Under the pieces are notes generated by a model. The model was not told the DNA's origin. It did not search any database and worked only from the letters and a program-made list of their open reading frames with translations. A stretch of 64,000 nucleotides of DNA, taken from positions 248,001-312,000 of the forward strand of contig NZ_AP027079.1 in the NCBI RefSeq assembly GCF_030295385.1, given 5' to 3'. Source of the DNA: Geothrix oryzae. GTDB lineage: Bacteria > Acidobacteriota > Holophagae > Holophagales > Holophagaceae. The position numbers were made by a program, and so were the translations under genes. How positions within the stretch are numbered: the stretch's first letter is position 1; each line of letters opens with the position of its first letter. This document shows positions 1 through 64,000 of the stretch, one piece after another.

Positions 1-644
1 GCCTCGAGGGCGGCGTCGCCGGGATCGGCCACCACGGCGGCGTCCACGGCCAGGGTGGCCTGCTGGAAGCCCACCTTCTCGTTGCGCAGGCGATGTTCCA
101 CCGCCAGCCAGGGCTCATCCACGGGCACCTGGAGGGCCGCCTGCTGAATCAGCTTGGTCCGCAGCAGTTCGTTGCGGAGGTTCCGCTCCTGCAGGGCGGG
201 GTTGAAGCCGGTTTCCTGGAAGATCTGCTTGAGCTCCGCCGTGGACTTCAGGTTGCCCTGGGGATCCAGCAGGACGGGGTACTGGCGCAGGAAGGCCCGG
301 AGGCGGGCGCCGACTTCCTCGTCGGTGACCACCACCCCGTGCCGGTCCGCCAGCTCCTCCATGAGCTTCTGGTTCATCAGGTCGCGCAGGGCCTGGGACT
401 GGATGAAGGGTTTGAGGGCTTCGGGATTGCCCTGCTTGCCGAAGCGCTGGTAGAGCTCCTGCATGTGCTCGGACATGTCCCGCAGCAGCACCTCGCGGCC
501 GTAGACCCGCGCCACGACGGTATCTGGGGTGTCCACCCGGCCGGAAGGGGCCAGGTAGGCCACCAGGCCCAGGAGGACCACGATCATCACCGCCGCCATG
601 GGCGTGCGGTTGGATTTGAAGACCTGACGGAAGGAACGCAGCAT
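1..644 (-). CDS. PpiD/SurA-like periplasmic folding chaperone, 3' end cut by window
   Basis: The reading frame starts at ATG 644 and runs off the left edge, so only about the first 214 residues are seen. The product has a short cytoplasmic N-terminus, one membrane segment at about residues 15-32, and then an alpha-helical region of the SurA_N/PpiD_N type rich in Gln, Arg and Glu. The PPIase (parvulin) domain expected after it lies outside the window. Proteins of this family are membrane-anchored chaperones that help newly exported outer-membrane proteins fold. It is divergent from def with 77 bp between them. The family call rests on architecture and the N-terminal domain; the catalytic part cannot be checked. 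Confidence 0.75.
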   Translation of the reverse strand, partial: MLRSFRQVFKSNRTPMAAVMIVVLLGLVAYLAPSGRVDTPDTVVARVYGREVLLRDMSEHMQELYQRFGKQGNPEALKPFIQSQALRDLMNQKLMEELADRHGVVVTDEEVGARLRAFLRQYPVLLDPQGNLKSTAELKQIFQETGFNPALQERNLRNELLRTKLIQQAALQVPVDEPWLAVEHRLRNEKVGFQQATLAVDAAVVADPGDAALE

Positions 645-696
645 GCGGGGCTCCGGGACGCGGACCTCCCAGATTACCCCGGGAATGGGGATGCAT

Positions 697-702
697 TACA
701 CT
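697..702 (+). promoter_or_regulatory. Putative -10 box (TACACT) of def-fmt
   Basis: TACACT lies 19 bp before the def ATG. A weak -35 (TTACCC, 674-679) sits 17 bp upstream. The same TACACT hexamer precedes smpB and the TPR gene in this window, which supports its use as a -10 element. Confidence 0.4.
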
Positions 703-721
703 GGAATGCTGGAGCGTTTGC

Positions 722-1225
722 ATGGCCGTCTTGCCCGTCATCACCTGGGGGGATCCCCGCCTCAAGAAGAACAGCGAGGATGTGGGCGAATGGACCCCCG
801 AGCTGGAGCAGCTCTCGGAGGACATGTTCGAGACCACCCTCTTTGAAGAGGGCGTGGGGCTCGCGGCCCCCCAGATCGGCCGGAACCTGAACCTGGCGGT
901 GATCGACTGCTCCTGCGGCGAGGATCCGGCCCAGAGGATCATCCTCATCAATCCCGAGATCATCCTGGAGGAAGGGGTCCAGGTGGGCCCCGAGGGCTGC
1001 CTGTCCATCCCGGGCGTCCGCGAGGTGCTGGAGCGCCCCCAGAAGGTGACGATCCGGAACCGCGCCAAGGACGGCAGCTGGCATGAGCTGGTGGGGGAAG
1101 ACCTGCTGGCCCGGGCCTTCTGCCACGAGATCGACCACCTGCGCGGCCGGCTCTTCGTGGAATACTTCGGCCCGGTGAAGCGTCAGGTCATCCAGCGCAG
1201 ATACCAGAAACAGGCCCGGTCATGA
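722..1225 (+). CDS. def: Peptide deformylase
   Basis: Removes the N-formyl group from the first Met of new proteins in the cytoplasm. All three family motifs are present: GVGLAAPQIG at 44-53, EGCLS at 91-95 with metal-ligand Cys93, and HEIDH at 135-139 with the other two metal-ligand His and the catalytic Glu. The length of 167 residues is normal. The stop codon overlaps the fmt start (ATGA), so the two genes that add and remove the formyl group are translationally coupled. It is preceded by a TACACT -10-like box. Confidence 0.97.
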   Translation: MAVLPVITWGDPRLKKNSEDVGEWTPELEQLSEDMFETTLFEEGVGLAAPQIGRNLNLAVIDCSCGEDPAQRIILINPEIILEEGVQVGPEGCLSIPGVREVLERPQKVTIRNRAKDGSWHELVGEDLLARAFCHEIDHLRGRLFVEYFGPVKRQVIQRRYQKQARS

Positions 1226-2142
1226 CCCGAATCGCCTTCCTCGGCACCCCCCGCGCGGCTGTTCCGTCGCTGCGGGCCCTCGCCGAGGAAGGCATCGAAG
1301 CCGTGTTCTGCAATCCCGACCGGCCTTCGGGGCGGGGACGCCATGTCGAGGCCCCGCCCGTGAAGGCGGCCGCCCTGGAGCTGGGCCTGCCCGTCCACCA
1401 GCCCCTGAGCTGGCGGGCACCGGAGGTCCGGGAACTCTGGGAATCCTTGCGGATCGACCTGGCCATCGTGGTCGCCTACGGCCACCTCCTCCCGCGCTGG
1501 ATGCTGGACTCCTGCCCCCGGGGCGTATGGAACCTGCACTTCTCCCTGTTGCCCCGCTGGCGCGGTGCGGCCCCTGTGAACCACGCCCTGATGGCCGGCG
1601 ACGAGGAGACCGGCGTCAGCCTCATGCGCCTGACCGAAGGGCTGGACGAGGGGCCCGTGCTGGCCCAGTCCCACCGACCCATCGGCCAGGAGGACACCGC
1701 CGAGAGCCTGCTGGCCGCCCTCTCCAAGGATGCCGCCGACCTGCTCATGGATCAGCTGCCCCTTCTGCTCTGCGGTTGCGGCGAACCTGTGGAGCAGCGG
1801 CACGAGCTGGCCACCTACGCCTCGAAGCTCCGCAGGGACATGAGCCCCCTCGACTGGCGCCGCCCCGCAGCGGACCTGCACCGCCAGGTGCGGGCCCTCT
1901 GGCCCTGGCCCGGCTCCGAGCTGCAGATGGAGGGCCAGGCCCTCAAGGTCTGCGCCGTGGGGGCGCTGCGCGCCTGCTATCGCGATCCCGGCCAGCTGCT
2001 CTGGGGCAAGGAGGGTGCCTGGCTCACCACGCCGGAAGGCGCCCTGGAACTCACGCAGCTCCAGCGCCCCGGCAAGCCCGTCCAGCCCGCCCTGCAGGCC
2101 CTCCAGCCCTGGGGAGCCAGCGGCAACCGGACCCTCGGCTAG
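1222..2142 (+). CDS. fmt: Methionyl-tRNA formyltransferase
   Basis: Transfers a formyl group from 10-formyltetrahydrofolate to Met-tRNA(fMet) before translation initiation. The 306-residue protein has the N-terminal formyltransferase domain with the signature HFSLLPRWRGAAPV near residues 105-120, including the catalytic Asn/His/Asp context. A C-terminal tRNA-binding domain is seen from about residue 205. It overlaps def by 4 bp, which is the usual def-fmt pair. No terminator is obvious after it; the short gap to the convergent DedA gene holds three 13-bp repeats. Confidence 0.97.
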   Translation: MTRIAFLGTPRAAVPSLRALAEEGIEAVFCNPDRPSGRGRHVEAPPVKAAALELGLPVHQPLSWRAPEVRELWESLRIDLAIVVAYGHLLPRWMLDSCPRGVWNLHFSLLPRWRGAAPVNHALMAGDEETGVSLMRLTEGLDEGPVLAQSHRPIGQEDTAESLLAALSKDAADLLMDQLPLLLCGCGEPVEQRHELATYASKLRRDMSPLDWRRPAADLHRQVRALWPWPGSELQMEGQALKVCAVGALRACYRDPGQLLWGKEGAWLTTPEGALELTQLQRPGKPVQPALQALQPWGASGNRTLG

Positions 2143-2173
2143 GGCCGGTTGTCCATTCCCGCGACGCGGCGTT

Positions 2174-2209
2174 GGGAATCAGCTGCGGGAATCAGCTATG
2201 GGAATCAGC
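2174..2209. repeat. Three short direct repeats, 13-bp period
   Basis: GGGAATCAGC occurs at 2174, 2187 and 2200, exactly 13 bp apart, between the convergent fmt and DedA genes. The last copy contains the DedA stop codon. Confidence 0.8.
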
Positions 2210-2861
2210 CCTTGGCCCGGTGCTTAACATGGTCGTAGATGAACCACGCCACGCCCGCCACGATGAGTACGCCGATGACGGCATCCAGCTTGTGGAAGTA
2301 CTGGCCGAGGGTGTTCCACTTCTCGCCGAGCTTGTAGCCCACCCAGGCCAGGCCCAGGCACCAGGGCAGGCTGCCGGCGAAGGTGTAGAGGTGGAAGCGG
2401 GTGCGGTCCATGCGGGCGATGCCGGCGGGCAGGGCGATGAAGGTGCGCACGACGGGCAGCAGGCGGCCGATGAAGATGGCCCAGGGACCGAACCGCTCGA
2501 AGAAGCGGTGCGCCTGATCCAGGTGGCCCGTGTGCAGCCAGATGTAGCGGCCGTACTTCTCCACGGCGCGCCGCCCGCCCCAGGCGCCCACCTCGTAGGC
2601 GGGAACGCTGCCCAGGTTGCAGCCGAGGGCCCCGAAGATACCCGCGATCCAGATCTGGGCCACGGGATTGCCCGCGCCGAGGCCGAAGAAGGTGAGCTGG
2701 CCCTTGTAGGCGAGGTAGCCCGCGAAGGGCATGATCACTTCGCTGGGCAGGGGGATGCAGGCGCTTTCGATGGCCATGAGCAGCATGACGCCGAGGGGCC
2801 CCATGGCGGCCATGACGGCCACCATCCAGGCGACGATCGGGGCGAGGATCTTCTGCAGCAT
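2205..2861 (-). CDS. DedA/VTT-family inner-membrane protein
   Basis: A 218-residue multi-pass membrane protein with the DedA signature: an early ESACIPLPSE segment (about 33-42), a central G-R-x-x-P-x-x-R-T motif (GRLLPVVRTFIALPAG) and several long hydrophobic helices. DedA proteins are implicated in undecaprenyl-phosphate or phospholipid scrambling and membrane homeostasis; the substrate here cannot be read from sequence. It is convergent with fmt and divergent from smpB, with only 47 bp shared upstream. That gap contains an inverted pair of TACACT boxes. Confidence 0.9.
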   Translation of the reverse strand: MLQKILAPIVAWMVAVMAAMGPLGVMLLMAIESACIPLPSEVIMPFAGYLAYKGQLTFFGLGAGNPVAQIWIAGIFGALGCNLGSVPAYEVGAWGGRRAVEKYGRYIWLHTGHLDQAHRFFERFGPWAIFIGRLLPVVRTFIALPAGIARMDRTRFHLYTFAGSLPWCLGLAWVGYKLGEKWNTLGQYFHKLDAVIGVLIVAGVAWFIYDHVKHRAKG

Positions 2862-2880
2862 CGGGGCGTCCCAAAAGCGC

Positions 2881-2903
2881 CAGTGTACCGGGACGCTACA
2901 CTG
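2881..2903. promoter_or_regulatory. Inverted -10-like boxes between DedA gene and smpB
   Basis: CAGTGTA (2881-2887) and TACACTG (2897-2903) form a perfect 7-bp inverted repeat. Each arm reads TACACT toward its own gene. The smpB-facing box ends only 6 bp before the smpB ATG, and no Shine-Dalgarno sequence is present, so the smpB mRNA may be leaderless. Confidence 0.45.
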
Positions 2904-2908
2904 TTCCG

Positions 2909-3364
2909 ATGCCCGAAGATCTCGTCCGCAACCGCAAAGCCTTCCACGACTACCATGTCCTCGAGACCTGGGAGGCGGGGATCGCCCTGCAGGGCACCGA
3001 GGTCAAGTCCCTCCGCGCGGGCCTGGGCCAGCTGCAGGATGCCTATGTGGATGCCGTGGGCGGCGAGCTCTGGTTGAAGCAGGCCCACATCTCCCCCTAT
3101 GCGTTCGGCACGGATGCCAACCACGAGCCCCTGCGTCCCCGCAAGCTGCTGCTGCACAAGGCCGAGATCACCAAGATGACGGCCAAGGTGGTGCGCAAGG
3201 GCCTGACCATCATCCCCCTGGCGATCTACCTGAACGATCAGGGGATGATCAAGGTGAAGGTGGCCCTGGCCGAGGGCAAGGCCCACAGCGACAAGCGCGA
3301 GGCCCTGAAGCAGCGCGAGCAGAAGCGCGAGATGGACCGCATCCGCAAGGGCGCCCGGGAGTAG
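2909..3364 (+). CDS. smpB: SsrA-binding protein SmpB
   Basis: Binds tmRNA and delivers it to stalled ribosomes for trans-translation in the cytoplasm. The 151-residue protein matches the family throughout: ETWEAGIALQGTEVKSLR near the N-terminus, the conserved core, and a basic C-terminal tail (KREQKREMDRIRKGARE) that inserts into the mRNA channel. The start is the first ATG. No Shine-Dalgarno is visible, and a TACACT box lies 6 bp upstream. No ssrA gene was recognised nearby. Confidence 0.97.
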   Translation: MPEDLVRNRKAFHDYHVLETWEAGIALQGTEVKSLRAGLGQLQDAYVDAVGGELWLKQAHISPYAFGTDANHEPLRPRKLLLHKAEITKMTAKVVRKGLTIIPLAIYLNDQGMIKVKVALAEGKAHSDKREALKQREQKREMDRIRKGARE

Positions 3365-3374
3365 CGGCGGGCTC

Positions 3375-4040
3375 TTAGTACGAACTCTCGTCCTTGGCGG
3401 GCGGGTAGTCCTGGCCGAACTTGTTCTTGTGGGGCTCGAGGGCGGGCAGGGTGGCGCTGAGGGTCCAGCCGCCGCGGGTGGTCCCTTCGCCGATGCTCAC
3501 CATCCACACCTTCTCCCCGGTTTCCGGGTGCCAGATCCTCAGCCGGTAGGGACCGGGGGGAAGCTCGCGGAAATCCAGGCCGGCGCGCGCGTCCAGGGGC
3601 TGCACCCAGGGGGTCTCGACCACCCACAGGAAGGCGTTCATGCCGTTGTGCACATTGCAGTAGAGCTTCACGAGGCCGGGCTTCTGCACGGTGATGCGCG
3701 GCGAGTCGCCCGGCCGGTAGGTGCCCGTGTCGAAGGGATTGGCGCAGCAGGGGCTGAACACATTGTGGAGGATGTGATCCAGGTTGGGGAACGCCACCTC
3801 GCTGCCCGGCGTAGTCCAGGAGACCCGGGGGACGAACCGCTTGCCCAGCGTGCGGATGCGGGTCAGGGGACGCTTCTCCAACCTGGGCTTGGGCCCCAGA
3901 GGCTCCAGCATGGCCAGGCCGTCCGCGAGGGCTTCGAGGCGCCGGCCGTCCTTGCGCAGGATCGTGACCGGGCCCTTCAGCTCGCCGGCCAGGATCGGCC
4001 AGGCCGCGGCCAGCAGCAGGAGGCCCCGGATCCGGCTCAT
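3375..4040 (-). CDS. Exported cupredoxin-like protein (methylamine-utilisation type)
   Basis: A 221-residue protein with a Sec signal peptide (about 1-18). Its central domain resembles the plastocyanin-like domain of methylamine-utilisation proteins: a PNxDxxxHNVFS motif (about 85-95), then F-D-x-G-x-Y, then YCNVHNGM (about 126-133), and a PPGPYRLRIWHPETG motif near residue 170. His, Cys, His and Met side chains that could bind type-1 copper are all present. Periplasmic or secreted redox or structural role inferred; no methylamine genes are nearby. A 16-codon mini-ORF upstream overlaps its start (ATGA). Confidence 0.75.
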   Translation of the reverse strand: MSRIRGLLLLAAAWPILAGELKGPVTILRKDGRRLEALADGLAMLEPLGPKPRLEKRPLTRIRTLGKRFVPRVSWTTPGSEVAFPNLDHILHNVFSPCCANPFDTGTYRPGDSPRITVQKPGLVKLYCNVHNGMNAFLWVVETPWVQPLDARAGLDFRELPPGPYRLRIWHPETGEKVWMVSIGEGTTRGGWTLSATLPALEPHKNKFGQDYPPAKDESSY

Positions 4041-4087
4041 GCGGAGGGCCCGCCGAGGGCCGTCTGGAGGCTGCGCCGTTCGTTCAT
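4037..4087 (-). CDS. Possible 16-residue leader ORF before the cupredoxin-like gene
   Basis: ATG at 4087 opens a 16-codon frame ending in TGA at 4037, which overlaps the ATG of the next gene. GAGGAGG precedes it (4091-4097) with a short 3-nt spacer. It may be a translated coupler that delivers ribosomes to the downstream start, which lacks its own clear Shine-Dalgarno. The evidence is purely positional. Confidence 0.3.
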   Translation of the reverse strand: MNERRSLQTALGGPSA

Positions 4088-4203
4088 GAACCTCCTCGAG
4101 TCCCGCCCGGGGACCGCCGGGACTCCGCGAAAGGCGGATTCGGCCGGTGGTCCATCGGAGGTAAGGGTAAGATCGTCCACCAATCTACCTCGAAGGACCC
4201 CCG

Positions 4204-6366
4204 ATGGCCCCAGTGCGCTGGCCCCATTCCCTCGCCTGGAAGTTCTTCCTGCGCACGGCGCTCCTGGTGGTGCTGGTGGTGGGGGCGGTGCTGGGCGTGG
4301 CCTACCAGCAGGCCCAGAAGGGGGCGCGGGACGCCGCCGAGCGGGGGCTCCGCACGGCCGGCCGCGTGCTGGACAAGCACATCCCCCAGGAGGCCCGCGT
4401 GCTGGACGCGGGGCTGGAGGTCTTCGTCGCCCAGAGCACCAACAGCGCCTACCTCGACAGCGCCGCCAAGCGCGGGGACGAGGCCAGCGTCCGGGATCAC
4501 CTGCTGCAGAGCCTTCCGAACCTCCAGGCGGATGTCGCCGCCGTCGTCCGCCCGGATGGGCGGCGCCTCTCCTGCACCACGGATGGCGTGCGCCGGGACT
4601 ATGGCGATGTGGCCATCGCCCAGATGGCCCTGGACCCGGAGGGCGCCCAGGCCGCGGGCATCGAGGGGCCGTCGTACGCTGGCTTCCTCGAGTTCCCCTC
4701 GGGCACCCATGCGGGCTTCTACCTGGCGGTGGCCCGGCCCCTGCGGCTGCCGGGCGGTGACCTCATCGGCGCCATGCTGGTGGGGATCCGGCTGGGGGAC
4801 CGGGCCGCGGCGGACCTCCGGGACACGGCCGTGGGCCGGGCAGAGCCCCCTTCCCAGGTGGCCCTCCTCAGCCGGGGCCGCATCGTCGGCAGCACCCTGG
4901 AGCCCGCCGCCCAGGCGGGATTGGCCGCGGCCCTGGAGGGAGCCCGCTACGAACCCATCCGGGCGGCCCTCCTCCAAGGCCAGCCCTCGGGGCTGCTGGC
5001 GTTCCGGATCCACGGCGCGGACTACCTGGGCCGTGTCACGCCCCTGCGGGGGACGGATGGGCTGAAACACGAACTGGCCACGGCCCTGCTGCTGCCCCTG
5101 GATCCCTTCATGGCGCCGTTCCGGCGGTTGCAGTGGATCATCCTCGGCACCGGCTTCGGGGGCCTGCTGGTGGCCCTGGCCCTGGCGCTGCACGCGGCCC
5201 GGAGCGTGACGGCCCCCCTGGCCCGACTCACCGAGGCCACGGCGGAGCTGGCCCTGGGGGGCCGCCCCGGGCTGCCCCCCAGCCCGACCGGAGGCGAGGT
5301 TGGCGACGAGGTCGGGGCCCTCACCTCGGCCTTCCGGGCCCTGCTCGGCGAGCTGAAGGCCAAGGACGACCTGCTGGCCGCCCTGGCCCCGCTGCGCGCC
5401 GCTCCCGGCCGTCCCGGGCCCGGCGCCGAAGCCGACCTCGCCGTGGTGGACATGGAGGCCACGGTGCCGATGCCCGACGGAAGCCAGGCCCTGGCGGGCG
5501 AGGCGGCAGGCCCCCAGCGGCGCCTGGTGCTGAAGGAGGGCGATCTCTTCGCGGGCCGCTATCGACTGGAGTCGGTGCTGGGCCGGGGCGGCATGGGCCT
5601 CGTGCTGAAGGCCCGGGACCAGCAGCTGGACGAGGAGGTGGCCATCAAGATCCTCCGTCCCGAGCGCGACCTCGACCCGGCCTTCCTGGGCCAGCTCAAG
5701 CAGGAGATCCGGCTGGCCCGCCGGATCACCCACCGCCATGTGCTGCGCACCCATGATTTCGGCGAAGCCGACGGGGTCCCCTTCGTGACGATGGAGTACC
5801 TCAAGGGCGTGACGCTCAAGCAGCTGCTGGACGACCGCGGCCGCCTGCCCCTGCCCCTGGCCCTGCGCATCGGGCGTCAGGTGGCGGAAGGCCTGGAGGC
5901 CGCCCATGCCGTGGGCGTGGTGCACCGGGACATCAAGCCCCTCAATGTGCTCTTCGATGCCCGGGGCGACGCCAAGCTCATGGATTTCGGCCTGGCGGCC
6001 CCCGTGGCCGCGACAGGGGCGAGCCGCGAGGGTCTGATCTTCGGCACGCCGCGCTACATGGCGCCGGAACAGGTGCGGGGCGAACGGGTGGATCCCCGCA
6101 CGGACCTGTACGCCCTGGGTGTGATGCTCTACGAACTCAGCGTGGGGCGCCCGCCCTTCGACGGCGGCGAGGTCCAGGACATCCTGCGCCACCAGCTCGA
6201 GACCCCGGCGCCGGATGTGCGGACCGCCGTTCCCGAGCTGCCGCCGGCCTACGCGGACCTGCTGCAGCGCCTCATGGCCAAAGACATCGCCGCTCGGCCG
6301 GCCTCCGCCGCCGAGGTGGTGGAGCTCCTCAAGGGCATCGCCTCGGGAGACCGGGGGAGCGCCTGA
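4204..6366 (+). CDS. Membrane sensor Ser/Thr protein kinase with HAMP linker
   Basis: A 720-residue receptor kinase. The order is a TM helix (about 12-32), an extracytoplasmic sensor region of about 270 residues resembling a Cache-type domain, a second TM helix (about 308-330) and a HAMP-like linker ending around residue 390. A Hanks-type kinase domain follows, from about 445 to 712. The kinase keeps GRGGMG (about 460), the Lys in AIKIL, HRDIKPLN (about 573), DFG (about 594) and APEQ, so it should be active. This inverts the usual order, since many bacterial Hanks kinases place the sensor after the kinase domain. Signal and substrates are unknown; it is flanked by unrelated genes. Confidence 0.93.
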   Translation: MAPVRWPHSLAWKFFLRTALLVVLVVGAVLGVAYQQAQKGARDAAERGLRTAGRVLDKHIPQEARVLDAGLEVFVAQSTNSAYLDSAAKRGDEASVRDHLLQSLPNLQADVAAVVRPDGRRLSCTTDGVRRDYGDVAIAQMALDPEGAQAAGIEGPSYAGFLEFPSGTHAGFYLAVARPLRLPGGDLIGAMLVGIRLGDRAAADLRDTAVGRAEPPSQVALLSRGRIVGSTLEPAAQAGLAAALEGARYEPIRAALLQGQPSGLLAFRIHGADYLGRVTPLRGTDGLKHELATALLLPLDPFMAPFRRLQWIILGTGFGGLLVALALALHAARSVTAPLARLTEATAELALGGRPGLPPSPTGGEVGDEVGALTSAFRALLGELKAKDDLLAALAPLRAAPGRPGPGAEADLAVVDMEATVPMPDGSQALAGEAAGPQRRLVLKEGDLFAGRYRLESVLGRGGMGLVLKARDQQLDEEVAIKILRPERDLDPAFLGQLKQEIRLARRITHRHVLRTHDFGEADGVPFVTMEYLKGVTLKQLLDDRGRLPLPLALRIGRQVAEGLEAAHAVGVVHRDIKPLNVLFDARGDAKLMDFGLAAPVAATGASREGLIFGTPRYMAPEQVRGERVDPRTDLYALGVMLYELSVGRPPFDGGEVQDILRHQLETPAPDVRTAVPELPPAYADLLQRLMAKDIAARPASAAEVVELLKGIASGDRGSA

Positions 6367-6402
6367 CCGGGAGGCCGCTGGCGGCCCGGAGCAACCCGGC
6401 CG

Positions 6403-7053
6403 TCAGCCACCCCAGCCGCCCTGGGCGAAGCGGGTCAGCTTCTCGTCGCTGCCCCGCAGGGCCAGGGCCCGGGCCACGAAGCGACCGATGGGATCGGCTT
6501 CCAGGTTGACGGCGGTGCCGGGACGCAGGTGGTGGAGGGCTGTGCGGGTCACGGTCTCGGGGATGAGGGCCACGGTGAACCAGTCGGTGCCGCAGTCCAC
6601 CACCGTGAGCGAGATGCCGTCCACGGCCACGGAGCCCTTGGGCGCGATCATGGGCGCCAGGGCCCTGGCCATGGCGAACCGCCAGATGCCCTCGTCGAGG
6701 CCGCCCTGGCCCTGGGGGCGCGACAGCAACTGTCCGAGGCCGTCGACATGGCCCGATACCAGGTGGCCGTCCAGCGGATCACCCACCCGCAGGGCGGGTT
6801 CGAGGTGCAGGGAGGTACCCAGGGGCAGGCGGCCCAAGGTGGTCTTCTCCAGCGTCTCTTCGCTGAGGTCGGCCTCCCAGGCCCGTCCGTCCACGGCCAC
6901 GCTCGTGAGACAGGCGCCGTTCACGGCAATGCTGGCGCCCAGCTCGGCGCGAGCCAGGAGATCCGCCGGGGAAGCGATGCGCAGCCGCGCGCCGCCGGGT
7001 CGGGAGGCGCGGGATTCGAGCGTGCCGAGATGTCTGATCAGGCCGGTGAACAT
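6403..7053 (-). CDS. ribE: Riboflavin synthase (alpha chain)
   Basis: Converts two molecules of 6,7-dimethyl-8-ribityllumazine to riboflavin. The 216-residue protein shows the duplicated lumazine-binding fold: an N-terminal MFTGLI start, NGACLT (about 45-50) in the first half and the matching DGISLTV in the second half, with HLVSGHVDG between them. The ATG at 7053 gives the canonical N-terminus MFTGLI; an upstream extension of the frame is not family-like. It stands alone, without other rib genes or an FMN riboswitch. Confidence 0.96.
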   Translation of the reverse strand: MFTGLIRHLGTLESRASRPGGARLRIASPADLLARAELGASIAVNGACLTSVAVDGRAWEADLSEETLEKTTLGRLPLGTSLHLEPALRVGDPLDGHLVSGHVDGLGQLLSRPQGQGGLDEGIWRFAMARALAPMIAPKGSVAVDGISLTVVDCGTDWFTVALIPETVTRTALHHLRPGTAVNLEADPIGRFVARALALRGSDEKLTRFAQGGWGG

Positions 7054-7072
7054 GGTGCCAACTCCACGCTTA

Positions 7073-8671
7073 TCATGACGCAGTCGGCATCCCCAGGCGG
7101 CTCTTGCGGGAGCCGTAGAAGAAGTAGACCACCAGGCCGATGGCCAGCCAGGCGAAGAAGCGGTACCAGGTGATGGCGGGCAGGCCCCGCGCGATCCAGA
7201 CGCAGCCCAGGATCCCCAGGGGGGCGATGATCCAGGCGAAGGGCATGAGGAACTTCCGCGGGGCCTCGGGGCGGCGCTTGCGCAGGACGAGGACGGCGAC
7301 GCAGACGATGACGAAGGCGAAGAGGGTGCCGATGTTGGCCAGCTCCACCACCTCATCTATGTTGAGCAGGGCTGCGGGGATCGCCACCAGGAAGCCCGTG
7401 AGCACCGTGGCGTGGGAGGGGGTCTTGAACTTGTCGTGCACCTTGCCGAACCAGGGCGCCAGCAGGCCGTCCCGGCTCATGCTCATGAAGATGCGGGGCT
7501 GGCCCACCTGGTAGACCAGCAGGGCGGCGGTGGTGGCGATGACGGCTCCGAAGCTGATGACCGCTGCGATCCCGCCCATCTTGTGCTCGGTGAAGATGTA
7601 GGCCAGGGGATCGGCGATGCCGCCGAGCTTCGTGTAGTGCAGCATGCCCGTCACCACCAGGGCCACGGCGGCGTAGATCACTGTGCAGATCAGCAGGGAC
7701 CACAGGATGCCCCTGGGCAGATCCTTGCCGGGGTTGCGGCATTCCTCGGCGGTGGTGCTCACGGCGTCGAAGCCGATGAAGGCGAAGAAGATGATGGCGG
7801 CGCCCGCCTGGATGCCCCGCCAGCCGTGGGGCACGAAGGGGTGCCAGTTGTCGGGGCTCACGAACCGGATCCCCAGCCCCACCACCGCGAGGAGGATCGC
7901 CACCTTGATGATCACCATGACGCTGTTCACCCGGGCGCTCTCCTTGATGCCGATGTAGCAGAGCCAGGTGATGAGGGTCGTGATGACCACCGCCAGCAGG
8001 TTGATGGTGATGGGGAAACCCGCCACGGTGGGGGCCGTCCTGATGACCTCCCAGTTCAGGAAGGTGGCGGCGCCATGGACCAGCCCCGCCTTGGCCTGGG
8101 CCAGCGCCTGGAGCTTGGCGGCCAGGTCCATGGCGGGTGCCCCCTCCGCCAGCTTCAGCGCGCTGCGCGGATCCATGCCCAGCCAACCCGGGATGTCCAC
8201 ATGGAAGACCGTCGAGAAGAAGCTGCGGGCGTAGTCGCCCCAGGAGATGGCCACGGCCACATTGGAGATGGCGTACTCCAGCAGCAGATCCCAGCCGATG
8301 ATCCAGGCCATCAGCTCGCCCAGCGTGGCGTAGGCGTAGGTGTAGGCGCTGCCCGACACGGGGATCATGGAGGCCAGTTCCGCGTAGGCGAGTGCCGTGA
8401 ACCCGCAGATCAGGGCCACGATGAGGATGCTCAGGACCAGCCCCGGCCCTGCCGGGAGGCGTCCATCGGCCATGTTCCCCGCGGCGGCGGTGCCGATGCT
8501 GGAGAAGATGCCGGCCCCGATGATGGCGCCGATGCCGAAGGTGGTGAGCTCGAAGACGCCCAGGTTCTTCTTGAGCTGATGTTCCGGTTCCTCGGCGCTG
8601 GCCCGCAGCTGCTCCAGGGTCTTGGTTCGGAAGAGGCGCGTCAGCATGGGTGCCTTGGGGAAGAAGGTCAT
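7073..8671 (-). CDS. APC-superfamily amino-acid permease (cationic amino-acid transporter type)
   Basis: About 532 residues with 12 or more membrane helices. The early FGIGAIIGAGIFSSIG motif (about 45-60) is the substrate-binding helix 1 of the APC superfamily. The central FFAFIGFDAVSTTAEE segment is typical of CAT-type transporters. It likely imports amino acids by proton coupling. Two starts are possible: ATG 8671, and ATG 8647, which gives MLTRLFRTK, a common N-terminus in this family. Neither has a strong Shine-Dalgarno. Its stop is 20 bp from the ribE start, on the same strand. Confidence 0.92.
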   Translation of the reverse strand: MTFFPKAPMLTRLFRTKTLEQLRASAEEPEHQLKKNLGVFELTTFGIGAIIGAGIFSSIGTAAAGNMADGRLPAGPGLVLSILIVALICGFTALAYAELASMIPVSGSAYTYAYATLGELMAWIIGWDLLLEYAISNVAVAISWGDYARSFFSTVFHVDIPGWLGMDPRSALKLAEGAPAMDLAAKLQALAQAKAGLVHGAATFLNWEVIRTAPTVAGFPITINLLAVVITTLITWLCYIGIKESARVNSVMVIIKVAILLAVVGLGIRFVSPDNWHPFVPHGWRGIQAGAAIIFFAFIGFDAVSTTAEECRNPGKDLPRGILWSLLICTVIYAAVALVVTGMLHYTKLGGIADPLAYIFTEHKMGGIAAVISFGAVIATTAALLVYQVGQPRIFMSMSRDGLLAPWFGKVHDKFKTPSHATVLTGFLVAIPAALLNIDEVVELANIGTLFAFVIVCVAVLVLRKRRPEAPRKFLMPFAWIIAPLGILGCVWIARGLPAITWYRFFAWLAIGLVVYFFYGSRKSRLGMPTAS

Positions 8672-8706
8672 GCTAGCAGGCAGGCCCGGAGGGTAGGCTG
8701 GGGGCC

Positions 8707-8787
8707 ATGAGCACGAAGCCGGAGCACAGGGCCACTTGGGCGAAGCCGAAGCCCGCGCAGCACGCGTTAGGCGGAGGCGCCGCGTGA
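8707..8787 (+). CDS. Mini-ORF A, first of two duplicated 25-26-residue frames
   Basis: ATG 8707 opens a 26-residue frame ending in TGA at 8785-8787. The peptide is basic and Pro/Ala/Gly-rich, with a KPEHRATWAKPKP core. Its end carries GGAGG followed by GTGA, so the stop overlaps the start of the next frame. It shows a close relationship to mini-ORF B. Translation is possible but unproven. Confidence 0.35.
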   Translation: MSTKPEHRATWAKPKPAQHALGGGAA

Positions 8788-8861
8788 GGCCGGAGCAGGA
8801 GCGGAGGGCCACTTTGGCGAAGCCGAAGCCCGAAGGGCGCGGCGCAGGAGGCGCCGCGTGA
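8718..8861 (+). repeat. Tandem duplication of a ~70-bp translational-coupling segment
   Basis: Copy A (8718-8787) and copy B (8789-8861) are clearly homologous: both contain GCCGGAGCA, then GGCCACTT, then GCGAAGCCGAAGCCCG, and both end in GGAGGCGCCGCGTGA. Copy B supplies the ribosome-binding site (AGGAGG) and the GTG start of the DUF58 gene. Copy A supplies the same elements to mini-ORF B. Confidence 0.85.
8784..8861 (+). CDS. Mini-ORF B, coupled to the DUF58 gene
   Basis: GTG 8784 opens a 25-residue frame (core RATLAKPKPEGRG) whose TGA at 8859-8861 overlaps the GTG of the DUF58 gene. It is a diverged copy of mini-ORF A. The chained GTGA overlaps would let one ribosome pass through all three frames. 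Confidence 0.35.
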   Translation: MRPEQERRATLAKPKPEGRGAGGAA

Positions 8862-9802
8862 AGCTCTGGAGCGACCGCCGGCTGCGCCTGTCCCTCACGG
8901 GGCTGGGCGGGCAGTACCTGCTGGCGCTGCTGGCGGTGGGAGCCTTCTCGGTGAACACGGGCAACAACCTGCTCTACCTCGTGTTCTCGCTGATGCTGGG
9001 CCTGTTCCTGGTCTCGGGGGTCCTCAGCCGCCGGGCCCTCCAGGGCCTCGGGGTCAAGGAGCTGGAGGAGGGCAATCTCTTCGCCCGGGTGCGGGGCGGC
9101 CTGCGCCTCCGACTGCAGGACTCTGGGCGGGGGCGGGTCCGCGGCCTCGAGCTGCTTCTCTCGATGGAGGACGGCGAAGTCCAGCCCAGCTTCCTGGGCG
9201 CCGCCAGCCGCAGCGGCGAGACCTCGGTGGTGTTCCAGGTCCGGGCGGGGCACCGGGGCTGGACCCGGCTCCGGCGGCTTGAGCTGCGCACCCGCTTCCC
9301 CTTCGGCCTGCTGGAGAAGTCCCGGTTCATCGACCTCGATCAGCCCCTGCTCGTGCTGCCCCATCCCCGGACGCCCCCGGCGCCGCCCACGAGCTGGCGT
9401 GGGGAGGGCCACCGCACCCTGGCCCAGGAGGGCGTCAGCAGCCCGGAGGGGGCGCGGCCCCTGCGGGTGGGCGATCCTCCGGGCCGGGTCCATTGGAAGC
9501 GCACGGCCCAGCGCAGTCAGCCCTGGGTGCGGACTTTCGAGGAGGAGCGGCCCCTGGGGCTCCACCTACGGATCGACCTGTCGGCCTGGGCACCGGGCCG
9601 TCCCTTCGAGCGGGAGCTGGAGCGCCTGTCGGGCGCGATCCTCCAGGCCCGCCTCCAGAAGCGGGAGATCAGCCTCGAGTTTCACGGGGCCTCGGGCGCC
9701 CACGAGGCGCGGGGCTACACCGCCTGCTGGCGGATTCTGGCCCAGGCCCGGGCCGAAGGCAGCACGGATCGGGCGGAGGCCGCGGAAGGTCCGCTAAGCT
9801 GA
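8858..9802 (+). CDS. DUF58-domain membrane protein
   Basis: A 314-residue protein with two close N-terminal membrane helices (about 17-33 and 40-58) and a cytoplasmic part. The C-terminal section holds the DUF58 core, with a W-K-R-T-A motif (about 213) before a VWA-like region. DUF58 proteins usually accompany a MoxR AAA+ ATPase and a transglutaminase-like protein; neither is here. The GTG start is preceded by AGGAGG with a 7-nt gap, and both lie inside a duplicated repeat. Function unknown. Confidence 0.88.
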   Translation: MKLWSDRRLRLSLTGLGGQYLLALLAVGAFSVNTGNNLLYLVFSLMLGLFLVSGVLSRRALQGLGVKELEEGNLFARVRGGLRLRLQDSGRGRVRGLELLLSMEDGEVQPSFLGAASRSGETSVVFQVRAGHRGWTRLRRLELRTRFPFGLLEKSRFIDLDQPLLVLPHPRTPPAPPTSWRGEGHRTLAQEGVSSPEGARPLRVGDPPGRVHWKRTAQRSQPWVRTFEEERPLGLHLRIDLSAWAPGRPFERELERLSGAILQARLQKREISLEFHGASGAHEARGYTACWRILAQARAEGSTDRAEAAEGPLS

Positions 9803-9822
9803 AGGCTCCTCAGGAGGCACTG

Positions 9823-10239
9823 GTGTTCGACGATCCCCAATCCCCCGCCTGGACCCCGCTCCTGGAGGCGGCCTGGAGGGCCCGCTCGAACGCCTATGCG
9901 CCCTACTCGCACTTCCAGGTGGGCGCGGCCCTGCTCACGGCCTCGCACGGGATCGTGGCGGGCTGCAATGTGGAGAATGCGGCCTATCCCGTCACCCTCT
10001 GCGCCGAGCGGGGGGCCCTCAGCGCAGCCGTGGCCGAGGGGCTCCAGCCCGGGGATCTGGTGGCCGCGGTGGTGGTGACGGACTCGCCGAAGCTGACGCC
10101 GCCCTGCGGCGCCTGCCGACAGGCCCTGGCGGAATTCGCGGAGGGCCTTCCCGTACTGCTTGCCAATCGCAACACCCGGATGCTGCACCGCCTGGAAGAT
10201 CTGCTGCCGCACAGCTTCACGGGCCGGAATCTTCAGTAG
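9823..10239 (+). CDS. cdd: Cytidine deaminase
   Basis: Deaminates cytidine and deoxycytidine in pyrimidine salvage. The 138-residue protein has the zinc site NVENAAYP...CAER (His replaced by Cys as in the small tetrameric class) and PCGACRQ. The catalytic Glu is in CAER. The N-terminus keeps the NAYAPYSHFQVGAAL substrate segment. The GTG start at 9823 has AGGAGG five bases upstream; the frame continues further upstream but is not family-like there. It follows the DUF58 gene by 20 bp and probably shares its transcript. Confidence 0.95.
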   Translation: MFDDPQSPAWTPLLEAAWRARSNAYAPYSHFQVGAALLTASHGIVAGCNVENAAYPVTLCAERGALSAAVAEGLQPGDLVAAVVVTDSPKLTPPCGACRQALAEFAEGLPVLLANRNTRMLHRLEDLLPHSFTGRNLQ

Positions 10240-10242
10240 GCC

Positions 10243-10271
10243 TTTCAAGCCCGCCCGCCCGCGCCTACACT
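10243..10271 (+). promoter_or_regulatory. Putative promoter of the TPR gene
   Basis: TTTCAA (10243-10248) and TACACT (10266-10271) are 17 bp apart, and the TPR gene ATG is 34 bp downstream. The -35 match is weak; the -10 repeats the hexamer seen before def and smpB. Confidence 0.4.
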
Positions 10272-10305
10272 TTCCGAACCCCGCCAGGCATCCTGAGGCA
10301 AGCGA

Positions 10306-13095
10306 ATGGCCATTGATCGCGTCAAAGTCAAAAAGGAAGCCGACAAGCTCTTGACGGCCGGGAAGGTCGAGCGGGCCATCGAGGAATTCCAGAAACTCGT
10401 CGAGGACAACCCCAAGGATTACTCCACGCTGAACCAGATCGGCGACCTCTGCGTGCAGACCGGCCGGGTGAAGGAAGGCGTCGAGATCCACAAGCGGCTG
10501 GGTGGCGCCTACGAGCGGGACGGCTTCAATGCTCGCGCCGCCGCCATCTTCCAGAAGGTGGTCCGCAACGCCCCCGAGGACATCGACGCGGCGCAGCGCC
10601 TGGCGGACCTCTACCGCCAGATGAACAAGGTCGGCGATGCGGTGAAGGTCCACCTGCAGGTGGCCGAGCATTTCCAGAAGAAGGGCCTCATCAAGCGGGC
10701 CCTGGAAGAGTTCAACAAGGTCGTCGACCTGGACCCCAAGAACCTGAAGATGAAGGTCAAGCTGGCGGACCTCTACAACAAGGAGGGCATGAAGGACCGC
10801 GCCGCGGGCATCTACCTCGAGGTGGCCGAGTCGCTGGCCATGGAGCAGATGCACGGCGAGGCCAACCAGATCCTCGAGCGCGCCAAGTCGATGATCTCCA
10901 CGCCCCAGGTCTACCTCACCCAGAGCCGTCTGGGCGTGATCCAGGGCGACTACACCACGGCCGCCCAGCATCTGCGGGAGGGCCTGGGCAACAACCCGAG
11001 GAACACCGAGCTGCTGGAGGCGCTGGCCGAAATCGAACTGCGCAGCGGCCACCCGGACCGCGCGCTGGAAGCCCTGGCCGAGATCGCCCAGCTGCCGGAC
11101 AAGACCCTGCCCCTCTGCGAGAAGTCCCTCCGCAACCTCGCGAACGCCGACCGGGCCGAGGAGGGCCTGCGGCTCTTCGCCCCCATCGCCCGCGAGCTGG
11201 CCCGGAGGGGGTCGGGCGACATGGTCGCCCGCGCGCTGCGCAGCGCCCTGCAGGACCACATGGGCAGCGAGGCGTGGATCCTCCTCGCGGAGATCGCCCA
11301 CCAGAGCGGCAACCGGGCGGAGCAGGTCCAGGCCCTCCAGAGCGCCTACGCCCTGGCCACACAGGCCAGCGACCAGGCACTGATCGGGCATCTGTCGGGC
11401 CAGCTCCAGGCCCTGGGCGCCGTTCCGGGAGTCGTCCCCGCGCCGCCGACCGCGGGCTTCTCCGCGCCCGGCGCCGTCAGCGGCTTCCAGGCTCCGCTGC
11501 CCCAGGAGATCACGCGCCACGGCGGCGAGACCGAAGTGGATCCAGTGCGGCGCCTCCGCATCGAGCAGCTCTCGCGCGAGGCCGAGGCCCTGCTCCGGGG
11601 GGGCAGCCACGACCGCGCCGTAGAGACCTTCAAGAAGGCCCTCGAGCTGGACCCCGCAGACCTCACCATCATCGAGGCCATCGTCGCCGTGCATCGCACC
11701 ACCGGGCACCTCACCAAGGTGCAGATGCAGTATGTGCAGAGCGCCCAGGCCCTGGCCCAGCTCGGCAAGAAGCGGGAGGCCGGCCATCTGCTCGACATGG
11801 CGGAGCAGCTGTTCCCGGGCTCCACGCGGATCCACCGCCGGGCCATGGGTCTGCCCGAACCCGGGGCCGGCCGCCCCGCCACGCCCATCGCCCTGCCGCC
11901 GCCGCCCAGCGACATCGATGCGCTGATCGCGCTGGATCTGCCGAGCTTCGAGCCGACGCCCCTCGACGAGGCGGCCCCCGCGCCGCCGTCCGGGCCAATG
12001 TCCGCGCCAACGCCCGTGCCTATGTCCGGCCGGGCCTTCGAGCCCATTCCCCTGGGGGACGGACTTCCGGTGATGCCGGATCCCTTCGCGCCGCCCGTGG
12101 GCACCCCCGTGCCCCCGGCCATCCCCTTCGCCGCACCGGTGGAGCCCGCGGCCCTCGACGCCTCCGATCTGAGCTGGATGGAGGACACGCTCACCGACAT
12201 GATCACGGAAGGCGGATCCTTCTCGGCCCCCACGACGCCGCTCCCGCCCATCCCCACCCAGATCCTCGCACCGGAAGTGGTGGCCGGCCTGCCGCCCCTC
12301 TCGGCCGACCTGGAGCCGGCGTTCGGAGACCTCGCCCCGGAAGGGGAGGCGCTGCCGGAGCCCCCGCCCGAGCATGTGCCCGAAGAGCTGGCCAGCCTCC
12401 TCGGCGACATCGATTTCCAGATGGATTACGGCAGTCCCGAAGAGGCCAAGACCGAGATCGAGACCGCCCTCAGGCAGTTCCCCGGGCACCCCGAGCTGCA
12501 GGCGCGCCTGGAGCGCGCGGAGAGCGCCCTCCAGAAGCTGGGGCACATCGCCAAGGCCAGCGCCCTCGACGAGAACGACTTCGCCAATTCCTTCTTCGAC
12601 CTCACCGATGTGCTGGGCACGGCCCTCATGGATACGGGCGAGGGCGAAGAGATGCACGACGCCACCCACATGGTGGAGAAGATCCAGAGCGTGGACGAGC
12701 TGTTCAGCGCCTTCCGCGAGGGTGTCGAAAAGCAGGTCAAGGGCGACGACTACGACACCCACTACAACCTGGGCATCGCCTACAAGGAGATGGCCCTCAT
12801 CGAGCCCGCCCTCGAGGAGTTCAAGATCGCCATGGGCGACCCCGAGCGCACCCTGGAGTGCTGCTCCATGCTCAGCATCTGCGAGCAGGATCGTGGCGAT
12901 CTGAACGCGGCCGTGGAATGGCTCCGCCAGGGCATCCTGGCCCCGGGCTTCCCCCCCGAGGACAGCATCGGCCTCCGCTACGACCTCGCCGAGATCTACC
13001 TCCAGCAGGGCCATACGGCCATGGCCGCCGAGGAGTTCAAGGCCGTCTACGAGATGGATCCCGACTACCGCGATGTGGCGGCGCGCCTGGCCTAG
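10306..13095 (+). CDS. Large tetratricopeptide-repeat protein
   Basis: A 929-residue soluble protein without signal peptide or membrane helix. TPR units fill about residues 5-190 and continue to about 370. A further helical pair lies near 410-520. A long Pro/Ala-rich low-complexity linker spans about 530-700, and a second TPR block lies at about 800-929. TPR arrays are protein-binding scaffolds. The N-terminal repeats are very regular (ALEEFNKVVDLDPKN-type). Proteins of this shape occur in delta-proteobacteria and acidobacteria, but no specific function is established. It is transcribed alone from its own putative promoter. Confidence 0.85.
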   Translation: MAIDRVKVKKEADKLLTAGKVERAIEEFQKLVEDNPKDYSTLNQIGDLCVQTGRVKEGVEIHKRLGGAYERDGFNARAAAIFQKVVRNAPEDIDAAQRLADLYRQMNKVGDAVKVHLQVAEHFQKKGLIKRALEEFNKVVDLDPKNLKMKVKLADLYNKEGMKDRAAGIYLEVAESLAMEQMHGEANQILERAKSMISTPQVYLTQSRLGVIQGDYTTAAQHLREGLGNNPRNTELLEALAEIELRSGHPDRALEALAEIAQLPDKTLPLCEKSLRNLANADRAEEGLRLFAPIARELARRGSGDMVARALRSALQDHMGSEAWILLAEIAHQSGNRAEQVQALQSAYALATQASDQALIGHLSGQLQALGAVPGVVPAPPTAGFSAPGAVSGFQAPLPQEITRHGGETEVDPVRRLRIEQLSREAEALLRGGSHDRAVETFKKALELDPADLTIIEAIVAVHRTTGHLTKVQMQYVQSAQALAQLGKKREAGHLLDMAEQLFPGSTRIHRRAMGLPEPGAGRPATPIALPPPPSDIDALIALDLPSFEPTPLDEAAPAPPSGPMSAPTPVPMSGRAFEPIPLGDGLPVMPDPFAPPVGTPVPPAIPFAAPVEPAALDASDLSWMEDTLTDMITEGGSFSAPTTPLPPIPTQILAPEVVAGLPPLSADLEPAFGDLAPEGEALPEPPPEHVPEELASLLGDIDFQMDYGSPEEAKTEIETALRQFPGHPELQARLERAESALQKLGHIAKASALDENDFANSFFDLTDVLGTALMDTGEGEEMHDATHMVEKIQSVDELFSAFREGVEKQVKGDDYDTHYNLGIAYKEMALIEPALEEFKIAMGDPERTLECCSMLSICEQDRGDLNAAVEWLRQGILAPGFPPEDSIGLRYDLAEIYLQQGHTAMAAEEFKAVYEMDPDYRDVAARLA

Positions 13096-13109
13096 GCTGG
13101 GCACCGGGG

Positions 13110-13141
13110 GGGGAGGACGGAGCGGCTGCTTCCGCCTCCCC
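13110..13141. terminator. GC-rich hairpin between convergent TPR and iminopeptidase genes
   Basis: GGGGAGG (13110-13116) pairs with CCTCCCC (13135-13141), and CGGA pairs with TCCG inside it. There is no T-run on either strand, so its activity as a terminator is uncertain. Confidence 0.35.
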
Positions 13142-13146
13142 GCCGT

Positions 13147-14109
13147 TCACCCGGCGAAGCGGTCCGTCGCTGCCACCAGGGCCCGGGAGATGCCGGGCTC
13201 GTAGGCGCTGTGCCCGGCATCGGGGACGATGACGAGGTCGGCTTCGGGCCAGGCCTGGGACAGCGCCCAGGCGCTTTCGATGGGGCAGACCATGTCGTAG
13301 CGGCCCTGGATGATGGCCCCGGGAATGCCCTTGAGCCGGGTCGCGTCCCGCAGCAGCTGGCCCTCCTCCATCCAGCCCTTGTTCAGGAAGTAGTGGCACT
13401 CGATGCGGGCGAAGGCCAGGGTCGTGGCCTCGTCGCCGTAGGAGGCGATGAAGTCGGGGTCGGGGATGAGCTTGCTGGTGGCACCCTCCCAGATGCTCCA
13501 GGCCTTGGCCGCCGGCAGGTTCAGGGCGGGATCCTCGCTCAGCAGGCGCTTGGCGTAGGCCCGCAGGAAGTCGCCCCGCTCGGCAGCGGGGATGGCGTCG
13601 CGGTAGGGTTCCCAGGCGTCGGGGAACACGCGGCTGGCCCCCTCCTGGTAGAGCCAGTCCACCTCGCGCTGGCGCAGCAGGAACACGCCGCGGAGGATCA
13701 GCTCCGTCACGCGCTGCGGGTGGGCTTCCGCATAGGCGAGGCCCAGCGTGGCGCCCCAGGAGCCGCCGAAGACCATCCAGCGCTCGAGGTCCAGGTGCTC
13801 GCGGATGCGCTCGATGTCGGCCACCAGGTCCCAGGTGCCGTTTTCGCGGACCTCGGCGTAGGGGGTGCTCTGGCCGCAGCCCCGCTGGTCGAAGAGGACG
13901 ATGCGGTACTTGGCGGGATCGAAGTAGCGGCGGTGCTTCGGACTGGTGCCACCGCCGGGGCCCCCGTGGAGGAAGATCACGGGTTTGCCCTGCGGGTTCC
14001 CGCTCTCCTCGACATGGAGGTCGTGCAGCTCCGACACCTTCAGGCGGTGGGTCTTGTAGGGCTCGAGGGCCGGATAGAGCCAGCTGACGGGATCCTTGCG
14101 CAGGGACAT
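13147..14109 (-). CDS. pip: Proline iminopeptidase
   Basis: Releases N-terminal proline from peptides. This is a 320-residue alpha/beta-hydrolase with the HGGPGGG oxyanion motif (about 50-56), DQRGCGQS, the nucleophile elbow GGSWGATL (about 115-122), and the C-terminal GRYDMVCP and AGHSAYEP segments carrying the catalytic Asp and His. The ATG at 14109 gives the usual MSLRKDP-type N-terminus. It lies 8 bp after the EamA transporter gene, and the two probably form an operon. Confidence 0.94.
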   Translation of the reverse strand: MSLRKDPVSWLYPALEPYKTHRLKVSELHDLHVEESGNPQGKPVIFLHGGPGGGTSPKHRRYFDPAKYRIVLFDQRGCGQSTPYAEVRENGTWDLVADIERIREHLDLERWMVFGGSWGATLGLAYAEAHPQRVTELILRGVFLLRQREVDWLYQEGASRVFPDAWEPYRDAIPAAERGDFLRAYAKRLLSEDPALNLPAAKAWSIWEGATSKLIPDPDFIASYGDEATTLAFARIECHYFLNKGWMEEGQLLRDATRLKGIPGAIIQGRYDMVCPIESAWALSQAWPEADLVIVPDAGHSAYEPGISRALVAATDRFAG

Positions 14110-14117
14110 GGCGGCTC

Positions 14118-15005
14118 CTAGACGAAGAACAAGGCCGCGGCGCCCACGAGGGCCAGCAGCGTCCCGAGGATCGCATGGCCGCCCACCTTCTCCTTGAAGA
14201 CAAAGTGGGAGACCGGCAACAGGATCACGGGGGAGAGGGACATCAGGGTGGCCGCCACGCCCATGGGGGCCTTGGCGATGGCGACGAGCGAGAGCACCAC
14301 GCCCAGCACGGGGCCCGTGAGGGCGCCGAGGCCGATGAAGGCCGTGGCGCGGCCATCCCGCAGGCTGCCCAGGCTGCCCCGCAGGCGGCCCGTGGCGCCG
14401 AAATAGAGCAGCAATGCCGCCAGACCCGCCGTCACCCGGATCAGATTGGCCGAGATGGGCGGAAAGCCGCCTGCAAGGCCGAACATGCTGAACACCAGGC
14501 CCACGGACTGCCCCAGGGCGCCGCCGATGCCCAGCAGGACGCCGCGCCACAGGTGGGGATGGGCCTCGTGGTCGCCATCGCCCCACACCACCCAGGCGAT
14601 GCCGCCCAGGGTGAGGGCCATGGCCATGATCTTGGCGAGGCTCATGCTCTGCCCCAGGAACAGCCAGGCCAGGAGGGCGCTGAAGATCGGCGAGAGGGTC
14701 ATGAGCAGCATGGCCAGCCGCGGCCCGATGAGCAGGAAGGCCTCGAAGAGCACCGCGTCGCCCAGGGCGAAGCCGATGAGCCCGGACAGGCCTAGCCAGC
14801 CCAGGCGGGCGGTCCCTGCTTGCATGGGAAAGAGGCTGCCATAGAGCGCCAGGTGCACCAGGACCAGCACCCCCCAGGCCATGAGCAGGCGCCCCAGGTT
14901 GACCGAGGCCGAGCCCACCCGGCGCCCGGCCACGGTGAAGCATACGGAGTTCAGCGACCAGCAGAGCGAGGTGAGGAGGGCGGCGCCTTCGCCGAGGTAA
15001 AGCAC
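14118..15005 (-). CDS. EamA/DMT-family transporter
   Basis: A 295-residue membrane protein with about ten helices arranged as two EamA repeats, each of about 140 residues. The first repeat begins right at the N-terminus. The family exports or imports small metabolites, including amino acids and nucleotide precursors; the substrate cannot be inferred. It is upstream of pip in the same direction. The 321-bp gap before it contains the MITE-like element. Confidence 0.9.
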   Translation of the reverse strand: MLYLGEGAALLTSLCWSLNSVCFTVAGRRVGSASVNLGRLLMAWGVLVLVHLALYGSLFPMQAGTARLGWLGLSGLIGFALGDAVLFEAFLLIGPRLAMLLMTLSPIFSALLAWLFLGQSMSLAKIMAMALTLGGIAWVVWGDGDHEAHPHLWRGVLLGIGGALGQSVGLVFSMFGLAGGFPPISANLIRVTAGLAALLLYFGATGRLRGSLGSLRDGRATAFIGLGALTGPVLGVVLSLVAIAKAPMGVAATLMSLSPVILLPVSHFVFKEKVGGHAILGTLLALVGAAALFFV

Positions 15006-15058
15006 GGGGACTCCATGGGGTTCCCCGGGCGACGGGTCACTCGCCTCATGATACGAGG

Positions 15059-15328
15059 TAGGGGTCTGTTTTCAAATTCCACCGCACCGCGACGAAGGCC
15101 ATCCGGGATGCCCCGCAAGGAAGGGCCCGCAGGGCGATGGGGTTCATCGTTCAAGGGCCCTGACGCCGCGGGGCGCCCGGATGGCCTCGTCCCGAAGGGC
15201 TGGGTGGGCAGCTGTCGCGATGCTGCGTCAGGCTCCTCGACCTTGGAACCACCAGGGCCTTCGTCGCCTTCCTTGCCTCGCTCGGCTGCCCGCCCAGCGC
15301 GGCGTCGCGGAATTTGAAAACAAACCCT
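15059..15328. mobile_element. MITE-like element with terminal inverted repeats, no coding capacity
   Basis: This fills the gap between the EamA gene and hemW. TGTTTTCAAATTCC (15067-15080) is repeated exactly in inverted orientation at 15309-15322, and the similarity extends outward to a TAGGG end with a small indel and one change. The 228-bp interior has imperfect internal symmetry: a CCATCCGG/CCGGATGG pair and several GACGAAGGCC-like copies. No transposase or convincing gene is inside. The right end overlaps the hemW stop codon. No clean target duplication was found. Confidence 0.55.
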
Positions 15329-16517
15329 AGACAAACATCTGGAGGATGCCATTGCTCAGGAGCATCCCGCGGGGGCTGAGGCGCACCTGATCCCCCTCCC
15401 AGACCACGAGTCCTTCTTTGGCCAGGTCGTGCAGCCTCGCTTCCCACCCGTCGCAGAGGGGCTGCAGGTGACGAGCATCGGCTTCGCTTCGGAGCGCACC
15501 CCAGGCCACGCCCCGGTGCAGGCGCAGCCCCAGCAGGGGGGTTTCCGCCAGGATCTCGGCGGCATCCAGCTCCTGGAGATCGAGGGCGCCGCGCCCGTCG
15601 GCCCAGGCCGGAATCACGGCGGATTCGGTCCAGCGGAAGGCGCCCAGCTGGGAGGCGGCGCTGGGACCCAGGCCCAGGTAGGGCCGGCGCTCCCAGTAGC
15701 GGGTGTTGTGGATGGACTCCGCACCGGGCCGGGCGTAGTTGCTGATCTCGTACGGCGCGAGGCCCAGGCGGGGCAGGACCTCCTGGAGGGCCTCGAACAC
15801 ATCGGCGACCTCGTCCTCGGAGGGGAGCGAAAGCCGCCCCGCATCGATGTCGGCGCGGAGGGGGCAGGCCTTGTCCAGGTCCAGCAGGTAGATGCTGAGG
15901 TGGTCGATGCCCGTGGCGGCGAGCACCCGGGCGTCCTCGACCACCTTGGCCAGCGACTGGCCGGGGATGCCCACCATGAGGTCGGCGCTGCGGCGGCGGA
16001 ATCCGGCCCGGCCCGCCAGGTCCAGGGCCTCCAGGGCCTGGGCCTCGCCGTGGATGCGCCCCAGCCTGCCAAGCAGCCCATCGTCCAGGGCCTGCACGCC
16101 GAGGCTGACGCGATCCCAGCCCAACCCCCGCGCCTGCTGGAGCCAGGCCAGGTCCACGGTGCCGGGATTGGCCTCGAAGGTGGCCTCGCGCAGGGGCGAC
16201 AGATCGAAGGCCTCCCGCACGGCGGCGGTGAGTTCCGTCAGTTCCGCCGGCGTCAGCAGCGACGGCGTGCCGCCGCCCAGGTACAGGGTGTCCACCCGGG
16301 GGCTGCCGAGGGCCTCGCCCCAGGCCCGGACCTGCGAGATCAGCCGGCGGACCGTCGCAGGTTGGAGCTCGCGGTCCCGGGTGGTGGCGAAGGAACAGTA
16401 GGTGCAGCGGTCCAGGCAGAAGGGGATGTGTAGGTAGAGCCCGAGGGGCTCCGCCTGGGCGGCGGATCTGAGCGCCGGAAGCCGCTCCGCCAGGACGGGC
16501 GGAAGGTCAGGGCTCAA
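15327..16517 (-). CDS. hemW: HemW-type radical SAM protein (heme chaperone family)
   Basis: A 396-residue radical SAM protein. HIPFC-x3-C-x2-C (Cys34, Cys38, Cys41) binds the 4Fe-4S cluster, and YLGGGTPSLL follows at about 80. The residue after the third Cys is Ser-Phe rather than a fourth Cys, and the length is that of HemW, a heme chaperone for respiratory enzymes, not of the coproporphyrinogen oxidase HemN. A C-terminal HemN_C-like domain is present. The start overlaps the end of the DUF4124 gene by 11 bp. Its stop codon lies in the right end of the MITE-like element. Confidence 0.92.
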   Translation of the reverse strand: MSPDLPPVLAERLPALRSAAQAEPLGLYLHIPFCLDRCTYCSFATTRDRELQPATVRRLISQVRAWGEALGSPRVDTLYLGGGTPSLLTPAELTELTAAVREAFDLSPLREATFEANPGTVDLAWLQQARGLGWDRVSLGVQALDDGLLGRLGRIHGEAQALEALDLAGRAGFRRRSADLMVGIPGQSLAKVVEDARVLAATGIDHLSIYLLDLDKACPLRADIDAGRLSLPSEDEVADVFEALQEVLPRLGLAPYEISNYARPGAESIHNTRYWERRPYLGLGPSAASQLGAFRWTESAVIPAWADGRGALDLQELDAAEILAETPLLGLRLHRGVAWGALRSEADARHLQPLCDGWEARLHDLAKEGLVVWEGDQVRLSPRGMLLSNGILQMFV

Positions 16518-17244
16518 CCATCACCCGCTTCATGACCTCCCGGAGGGTCCGGACTTCCTCCGGGAAGCGCCAGGGGGCCTTCGTGGGTTCGGCGGCCTGT
16601 TCCAGGGCCAGGTAGCGCTGCTGGAGCAGGGTCCGGTGCTCGGGGCGCAGGGTCCGGCCCGTGCCCATGTGGAGTTCGAGCAGCTCGAGGTTCTGCCGCA
16701 GGCGGACGGACTGGGGGTGGTAGAGGAAGGTGCCCACGAGCAGGTGCCCGAAGGCCAGTCCCAGGACCAGGAAGCCGCCCACCAGGGGGATCCGGAGGTC
16801 GGCGCGCAGTCCCAGGGCCAGCCACCAGCCCATGAGGCCCATGAGCAGCAGGGACAGGACGGGGAGCACCGGCATGGCCCAGAGCCCGTTGCCCCACAGG
16901 CAGTCGTGGATGAGGGAATCGGCCACGGCTTCCAGGGTGCGGCGGTCCCCTTCGCTGCGCGCCTTGGCCAGGTGGGCGTCGAGGGTGCTCCAGGCCTGCT
17001 GCTGGGCGGGGTTCAGCACCACGGGCTCGCGTCCCCCCCGGCTGTCGCTCTGCCGGATGGGCACCACGCGGGCGCCGGGCTTCCCCGTCTCCACGCTCGG
17101 CGGGGGCGGGGGATCGAGGATCTCGGCATCCGCGGGAGGGGGCGTGTTGGTGATGTGGGTCTGGCCGGCGGCGTCGCGCCAGTAGTAGGTTCGCGGCTGC
17201 TGGCCCAGGAGGACCAGGAGCAGCAGGCCGGCGGCCGCGTTCAC
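16507..17244 (-). CDS. DUF4124-domain membrane protein, unknown function
   Basis: A 245-residue protein with an N-terminal signal or anchor segment, then a short DUF4124 motif (YYWRDAAGQTHITNTPPP at about 20-37), a Pro-rich stretch, and two membrane helices at about 120-140 and 150-170. The C-terminal third is charged and helical. DUF4124 is a small periplasmic-side domain of unknown role. The gene lies 9 bp after gmhA and overlaps hemW, so the three are probably co-transcribed. Confidence 0.8.
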   Translation of the reverse strand: MNAAAGLLLLVLLGQQPRTYYWRDAAGQTHITNTPPPADAEILDPPPPPSVETGKPGARVVPIRQSDSRGGREPVVLNPAQQQAWSTLDAHLAKARSEGDRRTLEAVADSLIHDCLWGNGLWAMPVLPVLSLLLMGLMGWWLALGLRADLRIPLVGGFLVLGLAFGHLLVGTFLYHPQSVRLRQNLELLELHMGTGRTLRPEHRTLLQQRYLALEQAAEPTKAPWRFPEEVRTLREVMKRVMVEP

Positions 17245-17253
17245 CGCGGGGCC

Positions 17254-17817
17254 TCAGAACTCGGCATCGAGGGCCTCGCACCAGAAGTGGTAGATCATCT
17301 GGTGGACCTCCTGGATGCGCGCCGTCACCGGAGAGGGCACCACCAGGGCATCGTCCATCAGGCCGGCCAGCTTCCCGCCGTCCCGGCCCAGCAGGCCCAG
17401 GGTGCGGATGCCGAGTTCCTTGGCGGAGGCCACGGCGCGGATGACATTGGGGCTGTTGCCGCTGGTGCTGATGCCGATGAGCAGGTCGCCCGGCCGGCCC
17501 AGGGCCTCCACCTGGCGGGAGAAGATCTGGTCGAAGCCGTAGTCGTTGCCGATGGCGGTCAGGGCCGAGGTGTCCGTGGTGAGGGCGATGCCCGCGAGGG
17601 CCCGGCGCTCCTTGAGGTAGCGGCCGCTCAGCTCGGCGGCCAGGTGCTGGGCGTCGGCGGCGCTGCCGCCGTTGCCGCAGACGAGGATGCGCCCGCCCCG
17701 CCGGAGCCGTTCGGCCATGTCGTCGGCCTGGGTGAGGATGTGGTCCAGTTCCCGGGCGAAGAAGGCCTGCTTCAGCTGGACGGACTCCTGGACATGCTGG
17801 AGAAGGGTCTGCTTCAT
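17254..17817 (-). CDS. gmhA: Sedoheptulose-7-phosphate isomerase (phosphoheptose isomerase)
   Basis: Makes D-glycero-D-manno-heptose 7-phosphate, the first step of the LPS heptose pathway. The 187-residue SIS-domain protein has CGNGGSAADAQHLAAEL (about 47-63), the sugar-phosphate loop STSGNS (about 117-122) and the C-terminal EVHQMIYHFWCE motif typical of GmhA. Its presence, together with kdsA elsewhere in the window, supports a Gram-negative LPS-bearing envelope. It is first in an apparent gmhA-DUF4124-hemW operon. Confidence 0.95.
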   Translation of the reverse strand: MKQTLLQHVQESVQLKQAFFARELDHILTQADDMAERLRRGGRILVCGNGGSAADAQHLAAELSGRYLKERRALAGIALTTDTSALTAIGNDYGFDQIFSRQVEALGRPGDLLIGISTSGNSPNVIRAVASAKELGIRTLGLLGRDGGKLAGLMDDALVVPSPVTARIQEVHQMIYHFWCEALDAEF

Positions 17818-17906
17818 GGACGCGATTGTGACAGGAATTCCTCTCCCAGGATTTCCCCAGGGCTGGCAGACTGCGGGAAGCCTTGCATCCGCTCAGCGTG
17901 GGTCCC

Positions 17907-18884
17907 ATGGAATGGATTGCCCTCAAACACGCCCTGCTGGCCCACCTCCCGGTGGCGACCGGACTGCTGCTGCCCTGGGTGCTGCTCTCGGCCCAGCGCT
18001 CCGGACGGGGCATCCGCCCCTGGTGGACGGTGGCCCGGTACCTGGGCTGGGCCGGGGCGTTGGGCCTCCTGGCGGCCATGGTCAGCGGGCTGGCCGCCGG
18101 CAGGATGCACGGCCTGATCCCTGCCACGCGCTTCTTCCCCGTGCCGGCGGCGGGCATGGGGGCCGATGGCCTCCTCTTCCGGCACGCCGTGCTGGCGGCC
18201 GCGACGATCCCCCTGGCCGTGGCCGCCCTCTGGGCCATGAACCGGCCTCGGAAGGATCACCAGAGCCTCGGCTTCCTCGCCCTGCTGTTCGGCCTGGGCT
18301 GGTGCGCCCTGCTGCTGGCCACGGGGCAGAGCGGCTTCAGCCTCGCCCACCCCAAATACCAGGCCCCGGTGCCAGCGCCGCCAGCGCTCGTGGTTGCGCC
18401 CGCGCCGGTTCCAGCCGCTGCGCCGGCCCCGTCGGATCCCGAGGCCTCGGCCCCCCTCCGGGCGCTGGACTACGGCGCCCTGGAGCCCATCCACGCCGAG
18501 CCGGTGAAGTCCCCGGCCCATGGCGGGCGCTGGATCCGCGCCTGGGCCACCCCCGCGGCCGCCGCGGCCTACCGGGCGGGCCAGATCCTGCCCCCCGGGG
18601 CCCTGGTGGTGCTGAGCACCCTGGAAGACCGCTGGGGCCGGCCGGGCACCGAACCCGGGCCGCTGTACGCCCTGGAGATGAAGGACGGCGGCCCCTCGCT
18701 CACCTTCTACTGGGCCCGGGTCCCCCTGGAGCAGCGCCGCGAGGTGGGCGGCGAGGCCCGTGTCTATTGGCGGAGCCCGGACGCCCACCTGGAGGCCTGC
18801 CAGAGCTGCCACGCCGGCGGCATGGCCGAGTTCGCCAAGCGCAGCCGGTGGCGGGTGCCGAAGAAGGTGGTGGCGCCCGAATGA
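17907..18884 (+). CDS. Membrane protein with C-terminal cytochrome P460-like heme domain
   Basis: About 325 residues. Four membrane helices occupy the first 140 residues, followed by an Ala/Pro-rich linker (about 145-180) and a periplasmic C-terminal domain ending in CQSCH (about 306-310), a single covalent heme-c site. The arrangement of the domain (W-x-R-A-W-A, then P-G-A-L-V-V, then the terminal CxxCH) resembles cytochrome P460. The ATG at 17907 is chosen; GTG 17898 and TTG 17883 are in-frame alternatives and no start has a good Shine-Dalgarno. Electron-transfer or NO/hydroxylamine chemistry is only a family-based guess. Confidence 0.7.
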   Translation: MEWIALKHALLAHLPVATGLLLPWVLLSAQRSGRGIRPWWTVARYLGWAGALGLLAAMVSGLAAGRMHGLIPATRFFPVPAAGMGADGLLFRHAVLAAATIPLAVAALWAMNRPRKDHQSLGFLALLFGLGWCALLLATGQSGFSLAHPKYQAPVPAPPALVVAPAPVPAAAPAPSDPEASAPLRALDYGALEPIHAEPVKSPAHGGRWIRAWATPAAAAAYRAGQILPPGALVVLSTLEDRWGRPGTEPGPLYALEMKDGGPSLTFYWARVPLEQRREVGGEARVYWRSPDAHLEACQSCHAGGMAEFAKRSRWRVPKKVVAPE

Positions 18885-18893
18885 CGGGCGTCC

Positions 18894-20483
18894 TCAGACC
18901 TTGAAGCCGTCCACCACCTTCCGGAGCCCTTCGGCCACGCTGGCCAGGTCGTCGGAGGTCTTGGTGATCTCGTGGACGGTGGCGGAAAGCTCCTGGGTCG
19001 CCGAGGCGTTCTGGGCCAGCTGGTCCGTGGTCTGATTCATGCGCCGGGTGACCTCCTGGCTGGTGGTCGCCTGTTCCTGGCTGAGGGCGCCGATGTCCCG
19101 GATGCTGGTGGCGATGTGGCTGATCCGGTCCCGGATGGCCTGGAGGTTCTTCAGGCTGAGGCTGACCCCGTCCACGCCGCCCGCCACCGCTTCCTGGGCG
19201 CGCTGGTTGAGCTGCTCGATTTCCAGGGCGGCGCTGCGGGAGCGCTCGGCGAGCTTGCGGACCTCCTCGGCCACCACGGCGAAGCCCTTGCCCATGGAGC
19301 CCGCCTTGGCTGCCTCGATGGCCGCGTTCAGGGAGAGCAGGTTGGTCTGGCGGGCGATGTCCTGGATGACCTGGACGGCCTTCACGATCTGGGAGGTGGC
19401 GTCCTGGATCTGCTCCATCCCCTGGGCCGCGCTCTGGCCGGCCTCGGCGCCCCGGGCCGTGTCCTGGACGGCCGCTTCGCCCGCGGCGTCGGTCTGCTGG
19501 GTGCGTTCGCGCATGGTCCCGGCGTTGCCGCTCAGGCGCTCCATGGCGGTCGTGACCTGCTCACCGGATTTCTTCAGCTCCTCGCTCACCCTCGCGATGT
19601 CGTCGACCGCGCGGGCCATTTCCTGGGAAGTCGCCGCCAGTTCCGAGCTGCCGGAGGCCACCCGGTCGGCATAGGAACCGATGGTCTGGACCGTGCCCCG
19701 CATGCGCCCGTTGTAGGCGTTGAAGGCCTCGGCCGCTTCGCCGATCTCGTCCCGGGTCTCGACTTCGATCCGCTTGGAGAGGTCGCTTTCGCGAAGGCCC
19801 TGGACCAGCTGCTTCAGGGGTTTCACAGCCGACCGGGAGCGCTTCTGCGAAATGAAGGCCACCAGGATGGCCACGGCCAGGGTGGCGCCGAGGATGGCCC
19901 AGCTGATCCGGCGCATCTCCGCATCGACATCATCCAGGTAGACGCCCGCCCCCACGACCCAGTCCCAGGCTTCGATGCGCTTGGCATAGGCCGACTTGGG
20001 GAAGAGGCCCTCCTTGCCGGGCTTGGCGTAGGGGTAGTCGTAGAATCCTCCGGTCGCGGGCGTGGACACCTGCCGCATGGCCTTGACGATGGCCAGGGTG
20101 GCGGGGGGCAGCTCCTCGCCGGCCTTGCCTTCCAGCTGCCGGGCGACGGGCAGCAGGAGGATGCTGTGGTTGGGCCCGTGGATGTAGACATAGTTGCTGC
20201 CGTCGAAGCGCAGGGCGCCCACGAGGTCCTTGGCCCGGGCCTGCGCTTCTTCCTGGCTCAGACGACCGGCCTTGGCTTCCTCCACCAGGTGGCTGACCTG
20301 AGAGTGGGCGCTTTCGACCACATGCCTCAGGCCCTCCTTCTTGGCGTTCAGCAGGAGGCTGTGCACCGTCGGGAGCATGTAGCCGGCGATCAGCACGATG
20401 AAGAAGAGCACGGGGGTCATGGCCGTGGAAAAGACCTTGCCGCCCAGGGACTGGAGATAGGTGCGCAGTGCCTTCATCCACAT
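18894..20483 (-). CDS. Methyl-accepting chemotaxis protein with single-Cache sensor
   Basis: A 529-residue chemoreceptor. TM1 is at about 15-37. A periplasmic sCache_2-type domain follows, with [10 protein letters not shown] at about 97 and the FYDYPY...[15 protein letters not shown] ending at about 187. TM2 is at about 192-212, then a HAMP domain, then the methyl-accepting signalling domain whose hairpin tip reads [29 protein letters not shown]. sCache_2 domains commonly sense small organic acids; the ligand here is unknown. GGAGG lies 7 nt before ATG 20483. No che genes are adjacent. Confidence 0.95.
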
Positions 20484-20598
20484 GGCGTCGCCTCCGCGGG
20501 CATGCAGGAGAACCCGTGTCTCGTCATCGGCCGCCGCCGGACGGGATTGAGTTCCGGGACCATGAACGGCCGGGAGGGGGCCAGACCCCCCGCCCCAG

Positions 20599-21987
20599 CT
20601 AGTCGATGGTGAAGTCGCCGGTGTCGATGATGGTGATCTCCGTGGGGAGGAACCGCACCTCGAAGCCCTTCTCCTTCAGCAGGTGGTAGGCCAGCTCGGC
20701 GCGGATGCCGGTGGAGCAGTGGCAGAGGATCTTCGCCCCCTTGGGGAGCTCGCCGAGGCGGGCCAGGAGCTGGGGTTCGGGGATCGTGAGGGCGCCCTTG
20801 ATGATGCCGTTCTTCGTCTCGTCGGGATTCCGCACATCGAGAATCACGGCGCCGCGCTCCGCCGGAGGCAGCTCGGCCACCTTGGCGAACTCGGCCGGGG
20901 AAATGGAGCCCGGGCGGGGCTTGGGCACGAAGCTGGCCTTGGCGGCCAGGGGGCCGGTTTCTGCGGGCAGGGCCGCGGCCTGCCAGGCCTTGAAGCCGCC
21001 GGAAAGGAGGTTCACGCCACTGTAGCCGGCCCTGATGAGCTCCGCGGCCAAGGCCTTGGCGGAAGCACCGCCGGTTTCATCCACCACCACGATGGGGGGC
21101 TTCAGCTTGGGAGCCGGGAAGGTCTTGAGCAGGTCGGCCAGCTTGGCGGGATCGGCGGCCACCGCCCCCTTGATAAAGCCCTTGGCCGCCTCGGCCGCAG
21201 GGCGGGCGTCCAGGATCACCAGTGGGGTACTGGTGTCGAAGAAGGCGGTCTTCAGCGCCGCGGGGCTCAGCACGCCGTAGTTCTTCTTGGCCCAGGCGGG
21301 CATGCCGTCGATGAACACCTTGGCGTTCGTGTAGCCCAGCTTTTTGGCCTTGGCCAGCGACCCGGGGCTCATGTTGCAGGTCTTCCCGCTGCAGTAGAAG
21401 ATCACCAGCGCCTGCTTGTCGGCGGGAAGCTTGTCCGCATTCTTGTCGAAGGCGGGGAAGGGCAGGTTCACAGCCGTGGGGATGGCGCCTTCCAGGAAGC
21501 GGGGCGCGGGACGGGAATCGAAGAGGAAGTATTTCCCCTTCTCCGGACCCATGGCCACCAGCTTCTGGATGTCGTCCAGGGTGACGGTCTCGTTCGCCGC
21601 CAGCTTCACCGGGGGCTTGGCGAACACGGCCACGGCGGTCTTCACGCCGTCCTTCTCCGTGAACTGCACGCGCACTTCGTGGCCCTTGGCGATGCTCTTG
21701 AGCGCCGTGTCCACATCGGCGGCAGGCTCGGGCGTCACGACCTTCACGCTGGCTTTGTCGAAGCGGAGCACCTCGGTGCGCTCGTCGATCTTCAGCTGGA
21801 AGGAGTTGTTCTTCAGGGCCAGGTTGTCGAAGTGCCCGCGGAGGTTGTCGGGGGCGGTGGTGTGGCAGGTGGTGCAGATCTTGGCGGAAGCCGGCTTGGC
21901 CGGGGCGTCCGCGGCGACCACTGCGGTGCAGGCGACGCCGGCAGCGACACAGGCGAGCAGGAGGGGGAATCGATTCGGATGGCTCAT
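20599..21987 (-). CDS. Periplasmic heme-c protein with three rhodanese domains
   Basis: A 462-residue protein with a signal peptide (cleavage near residue 26) and one CTTCH heme-c site (38-42). A linker domain and three rhodanese-like domains follow, at about 125-235, 236-350 and 360-462. The first keeps an active-site Cys (FYCSGKTC, about 198), as does the third ([11 protein letters not shown]). The second has an Asp at that place ([10 protein letters not shown]) and is probably inactive. A heme on a multi-rhodanese protein suggests periplasmic sulfur transfer tied to electron transfer, which is inference. GGAGC precedes the ATG. It stands alone. Confidence 0.85.
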
Positions 21988-22075
21988 AGGTGCTCCATGG
22001 GTCGTGAACGATTGGAGTCTATGGTTGTTTGCCTATAAATCCAGGAAGATGTGACCCCGGTCTACGGCCACCCCA

Positions 22076-22125
22076 GTGGCGACATCACGCCACCCGAAGG
22101 GGGTCTATTTCGAGTGCCTCACTCG
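22076..22125 (-). terminator. Two small hairpins after ftsK
   Basis: CGAGTG/CACTCG (22111-22116 with 22120-22125) spans the ftsK stop, and GTGGCG/CGCCAC (22076-22081 with 22088-22093) lies just beyond it. Both have 6-bp perfect stems without a clear T-run. Confidence 0.3.
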
Positions 22126-24689
22126 GCGGGGGCGAAGACTTCGCGGGGCTTTCCCGCGCCGCGGTCCGGGCCGACGATGCCTTCCGACTCCATGCGGTCG
22201 ATGATCCGCGCGGCGCGGCCGTAGCCGAGGTTCAGCTTGCGCTGGAGCAGGCTGGTGCTGGCCTTGCGCTCGCGGGTCACGACGGCGATGGCGCGCTGGT
22301 AGATGTCGTCCCCGCCGACGGCGGCAGCGTCAGGATCTTCGAGGAGGGTCTCCTCCTCCGCCTCCATGGCGCTGATGAGGGCCTGGTTGTAGTCGGGGCG
22401 GCCCCGTTCCCGCAGCCAGGTCACCAGGCGCAGGGTCTCGTCCTCGCTGAGGAAGGGGGCATGGATGCGCTTCGGATGGCTGGCGCCGTTGGGCAGGAAG
22501 AGCGCGTCGCCCGCGCCCAGCAGCTGCTCGCCGCCGCCGGAATCCAGGATGGTGCGACTGTCGATCTTGGTGCGCACGCGGTAGCTGAGGCGGCTGGGCA
22601 GGTTGGCCTTGATGACGCCCGTGACCACATCCACGCTCGGCCGCTGGGTCGCGAGGATCAGGTGGATGCCCACGGCGCGGGCCTTCTGGGCGATGCGCGC
22701 GATGCTGTCCTCCACCTCGCTGCGGGCCACCATCATGAGATCCGCCAGCTCGTCGATGACCACCAGCACATAGGGCAGGGGCTCGAGCACCGAGGGGCGG
22801 TCGGGCCAGCGGGGATTCGGCGTCCGGTCCGTGAGATCCATGGAGCCGCCGGCATCCGCGATCTTGGCGTTGAAGCCCTTCAGGTCGCGCACGCTCAGCA
22901 GCGCCAGGCGGCGGTAGCGGTCCTCCATCTGGGCCACCACCCACTTGAGGACGCGGCCTGCCTCCTTCATGTCGGTGACCACCGGGGCCCACAGGTGGGG
23001 GATGTCCTCGTAGACGCCCAGCTCCACCATCTTGGGATCCACCAGGATGAGCTTCACCTCGTCGGGCATGGCGCGCACGAGGCACGAGCAGATCATGGCA
23101 TTCACGCCCACGCTCTTGCCGCTGCCGGTGCTGCCGCCGATGAGCAGGTGCGGCATCTTGTTGAGGTCGGCCACCACCGGGCGGCCGGCGATGTCCTTGC
23201 CGAGGGCCAGCTGCAGCAGGCCGCCGGCATCCCGGAAGGCGGGACTGTCGATCACTTCGCGGAAGGTGATGATCTCCCGCTTGGGATTCGGCACCTCGAT
23301 GCCCACCAGGTTCTTGCCGGGAATGCGGTCCATGCGCACGGCCTCGGCCTGGAGGGCCAGGGCGAGATCCTCCTCCATGCCGAGGATGCGCGACAGCGGG
23401 ATGCCGGCATCCGGCTGGAATTCGAAGACCGTGACCACGGGGCCGGGCTGCATGCCGGTGACCGCGCCCTTGATCTTGAATTCAGACAATTTCTGTCCAA
23501 TGCGCTCCTTGATGGATTCCAGCATGGCCAGGTCGGCCTTGGCGTGCTGGCCCGGCGGATCGAAGAGGCGCCGGGGCGGCAGGGTCTCGCGCTCGGCGAC
23601 GGAGGGTTTCGACCGCTCTACGGGAAACGGTGGGGGAATCGGGGGAGGAAGCGGGGGCAGGGGCTTGGCGGGGGTGGGTTCGGTGAGGGGGAGGGGCGGC
23701 TGCACGCTCTCGCGGCCGAAGCGGTCCTTCGCCACCTGGGCCTTGGCCACGGTGGGTTTCGGCGGCGGCTGAGTGGGGGCGTCCACCAGCAGCTTGGCGC
23801 GGAAGGGGGCGGTCGGATCGGCGGAAACGGGGCCCGCGGCCGGAAGGGGCTGCGCGTCGATGACAGCCTGCGCGGCATCCAGGTGCAGGGAGTGGATGGG
23901 CGGCAGCAGGTCCTCGGCGCGGATCTGGGGCTGCCTCTTCCGGGCTTCCGCGGTCTCCAGTTCGGCCTTGAGCAGCGATTCGCGCTGGGCCTCCAGCGCC
24001 TGTTGGCGCATGGCCAGGGCCTTGAGGGCGGCGCCGTCGGCGGCATCGAGCTCAGGCTGCTCCGGATTCCGCCCGCGAAGGAACGGGCGCTTGACCATGG
24101 TGAGGAATCCCTGGAAGCCCTTGGCGGGCATGGGCTTCATCCAGGGCCAAGCCTTCTCGCCGAGCCAGCGGTGGAGCAGGAGGCCCAGGGCGCGGGTGAG
24201 GGCGGGGGCCAGCACCAGGGCGCAGACGAGGCCCACCAGGACCAGGAGCAGGGGCAGGCCCACGGGGCCCAGCAGGCGGCGCTGGGCAGGCCAGAGGGCG
24301 CTGCCGAGCCAGCCGCCCCAGCGGAGCTGCACGGTGCCGCCGTCCGCCAGGCCCGTCCAGAGACGGGGGGCGAAGGCGCCGAGGGCGGTCCAGAAGGCGA
24401 GGGCCAGGCCCAGCCAGGCCAGGCGTCCGGGCCAGTGGCGGCCCTCCCGGGGCCACGCCTCCCAGAGGAGGTAGGGCGGCACGATCCAGGCGCCCACGCC
24501 CATCAGGGTCTGCAGCAGTCCGGCCAGGGTCGCGCCCACGATGCCGCAGAGGTTCTGCACGGCGGCCACGGCCGGGCCCTGGGTGAAGGGATGCGGATCC
24601 AGCGGATTGAAGCTCAGCAGAGAGAGCAGGAGTACCAGGGCCACGAAACCCAGCACCGCCCTCAGCATCCAACGGCCGATCCCCTGCAA
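22119..24689 (-). CDS. ftsK: DNA translocase FtsK/SpoIIIE
   Basis: Pumps chromosomal DNA through the septum during division. About 856 residues: four membrane helices in the first 190, a Pro/Ala-rich linker, then the motor with Walker A GGSTGSGKS (about 540), Walker B LILVDPKMVEL and VVIDELADLMM. A C-terminal gamma winged-helix domain (KASTSLLQRKLNLGYGRAARII) reads polar DNA sequences. TTG 24689 has GGAGG four bases upstream and is preferred. The longer ATG 24713 lies immediately after a TACACT -10-like box, so it would probably be outside the transcript. Confidence 0.94.
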   Translation of the reverse strand: MQGIGRWMLRAVLGFVALVLLLSLLSFNPLDPHPFTQGPAVAAVQNLCGIVGATLAGLLQTLMGVGAWIVPPYLLWEAWPREGRHWPGRLAWLGLALAFWTALGAFAPRLWTGLADGGTVQLRWGGWLGSALWPAQRRLLGPVGLPLLLVLVGLVCALVLAPALTRALGLLLHRWLGEKAWPWMKPMPAKGFQGFLTMVKRPFLRGRNPEQPELDAADGAALKALAMRQQALEAQRESLLKAELETAEARKRQPQIRAEDLLPPIHSLHLDAAQAVIDAQPLPAAGPVSADPTAPFRAKLLVDAPTQPPPKPTVAKAQVAKDRFGRESVQPPLPLTEPTPAKPLPPLPPPIPPPFPVERSKPSVAERETLPPRRLFDPPGQHAKADLAMLESIKERIGQKLSEFKIKGAVTGMQPGPVVTVFEFQPDAGIPLSRILGMEEDLALALQAEAVRMDRIPGKNLVGIEVPNPKREIITFREVIDSPAFRDAGGLLQLALGKDIAGRPVVADLNKMPHLLIGGSTGSGKSVGVNAMICSCLVRAMPDEVKLILVDPKMVELGVYEDIPHLWAPVVTDMKEAGRVLKWVVAQMEDRYRRLALLSVRDLKGFNAKIADAGGSMDLTDRTPNPRWPDRPSVLEPLPYVLVVIDELADLMMVARSEVEDSIARIAQKARAVGIHLILATQRPSVDVVTGVIKANLPSRLSYRVRTKIDSRTILDSGGGEQLLGAGDALFLPNGASHPKRIHAPFLSEDETLRLVTWLRERGRPDYNQALISAMEAEEETLLEDPDAAAVGGDDIYQRAIAVVTRERKASTSLLQRKLNLGYGRAARIIDRMESEGIVGPDRGAGKPREVFAPAE

Positions 24690-24737
24690 CGCGCCTCCAC
24701 GGTGTCCTGGCATCAGTGTAGCCCAGCGGCACGGGCG

Positions 24738-26270
24738 CTAGCGCGCGGGGACGGCGGCTCCCGGGGCCTGGAGCAGGGAGAGCCGCTGCTGCGGATTCCA
24801 GGTGGGCTTGCCCAGGTCCTGGAGGTAGGCGCTCACGGGGACGAAGGTCCAACCCTCGTTCCGGGCCCGGTCCATGAAGGCCCCGAGGCCCGCGGAGGGG
24901 CGATCCGCTTCGGCGCGCCCCGAGCCCAGGTGCATGAGCACGATGAGGCCGTCGCCATCCCGGTTGAGGCGCTGCTGGAGGCGCTGGAGGATGGCGTCGC
25001 CGCTGCGGTAGAGGCGGCGTTCCTTCGGCGTGGCCCAATCCAGGGTGTCGGCGCCCTCGCTCCAGCCCACATGGCGATAGCCGAGCTCCTCGGCCCAGCG
25101 GCGGATCTCCGCCGTGTGCTCGCCGTAGGGCGCGCGCCAGAAGGGATCCATGGGCCGGCCCAGGAGGCGCACCAGGGCTGCGTCGGCCTCCAGCAGCTCT
25201 TTCTGCACCCGCTCCCGGGTCCACTGGGGATCGCGCTTCATCCCCGGCGCGAAGTGGGGGTGGTGCATGGTGTGGTTGCCCAGCTCGTGGCCTTCCGCGG
25301 CCATGCGCTTCACCAGGGCCGGGTACCGCTGGATGAAGGCGCCGGTGAGGAAGACGGTGGTCCGCACGCCCCGGGCCTTCAGGGCATCCAGGATCTCGGC
25401 CGCGACTTCGGAGGAGGAGCCGCCGTCGAAGCTGAGGAGCAACCGCCGCTGTCCGCTGGGTCCGCGGGTGAGGTTGAGGGCCTCGCCCATGCCGGGCCAG
25501 GGCGTCAGGTTGGTCCCGGGCGCGACCAGGGGGGTCAGTCGGGGGGCCGCGCTGCGGGAGGCGGCCCTCGGGGCGGGCTCCAGGTCGGGCGAAAGGGGCA
25601 GCGTCACGGGCCTGCGCCCGGCCAGGGGCGGCGTGGGGGTGGTCCCGGGATGGGCCAGGGTCCAGGTGCGGGCGGACCCGGATGACGCGGCCTCCGGCGG
25701 GGGCAGGTCCGAGGGCTGGGCGTGGGGCAGCGCCCCGGTCTTCCGTCCGGTCAGTGGAGGCACCGGGGCGGGCTCCAGGCGGGCCACGCTCCGGGTGGAG
25801 GGCACCTCGCGGGCGGGGGCTGCGGGCGGCGTCTGTTTCGCCAGGCGCGTGGGCCGGGGTTGCGCCGGTCGCGCCCCCGGCGCCGGAGGCCGGGTGGGCG
25901 TCAGCGAGAACTCGAAGCGCGCCAGCTCCCGGCCCTCCGCGGTGCGCAGCACGGCCGTCTCGCCTGGGGGCGGGCGGAAGAACTCCCAGCGCACGGGTCC
26001 GATTTCGGCGTAGCGCGTTTCGCGAATCGAGCGGCCCTCCAGCACCAGCTGGGTGGGCTCGGCCACCTCGCCTTCCACCACGGCCAGGCCGCCCAGGGGA
26101 TACCAGGTCCAGGGGGCCGCCGGAGCGTCCGTCCCCACGCTGGAAGCCAGGGTCGGGGGCGCCTGGGTCGCCTGCCGTCCGCAGGAGACCAAGATCAGGG
26201 CCAGGGCCGGAACCAGGATCAGGCCCGGGACCGGGCCCGGGATCAGGGCGGCGGCGCGGAGGCGGCTCAT
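24738..26270 (-). CDS. Polysaccharide deacetylase (NodB fold), exported
   Basis: A 510-residue protein. The N-terminus contains a lipoprotein-like signal (LALILVSCG, Cys about 30), then a Pro/Arg-rich low-complexity region to about 260, and a C-terminal NodB domain. Deacetylase motifs: SFDGGSS replaces the usual TFDDGP, so one metal-ligand Asp is Gly; HTMHH supplies the two His ligands; RAPYGEH is the groove motif. It probably acts on peptidoglycan or a surface polysaccharide, if active. The signal region is built from repetitive GC-rich DNA. Its start overlaps the end of the QueD-like gene by 4 bp. Confidence 0.85.
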   Translation of the reverse strand: MSRLRAAALIPGPVPGLILVPALALILVSCGRQATQAPPTLASSVGTDAPAAPWTWYPLGGLAVVEGEVAEPTQLVLEGRSIRETRYAEIGPVRWEFFRPPPGETAVLRTAEGRELARFEFSLTPTRPPAPGARPAQPRPTRLAKQTPPAAPAREVPSTRSVARLEPAPVPPLTGRKTGALPHAQPSDLPPPEAASSGSARTWTLAHPGTTPTPPLAGRRPVTLPLSPDLEPAPRAASRSAAPRLTPLVAPGTNLTPWPGMGEALNLTRGPSGQRRLLLSFDGGSSSEVAAEILDALKARGVRTTVFLTGAFIQRYPALVKRMAAEGHELGNHTMHHPHFAPGMKRDPQWTRERVQKELLEADAALVRLLGRPMDPFWRAPYGEHTAEIRRWAEELGYRHVGWSEGADTLDWATPKERRLYRSGDAILQRLQQRLNRDGDGLIVLMHLGSGRAEADRPSAGLGAFMDRARNEGWTFVPVSAYLQDLGKPTWNPQQRLSLLQAPGAAVPAR

Positions 26271-26617
26271 GGGGCGTCGTCCCCCCGGCAGAGGGCCCAG
26301 TAGTTGGCCTTTTCGCGGATCCGCACCCAGCGGGGCCGCAGGGCGGCGCCCTGCAGGTGGCGGAAGGCCATCTCGGCGAGGGCCTCGGCCGTGGGGTTCC
26401 GCTTCGACAGGGCCTCCAGGTCGTTCAGCAGCCGGTAGTCCACGCCCTCGGTCCAGGCCTCCAGCGCCTTCGCGAACGCGGGCTCCTCCGCCTCCGAGGT
26501 CAGCTCCACGGCCGCCTCCACCTCCCAGTTGTGGCCGTGGCGATCCTCCTGGAAGCCGGGAAGATCGTGGAAGTGGTCGGCCACGAAGGGGCGCCGGAGG
26601 GAAAGGGTGAAGGCCAT
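26267..26617 (-). CDS. 6-pyruvoyl-tetrahydropterin synthase/QueD-family protein
   Basis: A 116-residue single-domain protein of the PTPS/QueD fold. The zinc site HFHDLPG...HGHNW is present (His15 and the HGH pair near 28-30), and LLND...NPTAEALAE matches the second conserved block. The catalytic Cys that usually precedes HGH by a few residues is absent; the segment reads FQEDRHGH. Function in queuosine or folate metabolism is therefore uncertain. It sits between an HD hydrolase and a polysaccharide deacetylase; no other que genes are near. Confidence 0.8.
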   Translation of the reverse strand: MAFTLSLRRPFVADHFHDLPGFQEDRHGHNWEVEAAVELTSEAEEPAFAKALEAWTEGVDYRLLNDLEALSKRNPTAEALAEMAFRHLQGAALRPRWVRIREKANYWALCRGDDAP

Positions 26618-26629
26618 GGGGAAGTATAG

Positions 26630-27292
26630 CTATCCGTGGTCGCCGGCAAGCTCGGCCCGGAGGGCATCGAGGTAGGCGAGCAGGGTCCGCTGGCGGCCCG
26701 CGGCGAGCCGTTGCCCTGCCGAGGTCTTCATGCCGGCGGCGAGCTTGAGGAGCTTCCGCTCGAAATGATCGAGGCTCCAGCGCTTGTCATCGAGCTCGCG
26801 GCTGGCGGCCCAGGGATCCTCGGGATGCCAGAGCCCGGCTCCGAAGCTGGCGCCCGTGGCGAAGACCCGGGCGATGCCGATGGCGCCCAGGGCCTCCAGC
26901 CGATCCGCATCCTGCACCACGGCGGCCTCCAGGCTGGCGGGAGCCAGGCCCCCGCTCCAGCTGTGGCTGGCCACCGCCGCGGCGACGGCCTCGGCCTTCG
27001 CCTCCAAGCCGGGCGTCTCCCGGCACCACTGGGGCACGAGCTCCGCCGCCAGCTGGGCCGTGCGGGAGGATTCCGGGTGGTTCTTGGGGCGGTAGACCAG
27101 GTCGTGGAGGAGGGCCGCGGCGACGCAGATGTCGGCCTCGGCGTGTTCGGCCTCGGCCAGGGCCTGGGCCAGGCGGGCCACCCGCAGGATGTGGCCCAGG
27201 TCGTGGGCCGCGTCCCGGAGGAAGGGCTCGCCGGCCAGGTGGGCCCGCAGGCGCGCCAGCAGCGGGTCGTACCAGGGGAAGGGCTGCGTCAC
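26630..27292 (-). CDS. HD-domain phosphohydrolase
   Basis: A 220-residue cytoplasmic protein with the HD metal-binding pattern: His in HDLGHILRVARLA (about 30-42), LLHD (about 60-63), a distal His in ASHSW and Asp in VQDADRLEALGAIG. It belongs to the YedJ/YpgQ-like group that hydrolyses nucleotides, with real substrates mostly unknown. GTG 27292 is chosen because GGAGG lies six bases upstream; the frame extends to ATG 27376 but without a site. It is upstream of the QueD-like gene by 12 bp, in the same direction. Confidence 0.85.
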   Translation of the reverse strand: MTQPFPWYDPLLARLRAHLAGEPFLRDAAHDLGHILRVARLAQALAEAEHAEADICVAAALLHDLVYRPKNHPESSRTAQLAAELVPQWCRETPGLEAKAEAVAAAVASHSWSGGLAPASLEAAVVQDADRLEALGAIGIARVFATGASFGAGLWHPEDPWAASRELDDKRWSLDHFERKLLKLAAGMKTSAGQRLAAGRQRTLLAYLDALRAELAGDHG

Positions 27293-27374
27293 GCCGGACC
27301 TCCGGGGTCCGGTTCCGCCAGGATGATGCCTTGCCTCGGCTTTCTGCTCATGGCTCCAGGCTACCGGTTGTGCC

Positions 27375-27422
27375 AAAAATCACGATTTTTAATATTGAGA
27401 CTCTATCGCATTATTTTAAACT
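27375..27422 (+). promoter_or_regulatory. AT-rich promoter region of bfd with a palindrome
   Basis: AAAAATC-AC-GATTTTT (27375-27390) is a 7-bp inverted repeat with a 2-nt centre, just upstream of TTGAGA (27395-27400) and TAAACT (27417-27422), which are 16 bp apart. The island is strikingly AT-rich for this chromosome. It could hold an iron-responsive operator, but it is not a clear Fur box. Confidence 0.4.
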
Positions 27423-27441
27423 GGATCTCTGAGGTTCGGGC

Positions 27442-27714
27442 ATGTTCCTTTGCGTCTGCAACGCCATCACCGATGACCAGGTCCAGTGGGCCGTGCGGGA
27501 GCGCGGCGCGGAATCGGTCGAAGCGGTCTTCGAGGCGCTGGAGGCGCGGCCCGACTGCCGGCGCTGCCTGGGCTTCATGGAGGAGGCCGTCCTGGCCATC
27601 CGGGCGGGCGAGCCCGTGCGCGTGGGGCACGATCCCCTGGCCACGCCCTGGGGCTGCCGCGGCCGCTGCCGCCCGGCCTGGGGCGAAGCCGCCGAAGTCG
27701 CCAAGGCGAGCTGA
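27442..27714 (+). CDS. bfd: Bacterioferritin-associated ferredoxin
   Basis: A 90-residue [2Fe-2S] protein. CVC at 4-6 and C-x2-C at 39-42 match the Bfd cluster ligands (MFLCVCNAITD start). Bfd donates electrons to bacterioferritin to release stored iron. The C-terminal extension after residue 60 carries two more Cys (GCRGRC) of unknown use. It lies 61 bp upstream of bfr, in the same direction, which fits an iron store and release pair. Confidence 0.93.
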   Translation: MFLCVCNAITDDQVQWAVRERGAESVEAVFEALEARPDCRRCLGFMEEAVLAIRAGEPVRVGHDPLATPWGCRGRCRPAWGEAAEVAKAS

Positions 27715-27721
27715 AAAGTCA

Positions 27722-27750
27722 TTGTGAAGAACCGGCAAAAGTCGCTATCG
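27722..27750 (+). promoter_or_regulatory. Possible bfr promoter
   Basis: TTGTGA (27722-27727) and CTATCG (27745-27750) are 17 bp apart in the bfd-bfr gap. The -10 is poor, so read-through from bfd is equally likely. Confidence 0.25.
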
Positions 27751-27775
27751 TGAGCCCCTTTCCCGGGGAGGCCCC

Positions 27776-28252
27776 ATGCAAGGCGATGCGACCCTCATCC
27801 AGCACTTGAACCGGCTCCTCCGCAACGAACTCACGGCCATCAACCAGTACTTCCTGCATGCGCGCATGTGCCGGAACTGGGGCCTGAAGGAGCTGGGCGA
27901 GCACGAGTACAAGGAATCCATCGACGAGATGAAGCACGCGGACCGGCTCCTGGAGCGGATCCTCTTCCTGGAGGGCCTGCCGAACATGCAGGACCTGCAC
28001 AAGCTCCGCATCGGGCAGAACCCCAAGGAAGTGCTGGCGGGCGATCTGGCGCTGGAGATGGACGCCATGAAGGACCTGCGCGAGACCATCGCCTACGCCG
28101 AGGGCATCCGGGACTATGTGAGCCGGGACCTCGCCCGCGAGATCCTCGCCAGCGAGGAGGAGCATGTGGACTGGCTGGAGACGCAGCTGGACCTCATCGA
28201 CCAGATGGGTCTTCAGAACTTCGTCCAGCGCGCCGCAGGCGGGCTTTCTTAG
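27776..28252 (+). CDS. bfr: Bacterioferritin
   Basis: Forms a 24-subunit iron-storage cage with heme at subunit interfaces. The 158-residue length is standard. Ferroxidase ligands are visible: Glu18, Tyr25, Glu51 and His54, with later Glu and Glu-His in the [10 protein letters not shown] segment. Met52 is the heme ligand, so this is a heme-binding Bfr and not a non-heme ferritin. GGGGAGG lies just before the ATG. It is paired with bfd. Confidence 0.97.
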
Positions 28253-28356
28253 CGCCTTCCAGGGCTGCAGGTTCCATCGGAGTGGCCGGTGGCCGGCGCT
28301 GAATCCGGCCGTGGCGTGCGTGTCGATGGCTTAAGATGGGCCTTCCTGGAGGATCC

Positions 28357-30105
28357 ATGCGGAGCCTGAAGACGCTGCTGATGAGCCTGCTGCTGGCCCT
28401 GACGGCCTGGGCCCAGAGGGCGGACCCGGCCTTCGACCCGGTGAAGCAGGTGGATCTCACCTTCCAGAAGGGCGCGGTGGTGCTGACGGTGCCGCCCGGC
28501 GCGCACCTGAAGGCGGCCTTCATGGAAGTGGTGAAGAAGGGGGGGCCCGGCACCCTCCAGGTGGGCCCCTTGCCGCCGACCCAGGCGAAAGATGAGATCG
28601 GCGATGGCATCTGGCACGACACGGTGCGGATCCCCGTGCGCGGCGAGGGCCTCCGCGGTCCCGTGACACTGGCCGTGACCTACCAGCCCTGCACCGAGGG
28701 CGAAGGCGGCGTCTGCTTCCCGCCCACCACGCGAACGCTCGAGGTGAAGGCGTCCGAGATTCCTGCCGGCGCCCTTGCAGTCGTTTCGCCGGAGAAGCCT
28801 GCGGTCTCTTCGGTGGAAGAAAAGGCTGGGGAGGCGAAAGTCGCGGCCCCCGCACCCGCAGCCTCGCCCACGCCTGCCCCCACGCCCGCCGCCCCGCAGG
28901 AACACTCGGGCCTGATCTGGTCCCTGCTCCTGGTCTTCCTGGCGGGCATGGGCGCTTCGCTGACGCCCTGCGTGTATCCGATGATCCCCATCACCATGGC
29001 CATCGTGGGGGCGAAGGGCGGCGGCAAGGCCCGGGGCTTCGCGTTGTCGGCGGTGCTGGTGCTGGGCATGGCGGTGACCTACACCACGCTGGGCGTGCTG
29101 GCCGCCAAGAGCGGCGCGGCCTTCGGCGCCTTCGCCCAGAAGCCGGCCTTCCTCGTGCCCGTATCGCTGCTGTTCGCGGCCTTCGCGCTCTCGCTCTTCG
29201 GCGCCTTCGAGATCGCCCTGCCGCCGGGCCTGGCCATGAAGCTCCAGGGTGATGGCTCCCGCAAGGGCTTCGGCGGGGCCTTCCTCATGGGCCTGGTGCT
29301 GGGGCCGCTGTCGGCGCCCTGCGTGGGACCGGTCATCGGCGCCGTGCTGGTGGGCATCGCCCAGCAGGGGGTCGTGTGGCTGGGCGGCCTGCAGCTCTTC
29401 GTGTTCGCCCTGGGCATGGGCGTGCTGTTCATGGCCGTGGGCACCTTCTCGGCGGGCCTCCCCAAGAGCGGCGAGTGGCTCACGCGCTTCAAGCAGGGCA
29501 TGGGGCTCGTGGTGCTCGGCTTCGCGGCCTGGAATGTGCGGCTCGTGGTGCCGGGCTGGCTGAATTTCGCCCTGTGGACCGGGGTGATGCTGGCGGGCGT
29601 GGCGGTCTTCGGCGCCTTCGAGGCGGCTTCGGGCCTGGTGGGGCAGCTGCGGAAGGGTTTCGCGCTGCTGCTGCTGGCGCTGGCCCTGCTGCTGGGCGTG
29701 CGGACGGTGGAGACCTTCCTGGGGGTGGACCTGCTGCCCAAGGGTGGCGCCGTGGCGGCGAAAGAGGAGCATGCCGGGTGGCTGGAGCAGGACCTCGAAG
29801 GCGCGCTGGCCAAAGCCCAGGCCGAGCACAAGGTGGTGCTGGTGGACATCTACGCGGACTGGTGCGCCCAGTGCAAGGAGCTGGATGAGAAGACCTGGCC
29901 GGATCCGGCCCTGAAGGCCTGGATCGCGCAACACGCCATTCCCATCCGCATCGACACCGACGCCAAGCGCAAGGATCTGGCGGCGAAGCTTCAGATCCGC
30001 AGCTACCCGACGGTGCTCCTGCTGGACGCCGAGGGCAGGGAACTGCGCCGCATCCTGGGCTTCCAGAAGCCCGAGACCATCAAGGCCTGGCTCGAGGGAA
30101 AATGA
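28357..30105 (+). CDS. dsbD: Thiol:disulfide interchange protein DsbD
   Basis: Carries reducing power from cytoplasmic thioredoxin to periplasmic thiol proteins. It has 582 residues: a signal peptide (1-19), a periplasmic N-terminal domain (about 20-150), an Ala/Pro linker, an eight-helix core with TPCVYPM (about 205) and APCVGPV (about 325) carrying the redox Cys, and a C-terminal thioredoxin domain with DWCAQC (about 508). ATG 28357 is chosen because GGAGG lies four bases upstream and it begins a proper signal peptide. It is convergent with two exported thioredoxin-fold genes that it may reduce. Confidence 0.95.
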   Translation: MRSLKTLLMSLLLALTAWAQRADPAFDPVKQVDLTFQKGAVVLTVPPGAHLKAAFMEVVKKGGPGTLQVGPLPPTQAKDEIGDGIWHDTVRIPVRGEGLRGPVTLAVTYQPCTEGEGGVCFPPTTRTLEVKASEIPAGALAVVSPEKPAVSSVEEKAGEAKVAAPAPAASPTPAPTPAAPQEHSGLIWSLLLVFLAGMGASLTPCVYPMIPITMAIVGAKGGGKARGFALSAVLVLGMAVTYTTLGVLAAKSGAAFGAFAQKPAFLVPVSLLFAAFALSLFGAFEIALPPGLAMKLQGDGSRKGFGGAFLMGLVLGPLSAPCVGPVIGAVLVGIAQQGVVWLGGLQLFVFALGMGVLFMAVGTFSAGLPKSGEWLTRFKQGMGLVVLGFAAWNVRLVVPGWLNFALWTGVMLAGVAVFGAFEAASGLVGQLRKGFALLLLALALLLGVRTVETFLGVDLLPKGGAVAAKEEHAGWLEQDLEGALAKAQAEHKVVLVDIYADWCAQCKELDEKTWPDPALKAWIAQHAIPIRIDTDAKRKDLAAKLQIRSYPTVLLLDAEGRELRRILGFQKPETIKAWLEGK

Positions 30106-30132
30106 GAAACGGCCCGCAGCGCGGGCCGTTTC
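30106..30132. terminator. Strong hairpin between dsbD and the TlpA-like gene
   Basis: A 12-bp perfect stem (30106-30117 with 30121-30132), GC-rich in the middle, with A/T ends and a 3-nt loop. It lies right after the dsbD stop and before the convergent TlpA-like gene's end, so it can serve both. Confidence 0.75.
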
Positions 30133-30154
30133 CATCTGATCCTGGACAGCGGCT

Positions 30155-31195
30155 TCAGTCCCCCAGGAACTTCGCCAGGGTCTTCTCGAGCTGCCCGCCG
30201 CGCAGCTGGGCGCCGCTGGCCACGATCTTCCCGTCGGGGCCGATGAGCAGGGCCTTGGGGATGCTCATCACACCGTAGTCCCCGGCCAGGGGGCTCTGGA
30301 ATCCGCCCTCGATGAAGGCGTGCTTCCAGGGCATGGGACTCGCCGCCAGCTGGCGGTAGGGGGCGATGTGCTCGACCCTGCGGTCGAAGGACAGGGACAG
30401 GATCTCGAAGGGCTTGGCCTTGAACTTCGCCCAGGCGGCATGCAGGCCGGGCATCTCGACGCGGCAGTCCGGGCACCAGGTGGCCCAGAAGTCGATGAGC
30501 ACGAACTTGCCTTTGAAGGTGTCCACCCCATAGGTGACCTTCGGCTGATCCAGGGCCTTCAGGCTGAAGGCCGGGGCGGGACGGCCCAGGCCGGTCTTGG
30601 CCTCGGCATCGAGGAAGGCCTGGGCCCGCTGGGCCAGGGGACTGCCCGGGAACTGGACGCGGATGGCCTCGAAGGCGGCCTTCCAGCCAGCCTCGTCGCC
30701 GGCTTCCAGCCGCCCGAGGAAGTGGTCGAAGAGCAGGGTCCGGCGCAGGCCCGTATCGGCGTGCTTGGCGCGGGCCTCGGCCACATAGGCGTCCCAGCCC
30801 TTGGGATCGGCCGCAGCGCGGGTCGTGAGCAGGCCGGGATCCAGGCTCCAGGCGGTGGCGGTGGGGGGCACCTCCTTCTGGACCTGGGCCAGGAGGGCCG
30901 CGGTGGGTTCCGTCTTGGCCAGCTGCAAATGGAAGAGGGTGCTCACCAGCAGGGCTTCGCGCACCTCGGCCTGCGTTTCACCGGCGAGACGGGCCTGTAG
31001 GTCCGCCAGCTCCTTCGCGCAGTCACCGCGGAAATCCTTGGTGTTCTTCCCGGCCTGGATGTGGGCGGTGCGCGCCGCCATCACCGACCTGGCCTTGGCG
31101 CGGGCCGCTTCGAGCACGGCTTGGGCCCCGGCCGCGGGAGCCGGCGCCTGCAGCGCGGGCAGGGCCGTCATCAGGCAGATCAGGGGCAGGGGCAT
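30155..31195 (-). CDS. Exported TlpA-like thioredoxin-fold protein
   Basis: A 346-residue protein with a signal peptide, a helical N-terminal half of about 200 residues, and a C-terminal TlpA/AhpC-type thioredoxin domain with FWATWCPDCRVEMP (active Cys pair about 243 and 246) and the cis-Pro segment SIPKALLIGPDG. It is likely a periplasmic thiol reductase. It follows another redoxin gene on the same strand, 102 bp away; the gap holds 12-bp tandem repeats. Confidence 0.88.
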   Translation of the reverse strand: MPLPLICLMTALPALQAPAPAAGAQAVLEAARAKARSVMAARTAHIQAGKNTKDFRGDCAKELADLQARLAGETQAEVREALLVSTLFHLQLAKTEPTAALLAQVQKEVPPTATAWSLDPGLLTTRAAADPKGWDAYVAEARAKHADTGLRRTLLFDHFLGRLEAGDEAGWKAAFEAIRVQFPGSPLAQRAQAFLDAEAKTGLGRPAPAFSLKALDQPKVTYGVDTFKGKFVLIDFWATWCPDCRVEMPGLHAAWAKFKAKPFEILSLSFDRRVEHIAPYRQLAASPMPWKHAFIEGGFQSPLAGDYGVMSIPKALLIGPDGKIVASGAQLRGGQLEKTLAKFLGD

Positions 31196-31259
31196 GGATC
31201 CTCCGGCGGGCGGTTCGGCCTCGCCGGACAGAATACCTCGAAAGGTGAGGTCTTTCCCG

Positions 31260-31303
31260 GGTCAGGGCCCAGGTCAGGGCCCAGGTCAGGGCCCGGGTCA
31301 GGG
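31260..31303. repeat. 12-bp tandem repeat, ~3.7 copies
   Basis: GGTCAGGGCCCA-type units begin at 31260, 31272, 31284 and 31296 (the last partial). The unit's TCA supplies the stop codon of the upstream redoxin gene (31298-31300). Confidence 0.9.
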
Positions 31304-32047
31304 TTTGACGGGCTCCGTCACCGGGGCTGCCGGGGGCGGCGGGGGCAGGGGCCGCTCCCGGAGGGCCCACTGGATGGCCTCGCCCACGAAGCCGTCCTTG
31401 TAGCCGATGTGGAGCTGGGCCAGGTTCCCCTCGCGGTCGATGACGAACAGGGCCGGGAGGGAATGGACGATGTCCATGAAGTTGGAGGGGCCCTCCTTGC
31501 CGAGGCCGGGCGTGTAGACGGGCATCTTCGACGCCTCGAAGAACTGGCGGTTCTTGGTTATAAAGGTGTTGATGGCGCGCCAGCCGCCCTGGATGCCGCC
31601 GCCATCCTGCTGGTTCTCGTCGAAGTTCACGGCGAGGATGTCGAAGCCGAACTGATCGCGCTTGGGGTAGAGGGAGGCGAACTCCATGAGCATCTTCGCG
31701 GAGGGGTCGCAGCGGACGCTCCAGAGACCGACGAGGACGATCTTCCCCTTCAGGGCGGCCACGGAGGTGCCCTTGCCCTTGGCGTCGTAGGCGGCGAAGG
31801 CGGCCACGGACCGGCGCTGGCCCTGGGGGAAGAACTGGCGCCCCTGCTGGTACGAGAGGAGGCCCGTGCTGTCGGCGCCGACCTGGCCGCCGGTGGTGCC
31901 CGGAGCCGCGGCCCCGTAGTTGAGGGCCGTCTTTTCCTGGCTCACCCTCGGACAGATGGGATCGGTGGGCGAGTTGGCGTTCTTGTAGATGCCCTGGGCG
32001 CTCAGGCCCAGGGACGCCAGGAGAAGGCTGCAGAGCAGGCGCGGCAT
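31298..32047 (-). CDS. Exported redoxin-like protein with a degenerate active site
   Basis: A 249-residue protein with a signal peptide and a TlpA/AhpC-like thioredoxin fold: GKIVLVGLWSVRCDPS at about 105-120, then ILAVNFDEN, and SLPALFVIDREGNL with the cis-Pro. The usual WCxxC is reduced to one Cys (SVRCDPS), so it cannot form the normal intramolecular disulfide. It may be a binding or peroxide-type redoxin. The C-terminus is a Pro-rich tail that ends inside the 12-bp tandem repeat. Confidence 0.75.
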   Translation of the reverse strand: MPRLLCSLLLASLGLSAQGIYKNANSPTDPICPRVSQEKTALNYGAAAPGTTGGQVGADSTGLLSYQQGRQFFPQGQRRSVAAFAAYDAKGKGTSVAALKGKIVLVGLWSVRCDPSAKMLMEFASLYPKRDQFGFDILAVNFDENQQDGGGIQGGWRAINTFITKNRQFFEASKMPVYTPGLGKEGPSNFMDIVHSLPALFVIDREGNLAQLHIGYKDGFVGEAIQWALRERPLPPPPPAAPVTEPVKP

Positions 32048-32074
32048 GGGTACCTCGTGGGGAGTGCCCTCACG

Positions 32075-33535
32075 CTACCGGAAGCTCCGCACCAGGTCGA
32101 GCCCCGCCTCGGTGCGGCTCAGGTACCAGGTCAGGGCCTGGCCATCCACGAGACGCACGATGGCCTCCGGGAACCGCTTCTGCAGCTCCGCCTGATGGCG
32201 CCGATTGAAGCGGTAGGGCTCCGAGGGCAGGAGGATGAGTTCCGGGGCCAGGGCCGCCAGGTCCTCGTCCGACAGCACGGGATAGCGGTCCGGCCCCACG
32301 GGCGTGAATCCCCCCTGGCGCAGCAGGTCGGCCAGGTAGGTGTCGGGCCCGGAGCTCATCCAGGGCTCCCTCCAGATGAGCGGGAGGGCGCGGGGGCCCC
32401 TGCGACGGCGGCCCTTGAGGGAGGCCTCCAGGGCCGCTGCGCGGGCCTCCCCGGCCTCGGGAACGCCCAGCCGCGTTCCGAGCTCGCGCCAGGCCGCGGC
32501 GCAGTCCTTCAGCGTGCGGATCTCCAGGGCCAGCCAGGGGATGCCCAGGGCCGTGAGGGCGTCGGCGACCCCTTTGGGGTTCTCGTCCCGCTCGAGGATC
32601 ACCAGGTCCGGGGCGAGGTCCCGGATGCGGTCCAGGTCGGGATCCTTGGTGCCGCCCACGGCGGGGACGGTGTTGCGGATCCAGCGAGGCTCGATGCAGT
32701 AGCGGGTGCGGCCTGCGATCCGCGTCGCCAGGCCCCACTGCACCAGCAGCTCCGTGACCGAGGGCACCAGGCTGATGATGCGCTGGGGGATGCCATCCGT
32801 GGGGGCCTGGGCCGCCGGGGCCGCGGACTGAAGACTGGGGACCGAAGACTGAAGACGGGAGACCGTCGGGGCCAGCCGGACCCCCAGGTGCGGGTCCTTC
32901 ATCTGCCCCTGTCCCGTGGGGCAGAGGTCGAGGAGGGGGCAGGCGCCGCAGTCCGGCCGCCGGGCGTCGCAGACACGACGGCCGTGGAAGATGAGCTGGT
33001 GGTGCAGCTCGATCCAGTCCTCCCGCGGGAAGAGGCGGCAGAGATCCGCCTCCACCTTCTCGGGCGTGGCGGCCTTGGACAGCCCCAGGCGCCGGGCCAC
33101 GCGGAAGATGTGGGTGTCCACGGCCAGGGCGGGCACGCCGAAGGCGTTGGCCAGCACGACATTGGCGGTCTTCTGGCCCACGCCCGGGAGAGCCCCGAGG
33201 GCCGCAGGGTCCGAGGGCACCACGCCGCCGTGGCGGGCCATCAGGGCCTGCCCCAGGCCGATGAGGTTCTTGGCCTTGTTGTGGTAGAAGCCCGTGGATT
33301 TGATGAGGGCCTCCAGCTCTGTCGGGCGCGCCTCGGCCAGGGCGGCCGCGTCGGGATAGCGGACGAAGAGGGCGGGTGTGGTGAGGTTCACGCGGGCATC
33401 CGTGCACTGGGCACTCAGGATGGTGGCCACCACCAGCTGGAACGGATCCGCGTGATCCAAGGCGCAGTGGGCATCGGGGTAGGCAGCACGGAGCCGGCGC
33501 TGAAGCTCGGCGGGGGCGGGTCTGGGCGGGCGCAT
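32075..33535 (-). CDS. nth: Endonuclease III fused to a BtuF-like metal/corrinoid-binding domain
   Basis: A 486-residue two-part protein. Residues 1-210 are a complete Nth: the helix-hairpin-helix PGVGQKTANVV with catalytic Lys122, Asp140 in VDTHIF, and the 4Fe-4S ligands Cys189, Cys196, Cys199 and Cys205. Residues about 250-486 match the helical-backbone receptor fold of BtuF (RIISLVPSVTELLVQWGL start). The linker (about 225-240) is encoded by an imperfect repeat of GTCTTCAGTC. No signal peptide is present, so the receptor part would be cytoplasmic. The fusion is directly visible; its use is unknown. Confidence 0.88.
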   Translation of the reverse strand: MRPPRPAPAELQRRLRAAYPDAHCALDHADPFQLVVATILSAQCTDARVNLTTPALFVRYPDAAALAEARPTELEALIKSTGFYHNKAKNLIGLGQALMARHGGVVPSDPAALGALPGVGQKTANVVLANAFGVPALAVDTHIFRVARRLGLSKAATPEKVEADLCRLFPREDWIELHHQLIFHGRRVCDARRPDCGACPLLDLCPTGQGQMKDPHLGVRLAPTVSRLQSSVPSLQSAAPAAQAPTDGIPQRIISLVPSVTELLVQWGLATRIAGRTRYCIEPRWIRNTVPAVGGTKDPDLDRIRDLAPDLVILERDENPKGVADALTALGIPWLALEIRTLKDCAAAWRELGTRLGVPEAGEARAAALEASLKGRRRRGPRALPLIWREPWMSSGPDTYLADLLRQGGFTPVGPDRYPVLSDEDLAALAPELILLPSEPYRFNRRHQAELQKRFPEAIVRLVDGQALTWYLSRTEAGLDLVRSFR

Positions 33536-33606
33536 GGGACCAGGATAGATCGGCGGCCCCGCCGCGGGAGTCGACGGTTTCGATAGACTGGAGGATGAGG
33601 TGCCAG

Positions 33607-34467
33607 ATGCCCACCGCCCTTACGGGAAAGCTCAACTGCCAGGAAACCGCCCGGCACTACCTGGAGTTGGTGCGTTCCAATGTGAAGAAGCTGGGCTTCT
33701 CGCCGGGCCTGGGCGTCATCCTCGGCAGCCACGATCCCGGCAGCGTCACCTATCAGCGCTGGCTCATGAAGGACTGCGAGGACCTGGGCATCGCCGCGGC
33801 GGACCTGCGGGTGGAGAACGGCATGCAGCTGGTGAAGCTCATCGCCCGCCTCAACCAGGACGAGAAGACCCACGGCGTGTTCATCTTCTATCCCCTGCGC
33901 TATCCCGAGATCAAGGATGACGAGGTCATGGATCTGGTGGACCCCAGCAAGGACATCGAGGGCCTGCACGCCATCAACATCGGCTTCCTGACCAAGTACC
34001 GGAAGCGGCTGGATGACGGATCCCAGCACCGCTGCATGACGCCGTGCACCGCGCGGGCCATCGTGAAGACCCTCAAGCGGGGCTTCGGCGACAACTGGCT
34101 GGCGGGCAAGACGGTGCTCGTCATCAACGACAGCCTGCGCATCGGCCGCCCTCTGACGGCCATGGTGGCCAACCTGAAGGGCACGCCCATCCTCTGCCAC
34201 GCCGCCACCAACCAGACGCACCTGGAGGGCTTCATCCGCATGGCCGATGTCATCGTGAGCGCCGTGCCGGCGCCCGGGTATCAGATCCGCACGGACTGGA
34301 TCAAGGACGGGGCGCTCTGCTTCGACCTCAGCGGCGACGGGAACTTCGACTACGAGGCCCTGGACCGCCGGGGCATCCCCTACACCGACACCACCAAGAA
34401 CAGCGTGGGGAAGGTCACCCGCGCCATGGCCCTGCTCAACCTCACCTACGCGGCGGGCGTGGAGTAG
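33607..34467 (+). CDS. Methylenetetrahydrofolate dehydrogenase, MTD1-like (FolD superfamily)
   Basis: Oxidises 5,10-methylene-tetrahydrofolate, probably with NAD. The 286-residue protein has the FolD fold but departs from bacterial FolD at key places. The catalytic Lys of the YVxxK motif is Leu53 (YQRWL), and the usual PLP motif reads YPLRYP. DPSKDIEGL, TPCTARAIVKTL and INDSLRIGRPLTAMVAN resemble yeast Mtd1, which lacks cyclohydrolase activity. Start: ATG 33607 has GAGG at a good distance; ATG 33595 directly abuts its own GGAGG. It is divergent from the nth fusion. Confidence 0.85.
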   Translation: MPTALTGKLNCQETARHYLELVRSNVKKLGFSPGLGVILGSHDPGSVTYQRWLMKDCEDLGIAAADLRVENGMQLVKLIARLNQDEKTHGVFIFYPLRYPEIKDDEVMDLVDPSKDIEGLHAINIGFLTKYRKRLDDGSQHRCMTPCTARAIVKTLKRGFGDNWLAGKTVLVINDSLRIGRPLTAMVANLKGTPILCHAATNQTHLEGFIRMADVIVSAVPAPGYQIRTDWIKDGALCFDLSGDGNFDYEALDRRGIPYTDTTKNSVGKVTRAMALLNLTYAAGVE

Positions 34468-34486
34468 CGGGCGCCAGGCCGAGTTC

Positions 34487-34936
34487 CTAGAACCGGGTGG
34501 TCAGCGCCAGGCCCAGGTTGCTGCGGCGGCGGGGGGTGAGGCCGTCCGTGAAGGGACGCTCCAGGTGCTCGCCTTCCAGGCTGAGGGCCCAGGCCGGGTG
34601 GAAGGCCCAGCCGATCCGCAGGCGGGGGCCGACGAAGGCCCCCTCTCCGGGCGGCACCTCGACGATGGCGCCGAGGCCGATGAAGGTGCGGTGGGAGGTG
34701 GCGTTGGCATCGACCACGAAGCGGAGGGCGTTGTCGCCGTCGTCCCAATGGCGCACCCCCAGGCCGACGCCCAGATGGAGGTGGGTGAGGTCGCCTCGGT
34801 CCCGCACCTGGAAATCGGTGATGGGCACCGTGAACTCCGCGGCGGTGGCGCGGGGCTGGCGGATGACCGACACCAGGGCCGACTGCGCCATCAGGGGCAG
34901 GGCAGACAGGGACAGGGCGAGGAGGAGGCGTCGCAT
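34487..34936 (-). CDS. Small exported beta-barrel-like protein, unknown function
   Basis: A 149-residue protein with a Sec signal peptide (about 1-18), alternating polar/apolar strands and a C-terminal Phe, as in outer-membrane barrels. About eight strands are possible. No family was recognised. It converges with the MTD1-like gene and follows the acetyltransferase gene. Confidence 0.65.
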   Translation of the reverse strand: MRRLLLALSLSALPLMAQSALVSVIRQPRATAAEFTVPITDFQVRDRGDLTHLHLGVGLGVRHWDDGDNALRFVVDANATSHRTFIGLGAIVEVPPGEGAFVGPRLRIGWAFHPAWALSLEGEHLERPFTDGLTPRRRSNLGLALTTRF

Positions 34937-34966
34937 GGGAAGGCTACCGCACTGGCTGGCGCCGGT

Positions 34967-35515
34967 TTAGCGCCGGCGCCATTCCGAGGCCAGCAGCCCG
35001 TACACGGCGTGGTCCACCGTGCGATCCGCCAGGTGCTCCACTTGGCGCAGGGTGCCCTCGTGGCGGAAGCCCAGGCGCTTGGGGATGGCGCGGCTGCGGC
35101 GGTTCCAGACGCCGGCGCGGATCTCGATGCGGTTGAGTTTCAAGGTGCGGAAGCCGTGGCGGAGCAGGGCCGCGACTGCGGCGGTCATCAGGCCTCGCCC
35201 CTCGGCCGCCTCTGCCAGCCAGTACCCGATGGCGGCGCTGCGGTTGGCGGCGTCGATCCAGTTGAAGCCCGCGACGCCCACGAGCCCGCCCTTCCACCAG
35301 AGGCCGAAGGACTGGCCGACTCCCGCCCGCACCTGGGTGCGCATCCTCAGGATGTAGGTCCGGGAGTCCGCGGGCGACTGGTTGGCGTCGGGCCAGGGCA
35401 GCCAGCGGCGCAGCCGGTCGCGGTTGGCATCCACCAGGGCGAACAGGGCCGGAGCGTCCCGGAGGTTCAAGGGGCGCAATTCCAGGCCAGGACCGGCCTT
35501 CAGCACCTCGGCCAT
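34967..35515 (-). CDS. RimJ/RimL-type GNAT N-acetyltransferase
   Basis: A 182-residue GNAT protein: ELRPLNLRDAPALFALVD at the start, VGVAGFNWID in the middle, and the acetyl-CoA loop region AEGRGLMTAAVAALLRHGF followed by LNRIEIRAGVWNRRSRAIPKRLGFRHEG. The family acetylates protein N-termini or small amines. ATG 35515 is chosen for the AGGGGGAAG sequence just before it. It lies 10 bp after kdsA and is probably in the same transcript. Confidence 0.9.
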   Translation of the reverse strand: MAEVLKAGPGLELRPLNLRDAPALFALVDANRDRLRRWLPWPDANQSPADSRTYILRMRTQVRAGVGQSFGLWWKGGLVGVAGFNWIDAANRSAAIGYWLAEAAEGRGLMTAAVAALLRHGFRTLKLNRIEIRAGVWNRRSRAIPKRLGFRHEGTLRQVEHLADRTVDHAVYGLLASEWRRR

Positions 35516-35525
35516 CGCTTCCCCC

Positions 35526-36356
35526 TCACTTGCCCGCGGCATCCTGCAGCGCCGCGGCCCGGCCCGCCCTCCACAGGATGAGCAGTTCGTCCAGCAGGGC
35601 CCCGAACTGCTCCAGCCGCATGGCGTTAGGGCCGTCGCTCCAGGCCTTCTCGGGACAGTCGTGCACTTCGAAGAAGAAGCCGTCCACCGCCGTGGCGGCG
35701 GCCCGGGCCAGGCTGGGGATCATCTCCCGGGCCCCGCCGGTGGCGTGGCCGAGGGCCCCGGGCTTCTGCACGCTGTGCGTGGCGTCGAAGACCACGGGGC
35801 AGCCGGTCTTGCGCAGGTGCGGGAAGCTCTGGAAGTCCACCACCAGGTTGCCGTAGCCGAAGCTGGAGCCCCGCTCGGTCACCCAGACGGGGCCGTGGCC
35901 CGGCACGGACTGGAGCTTCTCCACGCCGTGCTTGAGGTCCCAGGGGGCGAGGAACTGGCCCTTCTTCAGGTTGACGGTGCGGCCCGTGGCGGCAGCGGCG
36001 AGGAGCAGGTCCGTCTGGCGGCAGAGGAAGGCGGGGATCTGGAGGACATCCACGGCCTGGGCCGCGGGGGCGCACTGGTCGCTTTCGTGCACATCGGTCA
36101 GCACCGGCACGCCGTAGCGGCTGCGGATCTCGGCAAGGATGTCAAGGCCGCCTTCCATGCCCGGCCCTCGGTGGCTCTCCCGGCTGGTGCGGTTGGCCTT
36201 GTCGAAGCTGGATTTGTAGATGAAGGGGATGCCCCGGGCCTCAGCCAGGTCCCGCAGGCTGGAGGCCATCAGGTGGGCATGCTCCCGGCTCTCGATGACG
36301 CAGGGCCCGGCGATAAGGAAGAAGCTCTGGTCGGTGAAGGGTCGGGCAAAGTCCAT
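35526..36356 (-). CDS. kdsA: 3-deoxy-8-phosphooctulonate synthase (Kdo-8-P synthase)
   Basis: Condenses phosphoenolpyruvate with arabinose 5-phosphate in Kdo synthesis for LPS. The 276-residue TIM-barrel protein shows FLIAGPCVIES near the start, YKSSFDKANRTS (about 50-61), PVLTDVHES, VNLKKGQFLAPWD and FDATHSVQKPG. ATG 36356 has GAGG five bases upstream; the longer ATG 36374 is less likely. It is first of a kdsA-acetyltransferase-barrel set and divergent from the Lrp gene. Confidence 0.97.
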   Translation of the reverse strand: MDFARPFTDQSFFLIAGPCVIESREHAHLMASSLRDLAEARGIPFIYKSSFDKANRTSRESHRGPGMEGGLDILAEIRSRYGVPVLTDVHESDQCAPAAQAVDVLQIPAFLCRQTDLLLAAAATGRTVNLKKGQFLAPWDLKHGVEKLQSVPGHGPVWVTERGSSFGYGNLVVDFQSFPHLRKTGCPVVFDATHSVQKPGALGHATGGAREMIPSLARAAATAVDGFFFEVHDCPEKAWSDGPNAMRLEQFGALLDELLILWRAGRAAALQDAAGK

Positions 36357-36476
36357 GGGCACCTCGTCCCGCATTTTACCGCCTTCGGGCCCATTGACGG
36401 GTCGTCATGCTTATCGTGGGTTCTACTGTCATAATGTCCAACCGAAGCCCTCCCCCCCTTTTGTCCGGAGCCCCCC

Positions 36477-36980
36477 ATGGCGAAGCTGCTGATGGAAGAC
36501 GACCTGAACCGGCGCCTGGTGGCCCTGCTCCAGCAGGAGGGCCGCATGAGCCATGCGGAGCTGGCGGAGCGGCTGGGCGTGAGCCGTCCCACGATCATCG
36601 ACCGGGTGAAGCGCCTGGAGGCCGATGGCGTGCTGGCGGGCTACGGGGCGCGGGTGACGCCCGCGGCCGTGAACAAGCCCAATGTGGCGTTCGTGGCCGT
36701 GCGCTACAAGGACAACAACGAGGCCATCGAGCAGCGCTTCATCAAGGCCCTGGAAGATGAGCCCGACATCCTGGAGGCCCACACGGTGGCGGGCGAGGAC
36801 GCCCTGATGCTGAAGGTCGTGGCGGACACCCCCGCGGGCATCGCCGAGCGCCTGCGCCGCATCCGGGCCCTGGGGCCCATGGTCACCACGCGCACCACCA
36901 TCGTGCTGGAAACTCACTGGGAGAAGGCCGGGCCGAGCCCCTTCCCCATCGAAGGGTCGGGAAAGAAGGCCAAGAAGTGA
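36477..36980 (+). CDS. Lrp/AsnC-family transcriptional regulator
   Basis: A 167-residue regulator with an N-terminal winged helix-turn-helix (MSHAELAERLGVSRPTIIDRVKRLEADGVL at about 23-52, recognition helix SRPTIIDRVKRL) and a C-terminal RAM effector domain. A short Lys/Pro-rich tail follows. Such proteins respond to amino acids or related metabolites. It overlaps the next gene (GTGA), and an amino-acid or metabolite exporter of the EamA family closes the operon, a common local-regulator layout. Confidence 0.93.
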   Translation: MAKLLMEDDLNRRLVALLQQEGRMSHAELAERLGVSRPTIIDRVKRLEADGVLAGYGARVTPAAVNKPNVAFVAVRYKDNNEAIEQRFIKALEDEPDILEAHTVAGEDALMLKVVADTPAGIAERLRRIRALGPMVTTRTTIVLETHWEKAGPSPFPIEGSGKKAKK

Positions 36981-37303
36981 TCGCAGCCACCCCGCAGCCG
37001 CCCTACCTCGCGGTGATCTTCAGCAGCCAGCGGACCGAGGGCGATCTGGGATACGGGAGCATGGCCGATCGCATGCTGGAACTGGCCAGCGCCCAGCCGG
37101 GCTTCCTCGGCGTGGAGAGCGCCCGGGACGCGCAGGGCTTCGGCATCACGGTCTCCTACTGGAAGGACGAGGCCTCCATCGCGGCCTGGAAGGCGAACGC
37201 GGAACATGCGGTGGCCCAGCGCCTGGGCCATGAGCGGTGGTACGAGACCTTCCGCCTGCGGGTCTGCCGCGTGGAGCGCGAGGCCGGCAAGGGAACCGAC
37301 TGA
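36977..37303 (+). CDS. Antibiotic-biosynthesis-monooxygenase-fold (ABM) protein
   Basis: A 108-residue dimeric alpha/beta-barrel type protein with PYLAVIFSSQRT, then PGFLGVES and YWKDEASIAAWKANAEHAVAQ, the ABM pattern. Members act as cofactor-free monooxygenases or heme-degrading enzymes, or have no known activity. The GTG start overlaps the Lrp stop, and its TGA overlaps the next ATG, so all three genes are tightly coupled. Confidence 0.85.
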   Translation: MIAATPQPPYLAVIFSSQRTEGDLGYGSMADRMLELASAQPGFLGVESARDAQGFGITVSYWKDEASIAAWKANAEHAVAQRLGHERWYETFRLRVCRVEREAGKGTD

Positions 37304-38181
37304 TGCTGGCCTGGCTCGCCTACCTCACGGTGGCCGTGGTGTGGGGTTCCACCTACTTCGCCATCGCCCTGGGCCTGGAGTCCTTCACGCCCTATGGCAT
37401 GGTGGCGGCGCGGTTCTCCGTGGCCTCGCTCCTGGCCCTGGGGCTGGGAAGGCTGCGCCGCGAGGCGTGGCCGCCGCTGAACGAGGTCGGGCATCTCATG
37501 GTCGTGGGGGCCTTGCTGCTGGGCTGTTCCAACGCCCTGATCTCCTGGGCGGAACTGCATGTCTCCTCGGGGCTCGCGGCCGTGCTGGCCGCCCTGGTAC
37601 CCCTCTGGCTGGCCGTCTTCTCCATGGTGAAGGATCCCCTGGGCGCCAAGGGCTGGGTGGGCCTCCTGCTGGGCCTGGCGGGCGTCTGCGTGCTGGTGTG
37701 GCCCACGGGCGGCCTGCGGATCCATGGCGGGAGCCTGGCGGCGCTGATCGCGGCGCCCTGCATCTGGTCCTGGGGCACCCTGCACGGCAAGCGCTTCGTC
37801 CACGGGGGCAGCCTGCTCACCAATGTGGGCATCCAGATGGCCACGGCCGCCGTCATCGGGCTGGCCCTGGCGCCACTCACGGGTGGGTTCCTGCGCGGGC
37901 CCGTCACCCCGAAGGCCCTGGGCGCGGTCGCCTACCTGGCCCTCTTCGGTTCGGTGCTGGCCTTCTCCGCCTACATCTACCTGGCCAAGGCCTGGCCACC
38001 CGCCAAGATGGGCACCTATGCTTACCTGAACCCCCTCGTGGCCGTGCTGCTGGGGACCCTGATCCTGCACGAGGCCTTCGGCCCGCGCGAGGTTCTCGGC
38101 ATGGCCGTCATCCTGGCGGCCGTCGCCCTGGTGCAGCTGCGGCCGAAGCCCGCCCTGCGGGAAACACCAACAGAGGCCTGA
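37303..38181 (+). CDS. EamA/DMT-family transporter
   Basis: A 292-residue membrane protein with about ten helices in two EamA repeats, starting MLAWLAYLTVAVVWGSTYFAI, the YedA/RhaT-like signature. It is third in the Lrp-ABM-EamA operon. An exporter of an amino acid or similar metabolite controlled by the Lrp protein is the natural inference. The ATG overlaps the stop of the previous gene. Confidence 0.92.
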   Translation: MLAWLAYLTVAVVWGSTYFAIALGLESFTPYGMVAARFSVASLLALGLGRLRREAWPPLNEVGHLMVVGALLLGCSNALISWAELHVSSGLAAVLAALVPLWLAVFSMVKDPLGAKGWVGLLLGLAGVCVLVWPTGGLRIHGGSLAALIAAPCIWSWGTLHGKRFVHGGSLLTNVGIQMATAAVIGLALAPLTGGFLRGPVTPKALGAVAYLALFGSVLAFSAYIYLAKAWPPAKMGTYAYLNPLVAVLLGTLILHEAFGPREVLGMAVILAAVALVQLRPKPALRETPTEA

Positions 38182-38185
38182 TTCG

Positions 38186-38220
38186 AGAAAAAGGCCGGAG
38201 CCATCTCTGGTCCCGGCCTT
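38186..38220 (-). terminator. Rho-independent terminator of the HybA/HybB operon
   Basis: AAGGCCGG (38191-38198) pairs with CCGGCCTT (38213-38220). Read on the minus strand, the hairpin is followed by TTTTTCTC, so it ends leftward transcription from the iron-sulfur operon. It also lies just after the convergent EamA gene. Confidence 0.65.
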
Positions 38221-38251
38221 CGGGCCTGCCATCTGAGGGGCGGGCCACCCC

Positions 38252-38422
38252 TCAGCCGGCAGCCCGTTTCGTCAATTCCGCATAGGGCGGAGGGGCGATC
38301 CTCGCTGATTCCCCAAGCTTGGCGGCCGCCCGCCGGGCCGCGGCCCGCCGCGTGGCCAGGCGCACCACATGATCGGTTCCGACGAAGGCGAGGAACAGGA
38401 ACATGACGAGTAGGACGGTCAT
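38252..38422 (-). CDS. 56-residue membrane protein of the HybA/HybB operon
   Basis: ATG 38422 is preceded by GGGAG at five bases. The product begins with a membrane helix (about 2-15), followed by a strongly basic Arg/Ala helix (about 21-35) and a short tail. It is fourth in the minus-strand operon, 14 bp after the 52-residue protein. No family recognised. Its conserved position before the terminator suggests a small accessory subunit or assembly factor. Confidence 0.6.
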   Translation of the reverse strand: MTVLLVMFLFLAFVGTDHVVRLATRRAAARRAAAKLGESARIAPPPYAELTKRAAG

Positions 38423-38436
38423 GGCAGCTCCCTTGG

Positions 38437-38595
38437 CTATTGCTTGGCGATGGTTTTATGGTTGGCCGCCATATGTTCGTAGATGGCGGAACCGCAGATC
38501 CAGACGATCAGCCCCACGGTGACGATGCCGAGAATGCCGTTCGTGATGTTCAGCATGAGTGTTTCGGGATTCCGCCAGTTGGCGAGATCGAACAT
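38437..38595 (-). CDS. 52-residue single-pass membrane protein of the HybA/HybB operon
   Basis: ATG 38595 has an excellent Shine-Dalgarno (AAGGAGG, five to six bases upstream). The 52-residue product has an amphipathic start (MFDLANWRNPETLMLN), one membrane helix (about 17-40) and a short charged end. It is third in the operon after the HybB-like gene. It resembles the tiny stabilising subunits of other respiratory membrane complexes; this is inference from size and context. Confidence 0.7.
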   Translation of the reverse strand: MFDLANWRNPETLMLNITNGILGIVTVGLIVWICGSAIYEHMAANHKTIAKQ

Positions 38596-38636
38596 GTCAA
38601 CCTCCTTCGAGAATGGTGTGGGGGGAGCGTGGCCGC

Positions 38637-39842
38637 TTACGAAGGGCGCGGGTCTTCGCACTCGGGAGGCGCGAACAGCGGTTTCTTCTCGACGCTCGGG
38701 GCAGCGTCCCGGTGCTGGCCGGCGCCTGCTTCTTCGGCTGTGAACACGGGAAGGTATTCCGCGATGAACGAGAAGGCGCAGAAGCCCACGGCCGTGATGC
38801 CGAGCATGATGAAGATCTCGATGATGGACGGGAAATAGGTTTGGCTCGGATAGCGCTCCAGCCCGGTGATGGCCGTGTTCATCCGGTTGAAGGCGAAACC
38901 CAGCACCACCATCAAGCTCGCGTAATAGAGGCCCGTCTGCGAAGTCCTGACCTTCTCGAAGATCAGCAGGGCGAAGGGGATCACGAATCCGACCAGCAGC
39001 TCGGCGTAGAACGCCACGCTGTAGTAGGTCAGGGTGGTCAGGTCGTGGAGCGCGCCCCGGGTCAGGAGGTCCTGGATCCGCACCACGAAGTAGACCGCCA
39101 GCGCCAGGGCGATGGCCTTGGCGAGGTTGGCCCGGAGCCGGGTGGGCAGGAAGGGCCGTCCGTTCCTGGAGAAGATGAGCGACTCCAGGACGACCATCGA
39201 AAGCCCGGACGCGATGCACGAGATGAAGAAGAGGACGGGAAGCAGGGGTGTGTACCAGAGCGCATGGAGGCGGTTCGGGACGATCAGGTAGAGCGATCCG
39301 AACGAGGACTGGTGCAAGGTCGACAGCAGGACGCCGAAGATCATGAACGGCAGGGACACGGCGTGGATCCACTTGATGGGTGAATGGATGTTGAATTTCT
39401 CGAGGATGATGGGCGCGAATTCCAGCGACAGCACCGTGGTGTAGAGCATCAGGCACCAGCTGATCTCGCACATGACGGAGTGGGGATTCCACATGACCAG
39501 CGGATGCCAGAAGTGATCCGGCCGCCCCAGGTCGATGATCAGCACCAGGACCACGAGGAGGTACCCGATGAAGGCCGTCAGAATGGCGGGCCGGACGATG
39601 GGCTCGTATTCCTTGGCGTGGAAGAGATGGACGGCAGCCACGATCGTGAAGCCCGATGCGGCTAGGCCGATCCCCAGGAAGTCGAAGCCGATCCAGAGGC
39701 CCCACGGGAATTCGTCGCTCAGGTTGGTGGTCGCGCCGAGCCCGAGGGCGAAGCGCGCCACGGCGGCGAGGGCCCCGGCCAGGATGAGGATGATGGCGAT
39801 GGGCCGCCACCCGGTGACATGCGGCACGCTCAGGGTTTTCAT
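38637..39842 (-). CDS. NrfD/HybB-type membrane quinone-interacting subunit
   Basis: A 401-residue protein with about ten membrane helices in the NrfD/PsrC/HybB pattern: WGLWIGFDFLGIGLAASGF (about 47-65), DLGRPDHFWHPLVMWNPHS (about 103-121) and LESLIFSRNGRPF. Such subunits exchange electrons with menaquinone and partner with four-cluster ferredoxins. The start overlaps the stop of the HybA-like gene (ATGA). No catalytic hydrogenase, molybdopterin or cytochrome partner is adjacent. Confidence 0.9.
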   Translation of the reverse strand: MKTLSVPHVTGWRPIAIILILAGALAAVARFALGLGATTNLSDEFPWGLWIGFDFLGIGLAASGFTIVAAVHLFHAKEYEPIVRPAILTAFIGYLLVVLVLIIDLGRPDHFWHPLVMWNPHSVMCEISWCLMLYTTVLSLEFAPIILEKFNIHSPIKWIHAVSLPFMIFGVLLSTLHQSSFGSLYLIVPNRLHALWYTPLLPVLFFISCIASGLSMVVLESLIFSRNGRPFLPTRLRANLAKAIALALAVYFVVRIQDLLTRGALHDLTTLTYYSVAFYAELLVGFVIPFALLIFEKVRTSQTGLYYASLMVVLGFAFNRMNTAITGLERYPSQTYFPSIIEIFIMLGITAVGFCAFSFIAEYLPVFTAEEAGAGQHRDAAPSVEKKPLFAPPECEDPRPS

Positions 39843-40612
39843 TCGTCGTCCTCGCGCTCTGGGTCGTTTCCGTTCTTAAGGGACGATTCGTAGGCCTGCA
39901 CCTCGGCGCGCCGGTTGGTGATCCACCAGACACCCGCCAGCAGGACGCCCCCCACGGAAAGCACATTGGGGACCTTGGACAGGGCGCTCATCGTCAACAT
40001 GGGCATGGGGGCCTTCCCCAGCCGCGAATCAAAGCCCAACTGTTCGAAGGGAACGGGGCTCAGATACAGCATCGAGGTGCCGCCGACATCCTGTTCACCG
40101 TAGATCCGAGGCACATATTTCCCCGGCTCGGCCGTGATCCTGCGAGCCGCTTCGGCCAGCAGCTCGTCGCGGTCGCCGAATTTCGTGGCCCCCGTGGGGC
40201 AGGCCTCGGCGCAGGCCGTCTGCCGCCCGCTCGCGATCCGGGACGGACAGAACTTGCACTTGCGGATGGATGGTTTGGTGCTGCTCCACTCGTATTTGGG
40301 AACATGGAACGGGCAGGCCTGGAGGCAATAGCGGCAGCCGATGCATTTTTCGCCATCGTATGACACCGGGCCGGTGCTGGATTTGGTGAGCGCGCCAACG
40401 GGGCAGACCGATACGCATGTGGGCACATCGCAGTGCTGACACATACGGCGAACATAAAGGTCGTTGTACTTGTCGAGTGCGGTGTAGGCCGTGAGTGAAA
40501 GGTATTTCTCCTCTTGGGGCGGAAGCCCGTTTTCTTCTTTGCATCCCGCCTGGCAGGCGTTGCAGCCAACGCAGAGGGAGATGTCAATCAACATGGCCTT
40601 TTTGCTGGTCAT
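39839..40612 (-). CDS. HybA-like four-cluster ferredoxin subunit
   Basis: A 257-residue iron-sulfur protein with four cysteine clusters: CVGCNACQAGC (about 14-24), CQHC...CVSVCP, CIGCRYCLQACP and CKFC...CAEACP, enough for four [4Fe-4S] centres. A single membrane helix near 212-232 anchors the C-terminus. Unlike HybA itself there is no Tat signal; the protein begins directly with MTSKKAMLIDISLCVGC, so the clusters should face the cytoplasm. It is first in an operon with a HybB-like subunit and two tiny membrane proteins. Confidence 0.9.
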   Translation of the reverse strand: MTSKKAMLIDISLCVGCNACQAGCKEENGLPPQEEKYLSLTAYTALDKYNDLYVRRMCQHCDVPTCVSVCPVGALTKSSTGPVSYDGEKCIGCRYCLQACPFHVPKYEWSSTKPSIRKCKFCPSRIASGRQTACAEACPTGATKFGDRDELLAEAARRITAEPGKYVPRIYGEQDVGGTSMLYLSPVPFEQLGFDSRLGKAPMPMLTMSALSKVPNVLSVGGVLLAGVWWITNRRAEVQAYESSLKNGNDPEREDDE

Positions 40613-40689
40613 GGGCCGGTCCGATCAGGAGATTTGTTCAAAATAAAAGATGATTTGAAAAGAGTTAAAAACAACTGCGAATCACATAG

Positions 40690-40705
40690 GTCAAGTTGCG
40701 TACCA
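40690..40705 (-). promoter_or_regulatory. Sigma-54-like promoter for the HybA/HybB operon
   Basis: Minus-strand TGGTACG-CAAC-TTGAC fits the -24/-12 pattern (TGGCACG-N4-TTGC) except for T in -24 and A in place of the last C of -12. It would give a leader of about 70 nt. The same bases TTGACC could instead be a sigma-70 -35. An AT-rich T-run precedes it. The partner upstream element is at 40801-40839. Confidence 0.5.
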
Positions 40706-40800
40706 AAAAAAAAGAACCACAAATGGAGGCATCATCTCGTTTCAAGGATTGGAGTTGGGGCTTCCCTGACCGGGCCTATGGGTGAGGCCGCCACGCCGCT

Positions 40801-40839
40801 GCCCACCGCGCCATGGCGCGGAACCGTCAAATGCGACGG
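40801..40839 (-). promoter_or_regulatory. 39-bp upstream activating sequence, copy 1
   Basis: Its minus-strand sequence matches 34 of 39 bases of 42612-42650. It contains CGTCA-N4-CGACG (40825-40838, an imperfect dyad) and the perfect palindrome CCGCGCCATGGCGCGG (40806-40821). It lies 95 bp upstream of the sigma-54-like motif, normal for NtrC-type activator sites. Confidence 0.6.
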
Positions 40840-40941
40840 GTGCGGTGGTGGCCGCGGCGGAGGAAGGCCGTCGAGAAAATTTAGGGAGATGTGTCATTCG
40901 GGGGGTTCCCTTGGGAGGGAAAGGCCTACATTCATTAATGA

Positions 40942-40959
40942 CCGTTGAGTAATCAACGG
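40942..40959. promoter_or_regulatory. Perfect dyad upstream of the NtrC-type gene
   Basis: CCGTTGA-GTAA-TCAACGG is a perfect 7-bp inverted repeat 16 bp before the regulator ATG. Possible autoregulatory or other repressor site. It differs from the 39-bp element. The whole 40613-40975 gap (363 bp) holds these sites and an AT-rich stretch, and no gene. Confidence 0.45.
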
Positions 40960-40975
40960 ATCTGTTGAGGCATTG

Positions 40976-42601
40976 ATGCTTACGCAGACTGCCCCCTACA
41001 CCATCCGCCGAGCCGTCAGAGCCGAGGCTGGGATCCGGTCGGAGGTGATCCAGGTGAAAAAGCGTAGGCTTTTCTCAGCGCATGTTTCCGCGCTCCTATT
41101 GAAGCGCGCAGAGATAAACGCCATCCTGGACACCACGCCGAATGCCGTTTTCATCTTCACCAGGGACGGCATCACCCGCTGCAACAACGCTGCCGTGCGG
41201 ATGCTCGGCGTCGCGTCCATCAACGAGCTGCGGAGCCGGTACGGCAGGAGGGGCGAGGGATTCCTGCTGCGATGGCCGAAGAACCTGCTCCCTCTCCGTG
41301 AAGATGAGCACCCGGTCACGCGGGCCTTCAAGGGCGAAAAGGTGACGGAGATTCTGCTGGCCGTTCACGCCGGAACCGGGGAAGAGATCACGGTGCGGGC
41401 GACGGCGGCGCCGATCCTGGCGAAGGGAAAGATCATCGGCGCGGTCAGCATCCACTCGGACATCACCTGGGGGAAGCGGATCTGCCCGTGCCCGGCCGCG
41501 GCCGATCCGGGCAGCGATCTCCTCACGCAGGAGATGGCCCTCCGGCGGCAGGCGGAAAATGATCTGCACAAAGCCAAAGTGGAAGTGCAGGCGCTGAAGG
41601 ACCGCATCCAGTCCGCGGACATCTATCCGTTCCACGAGATCAATCACACCTATCACTTCGGCGAAGTGATCGGACATAGCCGCTGCCTGGAAAATGTGTT
41701 CTTCCGCGTCGAGGCCGTGGCGCCGCAGGATTCGACGGTGCTGCTCCTCGGGGAAACGGGCACCGGCAAGGGATTGGTGGCGCGCGCCATCCACAACCGC
41801 AGCCTGCGGAAGAACCGCCCGCTCGTCATGGTCAATTGCACGGCACTCCCCGCAAGCCTCATCGAAAGCGAACTGTTCGGGCGGGAGAAGGGGGCGTTCA
41901 CGGGGGCCAGCGCGCAGCAGCTGGGCCGCTTCGAGATGGCCGACAAGGGGACCATCCTGCTGGACGAGATCGGGGACCTGCCCTTCGAGCTGCAGGCCAA
42001 GCTGCTGCATGTGATCCAGGACGGCGAATTCAGCCGGCTGGGAAGTTCCAGGACCGTGAAGGTGGATGTCCGCATCATCGCGGCCACCAACCGGGATCTC
42101 TACGAGGAGATGCGGCTGGGGCGGTTCCGCGAGGACCTGTTCTACCGGCTCAACATCTTCCCCATCACCATTCCGCCGCTCCGGGACCGGCGAGAGGACA
42201 TCCCCCTGCTCGTGGAGTATTTCCTGGAGAAGTTCAATCGCAAGCTCGGCAAGAACATCCGGAATGTCACGAGCGAAACCATGGACCGCCTCATGGCACA
42301 CGCCTGGCCCGGCAATGTCCGGGAACTGGAAAGCGTGATCGAGCGGGCCGCGATCGTCTCGCAGGGCGCGACCCTTCAGGTGCTGGATCGCTTCGCTCCG
42401 GGTCCGGGCCGGGGCCAGGATGAGGTTCAAGAGCAGGGCGGGACCCGAGCTCTGGTGGAACTGGAGCGCGACTACATCAGCCAGGTGTTGCGCAGAACCA
42501 ACTGGCGGATCGAGGGGAACAACGGAGCCGCCCACATCCTCGGCATCAATCCGAGCACCCTCCGCGGCCGAATGCGCAAAGAAGGCATCCGTCGTCCTTG
42601 A
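40976..42601 (+). CDS. PAS-containing sigma-54-dependent transcriptional activator (NtrC/Fis type)
   Basis: A 541-residue activator. An N-terminal PAS domain (about 45-165) is followed by a CPCP segment and a coiled linker (about 190-210). The AAA+ domain (about 225-460) has GETGTGKG (Walker A), GAFTGA (the sigma-54 contact loop) and LLDEIGDL (Walker B), and a C-terminal Fis-type helix-turn-helix ends in NNGAAHILGINPSTLRGRMRK. There is no phospho-receiver domain, so the PAS domain probably senses the signal. ATG 40976 has GAGG at five bases; GTG 41054 has GGAGGTGATC and is a strong alternative start. Confidence 0.93.
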   Translation: MLTQTAPYTIRRAVRAEAGIRSEVIQVKKRRLFSAHVSALLLKRAEINAILDTTPNAVFIFTRDGITRCNNAAVRMLGVASINELRSRYGRRGEGFLLRWPKNLLPLREDEHPVTRAFKGEKVTEILLAVHAGTGEEITVRATAAPILAKGKIIGAVSIHSDITWGKRICPCPAAADPGSDLLTQEMALRRQAENDLHKAKVEVQALKDRIQSADIYPFHEINHTYHFGEVIGHSRCLENVFFRVEAVAPQDSTVLLLGETGTGKGLVARAIHNRSLRKNRPLVMVNCTALPASLIESELFGREKGAFTGASAQQLGRFEMADKGTILLDEIGDLPFELQAKLLHVIQDGEFSRLGSSRTVKVDVRIIAATNRDLYEEMRLGRFREDLFYRLNIFPITIPPLRDRREDIPLLVEYFLEKFNRKLGKNIRNVTSETMDRLMAHAWPGNVRELESVIERAAIVSQGATLQVLDRFAPGPGRGQDEVQEQGGTRALVELERDYISQVLRRTNWRIEGNNGAAHILGINPSTLRGRMRKEGIRRP

Positions 42602-42611
42602 CCAGAAGCGT

Positions 42612-42650
42612 CCGTCACATTTGACGATTCCGTTTCATGGCGCGGTGGGC
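42612..42650 (+). promoter_or_regulatory. 39-bp upstream activating sequence, copy 2
   Basis: Matches the reverse complement of 40801-40839 at 34 of 39 bases. It contains the perfect dyad CGTCA-CATT-TGACG (42613-42626). It begins 10 bp after the regulator's stop codon and lies 92 bp upstream of the sigma-54-like motif at 42743. Confidence 0.6.
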
Positions 42651-42711
42651 TGCGTCGGGCCGCCGGATCGCCGCCCGGGGCCCTGCTGGCCAATACCAGT
42701 CTATTGAGCGA

Positions 42712-42729
42712 AATACGGATCGCCGTATT
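42712..42729. repeat. Small inverted repeat upstream of the second sigma-54-like motif
   Basis: AATACGG-ATCG-CCGTATT is a perfect 7-bp inverted repeat between the 39-bp element and the -24 box. It could be a further protein site or an RNA hairpin ending read-through from the regulator gene. Confidence 0.5.
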
Positions 42730-42742
42730 CTCTGGTGCGCTT

Positions 42743-42758
42743 TGGCATGTGACTTGAA
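42743..42758 (+). promoter_or_regulatory. Sigma-54-like promoter for the Sll1863-like gene
   Basis: TGGCATG-TGAC-TTGAA fits the -24/-12 consensus except for A instead of C in the -12 GC. It shares 12 of 16 positions with the motif at 40690-40705. The gene begins 114 bp downstream. Confidence 0.5.
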
Positions 42759-42871
42759 CCCTTCCATGCGAGATGAAGCCATTCGAATGACGCCGCTTCA
42801 GAACCGGGAGTGGGCGCTGACCTTCCCTGCATCGAGAGAGCGGCGAGGGGCCGCGAGGAAAGGGGCCGATC

Positions 42872-43198
42872 ATGCACACCTCCGAAAAAACGCCTCTGCC
42901 CCCCGCGGCGATCTCATCGAGTCGAAGGGCCGATCTCGAACGGTTCGAAGCGCAGCTGGCGGAATGGACCGCTCTGATCGGCCAGTACCGGGCCGCCGCG
43001 AGACGGGCGGAGGCTCGGGTCAGGCTGGTGCTGGACCGCATCACGGATGACCTGCAGCTGCGGAGAAACGAGGCCAGCGCCCAGGTCCTGCGACTGAAAA
43101 GCGCCACCGACGCCGAGTGGGAGCCTGAGCGGGAGCGGTTGGAGCGCTCCTGGCAGGTCATCCAGTCCTCCTTCCGGAGGGCCGAGGGCCGGTTTTGA
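42872..43198 (+). CDS. Sll1863-like coiled-coil stress protein
   Basis: A 108-residue soluble, charged, all-helical protein with a long heptad pattern from about residue 20 to the end. The end reads W-x5-E-x4-W-x7-F-x3-E-x-R-F and the spacing of Leu, Arg and Ala resembles the short Sll1863-family stress proteins. Function unknown. AAGGGG precedes the ATG at six bases. It is the only gene downstream of the second sigma-54-like promoter, so it likely belongs to the PAS-activator regulon. Confidence 0.65.
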   Translation: MHTSEKTPLPPAAISSSRRADLERFEAQLAEWTALIGQYRAAARRAEARVRLVLDRITDDLQLRRNEASAQVLRLKSATDAEWEPERERLERSWQVIQSSFRRAEGRF

Positions 43199-43238
43199 GG
43201 CGGGCGCCGGCCCTGGTTGAGCACCCGAAGGCACCCTC

Positions 43239-44486
43239 TCAGCGGTGGGCGTCCTCTTGCCGGAACAACCGCCAGGCGACGCTGCCCAGCACCAGAAGGG
43301 CCAATCCGGCCACCCAGGGCATCCAGGGCCGGGCGCGCTGGTCGGCGCCGATGCGGTGGGGGATTCCCTGGTCGTCGGGCTCGCGGGGGCCCAGGGTGAG
43401 GGGCGCGGTGGCGGCCAGGATACGGACGGAGGGCAGGGCGCCGAGGCTGCCGGGGGCGGGTTTGGCCTCGCCGCCGAGGTGCAGGACATAGGTCCGGCCC
43501 GCTTCCGCCGGGAAGATCAGGGTCTGCCGCCGAACGAGGAACCGCACGCTCTGGGGCGCGGCGCCCTCGGGCAGGCTCACCGTGAGCGTCCTGGCCAGCC
43601 CCGGCGTCAGGGCGATGCGGCTGGACTTCGTGCCGAGGGCCGGAAGGTTCCACACCAGGTCCTGGCAGGCCCAGTCGCGTCTCGATTCGGGTCCGTCCCC
43701 GAGGCGGATCTCGGGATGAAGGGGGGCCGCCGGGGGCGCCAGCACGAGATCCAGGCCCACCACGCGTTCGGTGTCCGGCAGGGTCAGGCGCCAGGTGCGC
43801 GGCTGGCCGGGCTCAGGCGCGAGGGTCCCCTCGAGGGCCAGCTCGGCTTCCAGGGCCTCGGGCCGCGTCTCGGCGTAGGCCTGCACGCGGCGGATGTGCG
43901 GGGCCGTTCCCTGGGAGGCGAGGAGGGTGAGGCGGTAGCGGTGGCCATCCCAGGGAAGGTTGAGGGTGCGGCGGCTGCCGGAGGGGGACAGATCATAGAG
44001 GTGGAGCGGCGCGGCGGGATCGTAGGTGATGAAGGCGCCTCCCCGGCCCCCGTCCTCGACCCGGCGTTCCGCTTGGACCTGGGTCACCCAGGGCGCCTGG
44101 CCCTCAAGATCGAGGTCGAGCCTGAGGGTCTCCCGCTCGCCCACTTTCCACCCTTCGGGCAGCCGCAGCGAGAACTCTGCCGTGGGCTGGCCCGCGGCGT
44201 TCCTGCCGGTGAGGAGGTTTTCCATGGGCAGGGGCCGCGTGTCCCACAGGCCCTCGCGGGCCTCCAGGAAGGGGATGCTCCTGCCGGCCTCGTCGCCGAT
44301 CCAGGCACCCTTCATCTGCCGCTGGGCTTCGGCATCCAGGGAGAGCCGCGCCCAGCCGCTGCTGGGGGAAGGGGCCATGGAGCGGCGGTTCAAGGCCGCG
44401 CGATCCTCCCGGGCGCAGGCGAGGCCCAGGCTCAGGCCAAGGCCCACCAGCCGCAGGGCGGTTCGGTTCCAGGAGGCGGGGCTCAT
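43239..44486 (-). CDS. DUF3999-family exported protein
   Basis: A 415-residue protein with a signal or lipoprotein-like segment (LGLSLGLACA, Cys near 24), long beta-rich domains over most of its length, and a C-terminal membrane helix (about 390-408) with a short basic tail. This is the layout of DUF3999. It overlaps the DUF2339 gene by 4 bp, a pairing often seen for these two families. The function is unknown; an envelope or surface role is likely. Confidence 0.82.
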   Translation of the reverse strand: MSPASWNRTALRLVGLGLSLGLACAREDRAALNRRSMAPSPSSGWARLSLDAEAQRQMKGAWIGDEAGRSIPFLEAREGLWDTRPLPMENLLTGRNAAGQPTAEFSLRLPEGWKVGERETLRLDLDLEGQAPWVTQVQAERRVEDGGRGGAFITYDPAAPLHLYDLSPSGSRRTLNLPWDGHRYRLTLLASQGTAPHIRRVQAYAETRPEALEAELALEGTLAPEPGQPRTWRLTLPDTERVVGLDLVLAPPAAPLHPEIRLGDGPESRRDWACQDLVWNLPALGTKSSRIALTPGLARTLTVSLPEGAAPQSVRFLVRRQTLIFPAEAGRTYVLHLGGEAKPAPGSLGALPSVRILAATAPLTLGPREPDDQGIPHRIGADQRARPWMPWVAGLALLVLGSVAWRLFRQEDAHR

Positions 44487-46213
44487 GACGGCTCCCCGGT
44501 GCGCTTGCGGTTCGCGAGGATGGCCGCGGCCATGCCGATGCCGCCCACGCCCAGGAAGGCGAGGGCGCGCAGCGGGGTATCGGCGTGGTCGAGGTCCGAG
44601 GCGATGAGCTTGAGGCTGGCGAGGCCCATCCAGGCATAGCCGGCGATCATCAGCGCGCGCCGGGCCTCGTCGCGGTGGCCCAGGCTGCGCATCCACTGCC
44701 AGGCGCCGGAAAGGGCCCACACCAGCGTCATGGTGATGGAGGCGGCGCGGGAGGGCCCCCAGCCCAGGGCCGTGGGCGTCTGCAGGTGCTGGACGAGCCG
44801 GGCGGCCTCGAAGGCCAGGGTCACATTGGCGGTCACTTCCAGGGCCAGGAACGAGATCAGGCCCAAGGGGCCGCCGCGCCGGGTGAGCAGCCACCAGGCC
44901 GCCGAGGCGAGGGCGCCCTCCGCGAAGGCGGGATTGAGGAAGGGCGTCATGGCGCGGGTGTGGAACAGGAAGCCATCGAGGCCGTGGAAGGCCCACCGCA
45001 GCGTGGTCAGCAGCGCCAGGGCCGCCGCCAGCCAGCGCAGGGCAGTGGCCTCCTCGGCGTAGTCGCCCTCCTCGGCCTTCAGGGAGGCCCAGGCCAGGCC
45101 CAGGGCGAAGGTGCCCCAGAGCGGTCCGACCCAGCGCCAGGCCAGGGCCACGGGCACGGCCAGGGCCAGGTGTCCGGCGGCGAGGGCCAGCAGGCCCCAG
45201 TCCGCCCGGCGGCTTTCCATGCGGGCTCGCAGCGGCTGCACCAGGGCGAGGTTCAGCGCGGCCACGGCAAGCACGGGCAGGGCGAAGGTCTCGGGTGCAA
45301 GCCCCAGGCGCTTCCACAGCAGCCAGGCATAGGAGGTGGCCAGCATCGAGGCCACGAGCCAGAGTGCGGTCGGCGTACCGGGCTTTTCCTCGCGGCCCGG
45401 GAGCCAGGCCCAGAGGCCCGCGAGGACCAGGTGGAGGCCCAGTAGCAGGGCGAGGGAGGTCGCATCCGCCTTCTGCACCTCGGCACAGGCGGGCAGGAGC
45501 AGGAGCCAGACGCCGAGGAGGGCCGTCCAGCGGGTCCCATGCCACGAGGCGCCGGTGCGGGAGAGGTAGGGCACGGCCAGAGACGCGGCCATGAGCACGG
45601 CGAGATACGCGGCCAGGGCCACTTCGTGGTGACCGCCCTGGCTGAAGACCAGGGGCGCCGCCAGGCCGGAGGCCAGCGCCACGGTGAGTGCGCCGCCGCT
45701 GGCGCTCCGGGCGGCGAGTCCGCCCGCGAGCAGCGTGACGAGGGCCGCGGCCGCGAGGCCCAGGGGCGCGGCGTAGAAGTGGTATTCCATGGCCCCGGCC
45801 CGGAAGGTGAACTGCAGGGTGCCCAGGCCCGCCAGCAGCAGGGCCACGCCCAGGCGGCGGCTGTCACCCAGGATCAGTTTCGCGGCCAGGGCGGAGATGG
45901 CGCCGCCCGCCAGGAGACCCAGGATGAAGCGAAGCTCCGCTCCCACCCAGCCTTGCTGGATGGCCCAGCGGAAGAAGAAGATCGCCCCGAAGAGGAAGAT
46001 GGCCGCCCCGATGCCCGCGATCCAGACCACCGGGGACAGTTCCTTCCGGGGTGCGGCGGGGCGAGGCGCGGCCGGGGCGGTCGGTCGTGCAGGCGTCGGC
46101 GCGGCCGGCGCCTGCTGTCGCTGGAGGAGCCAGGCCACCTGGGCCTCCAGGCGGGCCACCCGCTCGGCAAGCTCCTGCGAACCGGCGTGATCCTTCGAGG
46201 CGTCGGGATCCAT
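44483..46213 (-). CDS. DUF2339-family polytopic membrane protein
   Basis: A 576-residue protein with a short cytoplasmic coiled coil (ELAERVARLEAQVAWLLQRQ, about 14-35), a Pro/Ala-rich stretch and about 14-16 membrane helices. This is the DUF2339 pattern. It is first of a two-gene operon with the DUF3999 gene. No catalytic motif is evident and no function is known. Confidence 0.85.
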   Translation of the reverse strand: MDPDASKDHAGSQELAERVARLEAQVAWLLQRQQAPAAPTPARPTAPAAPRPAAPRKELSPVVWIAGIGAAIFLFGAIFFFRWAIQQGWVGAELRFILGLLAGGAISALAAKLILGDSRRLGVALLLAGLGTLQFTFRAGAMEYHFYAAPLGLAAAALVTLLAGGLAARSASGGALTVALASGLAAPLVFSQGGHHEVALAAYLAVLMAASLAVPYLSRTGASWHGTRWTALLGVWLLLLPACAEVQKADATSLALLLGLHLVLAGLWAWLPGREEKPGTPTALWLVASMLATSYAWLLWKRLGLAPETFALPVLAVAALNLALVQPLRARMESRRADWGLLALAAGHLALAVPVALAWRWVGPLWGTFALGLAWASLKAEEGDYAEEATALRWLAAALALLTTLRWAFHGLDGFLFHTRAMTPFLNPAFAEGALASAAWWLLTRRGGPLGLISFLALEVTANVTLAFEAARLVQHLQTPTALGWGPSRAASITMTLVWALSGAWQWMRSLGHRDEARRALMIAGYAWMGLASLKLIASDLDHADTPLRALAFLGVGGIGMAAAILANRKRTGEPS

Positions 46214-46284
46214 GATGTCTCCATACGGAAGCGTATGGAATCATGGAGCCGGAGGCCGAACCCTGTCAAGCGGCCCTGAGGGAA

Positions 46285-47742
46285 TTACCCGACGACCCGA
46301 TTCCGGCCTTCGGCCTTGGCCTGGTAGAGGTTCTTGTCGGCCCGGGACAGCATCCGCTCCACGGTGTCCTCGGGCCCTTCCCAGCTGGTGAGGCCGATGC
46401 TCAGGGTGACGCGGTCCGAGGCCGGCAGGCCCGGGATGGGCTCGAGGGCCACCTGCTCCCGGAGCCGGTTCGCCAGCGCGCGGACGCCGTCCAGGTCCGT
46501 CTGGGGGCCGTAGGCGAGGAACTCCTCGCCGCCGATCCGCCCGAGCTGGTCCACCTTCCGTAGCCCGAACGACATGCGCTGGGCCATGACGCTGAGCACC
46601 TGGTCGCCGGCGGCGTGGCCGAAGCGGTCGTTCACGGATTTGAAGTGGTCGAGGTCGATGAGCATCAGCGCCAGGTTCTGCCCGAAGCGGCCGCACTGGT
46701 CGACTTCCATGTCGAGCATGTCGAGGATGTGGCGCCGGTTGTACAGGCCCGTGAGGGGATCGCGGATGGCCTGGTGGTACAGGCGCAGGCGGGAATCCTC
46801 CAGGCTGAGCAGGCGGCCCAGTTCCTCGGCGGCGATCTCGAAGAGCCGCTCGTAGTCTTCGGCGGCCCGGCGCTCCGTGAGGAAGCCCAGGGCGCTCACC
46901 GCAGGATGTCCGGGCGTGACGGCCGGCAGCACGCGGAGGACCGGGTCCCGCAGGCTGCGGCGGCGTTCCTCGTCGTCGGCCACCGGGTGCCAGTGGCACT
47001 CCCCGTTGGTGTCGGCCAGGGTGTGTTGCCGGATGGCCTTCTCGAGGTCGCGGCGGTCCTCCTCGCTGGCGGAGGAACCGTGGACGCCGTAGCACCAGGT
47101 CCCATCCTCGCCGAGGTAGGCCACCAGGAGGGCCCCGGGCAGCACGAGCTCCTGGAGGATCTCGATGAAGCCCCGGATCAGCCGGAGGGTGTCGTGCTCG
47201 GCGGTGTAGAGCCGGGCGATGGAGTCGCGCAGGGCCGTTTCCACCAGGCGCTGCTCCAGGGCCTGGGCCAGGCGGCGCTGGATGGCGTCCACGCCGAAGT
47301 TCTCCTGGGCGAGGCGGGGCACCGTATGGGCGGCACGGGGCCGTTCCGACTGCTCCACCAGGGCGGCGGCGGCCTCCACCACATGATCCAGGTCCCGCCC
47401 CTTCACCAGGAACCGGTCCGCGCCGCAGGTCTTGGCCCAGAAGCGGGCCAGCCCGGCCCCCTGGGCCGTGAGCAGGAGCACCGGCAGGTGGCGGGTGGCG
47501 CGGTCGTCCTTCAGCAGGCGGCAGAGCTGGTAGCCGTCGAGCAGGGGCATGACGCAGTCGCTGACCACCACATCCGGGGACTCGGTGGCCAGGATGATGA
47601 GGGCCTCCGCCCCGTTCTTGGCTTCCAGCGTGGTGTGCCCATGGCGTTGGAAGAGGTGGCGCAGCAGGCTCAACTGGATGGGATTGTCATCCACCAGGAG
47701 GACCTGGAGCGCCTTGGAATCCTTCGGAAGGGCAGTCGTCAT
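46285..47742 (-). CDS. Response-regulator diguanylate cyclase
   Basis: A 485-residue cytoplasmic signalling protein. The receiver domain (about 13-130) has the phospho-acceptor Asp in VVVSDCVMPLLDGYQ and the Lys in FLVKGRD. A middle region with coiled-coil and GAF-like character runs to about 310, and the C-terminal GGDEF domain has GGEEF at about 432. An RxxD inhibitory site (RKVD) is five residues before GGEEF, so c-di-GMP feedback is expected. ATG 47742 is preceded by GGAA. Its partner kinase is not adjacent. It is divergent from rqcH. Confidence 0.93.
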   Translation of the reverse strand: MTTALPKDSKALQVLLVDDNPIQLSLLRHLFQRHGHTTLEAKNGAEALIILATESPDVVVSDCVMPLLDGYQLCRLLKDDRATRHLPVLLLTAQGAGLARFWAKTCGADRFLVKGRDLDHVVEAAAALVEQSERPRAAHTVPRLAQENFGVDAIQRRLAQALEQRLVETALRDSIARLYTAEHDTLRLIRGFIEILQELVLPGALLVAYLGEDGTWCYGVHGSSASEEDRRDLEKAIRQHTLADTNGECHWHPVADDEERRRSLRDPVLRVLPAVTPGHPAVSALGFLTERRAAEDYERLFEIAAEELGRLLSLEDSRLRLYHQAIRDPLTGLYNRRHILDMLDMEVDQCGRFGQNLALMLIDLDHFKSVNDRFGHAAGDQVLSVMAQRMSFGLRKVDQLGRIGGEEFLAYGPQTDLDGVRALANRLREQVALEPIPGLPASDRVTLSIGLTSWEGPEDTVERMLSRADKNLYQAKAEGRNRVVG

Positions 47743-47880
47743 AGCTTCCAGTATCGATGATTTCCGGAAAGAGCATGAACCCTGGCGCCGACGAGGGCTG
47801 GCCGGACCGTGGGATGCTGAGGTTGGAGGGTGTCCCATCATGGCGGGCGCAGGCGGAAAGCGACAGAGGAGGGGGGGCCG

Positions 47881-49347
47881 GTGGACGCGCCTCTGATCCT
47901 GGCCCTGGGCCGCGCCTGGCTGCGTGAGAGGGGCGAGGTCCCCGTGGAGGCCGTGTGGGCGTCGAACCGGGCGCTGGGGCTGCGCTGGGCCGGCCGGAAG
48001 GGGGCGGAAGGCTGGGTGCTGCTGCTCCAGCCGAAACCGGAACTCTGGCTCCTGGATACCGCCCACCCGGCCTGGGTGCGCCTCCAGGCCGAGGCCATCC
48101 GGGACAGTGGCAAGCTCTGGGGGCCCTGGTTCCAGGGGGCCCGGCTGAGGGCTGTGGAGGGGGATCCGCGCGAACGCTGGATGGGGCTCTCCTTCCAGCG
48201 GCGGGCGATCACCGGGCGGCTGGAGACGCTGCGCCTGGCCTATCAGGCCATCCCGGGCCGCGCCGGCATCCGCGTGGATGGCCAGGATGTGCAGGTCCCC
48301 CGGCTGGGCCTGGGCTCCCCCTTTCCCCTCGCGGCTCCCGAACCCGCCGGGGAGGATCCGCCCCCTCTCCGCCGCTGGCGGGAACGCTGGGGCGCGGACT
48401 TCGACCGGGCGCTGTCGGGGGAGATTCCCGAGGTCATGGAAGGCGAGGGCGGGCTGCTCGCGCGGCACCGGGTCTGGTCCGAGGCCCGGGCCGAGGCGCT
48501 GATCCTGGGGCCCGCCAAGGCGGCCGTGGAGCGGACACGCCAGGCCGAGGCGGCGCGCCTGGAACGCCTGGGCCTGGCCTTGGCCCGGGATCGGGCGCGC
48601 CACCAGGCGAGCCTGCCGCTGAAGCGCCAGGCCCAGCAGATCTCCGCCGAGCTCTACCGGCTCAAGGGGGTCACCCGGGAGGCGGTGCTGCTGGACGGCA
48701 CGCGGATCCCGCTGCCAGAGGGTGCCCAGGCCGAGGATGCGGCCCAGGTCTGGTTCGCGGCCGCCAAGAAGGCCGAGCGGGGCCTGGCCCGGCTGAACGA
48801 GCTGGAAGCGGAGCTCGTGCGGGAGCGGGCGGCCTGGGCGAAACGGGCGGAACGGGAGGCCGGGGGTCTTGCACCGGAACCGCCCTCCGCGAGACAACCA
48901 AAGGGCATGGGCACCGCCAAAGGCGGCGGCCTGGCGAAAGCGAAGGGGACGAAGCGGATGCAGGCGGAGAACAAGCGCAAGGACGGCAAGGGCGCGGCCT
49001 TCCGCAGCGTCATGGTGGACGGGTTCGAGGTGTTCATCGGCAAGGGCGATGCCGAGAACGATCAGCTCACCTTCAAGGTGGCCGACAACGCCGACTTCTG
49101 GCTGCATGTGGCCAGCGTGCCCGGCAGCCATGTCGTCATCCGGAACCCCGACAAGCTGAGCGAGCTGCCGAGGACCGTGATCGAACGCGCCGCGGAGCTG
49201 GCGGCCTACCACAGCAAGGCGCGGGAGGGCGGCAAGGTGGAGGTCCACCTCGCCCGCATCGCCGACATCAGCAAGCCCCGCGGCTACGCACCCGGGAAGG
49301 TGATCCTCAAGAAGTGGACGGGCATCCGCGTCTATCCCAAGCCGTAA
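47881..49347 (+). CDS. rqcH: RqcH/NFACT-family ribosome quality-control protein
   Basis: Binds stalled large ribosomal subunits and adds C-terminal Ala tails. It has 488 residues: an N-terminal NFACT-N-like domain with many Trp, a long coiled-coil middle (about 215-320), then a basic Gly/Lys linker and the NFACT-R RNA-binding domain (VMVDGFEVFIGKGDAENDQL... DFWLHVASVPGSHVVIRN, about 380-425). GTG 47881 follows a G-rich Shine-Dalgarno. The N-terminal domain is shorter and more diverged than in RqcH of Firmicutes. The DNA after its stop repeats its 3' end in decayed form. Confidence 0.85.
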   Translation: MDAPLILALGRAWLRERGEVPVEAVWASNRALGLRWAGRKGAEGWVLLLQPKPELWLLDTAHPAWVRLQAEAIRDSGKLWGPWFQGARLRAVEGDPRERWMGLSFQRRAITGRLETLRLAYQAIPGRAGIRVDGQDVQVPRLGLGSPFPLAAPEPAGEDPPPLRRWRERWGADFDRALSGEIPEVMEGEGGLLARHRVWSEARAEALILGPAKAAVERTRQAEAARLERLGLALARDRARHQASLPLKRQAQQISAELYRLKGVTREAVLLDGTRIPLPEGAQAEDAAQVWFAAAKKAERGLARLNELEAELVRERAAWAKRAEREAGGLAPEPPSARQPKGMGTAKGGGLAKAKGTKRMQAENKRKDGKGAAFRSVMVDGFEVFIGKGDAENDQLTFKVADNADFWLHVASVPGSHVVIRNPDKLSELPRTVIERAAELAAYHSKAREGGKVEVHLARIADISKPRGYAPGKVILKKWTGIRVYPKP

Positions 49348-49410
49348 CCCGAACCGAAGCCGCGCGGGCCGGGTGGGAGCGGGGTCTCGCGTATCGTCAC
49401 AGGCGATGCC

Positions 49411-49450
49411 GAGAGGAAGTGGACAGGTATCCGTCTACCCCAAGCCATAG
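49411..49450 (+). repeat. Decayed copy of the 3' end of rqcH
   Basis: Closely matches 49308-49347 (AAGTGGAC, then ATCCG, TCTA and CCCAAGCC, ending in a stop codon), with substitutions and a small deletion. It is probably a non-coding duplication remnant. Confidence 0.75.
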
Positions 49451-49467
49451 CTGGATCCTGCCCGGTG

Positions 49468-49992
49468 CTATTCCACCTTCACGGCGAAGGGCTTCATGCC
49501 GGCTTTCGTGAGCTTGGCGGCGGCCTTGTCCATGGCGGCGCGGTCGGCGGGTTTCGCCAGGCGCACCTTCACCTGGCCCTTGTCCTTCAGGGTGGTGGTG
49601 GCGAAGCCCGCGGCCTTGGCTTTGTCGGCCACCCGCTTGGCCTCCGCCGGGTCGGCGGTGGCCACCAGCTGGAGCGTCCAGACGCCTCCCGCCTCGGCGG
49701 GCTTCGTCTCAGGGTTCGGTTCGTCCCGGAGGGGAGCGGTGGCATCGACCTTCGGTGTGGGTACCAGCTTGTCGGGGCCGTCGCCCTCGAAGATCTTGAG
49801 CTGGTCCACCAGCGGTTCGGGCAGGTCCTTCAATTCCTCCTCGACGCCTTTCTGGAGGGGGCGGCGCAAGGCCGCGCTCTGCTTGCCCACCTGCACGCCC
49901 AGGACGAAGGCGAGGGTCAGCAGGCCCACGCCCACGCCGGCCACCCAGAGGATGGACTGGCTGCCGATGCTGATCTGATCGCGGGTCGTCAT
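49468..49992 (-). CDS. SPOR-domain inner-membrane protein
   Basis: A 174-residue protein with a short cytoplasmic N-terminus, one membrane helix (about 14-34), a Pro/Glu-rich linker and a C-terminal SPOR domain (about 100-174, WTLQLVATADPAEAKRVADKAKAAGF). SPOR domains bind denuded peptidoglycan at the septum. Its start overlaps the stop of the ketosynthase-like gene (ATGA), which ties it to the fatty-acid-like cassette, perhaps only by transcription. Confidence 0.9.
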   Translation of the reverse strand: MTTRDQISIGSQSILWVAGVGVGLLTLAFVLGVQVGKQSAALRRPLQKGVEEELKDLPEPLVDQLKIFEGDGPDKLVPTPKVDATAPLRDEPNPETKPAEAGGVWTLQLVATADPAEAKRVADKAKAAGFATTTLKDKGQVKVRLAKPADRAAMDKAAAKLTKAGMKPFAVKVE

Positions 49993-51089
49993 GGCCGATC
50001 CAGCCTAACGCCTTCGAGGAGCGCCGCGAACTGGGCCCCGGAACTGGCGGGGGCGGTGACGAGCACCTGCTCCGCGGGCTCCAGGAGGGCGGCGGCCAGC
50101 AGCTGACCGCCCGACCCGCCGAACTCGCCCCAGAGCACCTTGGGATGGAGGGTAGCGGGCCACCGGGGGTGTGCCCCGGCCAGCCGCGACTCCAGGGCGT
50201 CGAGGCGCCGCAGGCCGTTGCTGCCGCCGATCCGCCGGGCCACGGCGCGGTCGCCCAGGGCCAGGGCCGCCCGGGCCAGGGCCTCGGCCCGCTCCTCTTC
50301 CCCGTCTCCGGGGGTGGACCGGCAGGCCAGCCCGCGCAGGGTCCCCCGGGGGCGGGCGCCCCGGGCCTCCGCGCGGGATCGGGTCTCGAGCAGGAAGGCC
50401 TGTGCCCCCTCGCCCGGCAGGAAGCCCTGGTTGGAGCCCGGAACGGGATCTCCATGGCGGTTCAGCAGCCGGGCGCCCCGGCAGATGTCGAGGAGCAGAG
50501 GGAAGAGGCCATCCGTGCCGAGGACCAGCGCGGCGTCGGCGAGCCCGGTGCGGAGCCAGCGGCCCGCCTGTTCCAGGGCCGTGAACGCGGCGTTCTCCCG
50601 GTCCACGAAGGTGGCGCTGGGGCCCTTCAATCCGAAGGCGAGGGCCAGGTGGCCGCTGGCGGCGTTGGCGACGCAGTTGGGAAAGACCATGGGCGAGGCG
50701 CCCTCAGGCCCCCGCTGGAGGTAGGGCCGCATGAAGGCCTCGCTGGCCTCGCTGCCGCCCGTGAGGGTGCCCACGGCCACGGCGATGCGCTCACCCCCAC
50801 CCCCCGTGTCCGCCTTCGGATCGAGTCCCGCGTCCAGGAAGGCCTGGTGGGCGGCCACCCAGGCGAAGCGCGAGGCCCGGTCCAGGCGCCGCAGCTGCAT
50901 GGGCGGGATGATGCCCGTGGGGTTGAAGGCGGTACAGGCCGCGCCGCGCCCCTGGCCCAGGGCCTCCGGCAGGTCCGCGAAGCAGGGCTCGCCCGAGGCC
51001 AGGCTGGCGCGGGCCGGGCCGAGGCCATCCCCGCAGGGCAGGACCAATCCCAAGCCGGTGATGACGAGGTCGGTCCGAGCGGAACTCAA
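49989..51089 (-). CDS. Ketosynthase-like protein lacking the active-site Cys (chain-length-factor type)
   Basis: A 366-residue thiolase-fold protein related to FabF. The nucleophile position is Glu165 (VDRENAAF) in place of Cys. The later His-containing loops are also degraded. Type II chain-length factors carry Gln at that position, so this is likely the non-catalytic partner of the adjacent ketosynthase. TTG 51089 overlaps the ketosynthase stop (TTGA) and is preceded by GGGAGGG. It ends overlapping the SPOR gene. Confidence 0.82.
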   Translation of the reverse strand: MSSARTDLVITGLGLVLPCGDGLGPARASLASGEPCFADLPEALGQGRGAACTAFNPTGIIPPMQLRRLDRASRFAWVAAHQAFLDAGLDPKADTGGGGERIAVAVGTLTGGSEASEAFMRPYLQRGPEGASPMVFPNCVANAASGHLALAFGLKGPSATFVDRENAAFTALEQAGRWLRTGLADAALVLGTDGLFPLLLDICRGARLLNRHGDPVPGSNQGFLPGEGAQAFLLETRSRAEARGARPRGTLRGLACRSTPGDGEEERAEALARAALALGDRAVARRIGGSNGLRRLDALESRLAGAHPRWPATLHPKVLWGEFGGSGGQLLAAALLEPAEQVLVTAPASSGAQFAALLEGVRLDRP

Positions 51090-52270
51090 GAGCCCTCCCA
51101 GCGCGCCAGCAGGAGGCTCACATTGTTGCCCCCGAAGGCGAAGGCATTCACCAGGGCGGCGCGGATCCGCCGTTCCTTCGCCGACAGCGGGGTGCAGTCC
51201 AGATCGCAGGCGGGATCGGGGTCGTCCAGGCGCAGGGTGGGGCTCACCACCTGGTCCCGCAGGGCCAGGATGGCAGTGCCGGCTCCGAAGGCCCCGGCCG
51301 CGCCCAGGGTGTGGCCGAACTGGCTCTTGGTGCTGGTGACCGAGACCGCCTCGGCCGCCGCGCCCAGGGCCCGGCGGATGGCCCGGCACTCGGCTCCGTC
51401 GTTGGCGGGGGTGGCGGTGCCGTGGGCCGAGACGAGATCCACGCCCGAAGGCTCGAGACCGCCCACGCGGAGGGCCATGGCGAGGGCCCGGGCGGCGCCC
51501 TCGCCTTCGGGGTGCGGCGCCGTGGGATGGTGGGCGTCCATGCTGGCGCCGTAGCCCAGCACCTCGGCGTAGATCGTCGCCCCGCGGGCCTTGGCGCGGT
51601 CCAGGGGCTCGAGGAGGATTTGCACGGCGCCCTCGCCCAGGTTCAGGCCCGCCCGGTCCCGGCTGAAGGGGCGGCACTTGCGGGCATCCACGGCCTTGAG
51701 GCTGGAGAAGCCGGCGTAGGTGGTGCGGCAGAGGCTTTCGGCGCCGCCGGCGAGGGCCAGGTCCAGCTCGCCTGCGGCGAGGCGCTCCCAGGCCTGACCC
51801 AGGGCCAGCAGGCTGGAGGAGCAGGCGTTCATGATGGTGCCCCGGGGCCCGGTGGCCCCCAGCCGGTTGGCCAGGGCATCGGTGACGGTGCAGGGGCTCT
51901 GGTAGGCGGGCCCCGTCGCCTGGCCGCGCCGGCCGGCGAGGCGGTCTTCCAGGTAGGCCTCCGCGATCGGCAATCCGCTGGTACCGGCGCCCTGGAAGAC
52001 GCCGATCCGGGCGGGGTCGCCATCCGGCCGCAAGCCGTCCAGGGCCTCGTCCAGGGCCCGCAGGGCCATGCGGTCGCACAGGGTCTGATGCCGGGCGGGC
52101 TCCAGGGCCACCTGGCCGGCGATCTGGGCGGGCTCGGCGGGGAGGTCCAGCCGCGTGAGGCGGTCCAGGCCGTCTCGTCCCGCGAGCATGGCGGACCAGG
52201 TGCCCTCCCGATCCAGGGCCAGGGAGGAGACGATGCCGAGGCCCGTGACGACGACGCGGGAGCCGGTCAT
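51086..52270 (-). CDS. Beta-ketoacyl-ACP synthase (FabF/KAS II type)
   Basis: A 394-residue condensing enzyme with an intact catalytic triad: Cys150 (NACSSS), His in SAHGTATPANDGAE (about 300) and Lys-His in KSQFGHTLGAAG (about 334-340). It extends an acyl chain on ACP with malonyl units. It lies between a FabZ-like dehydratase gene (4-bp overlap) and the Cys-less ketosynthase, as in aryl-polyene or type II polyketide sets. This organism presumably has another FabF for bulk fatty acids. Confidence 0.93.
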   Translation of the reverse strand: MTGSRVVVTGLGIVSSLALDREGTWSAMLAGRDGLDRLTRLDLPAEPAQIAGQVALEPARHQTLCDRMALRALDEALDGLRPDGDPARIGVFQGAGTSGLPIAEAYLEDRLAGRRGQATGPAYQSPCTVTDALANRLGATGPRGTIMNACSSSLLALGQAWERLAAGELDLALAGGAESLCRTTYAGFSSLKAVDARKCRPFSRDRAGLNLGEGAVQILLEPLDRAKARGATIYAEVLGYGASMDAHHPTAPHPEGEGAARALAMALRVGGLEPSGVDLVSAHGTATPANDGAECRAIRRALGAAAEAVSVTSTKSQFGHTLGAAGAFGAGTAILALRDQVVSPTLRLDDPDPACDLDCTPLSAKERRIRAALVNAFAFGGNNVSLLLARWEGS

Positions 52271-52710
52271 AGGCGCTTCACCAGCAGATGGGCGGTGCAG
52301 AGCTCCCGGCCCTCGCAGCTCACGGTGCCCTTGAGCTTCATCAGCCCGGCGAAGGCACCCTCGGGCGTCACTTCCAGGCGCAGCCGATCCCCCGGGAAGG
52401 CCGGGGTGCGGAAGCGGGCGTCCTGCACCCCGGCGAGGAAGATCGCCGCGCCATGCAGGGACTCGGCTTCCAGGAAACCCCCGGCCTGGGCCAGCATCTC
52501 CAGCAGCAGCACGCCGGGCACCAGGGGGCGCCCCTCGAAGTGGCCCTGGAGGTGGGGCTCGCCGTTGGTGACGAGTTTTTCCGCCACCACGCGCACGCCG
52601 GGCTCCCGCTCCAGGATCCGGTCCACCAGGAGGAAGGGATAACGATGCGGCAGGTGGGCCGGGATGTCGGTCGGGACGATGACCGGGACAGGGGCCGGGG
52701 CAGGGGTCAT
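52267..52710 (-). CDS. FabZ-like 3-hydroxyacyl-ACP dehydratase
   Basis: A 147-residue hot-dog-fold protein. LPHRYPFLLVDRI carries the catalytic His (about 20) and GHFEGRPLVPGVLLLEMLAQAGG the catalytic Glu, as in FabZ. It dehydrates 3-hydroxyacyl-ACP to the 2-enoyl form. A short Pro/Val-rich extension precedes the domain. It lies 8 bp downstream of the ACP gene and overlaps the ketosynthase. No ketoreductase or enoyl reductase is in the cassette. Confidence 0.92.
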   Translation of the reverse strand: MTPAPAPVPVIVPTDIPAHLPHRYPFLLVDRILEREPGVRVVAEKLVTNGEPHLQGHFEGRPLVPGVLLLEMLAQAGGFLEAESLHGAAIFLAGVQDARFRTPAFPGDRLRLEVTPEGAFAGLMKLKGTVSCEGRELCTAHLLVKRL

Positions 52711-52718
52711 GGGGGGCT

Positions 52719-52976
52719 TCAGGCCTTGGTGTGCTCGGCGATGAAATCGGTCAGGGCCTGGACGGATTTGAAGGCCTTCATGCCCGCGGCTTCGTCCTCG
52801 ATCTTCACCCCGAACACCTGCTCGATGCCCAGCACCAGCTCCAGGGCATCGATGGAATCGAGCCCCAGCCCCTCGCCGAAGAGGGGGGCCTGGTCCTCGA
52901 TCTGATCTGGCGTCATCCCCTCCAGCTTCAATCGCTCGATGATCATCTCTTTGACGCGCAGCTTGAGGTCGCTCAT
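52719..52976 (-). CDS. Acyl carrier protein
   Basis: An 85-residue acidic four-helix carrier. Ser41 in GLDSIDALEL is the phosphopantetheine site. It is longer and more diverged at both ends than the housekeeping AcpP, fitting a dedicated carrier for the adjacent dehydratase and ketosynthase pair. It is the first gene of the minus-strand cassette and is divergent from nuoA by 139 bp. Confidence 0.95.
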   Translation of the reverse strand: MSDLKLRVKEMIIERLKLEGMTPDQIEDQAPLFGEGLGLDSIDALELVLGIEQVFGVKIEDEAAGMKAFKSVQALTDFIAEHTKA

Positions 52977-53115
52977 GACAATCCCGGCAGAAGGGTGGAA
53001 AGGCCGATTCTATCCCTAACGGGAGGCCCCGGTGGGGTTGTGATATTGGCACGGTTTCCGGATCCGCAAAGAGCGCTAAGCTGGATCCTCGCGGAACCCT
53101 CCGCCCGAGAGCGCC

Positions 53116-53496
53116 ATGGCCCATCCCGCATCGCCCTTCCTGCCGGTCCTGATCCTGCTGCTGGTCGCCGCCGTGGCGGCCATCGCCATCCTCTTCCTGT
53201 CGGGCAAGGTGCTGAGCCTGCTCAAGCCCGCCAACGCGCAGGAGGCCAAGCTCCGGCCCTACGAGTGTGGCGTGCCGCCCCTGCAGCAGGGCGCCCGGCA
53301 CAAGTACTCCGTGAAGTTCTACCTCACGGCCATGCTCTTCATCCTGTTCGATGTGGAAGCGGCGTTCCTGCTGCCCTGGGCCGTGAACTTCAAGCATGCC
53401 CTGTGGACCTTCGGAGCCATGTTGAGCTTCATGGCCACCCTGCTGGTGGGCTTCATCTACGCCTGGGGCAAGGGCGCCTTCGAGTGGGAGCGCTGA
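53116..53496 (+). CDS. nuoA: NADH-quinone oxidoreductase subunit A
   Basis: A 126-residue membrane subunit of complex I with three helices. The loop with YECGVPPLQQGARHKYSVKFY (about 50-70) and FILFDVEAAFLLPWA are typical. It is first of nuoABCD. A TAAGCT box at 53077-53082 could be the -10; the Shine-Dalgarno is weak. Confidence 0.96.
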   Translation: MAHPASPFLPVLILLLVAAVAAIAILFLSGKVLSLLKPANAQEAKLRPYECGVPPLQQGARHKYSVKFYLTAMLFILFDVEAAFLLPWAVNFKHALWTFGAMLSFMATLLVGFIYAWGKGAFEWER

Positions 53497-53498
53497 CG

Positions 53499-54107
53499 AT
53501 GGCCGAGATGAACATCAACGACGCCGTGCTGACCACCCGCCTGGATGCGGTGGTGAACTGGGGTCGCAAGAACAGCCTCTGGCCCCTGCCCTTCGGGACC
53601 GCCTGCTGCGCCATCGAGTTCATGAGCATGCAGGCGTCCAAGTACGACATGAGCCGCTTCGGCGCCGAGGCCATGCGCTTCAGCCCCCGCCAGAGCGACA
53701 TGCTGATGATCCTGGGCACCGTCACCAACAAGCTGGCCCCGGTGCTGCGCACGATCTACGCCCAGATGGCCGAACCCAAATGGGTGATCTCGCTGGGCGT
53801 CTGCGCCTCGTCGGGCGGCATGTACCGCACCTACGCCACCCTCCAGGGCGTGGACCGGGTGATCCCCGTGGATGTCTATGTCCCCGGCTGCCCGCCCCGG
53901 CCCGAAAGCATGCTCTATGGCGTGATGAAGCTGCAGGAGAAGATCGAGAAGGAATCGCTCTCCATGCGCAAGGATCACATCGCCCGCTTCTATGAAAGCC
54001 TGGCCCGGCAGGACGCCCTCCAGGCCGAAAAGGGCCTCACGAGCCAGCAGACCATCCGCGAAATGCTGATGGACGCCGCGGACCGCGGCGCGGGCACGAT
54101 CTTCTAG
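53499..54107 (+). CDS. nuoB: NADH-quinone oxidoreductase subunit B
   Basis: A 202-residue peripheral subunit carrying the N2 [4Fe-4S] centre next to quinone. Ligands: the adjacent Cys pair in GTACCAIEFM (about 36-37), CASSGGMY and PGCPPRPES. ATG 53499 begins 2 bp after the nuoA stop; the frame upstream is not family-like. A C-terminal helical extension of about 40 residues is longer than in E. coli. Confidence 0.96.
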   Translation: MAEMNINDAVLTTRLDAVVNWGRKNSLWPLPFGTACCAIEFMSMQASKYDMSRFGAEAMRFSPRQSDMLMILGTVTNKLAPVLRTIYAQMAEPKWVISLGVCASSGGMYRTYATLQGVDRVIPVDVYVPGCPPRPESMLYGVMKLQEKIEKESLSMRKDHIARFYESLARQDALQAEKGLTSQQTIREMLMDAADRGAGTIF

Positions 54108-54119
54108 GCGGGGCGGACC

Positions 54120-54623
54120 ATGATCATCGAGCACATCGACGCACAGCTGCCGGGTACCGTCACGGACCGTCACGCCTTCCGGGGCGACCAGACCATCGTG
54201 GTGGCGAAGGAGAGCCTCCTGGCCCTGGTGGAGCTGCTCCACCGCGAGGGTTTCCAGCTGCTGGTGGACATCACGGCCGTGGACTGGCCGGAGCGGGCCG
54301 AAGCCCAGGGGCTGGCGCGCTTCGATGTGGTCTACCACTGGCTCAACCTGGCCAGCCAGGAGCGCCTCCGGGTGAAGGTGCCCGTGGCCGACGGCGAGAC
54401 CGTGCCCAGCCTGACCGGCCGCTTCAAGACCGCCGACTGGTTCGAGCGCGAGATCTTCGACCTCTTCGGCATCGGCTTCGAGGGGCACCCCAACCTGAAG
54501 CGCCTGCTCACCTGGGACGACTTCCCGGGCCACGCCCTGCGCAAGGACTTCCCGCTGGATGGCGGGGACCCCTTCTGCATGGAAGGCTGCACGGCTCCCT
54601 ACAACAACGGCGAACGGGCCTGA
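54120..54623 (+). CDS. nuoC: NADH-quinone oxidoreductase subunit C
   Basis: A 167-residue 30-kDa-type subunit. ADWFEREIFDLFGIGFEGHPNLKRLL (about 100-125) is the family signature, followed by DDFPGHALRKDFPL. NuoC is separate from NuoD, not fused as in E. coli. It lies 12 bp after nuoB and 10 bp before nuoD. Confidence 0.96.
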   Translation: MIIEHIDAQLPGTVTDRHAFRGDQTIVVAKESLLALVELLHREGFQLLVDITAVDWPERAEAQGLARFDVVYHWLNLASQERLRVKVPVADGETVPSLTGRFKTADWFEREIFDLFGIGFEGHPNLKRLLTWDDFPGHALRKDFPLDGGDPFCMEGCTAPYNNGERA

Positions 54624-54633
54624 GGACACGACC

Positions 54634-55833
54634 ATGGAATCCATCGCCATGACCCGGCAGCAGCTCGACGGCGATCACATGATCGTCAACCTGGGGCCGT
54701 CGCACCCCACGACCCACGGCACCCTGCGCATCATCCTCGAACTCGAGGGCGAGACCATCCTCAAGGCCACCCCGGAGATCGGATATCTCCACCGCGGCGT
54801 GGAGAAGCTGGGCGAGAACCTGAGCTACCAGCAGTTCATCCCGCTCACGGACCGCCTGAACTACTGCAGCTCCATCATGAACAATGTGGGCTATGCCTGC
54901 GCCGTGGAGAAGCTGCTGGGCATCGAGATCCCCAAGCGGGCCCAGCAGATCCGGGTGCTGGTCTCCGAGCTGGCCCGCATCGCGGACCACATCGTCTGCG
55001 TGGGCGTCAACGCCGTGGACATCGGCGCCTTCACGGCCTTCCTCTACCTCTTCAAGCAGCGCGAGACGGTCTACGATCTCTTCGAGATGGCGGCCGGGCA
55101 GCGTCTCCACACCAGCTTCACCCGCATCGGCGGCCTCTTCCGGGACATCCCCGAGGCCTTCGTGCCCCTCACCGAGCGCTTCCTGGTGGAGTGCGAGGCG
55201 GCCGTGGACGAGTGCGAGCGGCTGCTCACCCACAACCCCATCTGGTACGACCGCACCAAGGGCATCGGCGCCATCAGCCCCGAGGACGCCGTGAACTGGG
55301 GCTACACCGGGCCCTGCCTCCGCGCGGCGGGCGTGCCGCAGGATCTCCGCAAGGCGCAGCCCTACCTGGGCTACGAGACCTACGACTTCGACATCCCCGT
55401 GGGTACCACCGGCGATGTGTTCGACCGCTACCTGGTCCGCATCGAGGAGATGCGCCAGAGCCTGCGCATCATCCGCCAGGTGCTGGACCGCCTCGAGCCC
55501 GGCCCGGTCAATGTGGACGATCCGAAGGTGGCCCTGCCGTCCAAGGAGAAGGTCTACACGCGGATGGAGAGCCTCATCCACCACTTCAAGCTGATCATGC
55601 ACGGCATGGAGATGCCGGTGGGCGAGATCTACAGCGCCACCGAAGCCGCCAACGGCGAACTGGGCTTCTACATCGTGAGCGACGGGGGCAAGAATCCCTA
55701 TCGCATCCGGGTCCGTCCCCCCTGCCTCCCCATCTTCAGCAGTTTCCACGACCAGGTGAAGGGCTGCCTGATCGCCGATGCCGTCGCCGTGCTCGGCGCG
55801 ATGAATATCATCGCGGGCGAGCTGGATCGCTGA
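54634..55833 (+). CDS. nuoD: NADH-quinone oxidoreductase subunit D
   Basis: A 399-residue 49-kDa-type subunit lining the quinone pocket. NLGPSHPTTHGTLR (about 19-32) holds the quinone-near His, and EIGYLHRGVEKLGEN follows; the C-terminus ends IIAGELDR as usual. ATG 54634 has GAGG at eight bases. The nuo cluster stops here; the next gene on this strand is a flagellin-like protein, and nuoEF follow only after marR and yceI. Confidence 0.97.
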   Translation: MESIAMTRQQLDGDHMIVNLGPSHPTTHGTLRIILELEGETILKATPEIGYLHRGVEKLGENLSYQQFIPLTDRLNYCSSIMNNVGYACAVEKLLGIEIPKRAQQIRVLVSELARIADHIVCVGVNAVDIGAFTAFLYLFKQRETVYDLFEMAAGQRLHTSFTRIGGLFRDIPEAFVPLTERFLVECEAAVDECERLLTHNPIWYDRTKGIGAISPEDAVNWGYTGPCLRAAGVPQDLRKAQPYLGYETYDFDIPVGTTGDVFDRYLVRIEEMRQSLRIIRQVLDRLEPGPVNVDDPKVALPSKEKVYTRMESLIHHFKLIMHGMEMPVGEIYSATEAANGELGFYIVSDGGKNPYRIRVRPPCLPIFSSFHDQVKGCLIADAVAVLGAMNIIAGELDR

Positions 55834-55849
55834 GGCGCCGAGGACGGCC

Positions 55850-55866
55850 ACCGGGCGAAGCCCGGT
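55850..55866 (+). terminator. Hairpin after nuoD
   Basis: ACCGGGC-GAA-GCCCGGT forms a 7-bp perfect stem shortly after the nuoD stop, followed by a pyrimidine-rich stretch. It may attenuate transcription into the flagellin-like gene. Confidence 0.35.
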
Positions 55867-55894
55867 TCCCGGCGTCTTCTCCTGAAAGGACCGC

Positions 55895-56719
55895 GTGAAG
55901 CGCACAGCCGTTCTGAAGAGCGTTTCCGCCAGGCACGCCTGCCATCAGATGCACCTCTCCGGTCCGATCCTCGAGCGGGCGTTGGAGCAGCTCACCGACG
56001 GCCAGTCAGGGGGAGCGACGGCCGGCGAGGCCGCGGACGCCGGTTTCGAGCAGCGCCTGCGGGCCGAGGTGAGGCTGGCTGCCCAGGGCCGCCGCCACGC
56101 CAGCGATGGGCTTTCGTACCTGCAGGTGGCCGCCGGGGGGATGCAGAAGATCACCGCCCTGTTGGCCCGCGCGGCCAAGCTCGCGGAGCAGGTTCCCGGC
56201 GGAGCGCCGGAACCAGGCTCAGCCGGGCCGATAGGAGCAGGCCAGGCCCCATCCGTCCTTGACGAGGAGTACCGGGACATCCTGACGCTCATTGACGAGA
56301 TCAATGCGAACACGCGGTTCAACGGCGAGGTGGTCTTCGGGTCGGAACTGGGCATTGTCATGGGTGATCACTTGCGGGTGACCGTGGCCGTGGGTCCGGT
56401 GGGTTCCCTCGATCTGATGGGGGAGCCGGGGACCGCCGCGGGGCCTGCCCCGGGTCTCGCCGCCATCCACAAGGGCCTGGAGATCCTTTCCGCGCAACGC
56501 AGCACCCTCGACGCGGGGCAGCGGCACCTGAGCGCGGTCTCCAATGCCCTGGGCATCCAGGCGGAAACCCTCGCGGCGGCCGCCCGCCCGATTCGCGATG
56601 CCGGCCTCGCCCAGGAGGTGGTGGCCCTCAATAAATTCCAGGTGCTGAACCAGTCCGGGCTCCAGTCCCTCCGCCAGGCCCATCCGGAGAACGGCTCGAT
56701 CCTGCGGCTTCTGCACTAG
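55895..56719 (+). CDS. Orphan flagellin-like protein
   Basis: A 274-residue protein with flagellin-like termini. The N-terminal part has ASDGLSYLQVAAGGMQKITALLARAAKLAEQ (about 69-100) and EINANTRFNGEVVFG (about 138-152). The C-terminal part has LSAQRSTLDAGQRHLSAVSNALG and a DAGLAQEVVALNKFQVLNQSG end (about 205-262). The variable middle is short, and extra residues precede the N-terminal helix. No flagellar genes are near. It starts at GTG with AAGGA four to five bases upstream and follows nuoD by 61 bp. Confidence 0.75.
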   Translation: MKRTAVLKSVSARHACHQMHLSGPILERALEQLTDGQSGGATAGEAADAGFEQRLRAEVRLAAQGRRHASDGLSYLQVAAGGMQKITALLARAAKLAEQVPGGAPEPGSAGPIGAGQAPSVLDEEYRDILTLIDEINANTRFNGEVVFGSELGIVMGDHLRVTVAVGPVGSLDLMGEPGTAAGPAPGLAAIHKGLEILSAQRSTLDAGQRHLSAVSNALGIQAETLAAAARPIRDAGLAQEVVALNKFQVLNQSGLQSLRQAHPENGSILRLLH

Positions 56720-56763
56720 GGGCTGGTTTCAGGTTTCGCGCCGCCCGCCGTTCGAGGAGGGGC

Positions 56764-57255
56764 CTACCTGCCGCCCAGGGCTTCCACCTGGGCGCGGTGG
56801 TCGTTCCGGAGGCGCTCCAGGAGCGAGAGCAGCTGGTCGCGCTCCTCGGGGGCCAGACAGCGGTCCACCTGCTGGCAGAGGGCCTGGTGCTGGGCGTGCA
56901 TCCGCGCCTCGAGCGCCAGGCCCTTGGGGGTGATCTGCACGCGGCTGCCCCGGCGGTCCGCCGGATTCTCGCAGCGCTTCACGAGGCCGCGGGCCTCGAG
57001 GCGGTTCACCAGGCGGGGCACATCGGCGAAGCGGTAGATCATCCGGCAGCGGAGCTCCTTCACCAGGTAGCCGTCCTTGGGCCCGCCCTTGAGGATGCGG
57101 AGGACATTGAACTGCTGGTCGGAGATGTCTTCCGGTTCGTAGAGGGCCTGGTCGAAGAGGCGGGCCACATACTCGCGGGTCAGGAGGATGGCCAGGGCCA
57201 CCTCGTGGCCCGGCTCGAGGGGTTTGGTGATCTGAAGTTCTTCGCGGATGTGCAT
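56764..57255 (-). CDS. MarR-family transcriptional regulator
   Basis: A 163-residue winged-helix regulator: DISDQQFNVLRILKGG, a recognition helix region RFADVPRLVNRLEARGLVKR (about 76-95), the wing CENPADRRGSRVQITPKG, and C-terminal dimer helices. ATG 57255 is preceded by AGGAG. It is divergent from yceI across a 112-bp AT-rich gap with symmetrical sites, so it probably regulates yceI and itself. Confidence 0.93.
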   Translation of the reverse strand: MHIREELQITKPLEPGHEVALAILLTREYVARLFDQALYEPEDISDQQFNVLRILKGGPKDGYLVKELRCRMIYRFADVPRLVNRLEARGLVKRCENPADRRGSRVQITPKGLALEARMHAQHQALCQQVDRCLAPEERDQLLSLLERLRNDHRAQVEALGGR

Positions 57256-57297
57256 GGTCCTGCTCCTGCGGATCCAGGGTGACATATTTTCAAATAA

Positions 57298-57351
57298 AGG
57301 TGTTGCAACTTCTTAAAAACGGCCTAGACTTGATTGCATGGTGAAACACCT
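57298..57351. promoter_or_regulatory. marR/yceI divergent promoter with paired half-sites
   Basis: TTGCAA (57303-57308) with TAGACT (57325-57330, 16-bp spacer) is a good yceI promoter; because TTGCAA is palindromic it can also act as -35 toward marR. AGGTGTT (57298-57304) and AACACCT (57345-57351) form an inverted pair flanking the promoter. Confidence 0.5.
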
Positions 57352-57367
57352 ATTCCCTGGAGGCTCC

Positions 57368-57961
57368 ATGCGCCACCCCTTCCGCGTCCTTCTTGCTTCC
57401 CTCGCCCTGGCGGCCCTGCCCGCCCTGGCCGGTGAGGACACCTACAAGATCGATCCCGTCCACAGCGAAGTGAGCTTCAAGGTGGGCCACCTGCTGGCCA
57501 AGGTGAGCGGCCGCTTCACGAAGTTCGAGGGGACCATCAAGGTGGACACCGCCGACATCAGCAAGTCCAGCGTGGAGGTCGTCATCGACGCCGCCAGCCT
57601 CACCACCGACAACGAGAGCCGGGACAAGCACCTGAAGTCCCCCGACTTCTTCGATGTGGCGAAGTACCCCACCGTCACCTTCAAGAGCACGGCCGTGAAG
57701 GAAGTGGCCAAGGGCAAGCTGGAGGTCACCGGTGACTTCACCCTGCACGGGGTCACCAAGCGCATCACCTTCCCCATCACCAATGCGGGGACGCAGCCCG
57801 GCATGGCGCCCGGCAGCGTGGTGGCCGGCTTCGTGGACGGCGCCCTCAGCCTCAACCGCAGCGAGTACGGCATTAAGTTCATGCCTGGCATCATCGGCGA
57901 CACCGTGGCCATCAGCCTGAACGCCGAAGCCGGCAAGGTCGCGCCCTCGGCGAAGAAGTAA
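57368..57961 (+). CDS. YceI-family periplasmic protein
   Basis: A 197-residue protein with a signal peptide (1-21) and the YceI lipocalin-like barrel: YKIDPVHSEVSFKVGHL, then FEGTIKVD, ESRDKHLKSPDFFDVAKYPTVTF and DFTLHGVTK. The family binds isoprenoid lipids such as quinone precursors, and is often stress-induced. ATG 57368 has GGAGG four bases upstream. It is controlled presumably by the divergent MarR protein. Confidence 0.93.
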   Translation: MRHPFRVLLASLALAALPALAGEDTYKIDPVHSEVSFKVGHLLAKVSGRFTKFEGTIKVDTADISKSSVEVVIDAASLTTDNESRDKHLKSPDFFDVAKYPTVTFKSTAVKEVAKGKLEVTGDFTLHGVTKRITFPITNAGTQPGMAPGSVVAGFVDGALSLNRSEYGIKFMPGIIGDTVAISLNAEAGKVAPSAKK

Positions 57962-57984
57962 GCCCCGAATCCCGGTTCGTGATG

Positions 57985-58013
57985 GGAGGCACCCGGTTTG
58001 ACCGGGTGCCTCC
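57985..58013 (+). terminator. Rho-independent terminator after yceI
   Basis: A 12-bp perfect stem (57985-57996 with 58002-58013), 5-nt loop, then TTTCCATTTC. It separates yceI from nuoEF. Confidence 0.75.
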
Positions 58014-58055
58014 TTTCCATTTCGAGCTAAACTGGCCGTTCATGCGAGCGCGCCC

Positions 58056-58631
58056 ATGAATCATCCTCTGCCTCCCGAGACCGCGAACGAGCCCATGGCC
58101 CCGGGCCTACGGCTGCCGGAATCCGAACGAAAGGAATTCAGCCCGGAGGCCCTGGCGGAGATCCAGGCCATCATGGCCAAGTTCCCCGACAAGCTCGCGG
58201 CCACGCTGCCCGCCCTGCACATCGCCCAGCGCGAGTTCGGCTTCGTGAGCCTCTCCGCCATGAAGGCCGTGGCCAAGGCCATTGGCATCCCCGAAGGCCA
58301 TGTCTTCGGCGTGGCCACCTTCTACACGATGTATCAGAAGGCTCCGGTCGGGAAATTCCATTTCTCGGTCTGCACCAACATCAGCTGCGCCCTGCGCGGC
58401 GCCGCCCAGCTGCTGGAGAAGGTCTGCGAGAAGACCGGCGTGCAGCCGGGGCAGGGCCCCAGCGCCGACGGGATGTGGAGCGTGGAGGAAGTGGAATGCC
58501 TCGCCGGCTGCGGCAGCGGCCCCTGCGTGCAGGTGAACCACGATGTCTACGACGAGTTCGTGGATGAGCAGAAGCTCATCGAGGTCATGGAAGCCTGCAA
58601 GCGCGGTGAATACCGCCCTTGGGCGCAGTAG
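58056..58631 (+). CDS. nuoE: NADH-quinone oxidoreductase subunit E
   Basis: A 191-residue 24-kDa-type subunit with the N1a [2Fe-2S] thioredoxin-like domain. Ligands are in VCTNISCALRGA (about 108-119) and ECLAGCGSGPCVQVN (about 148-162). A TAAACT box (58028-58033) between the yceI terminator and the start could be its -10. It lies 9 bp before nuoF. Confidence 0.95.
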   Translation: MNHPLPPETANEPMAPGLRLPESERKEFSPEALAEIQAIMAKFPDKLAATLPALHIAQREFGFVSLSAMKAVAKAIGIPEGHVFGVATFYTMYQKAPVGKFHFSVCTNISCALRGAAQLLEKVCEKTGVQPGQGPSADGMWSVEEVECLAGCGSGPCVQVNHDVYDEFVDEQKLIEVMEACKRGEYRPWAQ

Positions 58632-58640
58632 GGGGAAGCA

Positions 58641-60011
58641 ATGGCAGCCATCCGCACCAAGCCCGATCCCCAGATCTACACCTTCCCCGGCTTCGGCACG
58701 GACAAGTACCCGAATCTGATGCTCCGCGGCGCGGGGGATCTGGACAACTGGCACCTCAAGACCTACGAGCAGAAGCACGAGGGCTATGTGGCCCTGAAGG
58801 CCGCGCTGAAGATGGAGCCCGTGGCCGTGGTCGAGGAGATGAAGACCTCCGGCATCCGGGGCCGCGGCGGCGCGGGTTTCCCCTGCGGCCTGAAGTGGTC
58901 CTTCATGCCCAAGGACACCCCCGAGCGGAAGTTCACCCGCTACCTGGTCTGCAACGGCGACGAGGGCGAGCCCGGCACCTTCAAGGATCGCGCCATCCTC
59001 GAATACAACCCCCACCAGCTCATCGAGGGCATGATCATCGGCGGCTGGGCCATGCAGTGCAAGCTCGGCTTCGTCTACATCCGCGGCGAGTTCCTCTGGC
59101 TCATCGAGAAGCTCGAGGCCGCGATCCAGCAGGCCCGCGATGCCGGCTACCTCGGCAAGAACATCCTGGGCACGGGCTGGGACTACGACATCCTGGTCTA
59201 CCGCGGGGCCGGCGCCTACATCTGCGGCGAGGAGACGGCCCTGCTGAACTCGCTGGAGGGCCGCCGCGGCGAGCCCCGCGTGAAGCCGCCCTTCCCGGCG
59301 GCCAAGGGCGCCTTCGGCCAGCCCACCACCGTGAACAATGTGGAGACCTTGGCGGCCGTGCCCCCCATCCTCCGCATGGGCGGCGCCGAGTACGCCAAGC
59401 TGGGCACCCCCAAGAACACGGGCACCCGCATCTTCGGCGTCAGCGGGCATGTGAAACGCCCGGGCCTCTTCGAACTGCCCCTGGGCACGCCCATGGACTT
59501 CGTGGTGAACGAGCTGGCGGGTGGCTCCAGCACCGGCAAGAAGATCAAGGCCATCATCCCCGGCGGCGCCAGCGCCCCCATGTTCGACGAGAAGGATTTC
59601 GACTGCCCCCTGGACTTCGACACCGTGAAGGCCCGGGGCTCCATGGCGGGCTCCGGCGGCCTCATCTGCATGGACGAGGACACCTGCATGGTGCAGGCCA
59701 CGCTGCGCCTGATCCGCTTCTACGCCCATGAGAGCTGCGGCCAGTGCACGCCCTGCCGCGAAGGCTGCAACTGGATGGAGATGGTGCTCTACCGCATCGA
59801 GCACGGCCAGGGCCGCATGGAGGACCTGGATCTGCTGGCCAGCCTCACGCCGCGCATCGGCCTGCGGACGCTGTGTCCCCTGGGCGACGCCGCCTGCGGC
59901 CCCATGGACTCCGCCCTTCAGAAGTTCCGCCACGAGTTCGAGCATCACATCACCCACAAGACCTGCTACGCCACCGGCTCCCGGCTGCTGTCCACCGCAG
60001 GCGCGCACTAG
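58641..60011 (+). CDS. nuoF: NADH-quinone oxidoreductase subunit F
   Basis: A 456-residue NADH-binding subunit. GRGGAGFPCGLKW (about 73-85) binds NADH, CNGDEGEPGTFKDR (about 105-118) binds FMN, AYICGEETALLNSLEG follows, and ESCGQCTPCREGC (about 364-376) plus a later Cys hold the N3 cluster. It passes electrons from NADH into complex I. It is followed by a strong terminator, so nuoG-N must be encoded elsewhere. Confidence 0.97.
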   Translation: MAAIRTKPDPQIYTFPGFGTDKYPNLMLRGAGDLDNWHLKTYEQKHEGYVALKAALKMEPVAVVEEMKTSGIRGRGGAGFPCGLKWSFMPKDTPERKFTRYLVCNGDEGEPGTFKDRAILEYNPHQLIEGMIIGGWAMQCKLGFVYIRGEFLWLIEKLEAAIQQARDAGYLGKNILGTGWDYDILVYRGAGAYICGEETALLNSLEGRRGEPRVKPPFPAAKGAFGQPTTVNNVETLAAVPPILRMGGAEYAKLGTPKNTGTRIFGVSGHVKRPGLFELPLGTPMDFVVNELAGGSSTGKKIKAIIPGGASAPMFDEKDFDCPLDFDTVKARGSMAGSGGLICMDEDTCMVQATLRLIRFYAHESCGQCTPCREGCNWMEMVLYRIEHGQGRMEDLDLLASLTPRIGLRTLCPLGDAACGPMDSALQKFRHEFEHHITHKTCYATGSRLLSTAGAH

Positions 60012-60032
60012 GTTCTTGCCGTTCCATGCGTC

Positions 60033-60064
60033 AGAAACGGGCACCCCCCTGGGTGCCCGTTTCT
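60033..60064. terminator. Strong hairpin after nuoF
   Basis: A 14-bp perfect stem (60033-60046 with 60051-60064) with a 4-nt loop. The right arm ends in TTTCT, consistent with termination of nuoEF. Confidence 0.75.
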
Positions 60065-60074
60065 GGCGTACAGG

Positions 60075-60080
60075 GATAAT
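60075..60080 (+). promoter_or_regulatory. Putative -10 box of the phosphatase gene
   Basis: GATAAT ends five bases before the ATG at 60086. No Shine-Dalgarno is seen, which again suggests a leaderless transcript. No clear -35 was found. Confidence 0.3.
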
Positions 60081-60085
60081 GCTTC

Positions 60086-61459
60086 ATGCGTATCCTGCTG
60101 CTCGCCCTGCTGACCACGCTGCTTCCAGCGCAGGCCGCCTTCCTGGTGAAGCCTTACCTCCAGCTGGGGGACGCGCCGCGGCCTGCCGCCCAGGAGCGCC
60201 TGGAATTGATGTGGCACGCGGAAGACCGGGGCGGCGCCTGGACCGTGGAAGTGCAGCGGGGGCAGGGATGGACCCTCCAGCCAGCGCCCACCTTCCACCG
60301 CCTTGAGGTGCCGCCGTTGCCGGCGCACCGCATCTATCGAGCCGCGTTGAAGAACCTCAAGCCGGGCGCGCGGGTGTCCTACCGCGTGAAGCTGGATGGG
60401 GCCCTGGTCTTCGCGGCCGAGGCGCAGGCCCGTAAACCTGGCGCCCACCGGATGATCGTGTTCGGGGATGCGGCGGACGGTTCGGCTTCCCAGCTGGGCA
60501 TCGCCAAGGCCGTGCTGGCGGAGCGGCCCGATGCGGTGCTCCTCGTCGGAGATCTCGTCTACGGCATGGGACTGGCCTCTGAGTACCGGAAGCGGTTCTT
60601 CCCGGTCTACAACTCGGAGGAAGTGCCGCTCATGCGGAGCGTGCCCTTCCTGGGCCTTCCCGGCAATCACGATGTCCCCTTCCGCCGGTCGGCGGAGGCC
60701 GCGGCCTACTTCGCCTACTGGTCCCTGCCGCTGAACGGCCCCGGATTGCGGGCGGGCGAGGCGAACGCCGCGCCCGCCGTGCCGGGCACCCACGATGCCG
60801 TGGTGGCGGCCGCAGGCCCGGCCTTCCCGCGCATGGCCAGCTACAGCTTCGACTATGGCCCGGTCCATTGGACGGTGCTGGATTCCAACCTCTATGCCGA
60901 TTGGGAGAGCCCCGCGCTGAAGGCCTGGCTGGAGGCAGACCTGAAGGCCGCCCAGGGCGCCGCCTGGCGCATCGTGGCCCTGCATCATCCCCTGTTCCAG
61001 AGTTCACGCAGCCACTTCGACGATCAGTGGATGCGTCCCATCAGTCCGATTCTCGAAAAGCACGGCGTGGATGTGGTCCTCGCGGGCCATGTCCACAACT
61101 ACCAGCGCACGGCGCCGCTGCGCTTCCGGCCCGGGCAGGTCGGCCACCGCGGCAGGCCGGTGGCGGGCGAGTTCACGGTGGATGAGGCTTTCGATGGCAG
61201 GACCATCACCCGTGCCAAGGGCATCCTCCACATCGTGACGGGTGCCGGTGGCGCCGAGCTCTACGATCCCTGGCAGACCGATGTCCGCGCCAGCTGGCAG
61301 CCCTGGACCCGCGTCTTCATCTCCGACAAGCACTCCTTCACGGTGCTGGAGGTGGACGGTCGGACCTTGAAGCTCCGTCAGATCGACGCCGAAGGGCATG
61401 AGCTGGATGCCGTCACGATGACGAAGCCGTCGCCGGCAAGGCCCCCTTCAGGTCGGTGA
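60086..61459 (+). CDS. Exported purple-acid-phosphatase-like metallophosphoesterase
   Basis: A 457-residue protein with a signal peptide (1-17), an N-terminal fibronectin-like domain (about 20-120) and a metallophosphoesterase domain. Metal-binding blocks are in order: FGDAAD (about 130), GDLVYGMG (about 155), LPGNHD (about 193), ALHHPLF (about 297) and AGHVHNYQR (about 333). This is the purple acid phosphatase set, binding two metals. It likely releases phosphate from organic esters in the periplasm or outside the cell. Confidence 0.9.
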   Translation: MRILLLALLTTLLPAQAAFLVKPYLQLGDAPRPAAQERLELMWHAEDRGGAWTVEVQRGQGWTLQPAPTFHRLEVPPLPAHRIYRAALKNLKPGARVSYRVKLDGALVFAAEAQARKPGAHRMIVFGDAADGSASQLGIAKAVLAERPDAVLLVGDLVYGMGLASEYRKRFFPVYNSEEVPLMRSVPFLGLPGNHDVPFRRSAEAAAYFAYWSLPLNGPGLRAGEANAAPAVPGTHDAVVAAAGPAFPRMASYSFDYGPVHWTVLDSNLYADWESPALKAWLEADLKAAQGAAWRIVALHHPLFQSSRSHFDDQWMRPISPILEKHGVDVVLAGHVHNYQRTAPLRFRPGQVGHRGRPVAGEFTVDEAFDGRTITRAKGILHIVTGAGGAELYDPWQTDVRASWQPWTRVFISDKHSFTVLEVDGRTLKLRQIDAEGHELDAVTMTKPSPARPPSGR

Positions 61460-61466
61460 TCTCATC

Positions 61467-61488
61467 CGCCCCTGACGCCGAAGGGGCG
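61467..61488. terminator. Hairpin between convergent phosphatase and alarmone-synthetase genes
   Basis: CGCCCCT (61467-61473) pairs with AGGGGCG (61482-61488). It has a 7-bp stem and 8-nt loop, without a strong T-run. Confidence 0.4.
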
Positions 61489-61492
61489 TGCT

Positions 61493-62182
61493 TCAAGGGT
61501 TGGATGGAGGATTGATAATATTGTAAAGATTTTGCATCCTCATATCGATATCGGCGATCTCTTCGGCACAGGCTTTTATGTTGTTTGCGATGGACATGGT
61601 CTCTCGATCCGCAAGTTTATAACTGAGCTGATGCTCCAGTGTTGCCCAGAAATCCATGGCGATGGTGCGGATCTGGATTTCGACATGGACGGTCTCGACA
61701 CTTTTCGACAAGAATACGGGCACCGTCACGATGTGATGAAGGCTCCGGTACCCGTTTGGTTTGGGGTTCTTGATGTAATCGGAAGTGCGTACGAGGGTGA
61801 TGTCGGTCTGTGACAAGAGCATGTCTGAAATGAGGTAGATATCGTTGAGATAGGAGCAGATGACGCGAACGCCGGCAATATCGGTCAAGTTCTTCCTTGC
61901 CGATTCAGATGTGAGCTCGAATCCCCTCCTTTCCAATTTTTTGAAAATGCTCATGGGGGTTTTGACGCGGGTTTGTATCTGGTGGATGGGGTTTCTTTCG
62001 CTGCTGTATTTAAGATCGTTATTTAGATTTTCAAATTTAGTCGCTATTTCACGAGTTGCGGATAAATAGAGGTTCTCCGTGGCGATAAAGCTTCGGATGG
62101 AGCGCATGGCTTCTTCGGACACGACGCTGGAAGTAATGCCATCAAATAGGTAAGATGTTTTAGTGTAGCTCGGCGTATTCAT
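61493..62182 (-). CDS. Small alarmone synthetase (RelQ/YjbM-like, RelA-SpoT domain)
   Basis: A 229-residue protein with only the synthetase domain and no hydrolase or TGS/ACT regions. RVKTPMSIFKKLERRGF (about 72-88), DIAGVRVICSYLNDIY (about 102-117), NGYRSLHHIV (about 145-154) and VEIQIRTIAMDFWATLEHQLSYK (about 169-191) are the GTP/ATP-binding and catalytic blocks, so it should make (p)ppGpp. Its DNA is far more AT-rich than all neighbours, and codon use differs, which suggests recent acquisition. AAGGA lies 11 bases before the ATG. Confidence 0.9.
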   Translation of the reverse strand: MNTPSYTKTSYLFDGITSSVVSEEAMRSIRSFIATENLYLSATREIATKFENLNNDLKYSSERNPIHQIQTRVKTPMSIFKKLERRGFELTSESARKNLTDIAGVRVICSYLNDIYLISDMLLSQTDITLVRTSDYIKNPKPNGYRSLHHIVTVPVFLSKSVETVHVEIQIRTIAMDFWATLEHQLSYKLADRETMSIANNIKACAEEIADIDMRMQNLYNIINPPSNP

Positions 62183-62348
62183 CTTTAAACCGTCCTTTCA
62201 TCGCGCATGGGCAGGGTCTGAATCCCGAGAGGGCCTCCGTTTTTGAGGGATCGTGGCGTACGAGCATGATCTTGCCGCCAGGCCTCCATTCTCGCCGCTG
62301 TCGGGGCCTTCGGCGATGCCGTTCGAAGGCAGAGGCTGCCGGAGGGTC

Positions 62349-62378
62349 CCCATCCGCTCGCGCCCGCGAACGGATGGG
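62349..62378. repeat. Long hairpin in the 62183-62455 intergenic region
   Basis: CCCATCCG (62349-62356) pairs with CGGATGGG (62371-62378), and TCGCG pairs with CGCGA inside, with a single C/A mismatch. The rest of this 273-bp gap is GC-rich without a convincing gene. Confidence 0.55.
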
Positions 62379-62455
62379 CATTCCTGTCGCACTTGAGGAC
62401 GATGAACCGCAGAGCGGGCTTACAGGCCGGGCTCCCGGGGCGGGAGACAGCGCCC

Positions 62456-62953
62456 CTAGCGCCCAAAGCTGATGGCGTAGGTCAGGGGCCTGGGCAGCTG
62501 GGGGCTCTTCACGGTGGCGGTGAGCGTGAGCGTCTTGCCATCGGGACTCAGCTTGAACACATTGGTGCGCTCGCCGTCCTCGTTCTTGAAGGTCTGGACG
62601 AGCTGATCCTTCGTGACCTGGGCGGCGACCATGAACTTCTCGCCGTCCTCCCGGGTCCAAGGGGCGGCGGCACCGCCAGGGGGCATGTGGATGGGAGTCC
62701 GGTCATCGAGCTTCACCTCCACGCCGCTGCTCGCCACCGTGATGGCGACCTTCTTGTAGGCGGGGTTCAGCTTGGTGAGCCGCCCACGAGCGATGGGCCG
62801 CTTGATGAAGTTCATGTCCGCCACGGTGGCCTGGATGGCCGCGGCGATGTCATCGGCCCTGGTCTGCGTCCAGGTGCCGGATAGCGAAGCGTCCTGGGCG
62901 GCCAGTGTGAGGCTTGCGAGTACAGGGACAAGGAACAGCCGGGGCAGGCGCAT
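62456..62953 (-). CDS. Small exported protein, unknown function
   Basis: A 165-residue protein with a Sec signal peptide (about 1-19) and a beta-rich mature part beginning LSGTWTQTRADDIAAAI, resembling the start of lipocalin-like or calycin proteins. No named family was recognised. It is transcribed alone; ahead of it lies the argF terminator hairpin. Confidence 0.7.
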   Translation of the reverse strand: MRLPRLFLVPVLASLTLAAQDASLSGTWTQTRADDIAAAIQATVADMNFIKRPIARGRLTKLNPAYKKVAITVASSGVEVKLDDRTPIHMPPGGAAAPWTREDGEKFMVAAQVTKDQLVQTFKNEDGERTNVFKLSPDGKTLTLTATVKSPQLPRPLTYAISFGR

Positions 62954-62997
62954 GGGGTCTCCGGGGGATTGGGTGGTCCCACCATAGCACTCCGTAC

Positions 62998-63027
62998 GCA
63001 GAAATGGCCCCGCGGGGCCATTTCTGC
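62998..63027. terminator. Strong hairpin after argF
   Basis: A 14-bp perfect stem (62998-63011 with 63014-63027) around a 2-nt centre, ending in AAAT/ATTT steps. Located 14 bp beyond the argF stop. Confidence 0.7.
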
Positions 63028-63040
63028 GCGGGGCAAAACC

Positions 63041-64000
63041 TCACCCGATGGTGGCCACCATGACCGCCTTGATGGTGTGCATGCGGTTCTCGGCTTCGTC
63101 GAAGACGACGCTGTGCCGCGAGCGGAAGACCTCGTCGGTGACTTCGCGGATGTCGTGGCCCAGGGCCTTCTGCTCCTTGGCCAGCTTGGTCTCGAAGTCG
63201 TGGAAGGCGGGCAGGCAGTGGAGGAACTTCACATCCGGGTTGCCGGTCTTCTGGAGCATCTCCAGGGTGACCTTGAAGGGGGTGAGCAGCTTCACGCGGG
63301 CGGGGATCTGGTCCTCCTCGCCCATGCTGGCCCAGACATCGGTGTAGATCACATCGGCGCCCTTGACGGCCTCAGCCACATTGTCGGTGACCTCAATGGT
63401 GGCGCCGGTGAGCTTCGCAGCTTCGCGAGCGGCGGCGAGCACGGCCGGATCCGGCGCCAGCTCCTTGGGGCCGAGGGCCACCATGTGCATGCCGGTCTTG
63501 GCGGCGCCGTACATCAGGGCGTAGCTCATGTTGTTGCGGATGTCGCCGCAGAAGACGAGCTTCACCTTGTGCAGGGGCTTGGCCACATGCTCTTCGATGG
63601 TGAGGAAGTCGGCCAGGATCTGGGTGGGGTGGTCGGTGTCCGTGAGGCCGTTCCACACGGGCACGCCGCTGTGCTTGGCCAGGGCCTCGACCACTTCCTG
63701 CTTGTAGCCGCGGTATTCGATGCCGTCATAGAAGCGACCCAGCACCTTGGCGCTGTCCTCGATGCTTTCCTTCTTCCCCACCTGGGAGCTGGCGCTGTCC
63801 AGGAAGGTCACATGGGCGCCCTCTTCCAGCGCGCCGACCTCGAAGGCGCAGCGGGTGCGGGTGCTGGTCTTTTCGAAAAGCAGGACGATGTTCTTGCCCT
63901 TGAGCAGGTAGTTGAAGACGCCCATGCGCTTCTTGGCTTTCAGGTCCCGCGACAGGTCCAGGAGGTAGCGCACCTCCTCGGGCGAGAAGTCCATCAGCGT
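63041..64000 (-). CDS. argF: Ornithine carbamoyltransferase, 5' end cut by window
   Basis: Makes citrulline from ornithine and carbamoyl phosphate in arginine synthesis. The frame is open to the right edge; the visible part starts ...[10 protein letters not shown], so about 10-15 N-terminal residues are missing. The carbamoyl-phosphate motif [27 protein letters not shown] (ornithine loop region) and HCLPAFH are all intact. The Met at 63994 could be mistaken for the start but is internal by comparison with the family. No other arg gene is in the window. Confidence 0.96.

Follow-up and report, generated by a model that had tools for sequence, protein, structure and literature searches.

Genes and paired elements around the activator gene

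The window—the whole stretch of 64,000 nucleotides analysed here—comprises positions 248001–312000 of a single-contig 3.27-Mb Geothrix genome, and includes a sigma-54 activator gene (40976–42601, plus strand) with neighbours on both sides. Divergent from that gene, on the minus strand, run a hybA-like or HmcB-like gene for an iron-sulfur protein (39839–40612) and a hybB-like or HmcC-like gene for an NrfD-family membrane protein (38637–39842), both assigned through matches to Pfam and NCBIfam profiles; the third of the run is a short hydrophobic ORF (38437–38595), for which no Pfam or NCBIfam family match was found and whose place after hybB we take to recall that of HmcD. The names HybA and HybB were given in a preliminary description of this DNA; the top NCBIfam models were of the HmcB/HmcC and the HybA/HybB types, but in neither protein was any equivalog cut-off reached. 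The presence of HybA/HybB-like proteins within a three-ORF run suggests a quinone-linked electron-transfer module. On the other side, 3' of the activator gene and on the same strand, lies a gene (42872–43198) that had been called Sll1863-like, and rightly so, its product passing the cut-off of the sll1863 family—which NCBIfam names as a stress-response family—with 54.2 bits against 35 (NF052504).

The profile search found in the activator a PAS domain, the Sigma54_activat AAA+ domain (PF00158, 1.1e-67), and the HTH_8 domain (PF02954, 4.1e-8); the Walker A sequence GETGTGKG and the GAFTGA motif were both kept in all six aligned orthologs. The product thus combines a Sigma54_activat AAA+ domain carrying GAFTGA and Walker A with a Fis-type DNA-binding helix-turn-helix, as is proper to a bacterial enhancer-binding protein, and its earlier identification as a sigma-54 activator with GAFTGA stands. 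The best NCBIfam models were FhlA (377.4 bits, cut-off 830), NifA (376.4, cut-off 528.85), and NorR (344.7, cut-off 476); every curated cut-off was missed, and the protein is not assigned to any of the three equivalogs. With enhancer-binding proteins of the FhlA/NorR/NifA type it shares the arrangement of sensor domain, AAA+, and Fis-type helix-turn-helix, but it differs from them in its sensor region and in the sequence of its site. Its PAS domain may sense a redox or respiratory signal.

The activator gene is flanked by two 39-bp elements, one on the hybA side (40801–40839, minus strand) and the other on the sll1863 side (42612–42650, plus strand), the reverse complement of the former agreeing with the latter at 34 of 39 positions, exactly as had been claimed; over 51 nt the two still agree at 82%. 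Among 2000 pairs of first-order Markov sequences built from the two intergenic stretches the best 39-mer match never exceeded 26, against the 34 observed. A BLAST search with 42560–42720 found only these two copies in the whole 3.27-Mb genome, and CCGTCRYATTTGACG occurred exactly at the two element places and nowhere else, while with up to two mismatches it gave 13 matches versus 5 for the control. Each element consists of two 16-bp dyads set 18 bp apart—on the hybA side CCGTCGCATTTGACGG at 40824–40839 and CCGCGCCATGGCGCGG at 40806–40821, the second being less conserved than the first. We propose that the element is an enhancer site of the activator, the two-dyad layout of which would fit two activator dimers side by side.

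Downstream of the elements lie the two -24/-12-like motifs at the distances originally given: TGGTACGCAACTTGAC (40690–40705, minus strand) at 95 bp and 77 nt upstream of the hybA ATG, and TGGCATGTGACTTGAA (42743–42758, plus strand) at 92 bp, before the sll1863-like gene. The genome has four exact occurrences of TGGYAYGNRAYTTGA, of which two are the motifs of this regulon; at up to one mismatch the sequence gave 6 matches versus 4 for the backwards control, so that we regard the motif by itself as weak evidence and let its place and its conservation carry the weight. A search for a larger regulon found no further 39-bp element genome-wide, and none near the other two exact TTGA motifs.

Apart from these features, a perfect dyad, CCGTTGA-GTAA-TCAACGG, occupies 40942–40959, in the spacer that separates the hybA-side element from the start of the activator gene. 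Relatives have in the same spacer a comparable stretch, roughly CGTTGANTACNCAACGG, followed by TGTAGG on the other strand; the dyad is possibly an operator or the start region of the activator gene.

Conservation and joint absence among Geothrix genomes

We sought the activator in 60 relatives and then in 30 others, and retained the 20 loci in which hybA adjoins an activator with 67% identity or more (the window's own, L003, together with L004–L018, L020, and L269–L271), which amounts to a hybA–activator regulon in 20 of the 43 Geothrix genomes examined, several or even many of these being incomplete. On the hybA side a dyad matching CCGTCGCATTTGACGG at no fewer than 14 of 16 places is present in all 20 loci, and so is a GG-N10-GA motif 89–95 bp after the 39-bp element; L269–L271, which came to light once the pattern was already defined, agree with it, their distances being calculated from the mapped positions. 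The sll1863-like gene is present in 11 loci (L003–L011, L269, and L270), in each of which the second element, its dyad agreeing at 13 or more of 16 places, is joined by a GG-N10-GA motif at 91–93 bp. Just before the TTG, where the motif otherwise has C or T, L012–L015 on the hybA side and L009 on the sll1863 side have A. In the eight loci that are without the gene (L012–L018 and L271) the second element and the second motif are likewise absent, either through loss or because the sll1863-like gene and its pair were never gained in that group; in L020 the sll1863 side is cut off by the contig end.

The modal identity of element and motif was 0.89 and 0.91 on the hybA side (17 loci) and 0.92 and 0.91 on the sll1863 side (9 loci), while the flanks of both diverge to 0.48–0.69 in the same loci. 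These figures bear upon the notion that the two 39-bp copies arose by a recent inverted duplication, or are the terminal repeats of a mobile element, and have no regulatory role, to which the picture of one gene flanked by two inverted copies might lend itself; nevertheless the copies keep the same places in diverged relatives while their flanks change, and the genome has no third copy, so that we hold this notion to be extremely improbable. A dispersed repeat or mobile element is ruled out by the restriction to two copies, both at conserved places.

The site, the motif, the spacing, and their joint conservation and joint absence can be read directly from the DNA. A lack of conservation in relatives that keep the cluster had been named beforehand as the outcome that would speak against the preliminary description, and that outcome did not occur; its proposal of one activator and two promoters fits both the joint conservation (20 of 20 and 11 of 11) and the joint absence (8 of 8). 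That one activator would serve two promoters of the sigma-54 type is thus well supported by the comparison of loci.

The -12 letter in the regulon, the genus, and the pilin promoters

The canonical sigma-54 promoter, TGGCACG-N4-TTGCW, is served by an upstream enhancer and has as its hallmark the GC at -12, upon which the scanning matrices are built. The present regulon shares with it the GG at -24 and the ten bases from there to the -12 dinucleotide (each in 31 of 31 promoters), an enhancer some 90–130 bp upstream, and an adjoining activator gene; but where the canonical promoter has GC at -12, the regulon has GA in all 31. On account of that GA we treat these promoters as a variant that would work like a sigma-54 promoter, rather than as canonical members of the class. 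A 2025 survey gives the consensus as TGGCACN5-7TTGCT, and its main text contains no word beginning with "acidobacteri" (PMC12316311). In the open-access literature searched, whose coverage is partial, we found neither a report of a preference for GA at -12, nor one on Geothrix with sigma-54, nor one on a sigma54 promoter consensus of the Acidobacteria.

When the -12 letter was left open in the pattern TGGCAYGNNNYTTGNW—which, by demanding C or T before TTG, misses the GC site of genome G009 described below—41 Geothrix genomes gave A 65, C 1, G 18, and T 5, or 89 matches versus 21 for the backwards control, 13 of the 65 A sites being by their coordinates the regulon's own. The comparison set of 35 genomes outside Geothrix gave A 13, C 4, G 14, and T 3 in the other Holophagaceae (16 genomes); A 6, C 12, G 3, and T 1 in family f2 of the class (5 genomes); A 15, C 2, G 24, and T 11, with no excess of GC, in its family f3 (7 genomes); and A 3, C 23, G 2, and T 5 in other classes of the phylum (7 genomes). 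The looser pattern TGGCAYNNNNNTTGMT, adopted partly because sites such as that of G009 escape the stricter one, and counted by eye in six Geothrix genomes, had A 27 times and C 4 times (binomial p 1e-10 against the base composition, which at 69% GC would lead one to expect C more commonly than A). The reservation expressed earlier, that both -12 elements read TTGA instead of TTGC, was correct and finds its answer in this genus-wide preference: judged from the counts, TTGA is no defect in Geothrix, and A at -12 is strongly preferred without being obligatory.

The same box stands before genes of another kind, among them those for pilins, a classic target of sigma-54. In 40 regions around chosen TGGCAYGNNNYTTGNW matches in Geothrix, 38 of which have TTGA, the motif lies 33–48 nt upstream of a type IV pilin gene in 13 (L109, L110, L111, L113, L114, L115, L118, L123, L126, L127, L138, L139, and L143, the pilin ATG of L113, L127, and L138 being read by eye). 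Other regions have, by our reading, lipoprotein-like or fimbria-like genes behind the motif (e.g., L105, L107, L136, L141, L121, and L122), and still others have no such gene close by, so that chance is possible there (e.g., L106, L108, L112, L116, L128, and L134). The two further exact TTGA sites of the window genome are copies of TGGCATGGGACTTGAT, each standing 36 nt before the ATG of one of two tandem, near-identical pilin-like genes (locus L040, G000:C1:2426000-2440000, 5241–6426). In Geobacter sulfurreducens, pilA is RpoN-dependent with PilR beside it, and activators often adjoin their targets (PMC2725144). The Geothrix pilin genes resemble that system in lying behind a -24/-12 promoter, but the Geobacter consensus given there, TTGGCACGGTTTTTGCT, has GC (PMC2725144), whereas the Geothrix pilin promoters that were read have GA.

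For the sister genera, we located the pilin promoters by starting at the gene rather than by pattern search; this covered 24 distinct Holophagaceae genomes outside Geothrix. Eight have GA (G066, G067, G074, G075, G084, G096, G098, and G102) and nine GC (G065, G073, G076, G079, G082, G083, G089, G090, and G097; the box of G076, TGGCCCGGGGATTGCC, was read by eye), while in the remaining seven (G081, G086, G088, G093, G095, G100, and G101) no pilin promoter was recognised. Outside the family the pilin promoter has GC in G039, G054, G055, and G057, and GG-N10-GC by eye in G037 and G045; G053 has a GC motif at -123, and G042, of family f3, has TGGCACCACATTTGAA; the other genomes read there yielded no clear pilin box.

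These pilin promoters also help in judging whether the boxes belong to sigma-54 at all. The TTGA could instead be part of a different box, such as a sigma-70 -35 element TTGACC before hybA, where by our own reading an AT-rich stretch follows, and the conserved stretch could be bound by an unrelated factor; in favour of this one may adduce that the hallmark GC is absent at both promoters. Against this speak the GG-N10-GA that all 31 regulon promoters keep next to the gene of a sigma-54 activator, the pilin genes with GG-N10-GC in sister genera and GG-N10-GA in Geothrix, and the variation of the bases that follow TTGA; we consider such another box very unlikely.

Paralogous activators repeat the layout of the regulon with a different dyad sequence. 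In the Geothrix genome G009 (L021, G009:C46, reverse strand, about 2619–2763) a paralog with 62% identity over part of its length is accompanied by two tandem dyads and, after 90 bp, by TGGCACGTCCGTTGCT with GC, upstream of the gene for a probable secreted protein; L272 has two dyads with TGGCACAGGTCTTGAA at 73 bp, and L019 one dyad with TGGCACAGTTCTCGAT, read by eye. In G083, which belongs to a GC genus, the motif next to the related activator reads GA. The GC promoter of G009, the four C sites of the looser pattern, and the GA motif of G083 are the reasons for which we speak of GA as a strong preference and not as an exclusive code.

Whole-genome counts with TGGCAYNNNNNTTGMT were extended to the sister genera. 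Ten Holophagaceae genomes from genera whose pilin promoters have GC had A 34 and C 30 (by eye; the pilin-unread G086 assigned by genus), and nine genomes of the other group at least 39 A and at least 16 C (by eye; G102 counted in part, G074 left out, and the pilin-unread G081 and G088 placed by genus or residue). With the six Geothrix genomes added to the second group, Fisher's test on the matches listed gave p 0.003, a value that ignores kinship. The whole-genome -12 pattern outside Geothrix is too noisy for us to build upon.

RpoN of the Holophagaceae and the reading of GA

The RpoN of the window genome is 88–93% identical to those of Geothrix fermentans, G. oryzisoli, G. terrae, G. paludis, G. 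limicola, G. rubra, G. campi, and G. fuzhouensis, and 99% to that of one relative, a Geothrix sp. MAG; the wider circle is labelled Holophagaceae. This places the genome in Geothrix (Holophagaceae, Acidobacteriota). A second RpoN that might read TTGA is excluded by the single Sigma54_DBD match in the genome. We aligned 109 RpoN sequences, 102 from Holophagaceae (some genomes being represented twice, through two collections; 101 readable) and 7 from outgroups. The helix-turn-helix is said, after work by Merrick and Chambers in 1992, to read the -13 region. Compared with E. coli, the Holophagaceae have there Y389 changed to T, E398 to D, and K400 to N in 101 of 101, and R394 to Q in 99 of 101, while all seven outgroups keep Y, R, and E at 389, 394, and 398 and have, at the place of K400, K in five, R in L098, and N in L103. 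E378 and R383 are kept; both residues crosslink to promoter DNA (PMC5505868). The helix-turn-helix changes are common to GA and GC genera, so that they cannot alone fix A.

At a further position, 371 (E. coli N322), 88 of the 101 sequences have R, 10 have K, two have N, and one has H, whereas all seven outgroups have K. Outside Geothrix, R accompanies GA in eight of eight genomes, and a residue other than R accompanies GC in eight of nine. The rule predicted from the genomes read first was borne out in the newly read G096, G097, G098, and G102 but failed at L209 (genome G092, identical by coordinates with G089), which has R together with GC pilin promoters and excludes residue 371 as the sole determinant. 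As far as the alignment goes, the change in RpoN and the change at -12 are associated, and no single residue explains them.

Taken together, we consider it highly probable that the activator acts from two sites upon RpoN at two GA promoters, with a Geothrix sigma-54 that takes A. The PAS–AAA–Fis enhancer-binding protein would bind the two 39-bp sites on either side of its own gene and, from there, would loop the DNA so as to activate the RpoN holoenzyme at the -24/-12 promoter some 90 bp downstream, the targets being the hybA–hybB operon, for membrane electron transfer, and the sll1863-like gene. The -12 box would read GA because in Geothrix A is either strongly preferred or readily accepted by sigma-54; the genus-wide occurrence of this A is plain from the letters. 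As to the dependence on RpoN, the start sites, and the RpoN residues responsible, we infer them from the sequences. The regulon would offer a compact test case, with one activator, two near-identical enhancer sites, an electron-transfer operon, and a gene of a stress family.

How A came to stand at -12 may be answered in two ways. One answer is a change of -12 specificity in the sigma-54 of the Holophagaceae, by which a sigma factor would have been naturally re-specified along with its promoters; we regard this as a serious possibility without counting it as probable. The replacement of Y389, R394, E398, and K400 by T, Q, D, and N on the family stem would have let A replace C at -12; afterwards nearly all sigma-54 promoters of Geothrix and of several sister genera would have passed from GC to GA, position 371 being one candidate modifier. 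The other answer, that these are sigma-54 promoters in which A is a tolerated weak variant serving tight control while GC is still read best, seems to us rather unlikely. It draws on the GC promoter of G009, on the same unusual helix-turn-helix residues in the family's GC genera, and on the single-base changes of GC or GG known in characterised promoters (PMC7910581). Against it stand the excess of A over C—65 against 1 under the stricter pattern, 27 against 4 under the looser one, where at 69% GC one would expect C more often—and the occurrence of A in the pilin promoters as well. In a lineage preferring GA, scans based on GC would miss much of the sigma-54 regulon, and the RpoN of such a lineage provides a natural comparison for the residues that read the -12 box, with the GC sister genera as built-in controls.

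On the RpoN tree, whose deeper family forks are unresolved, the GA and GC labels need three changes, and one supported GA clade (96/92) unites Geothrix with L215 and two further genera. Beyond the helix-turn-helix changes, the branch leading from the Holophagaceae RpoN (L057–L097 and L175–L238) to the outgroups of the class is very long, at 3.37 changes per column.
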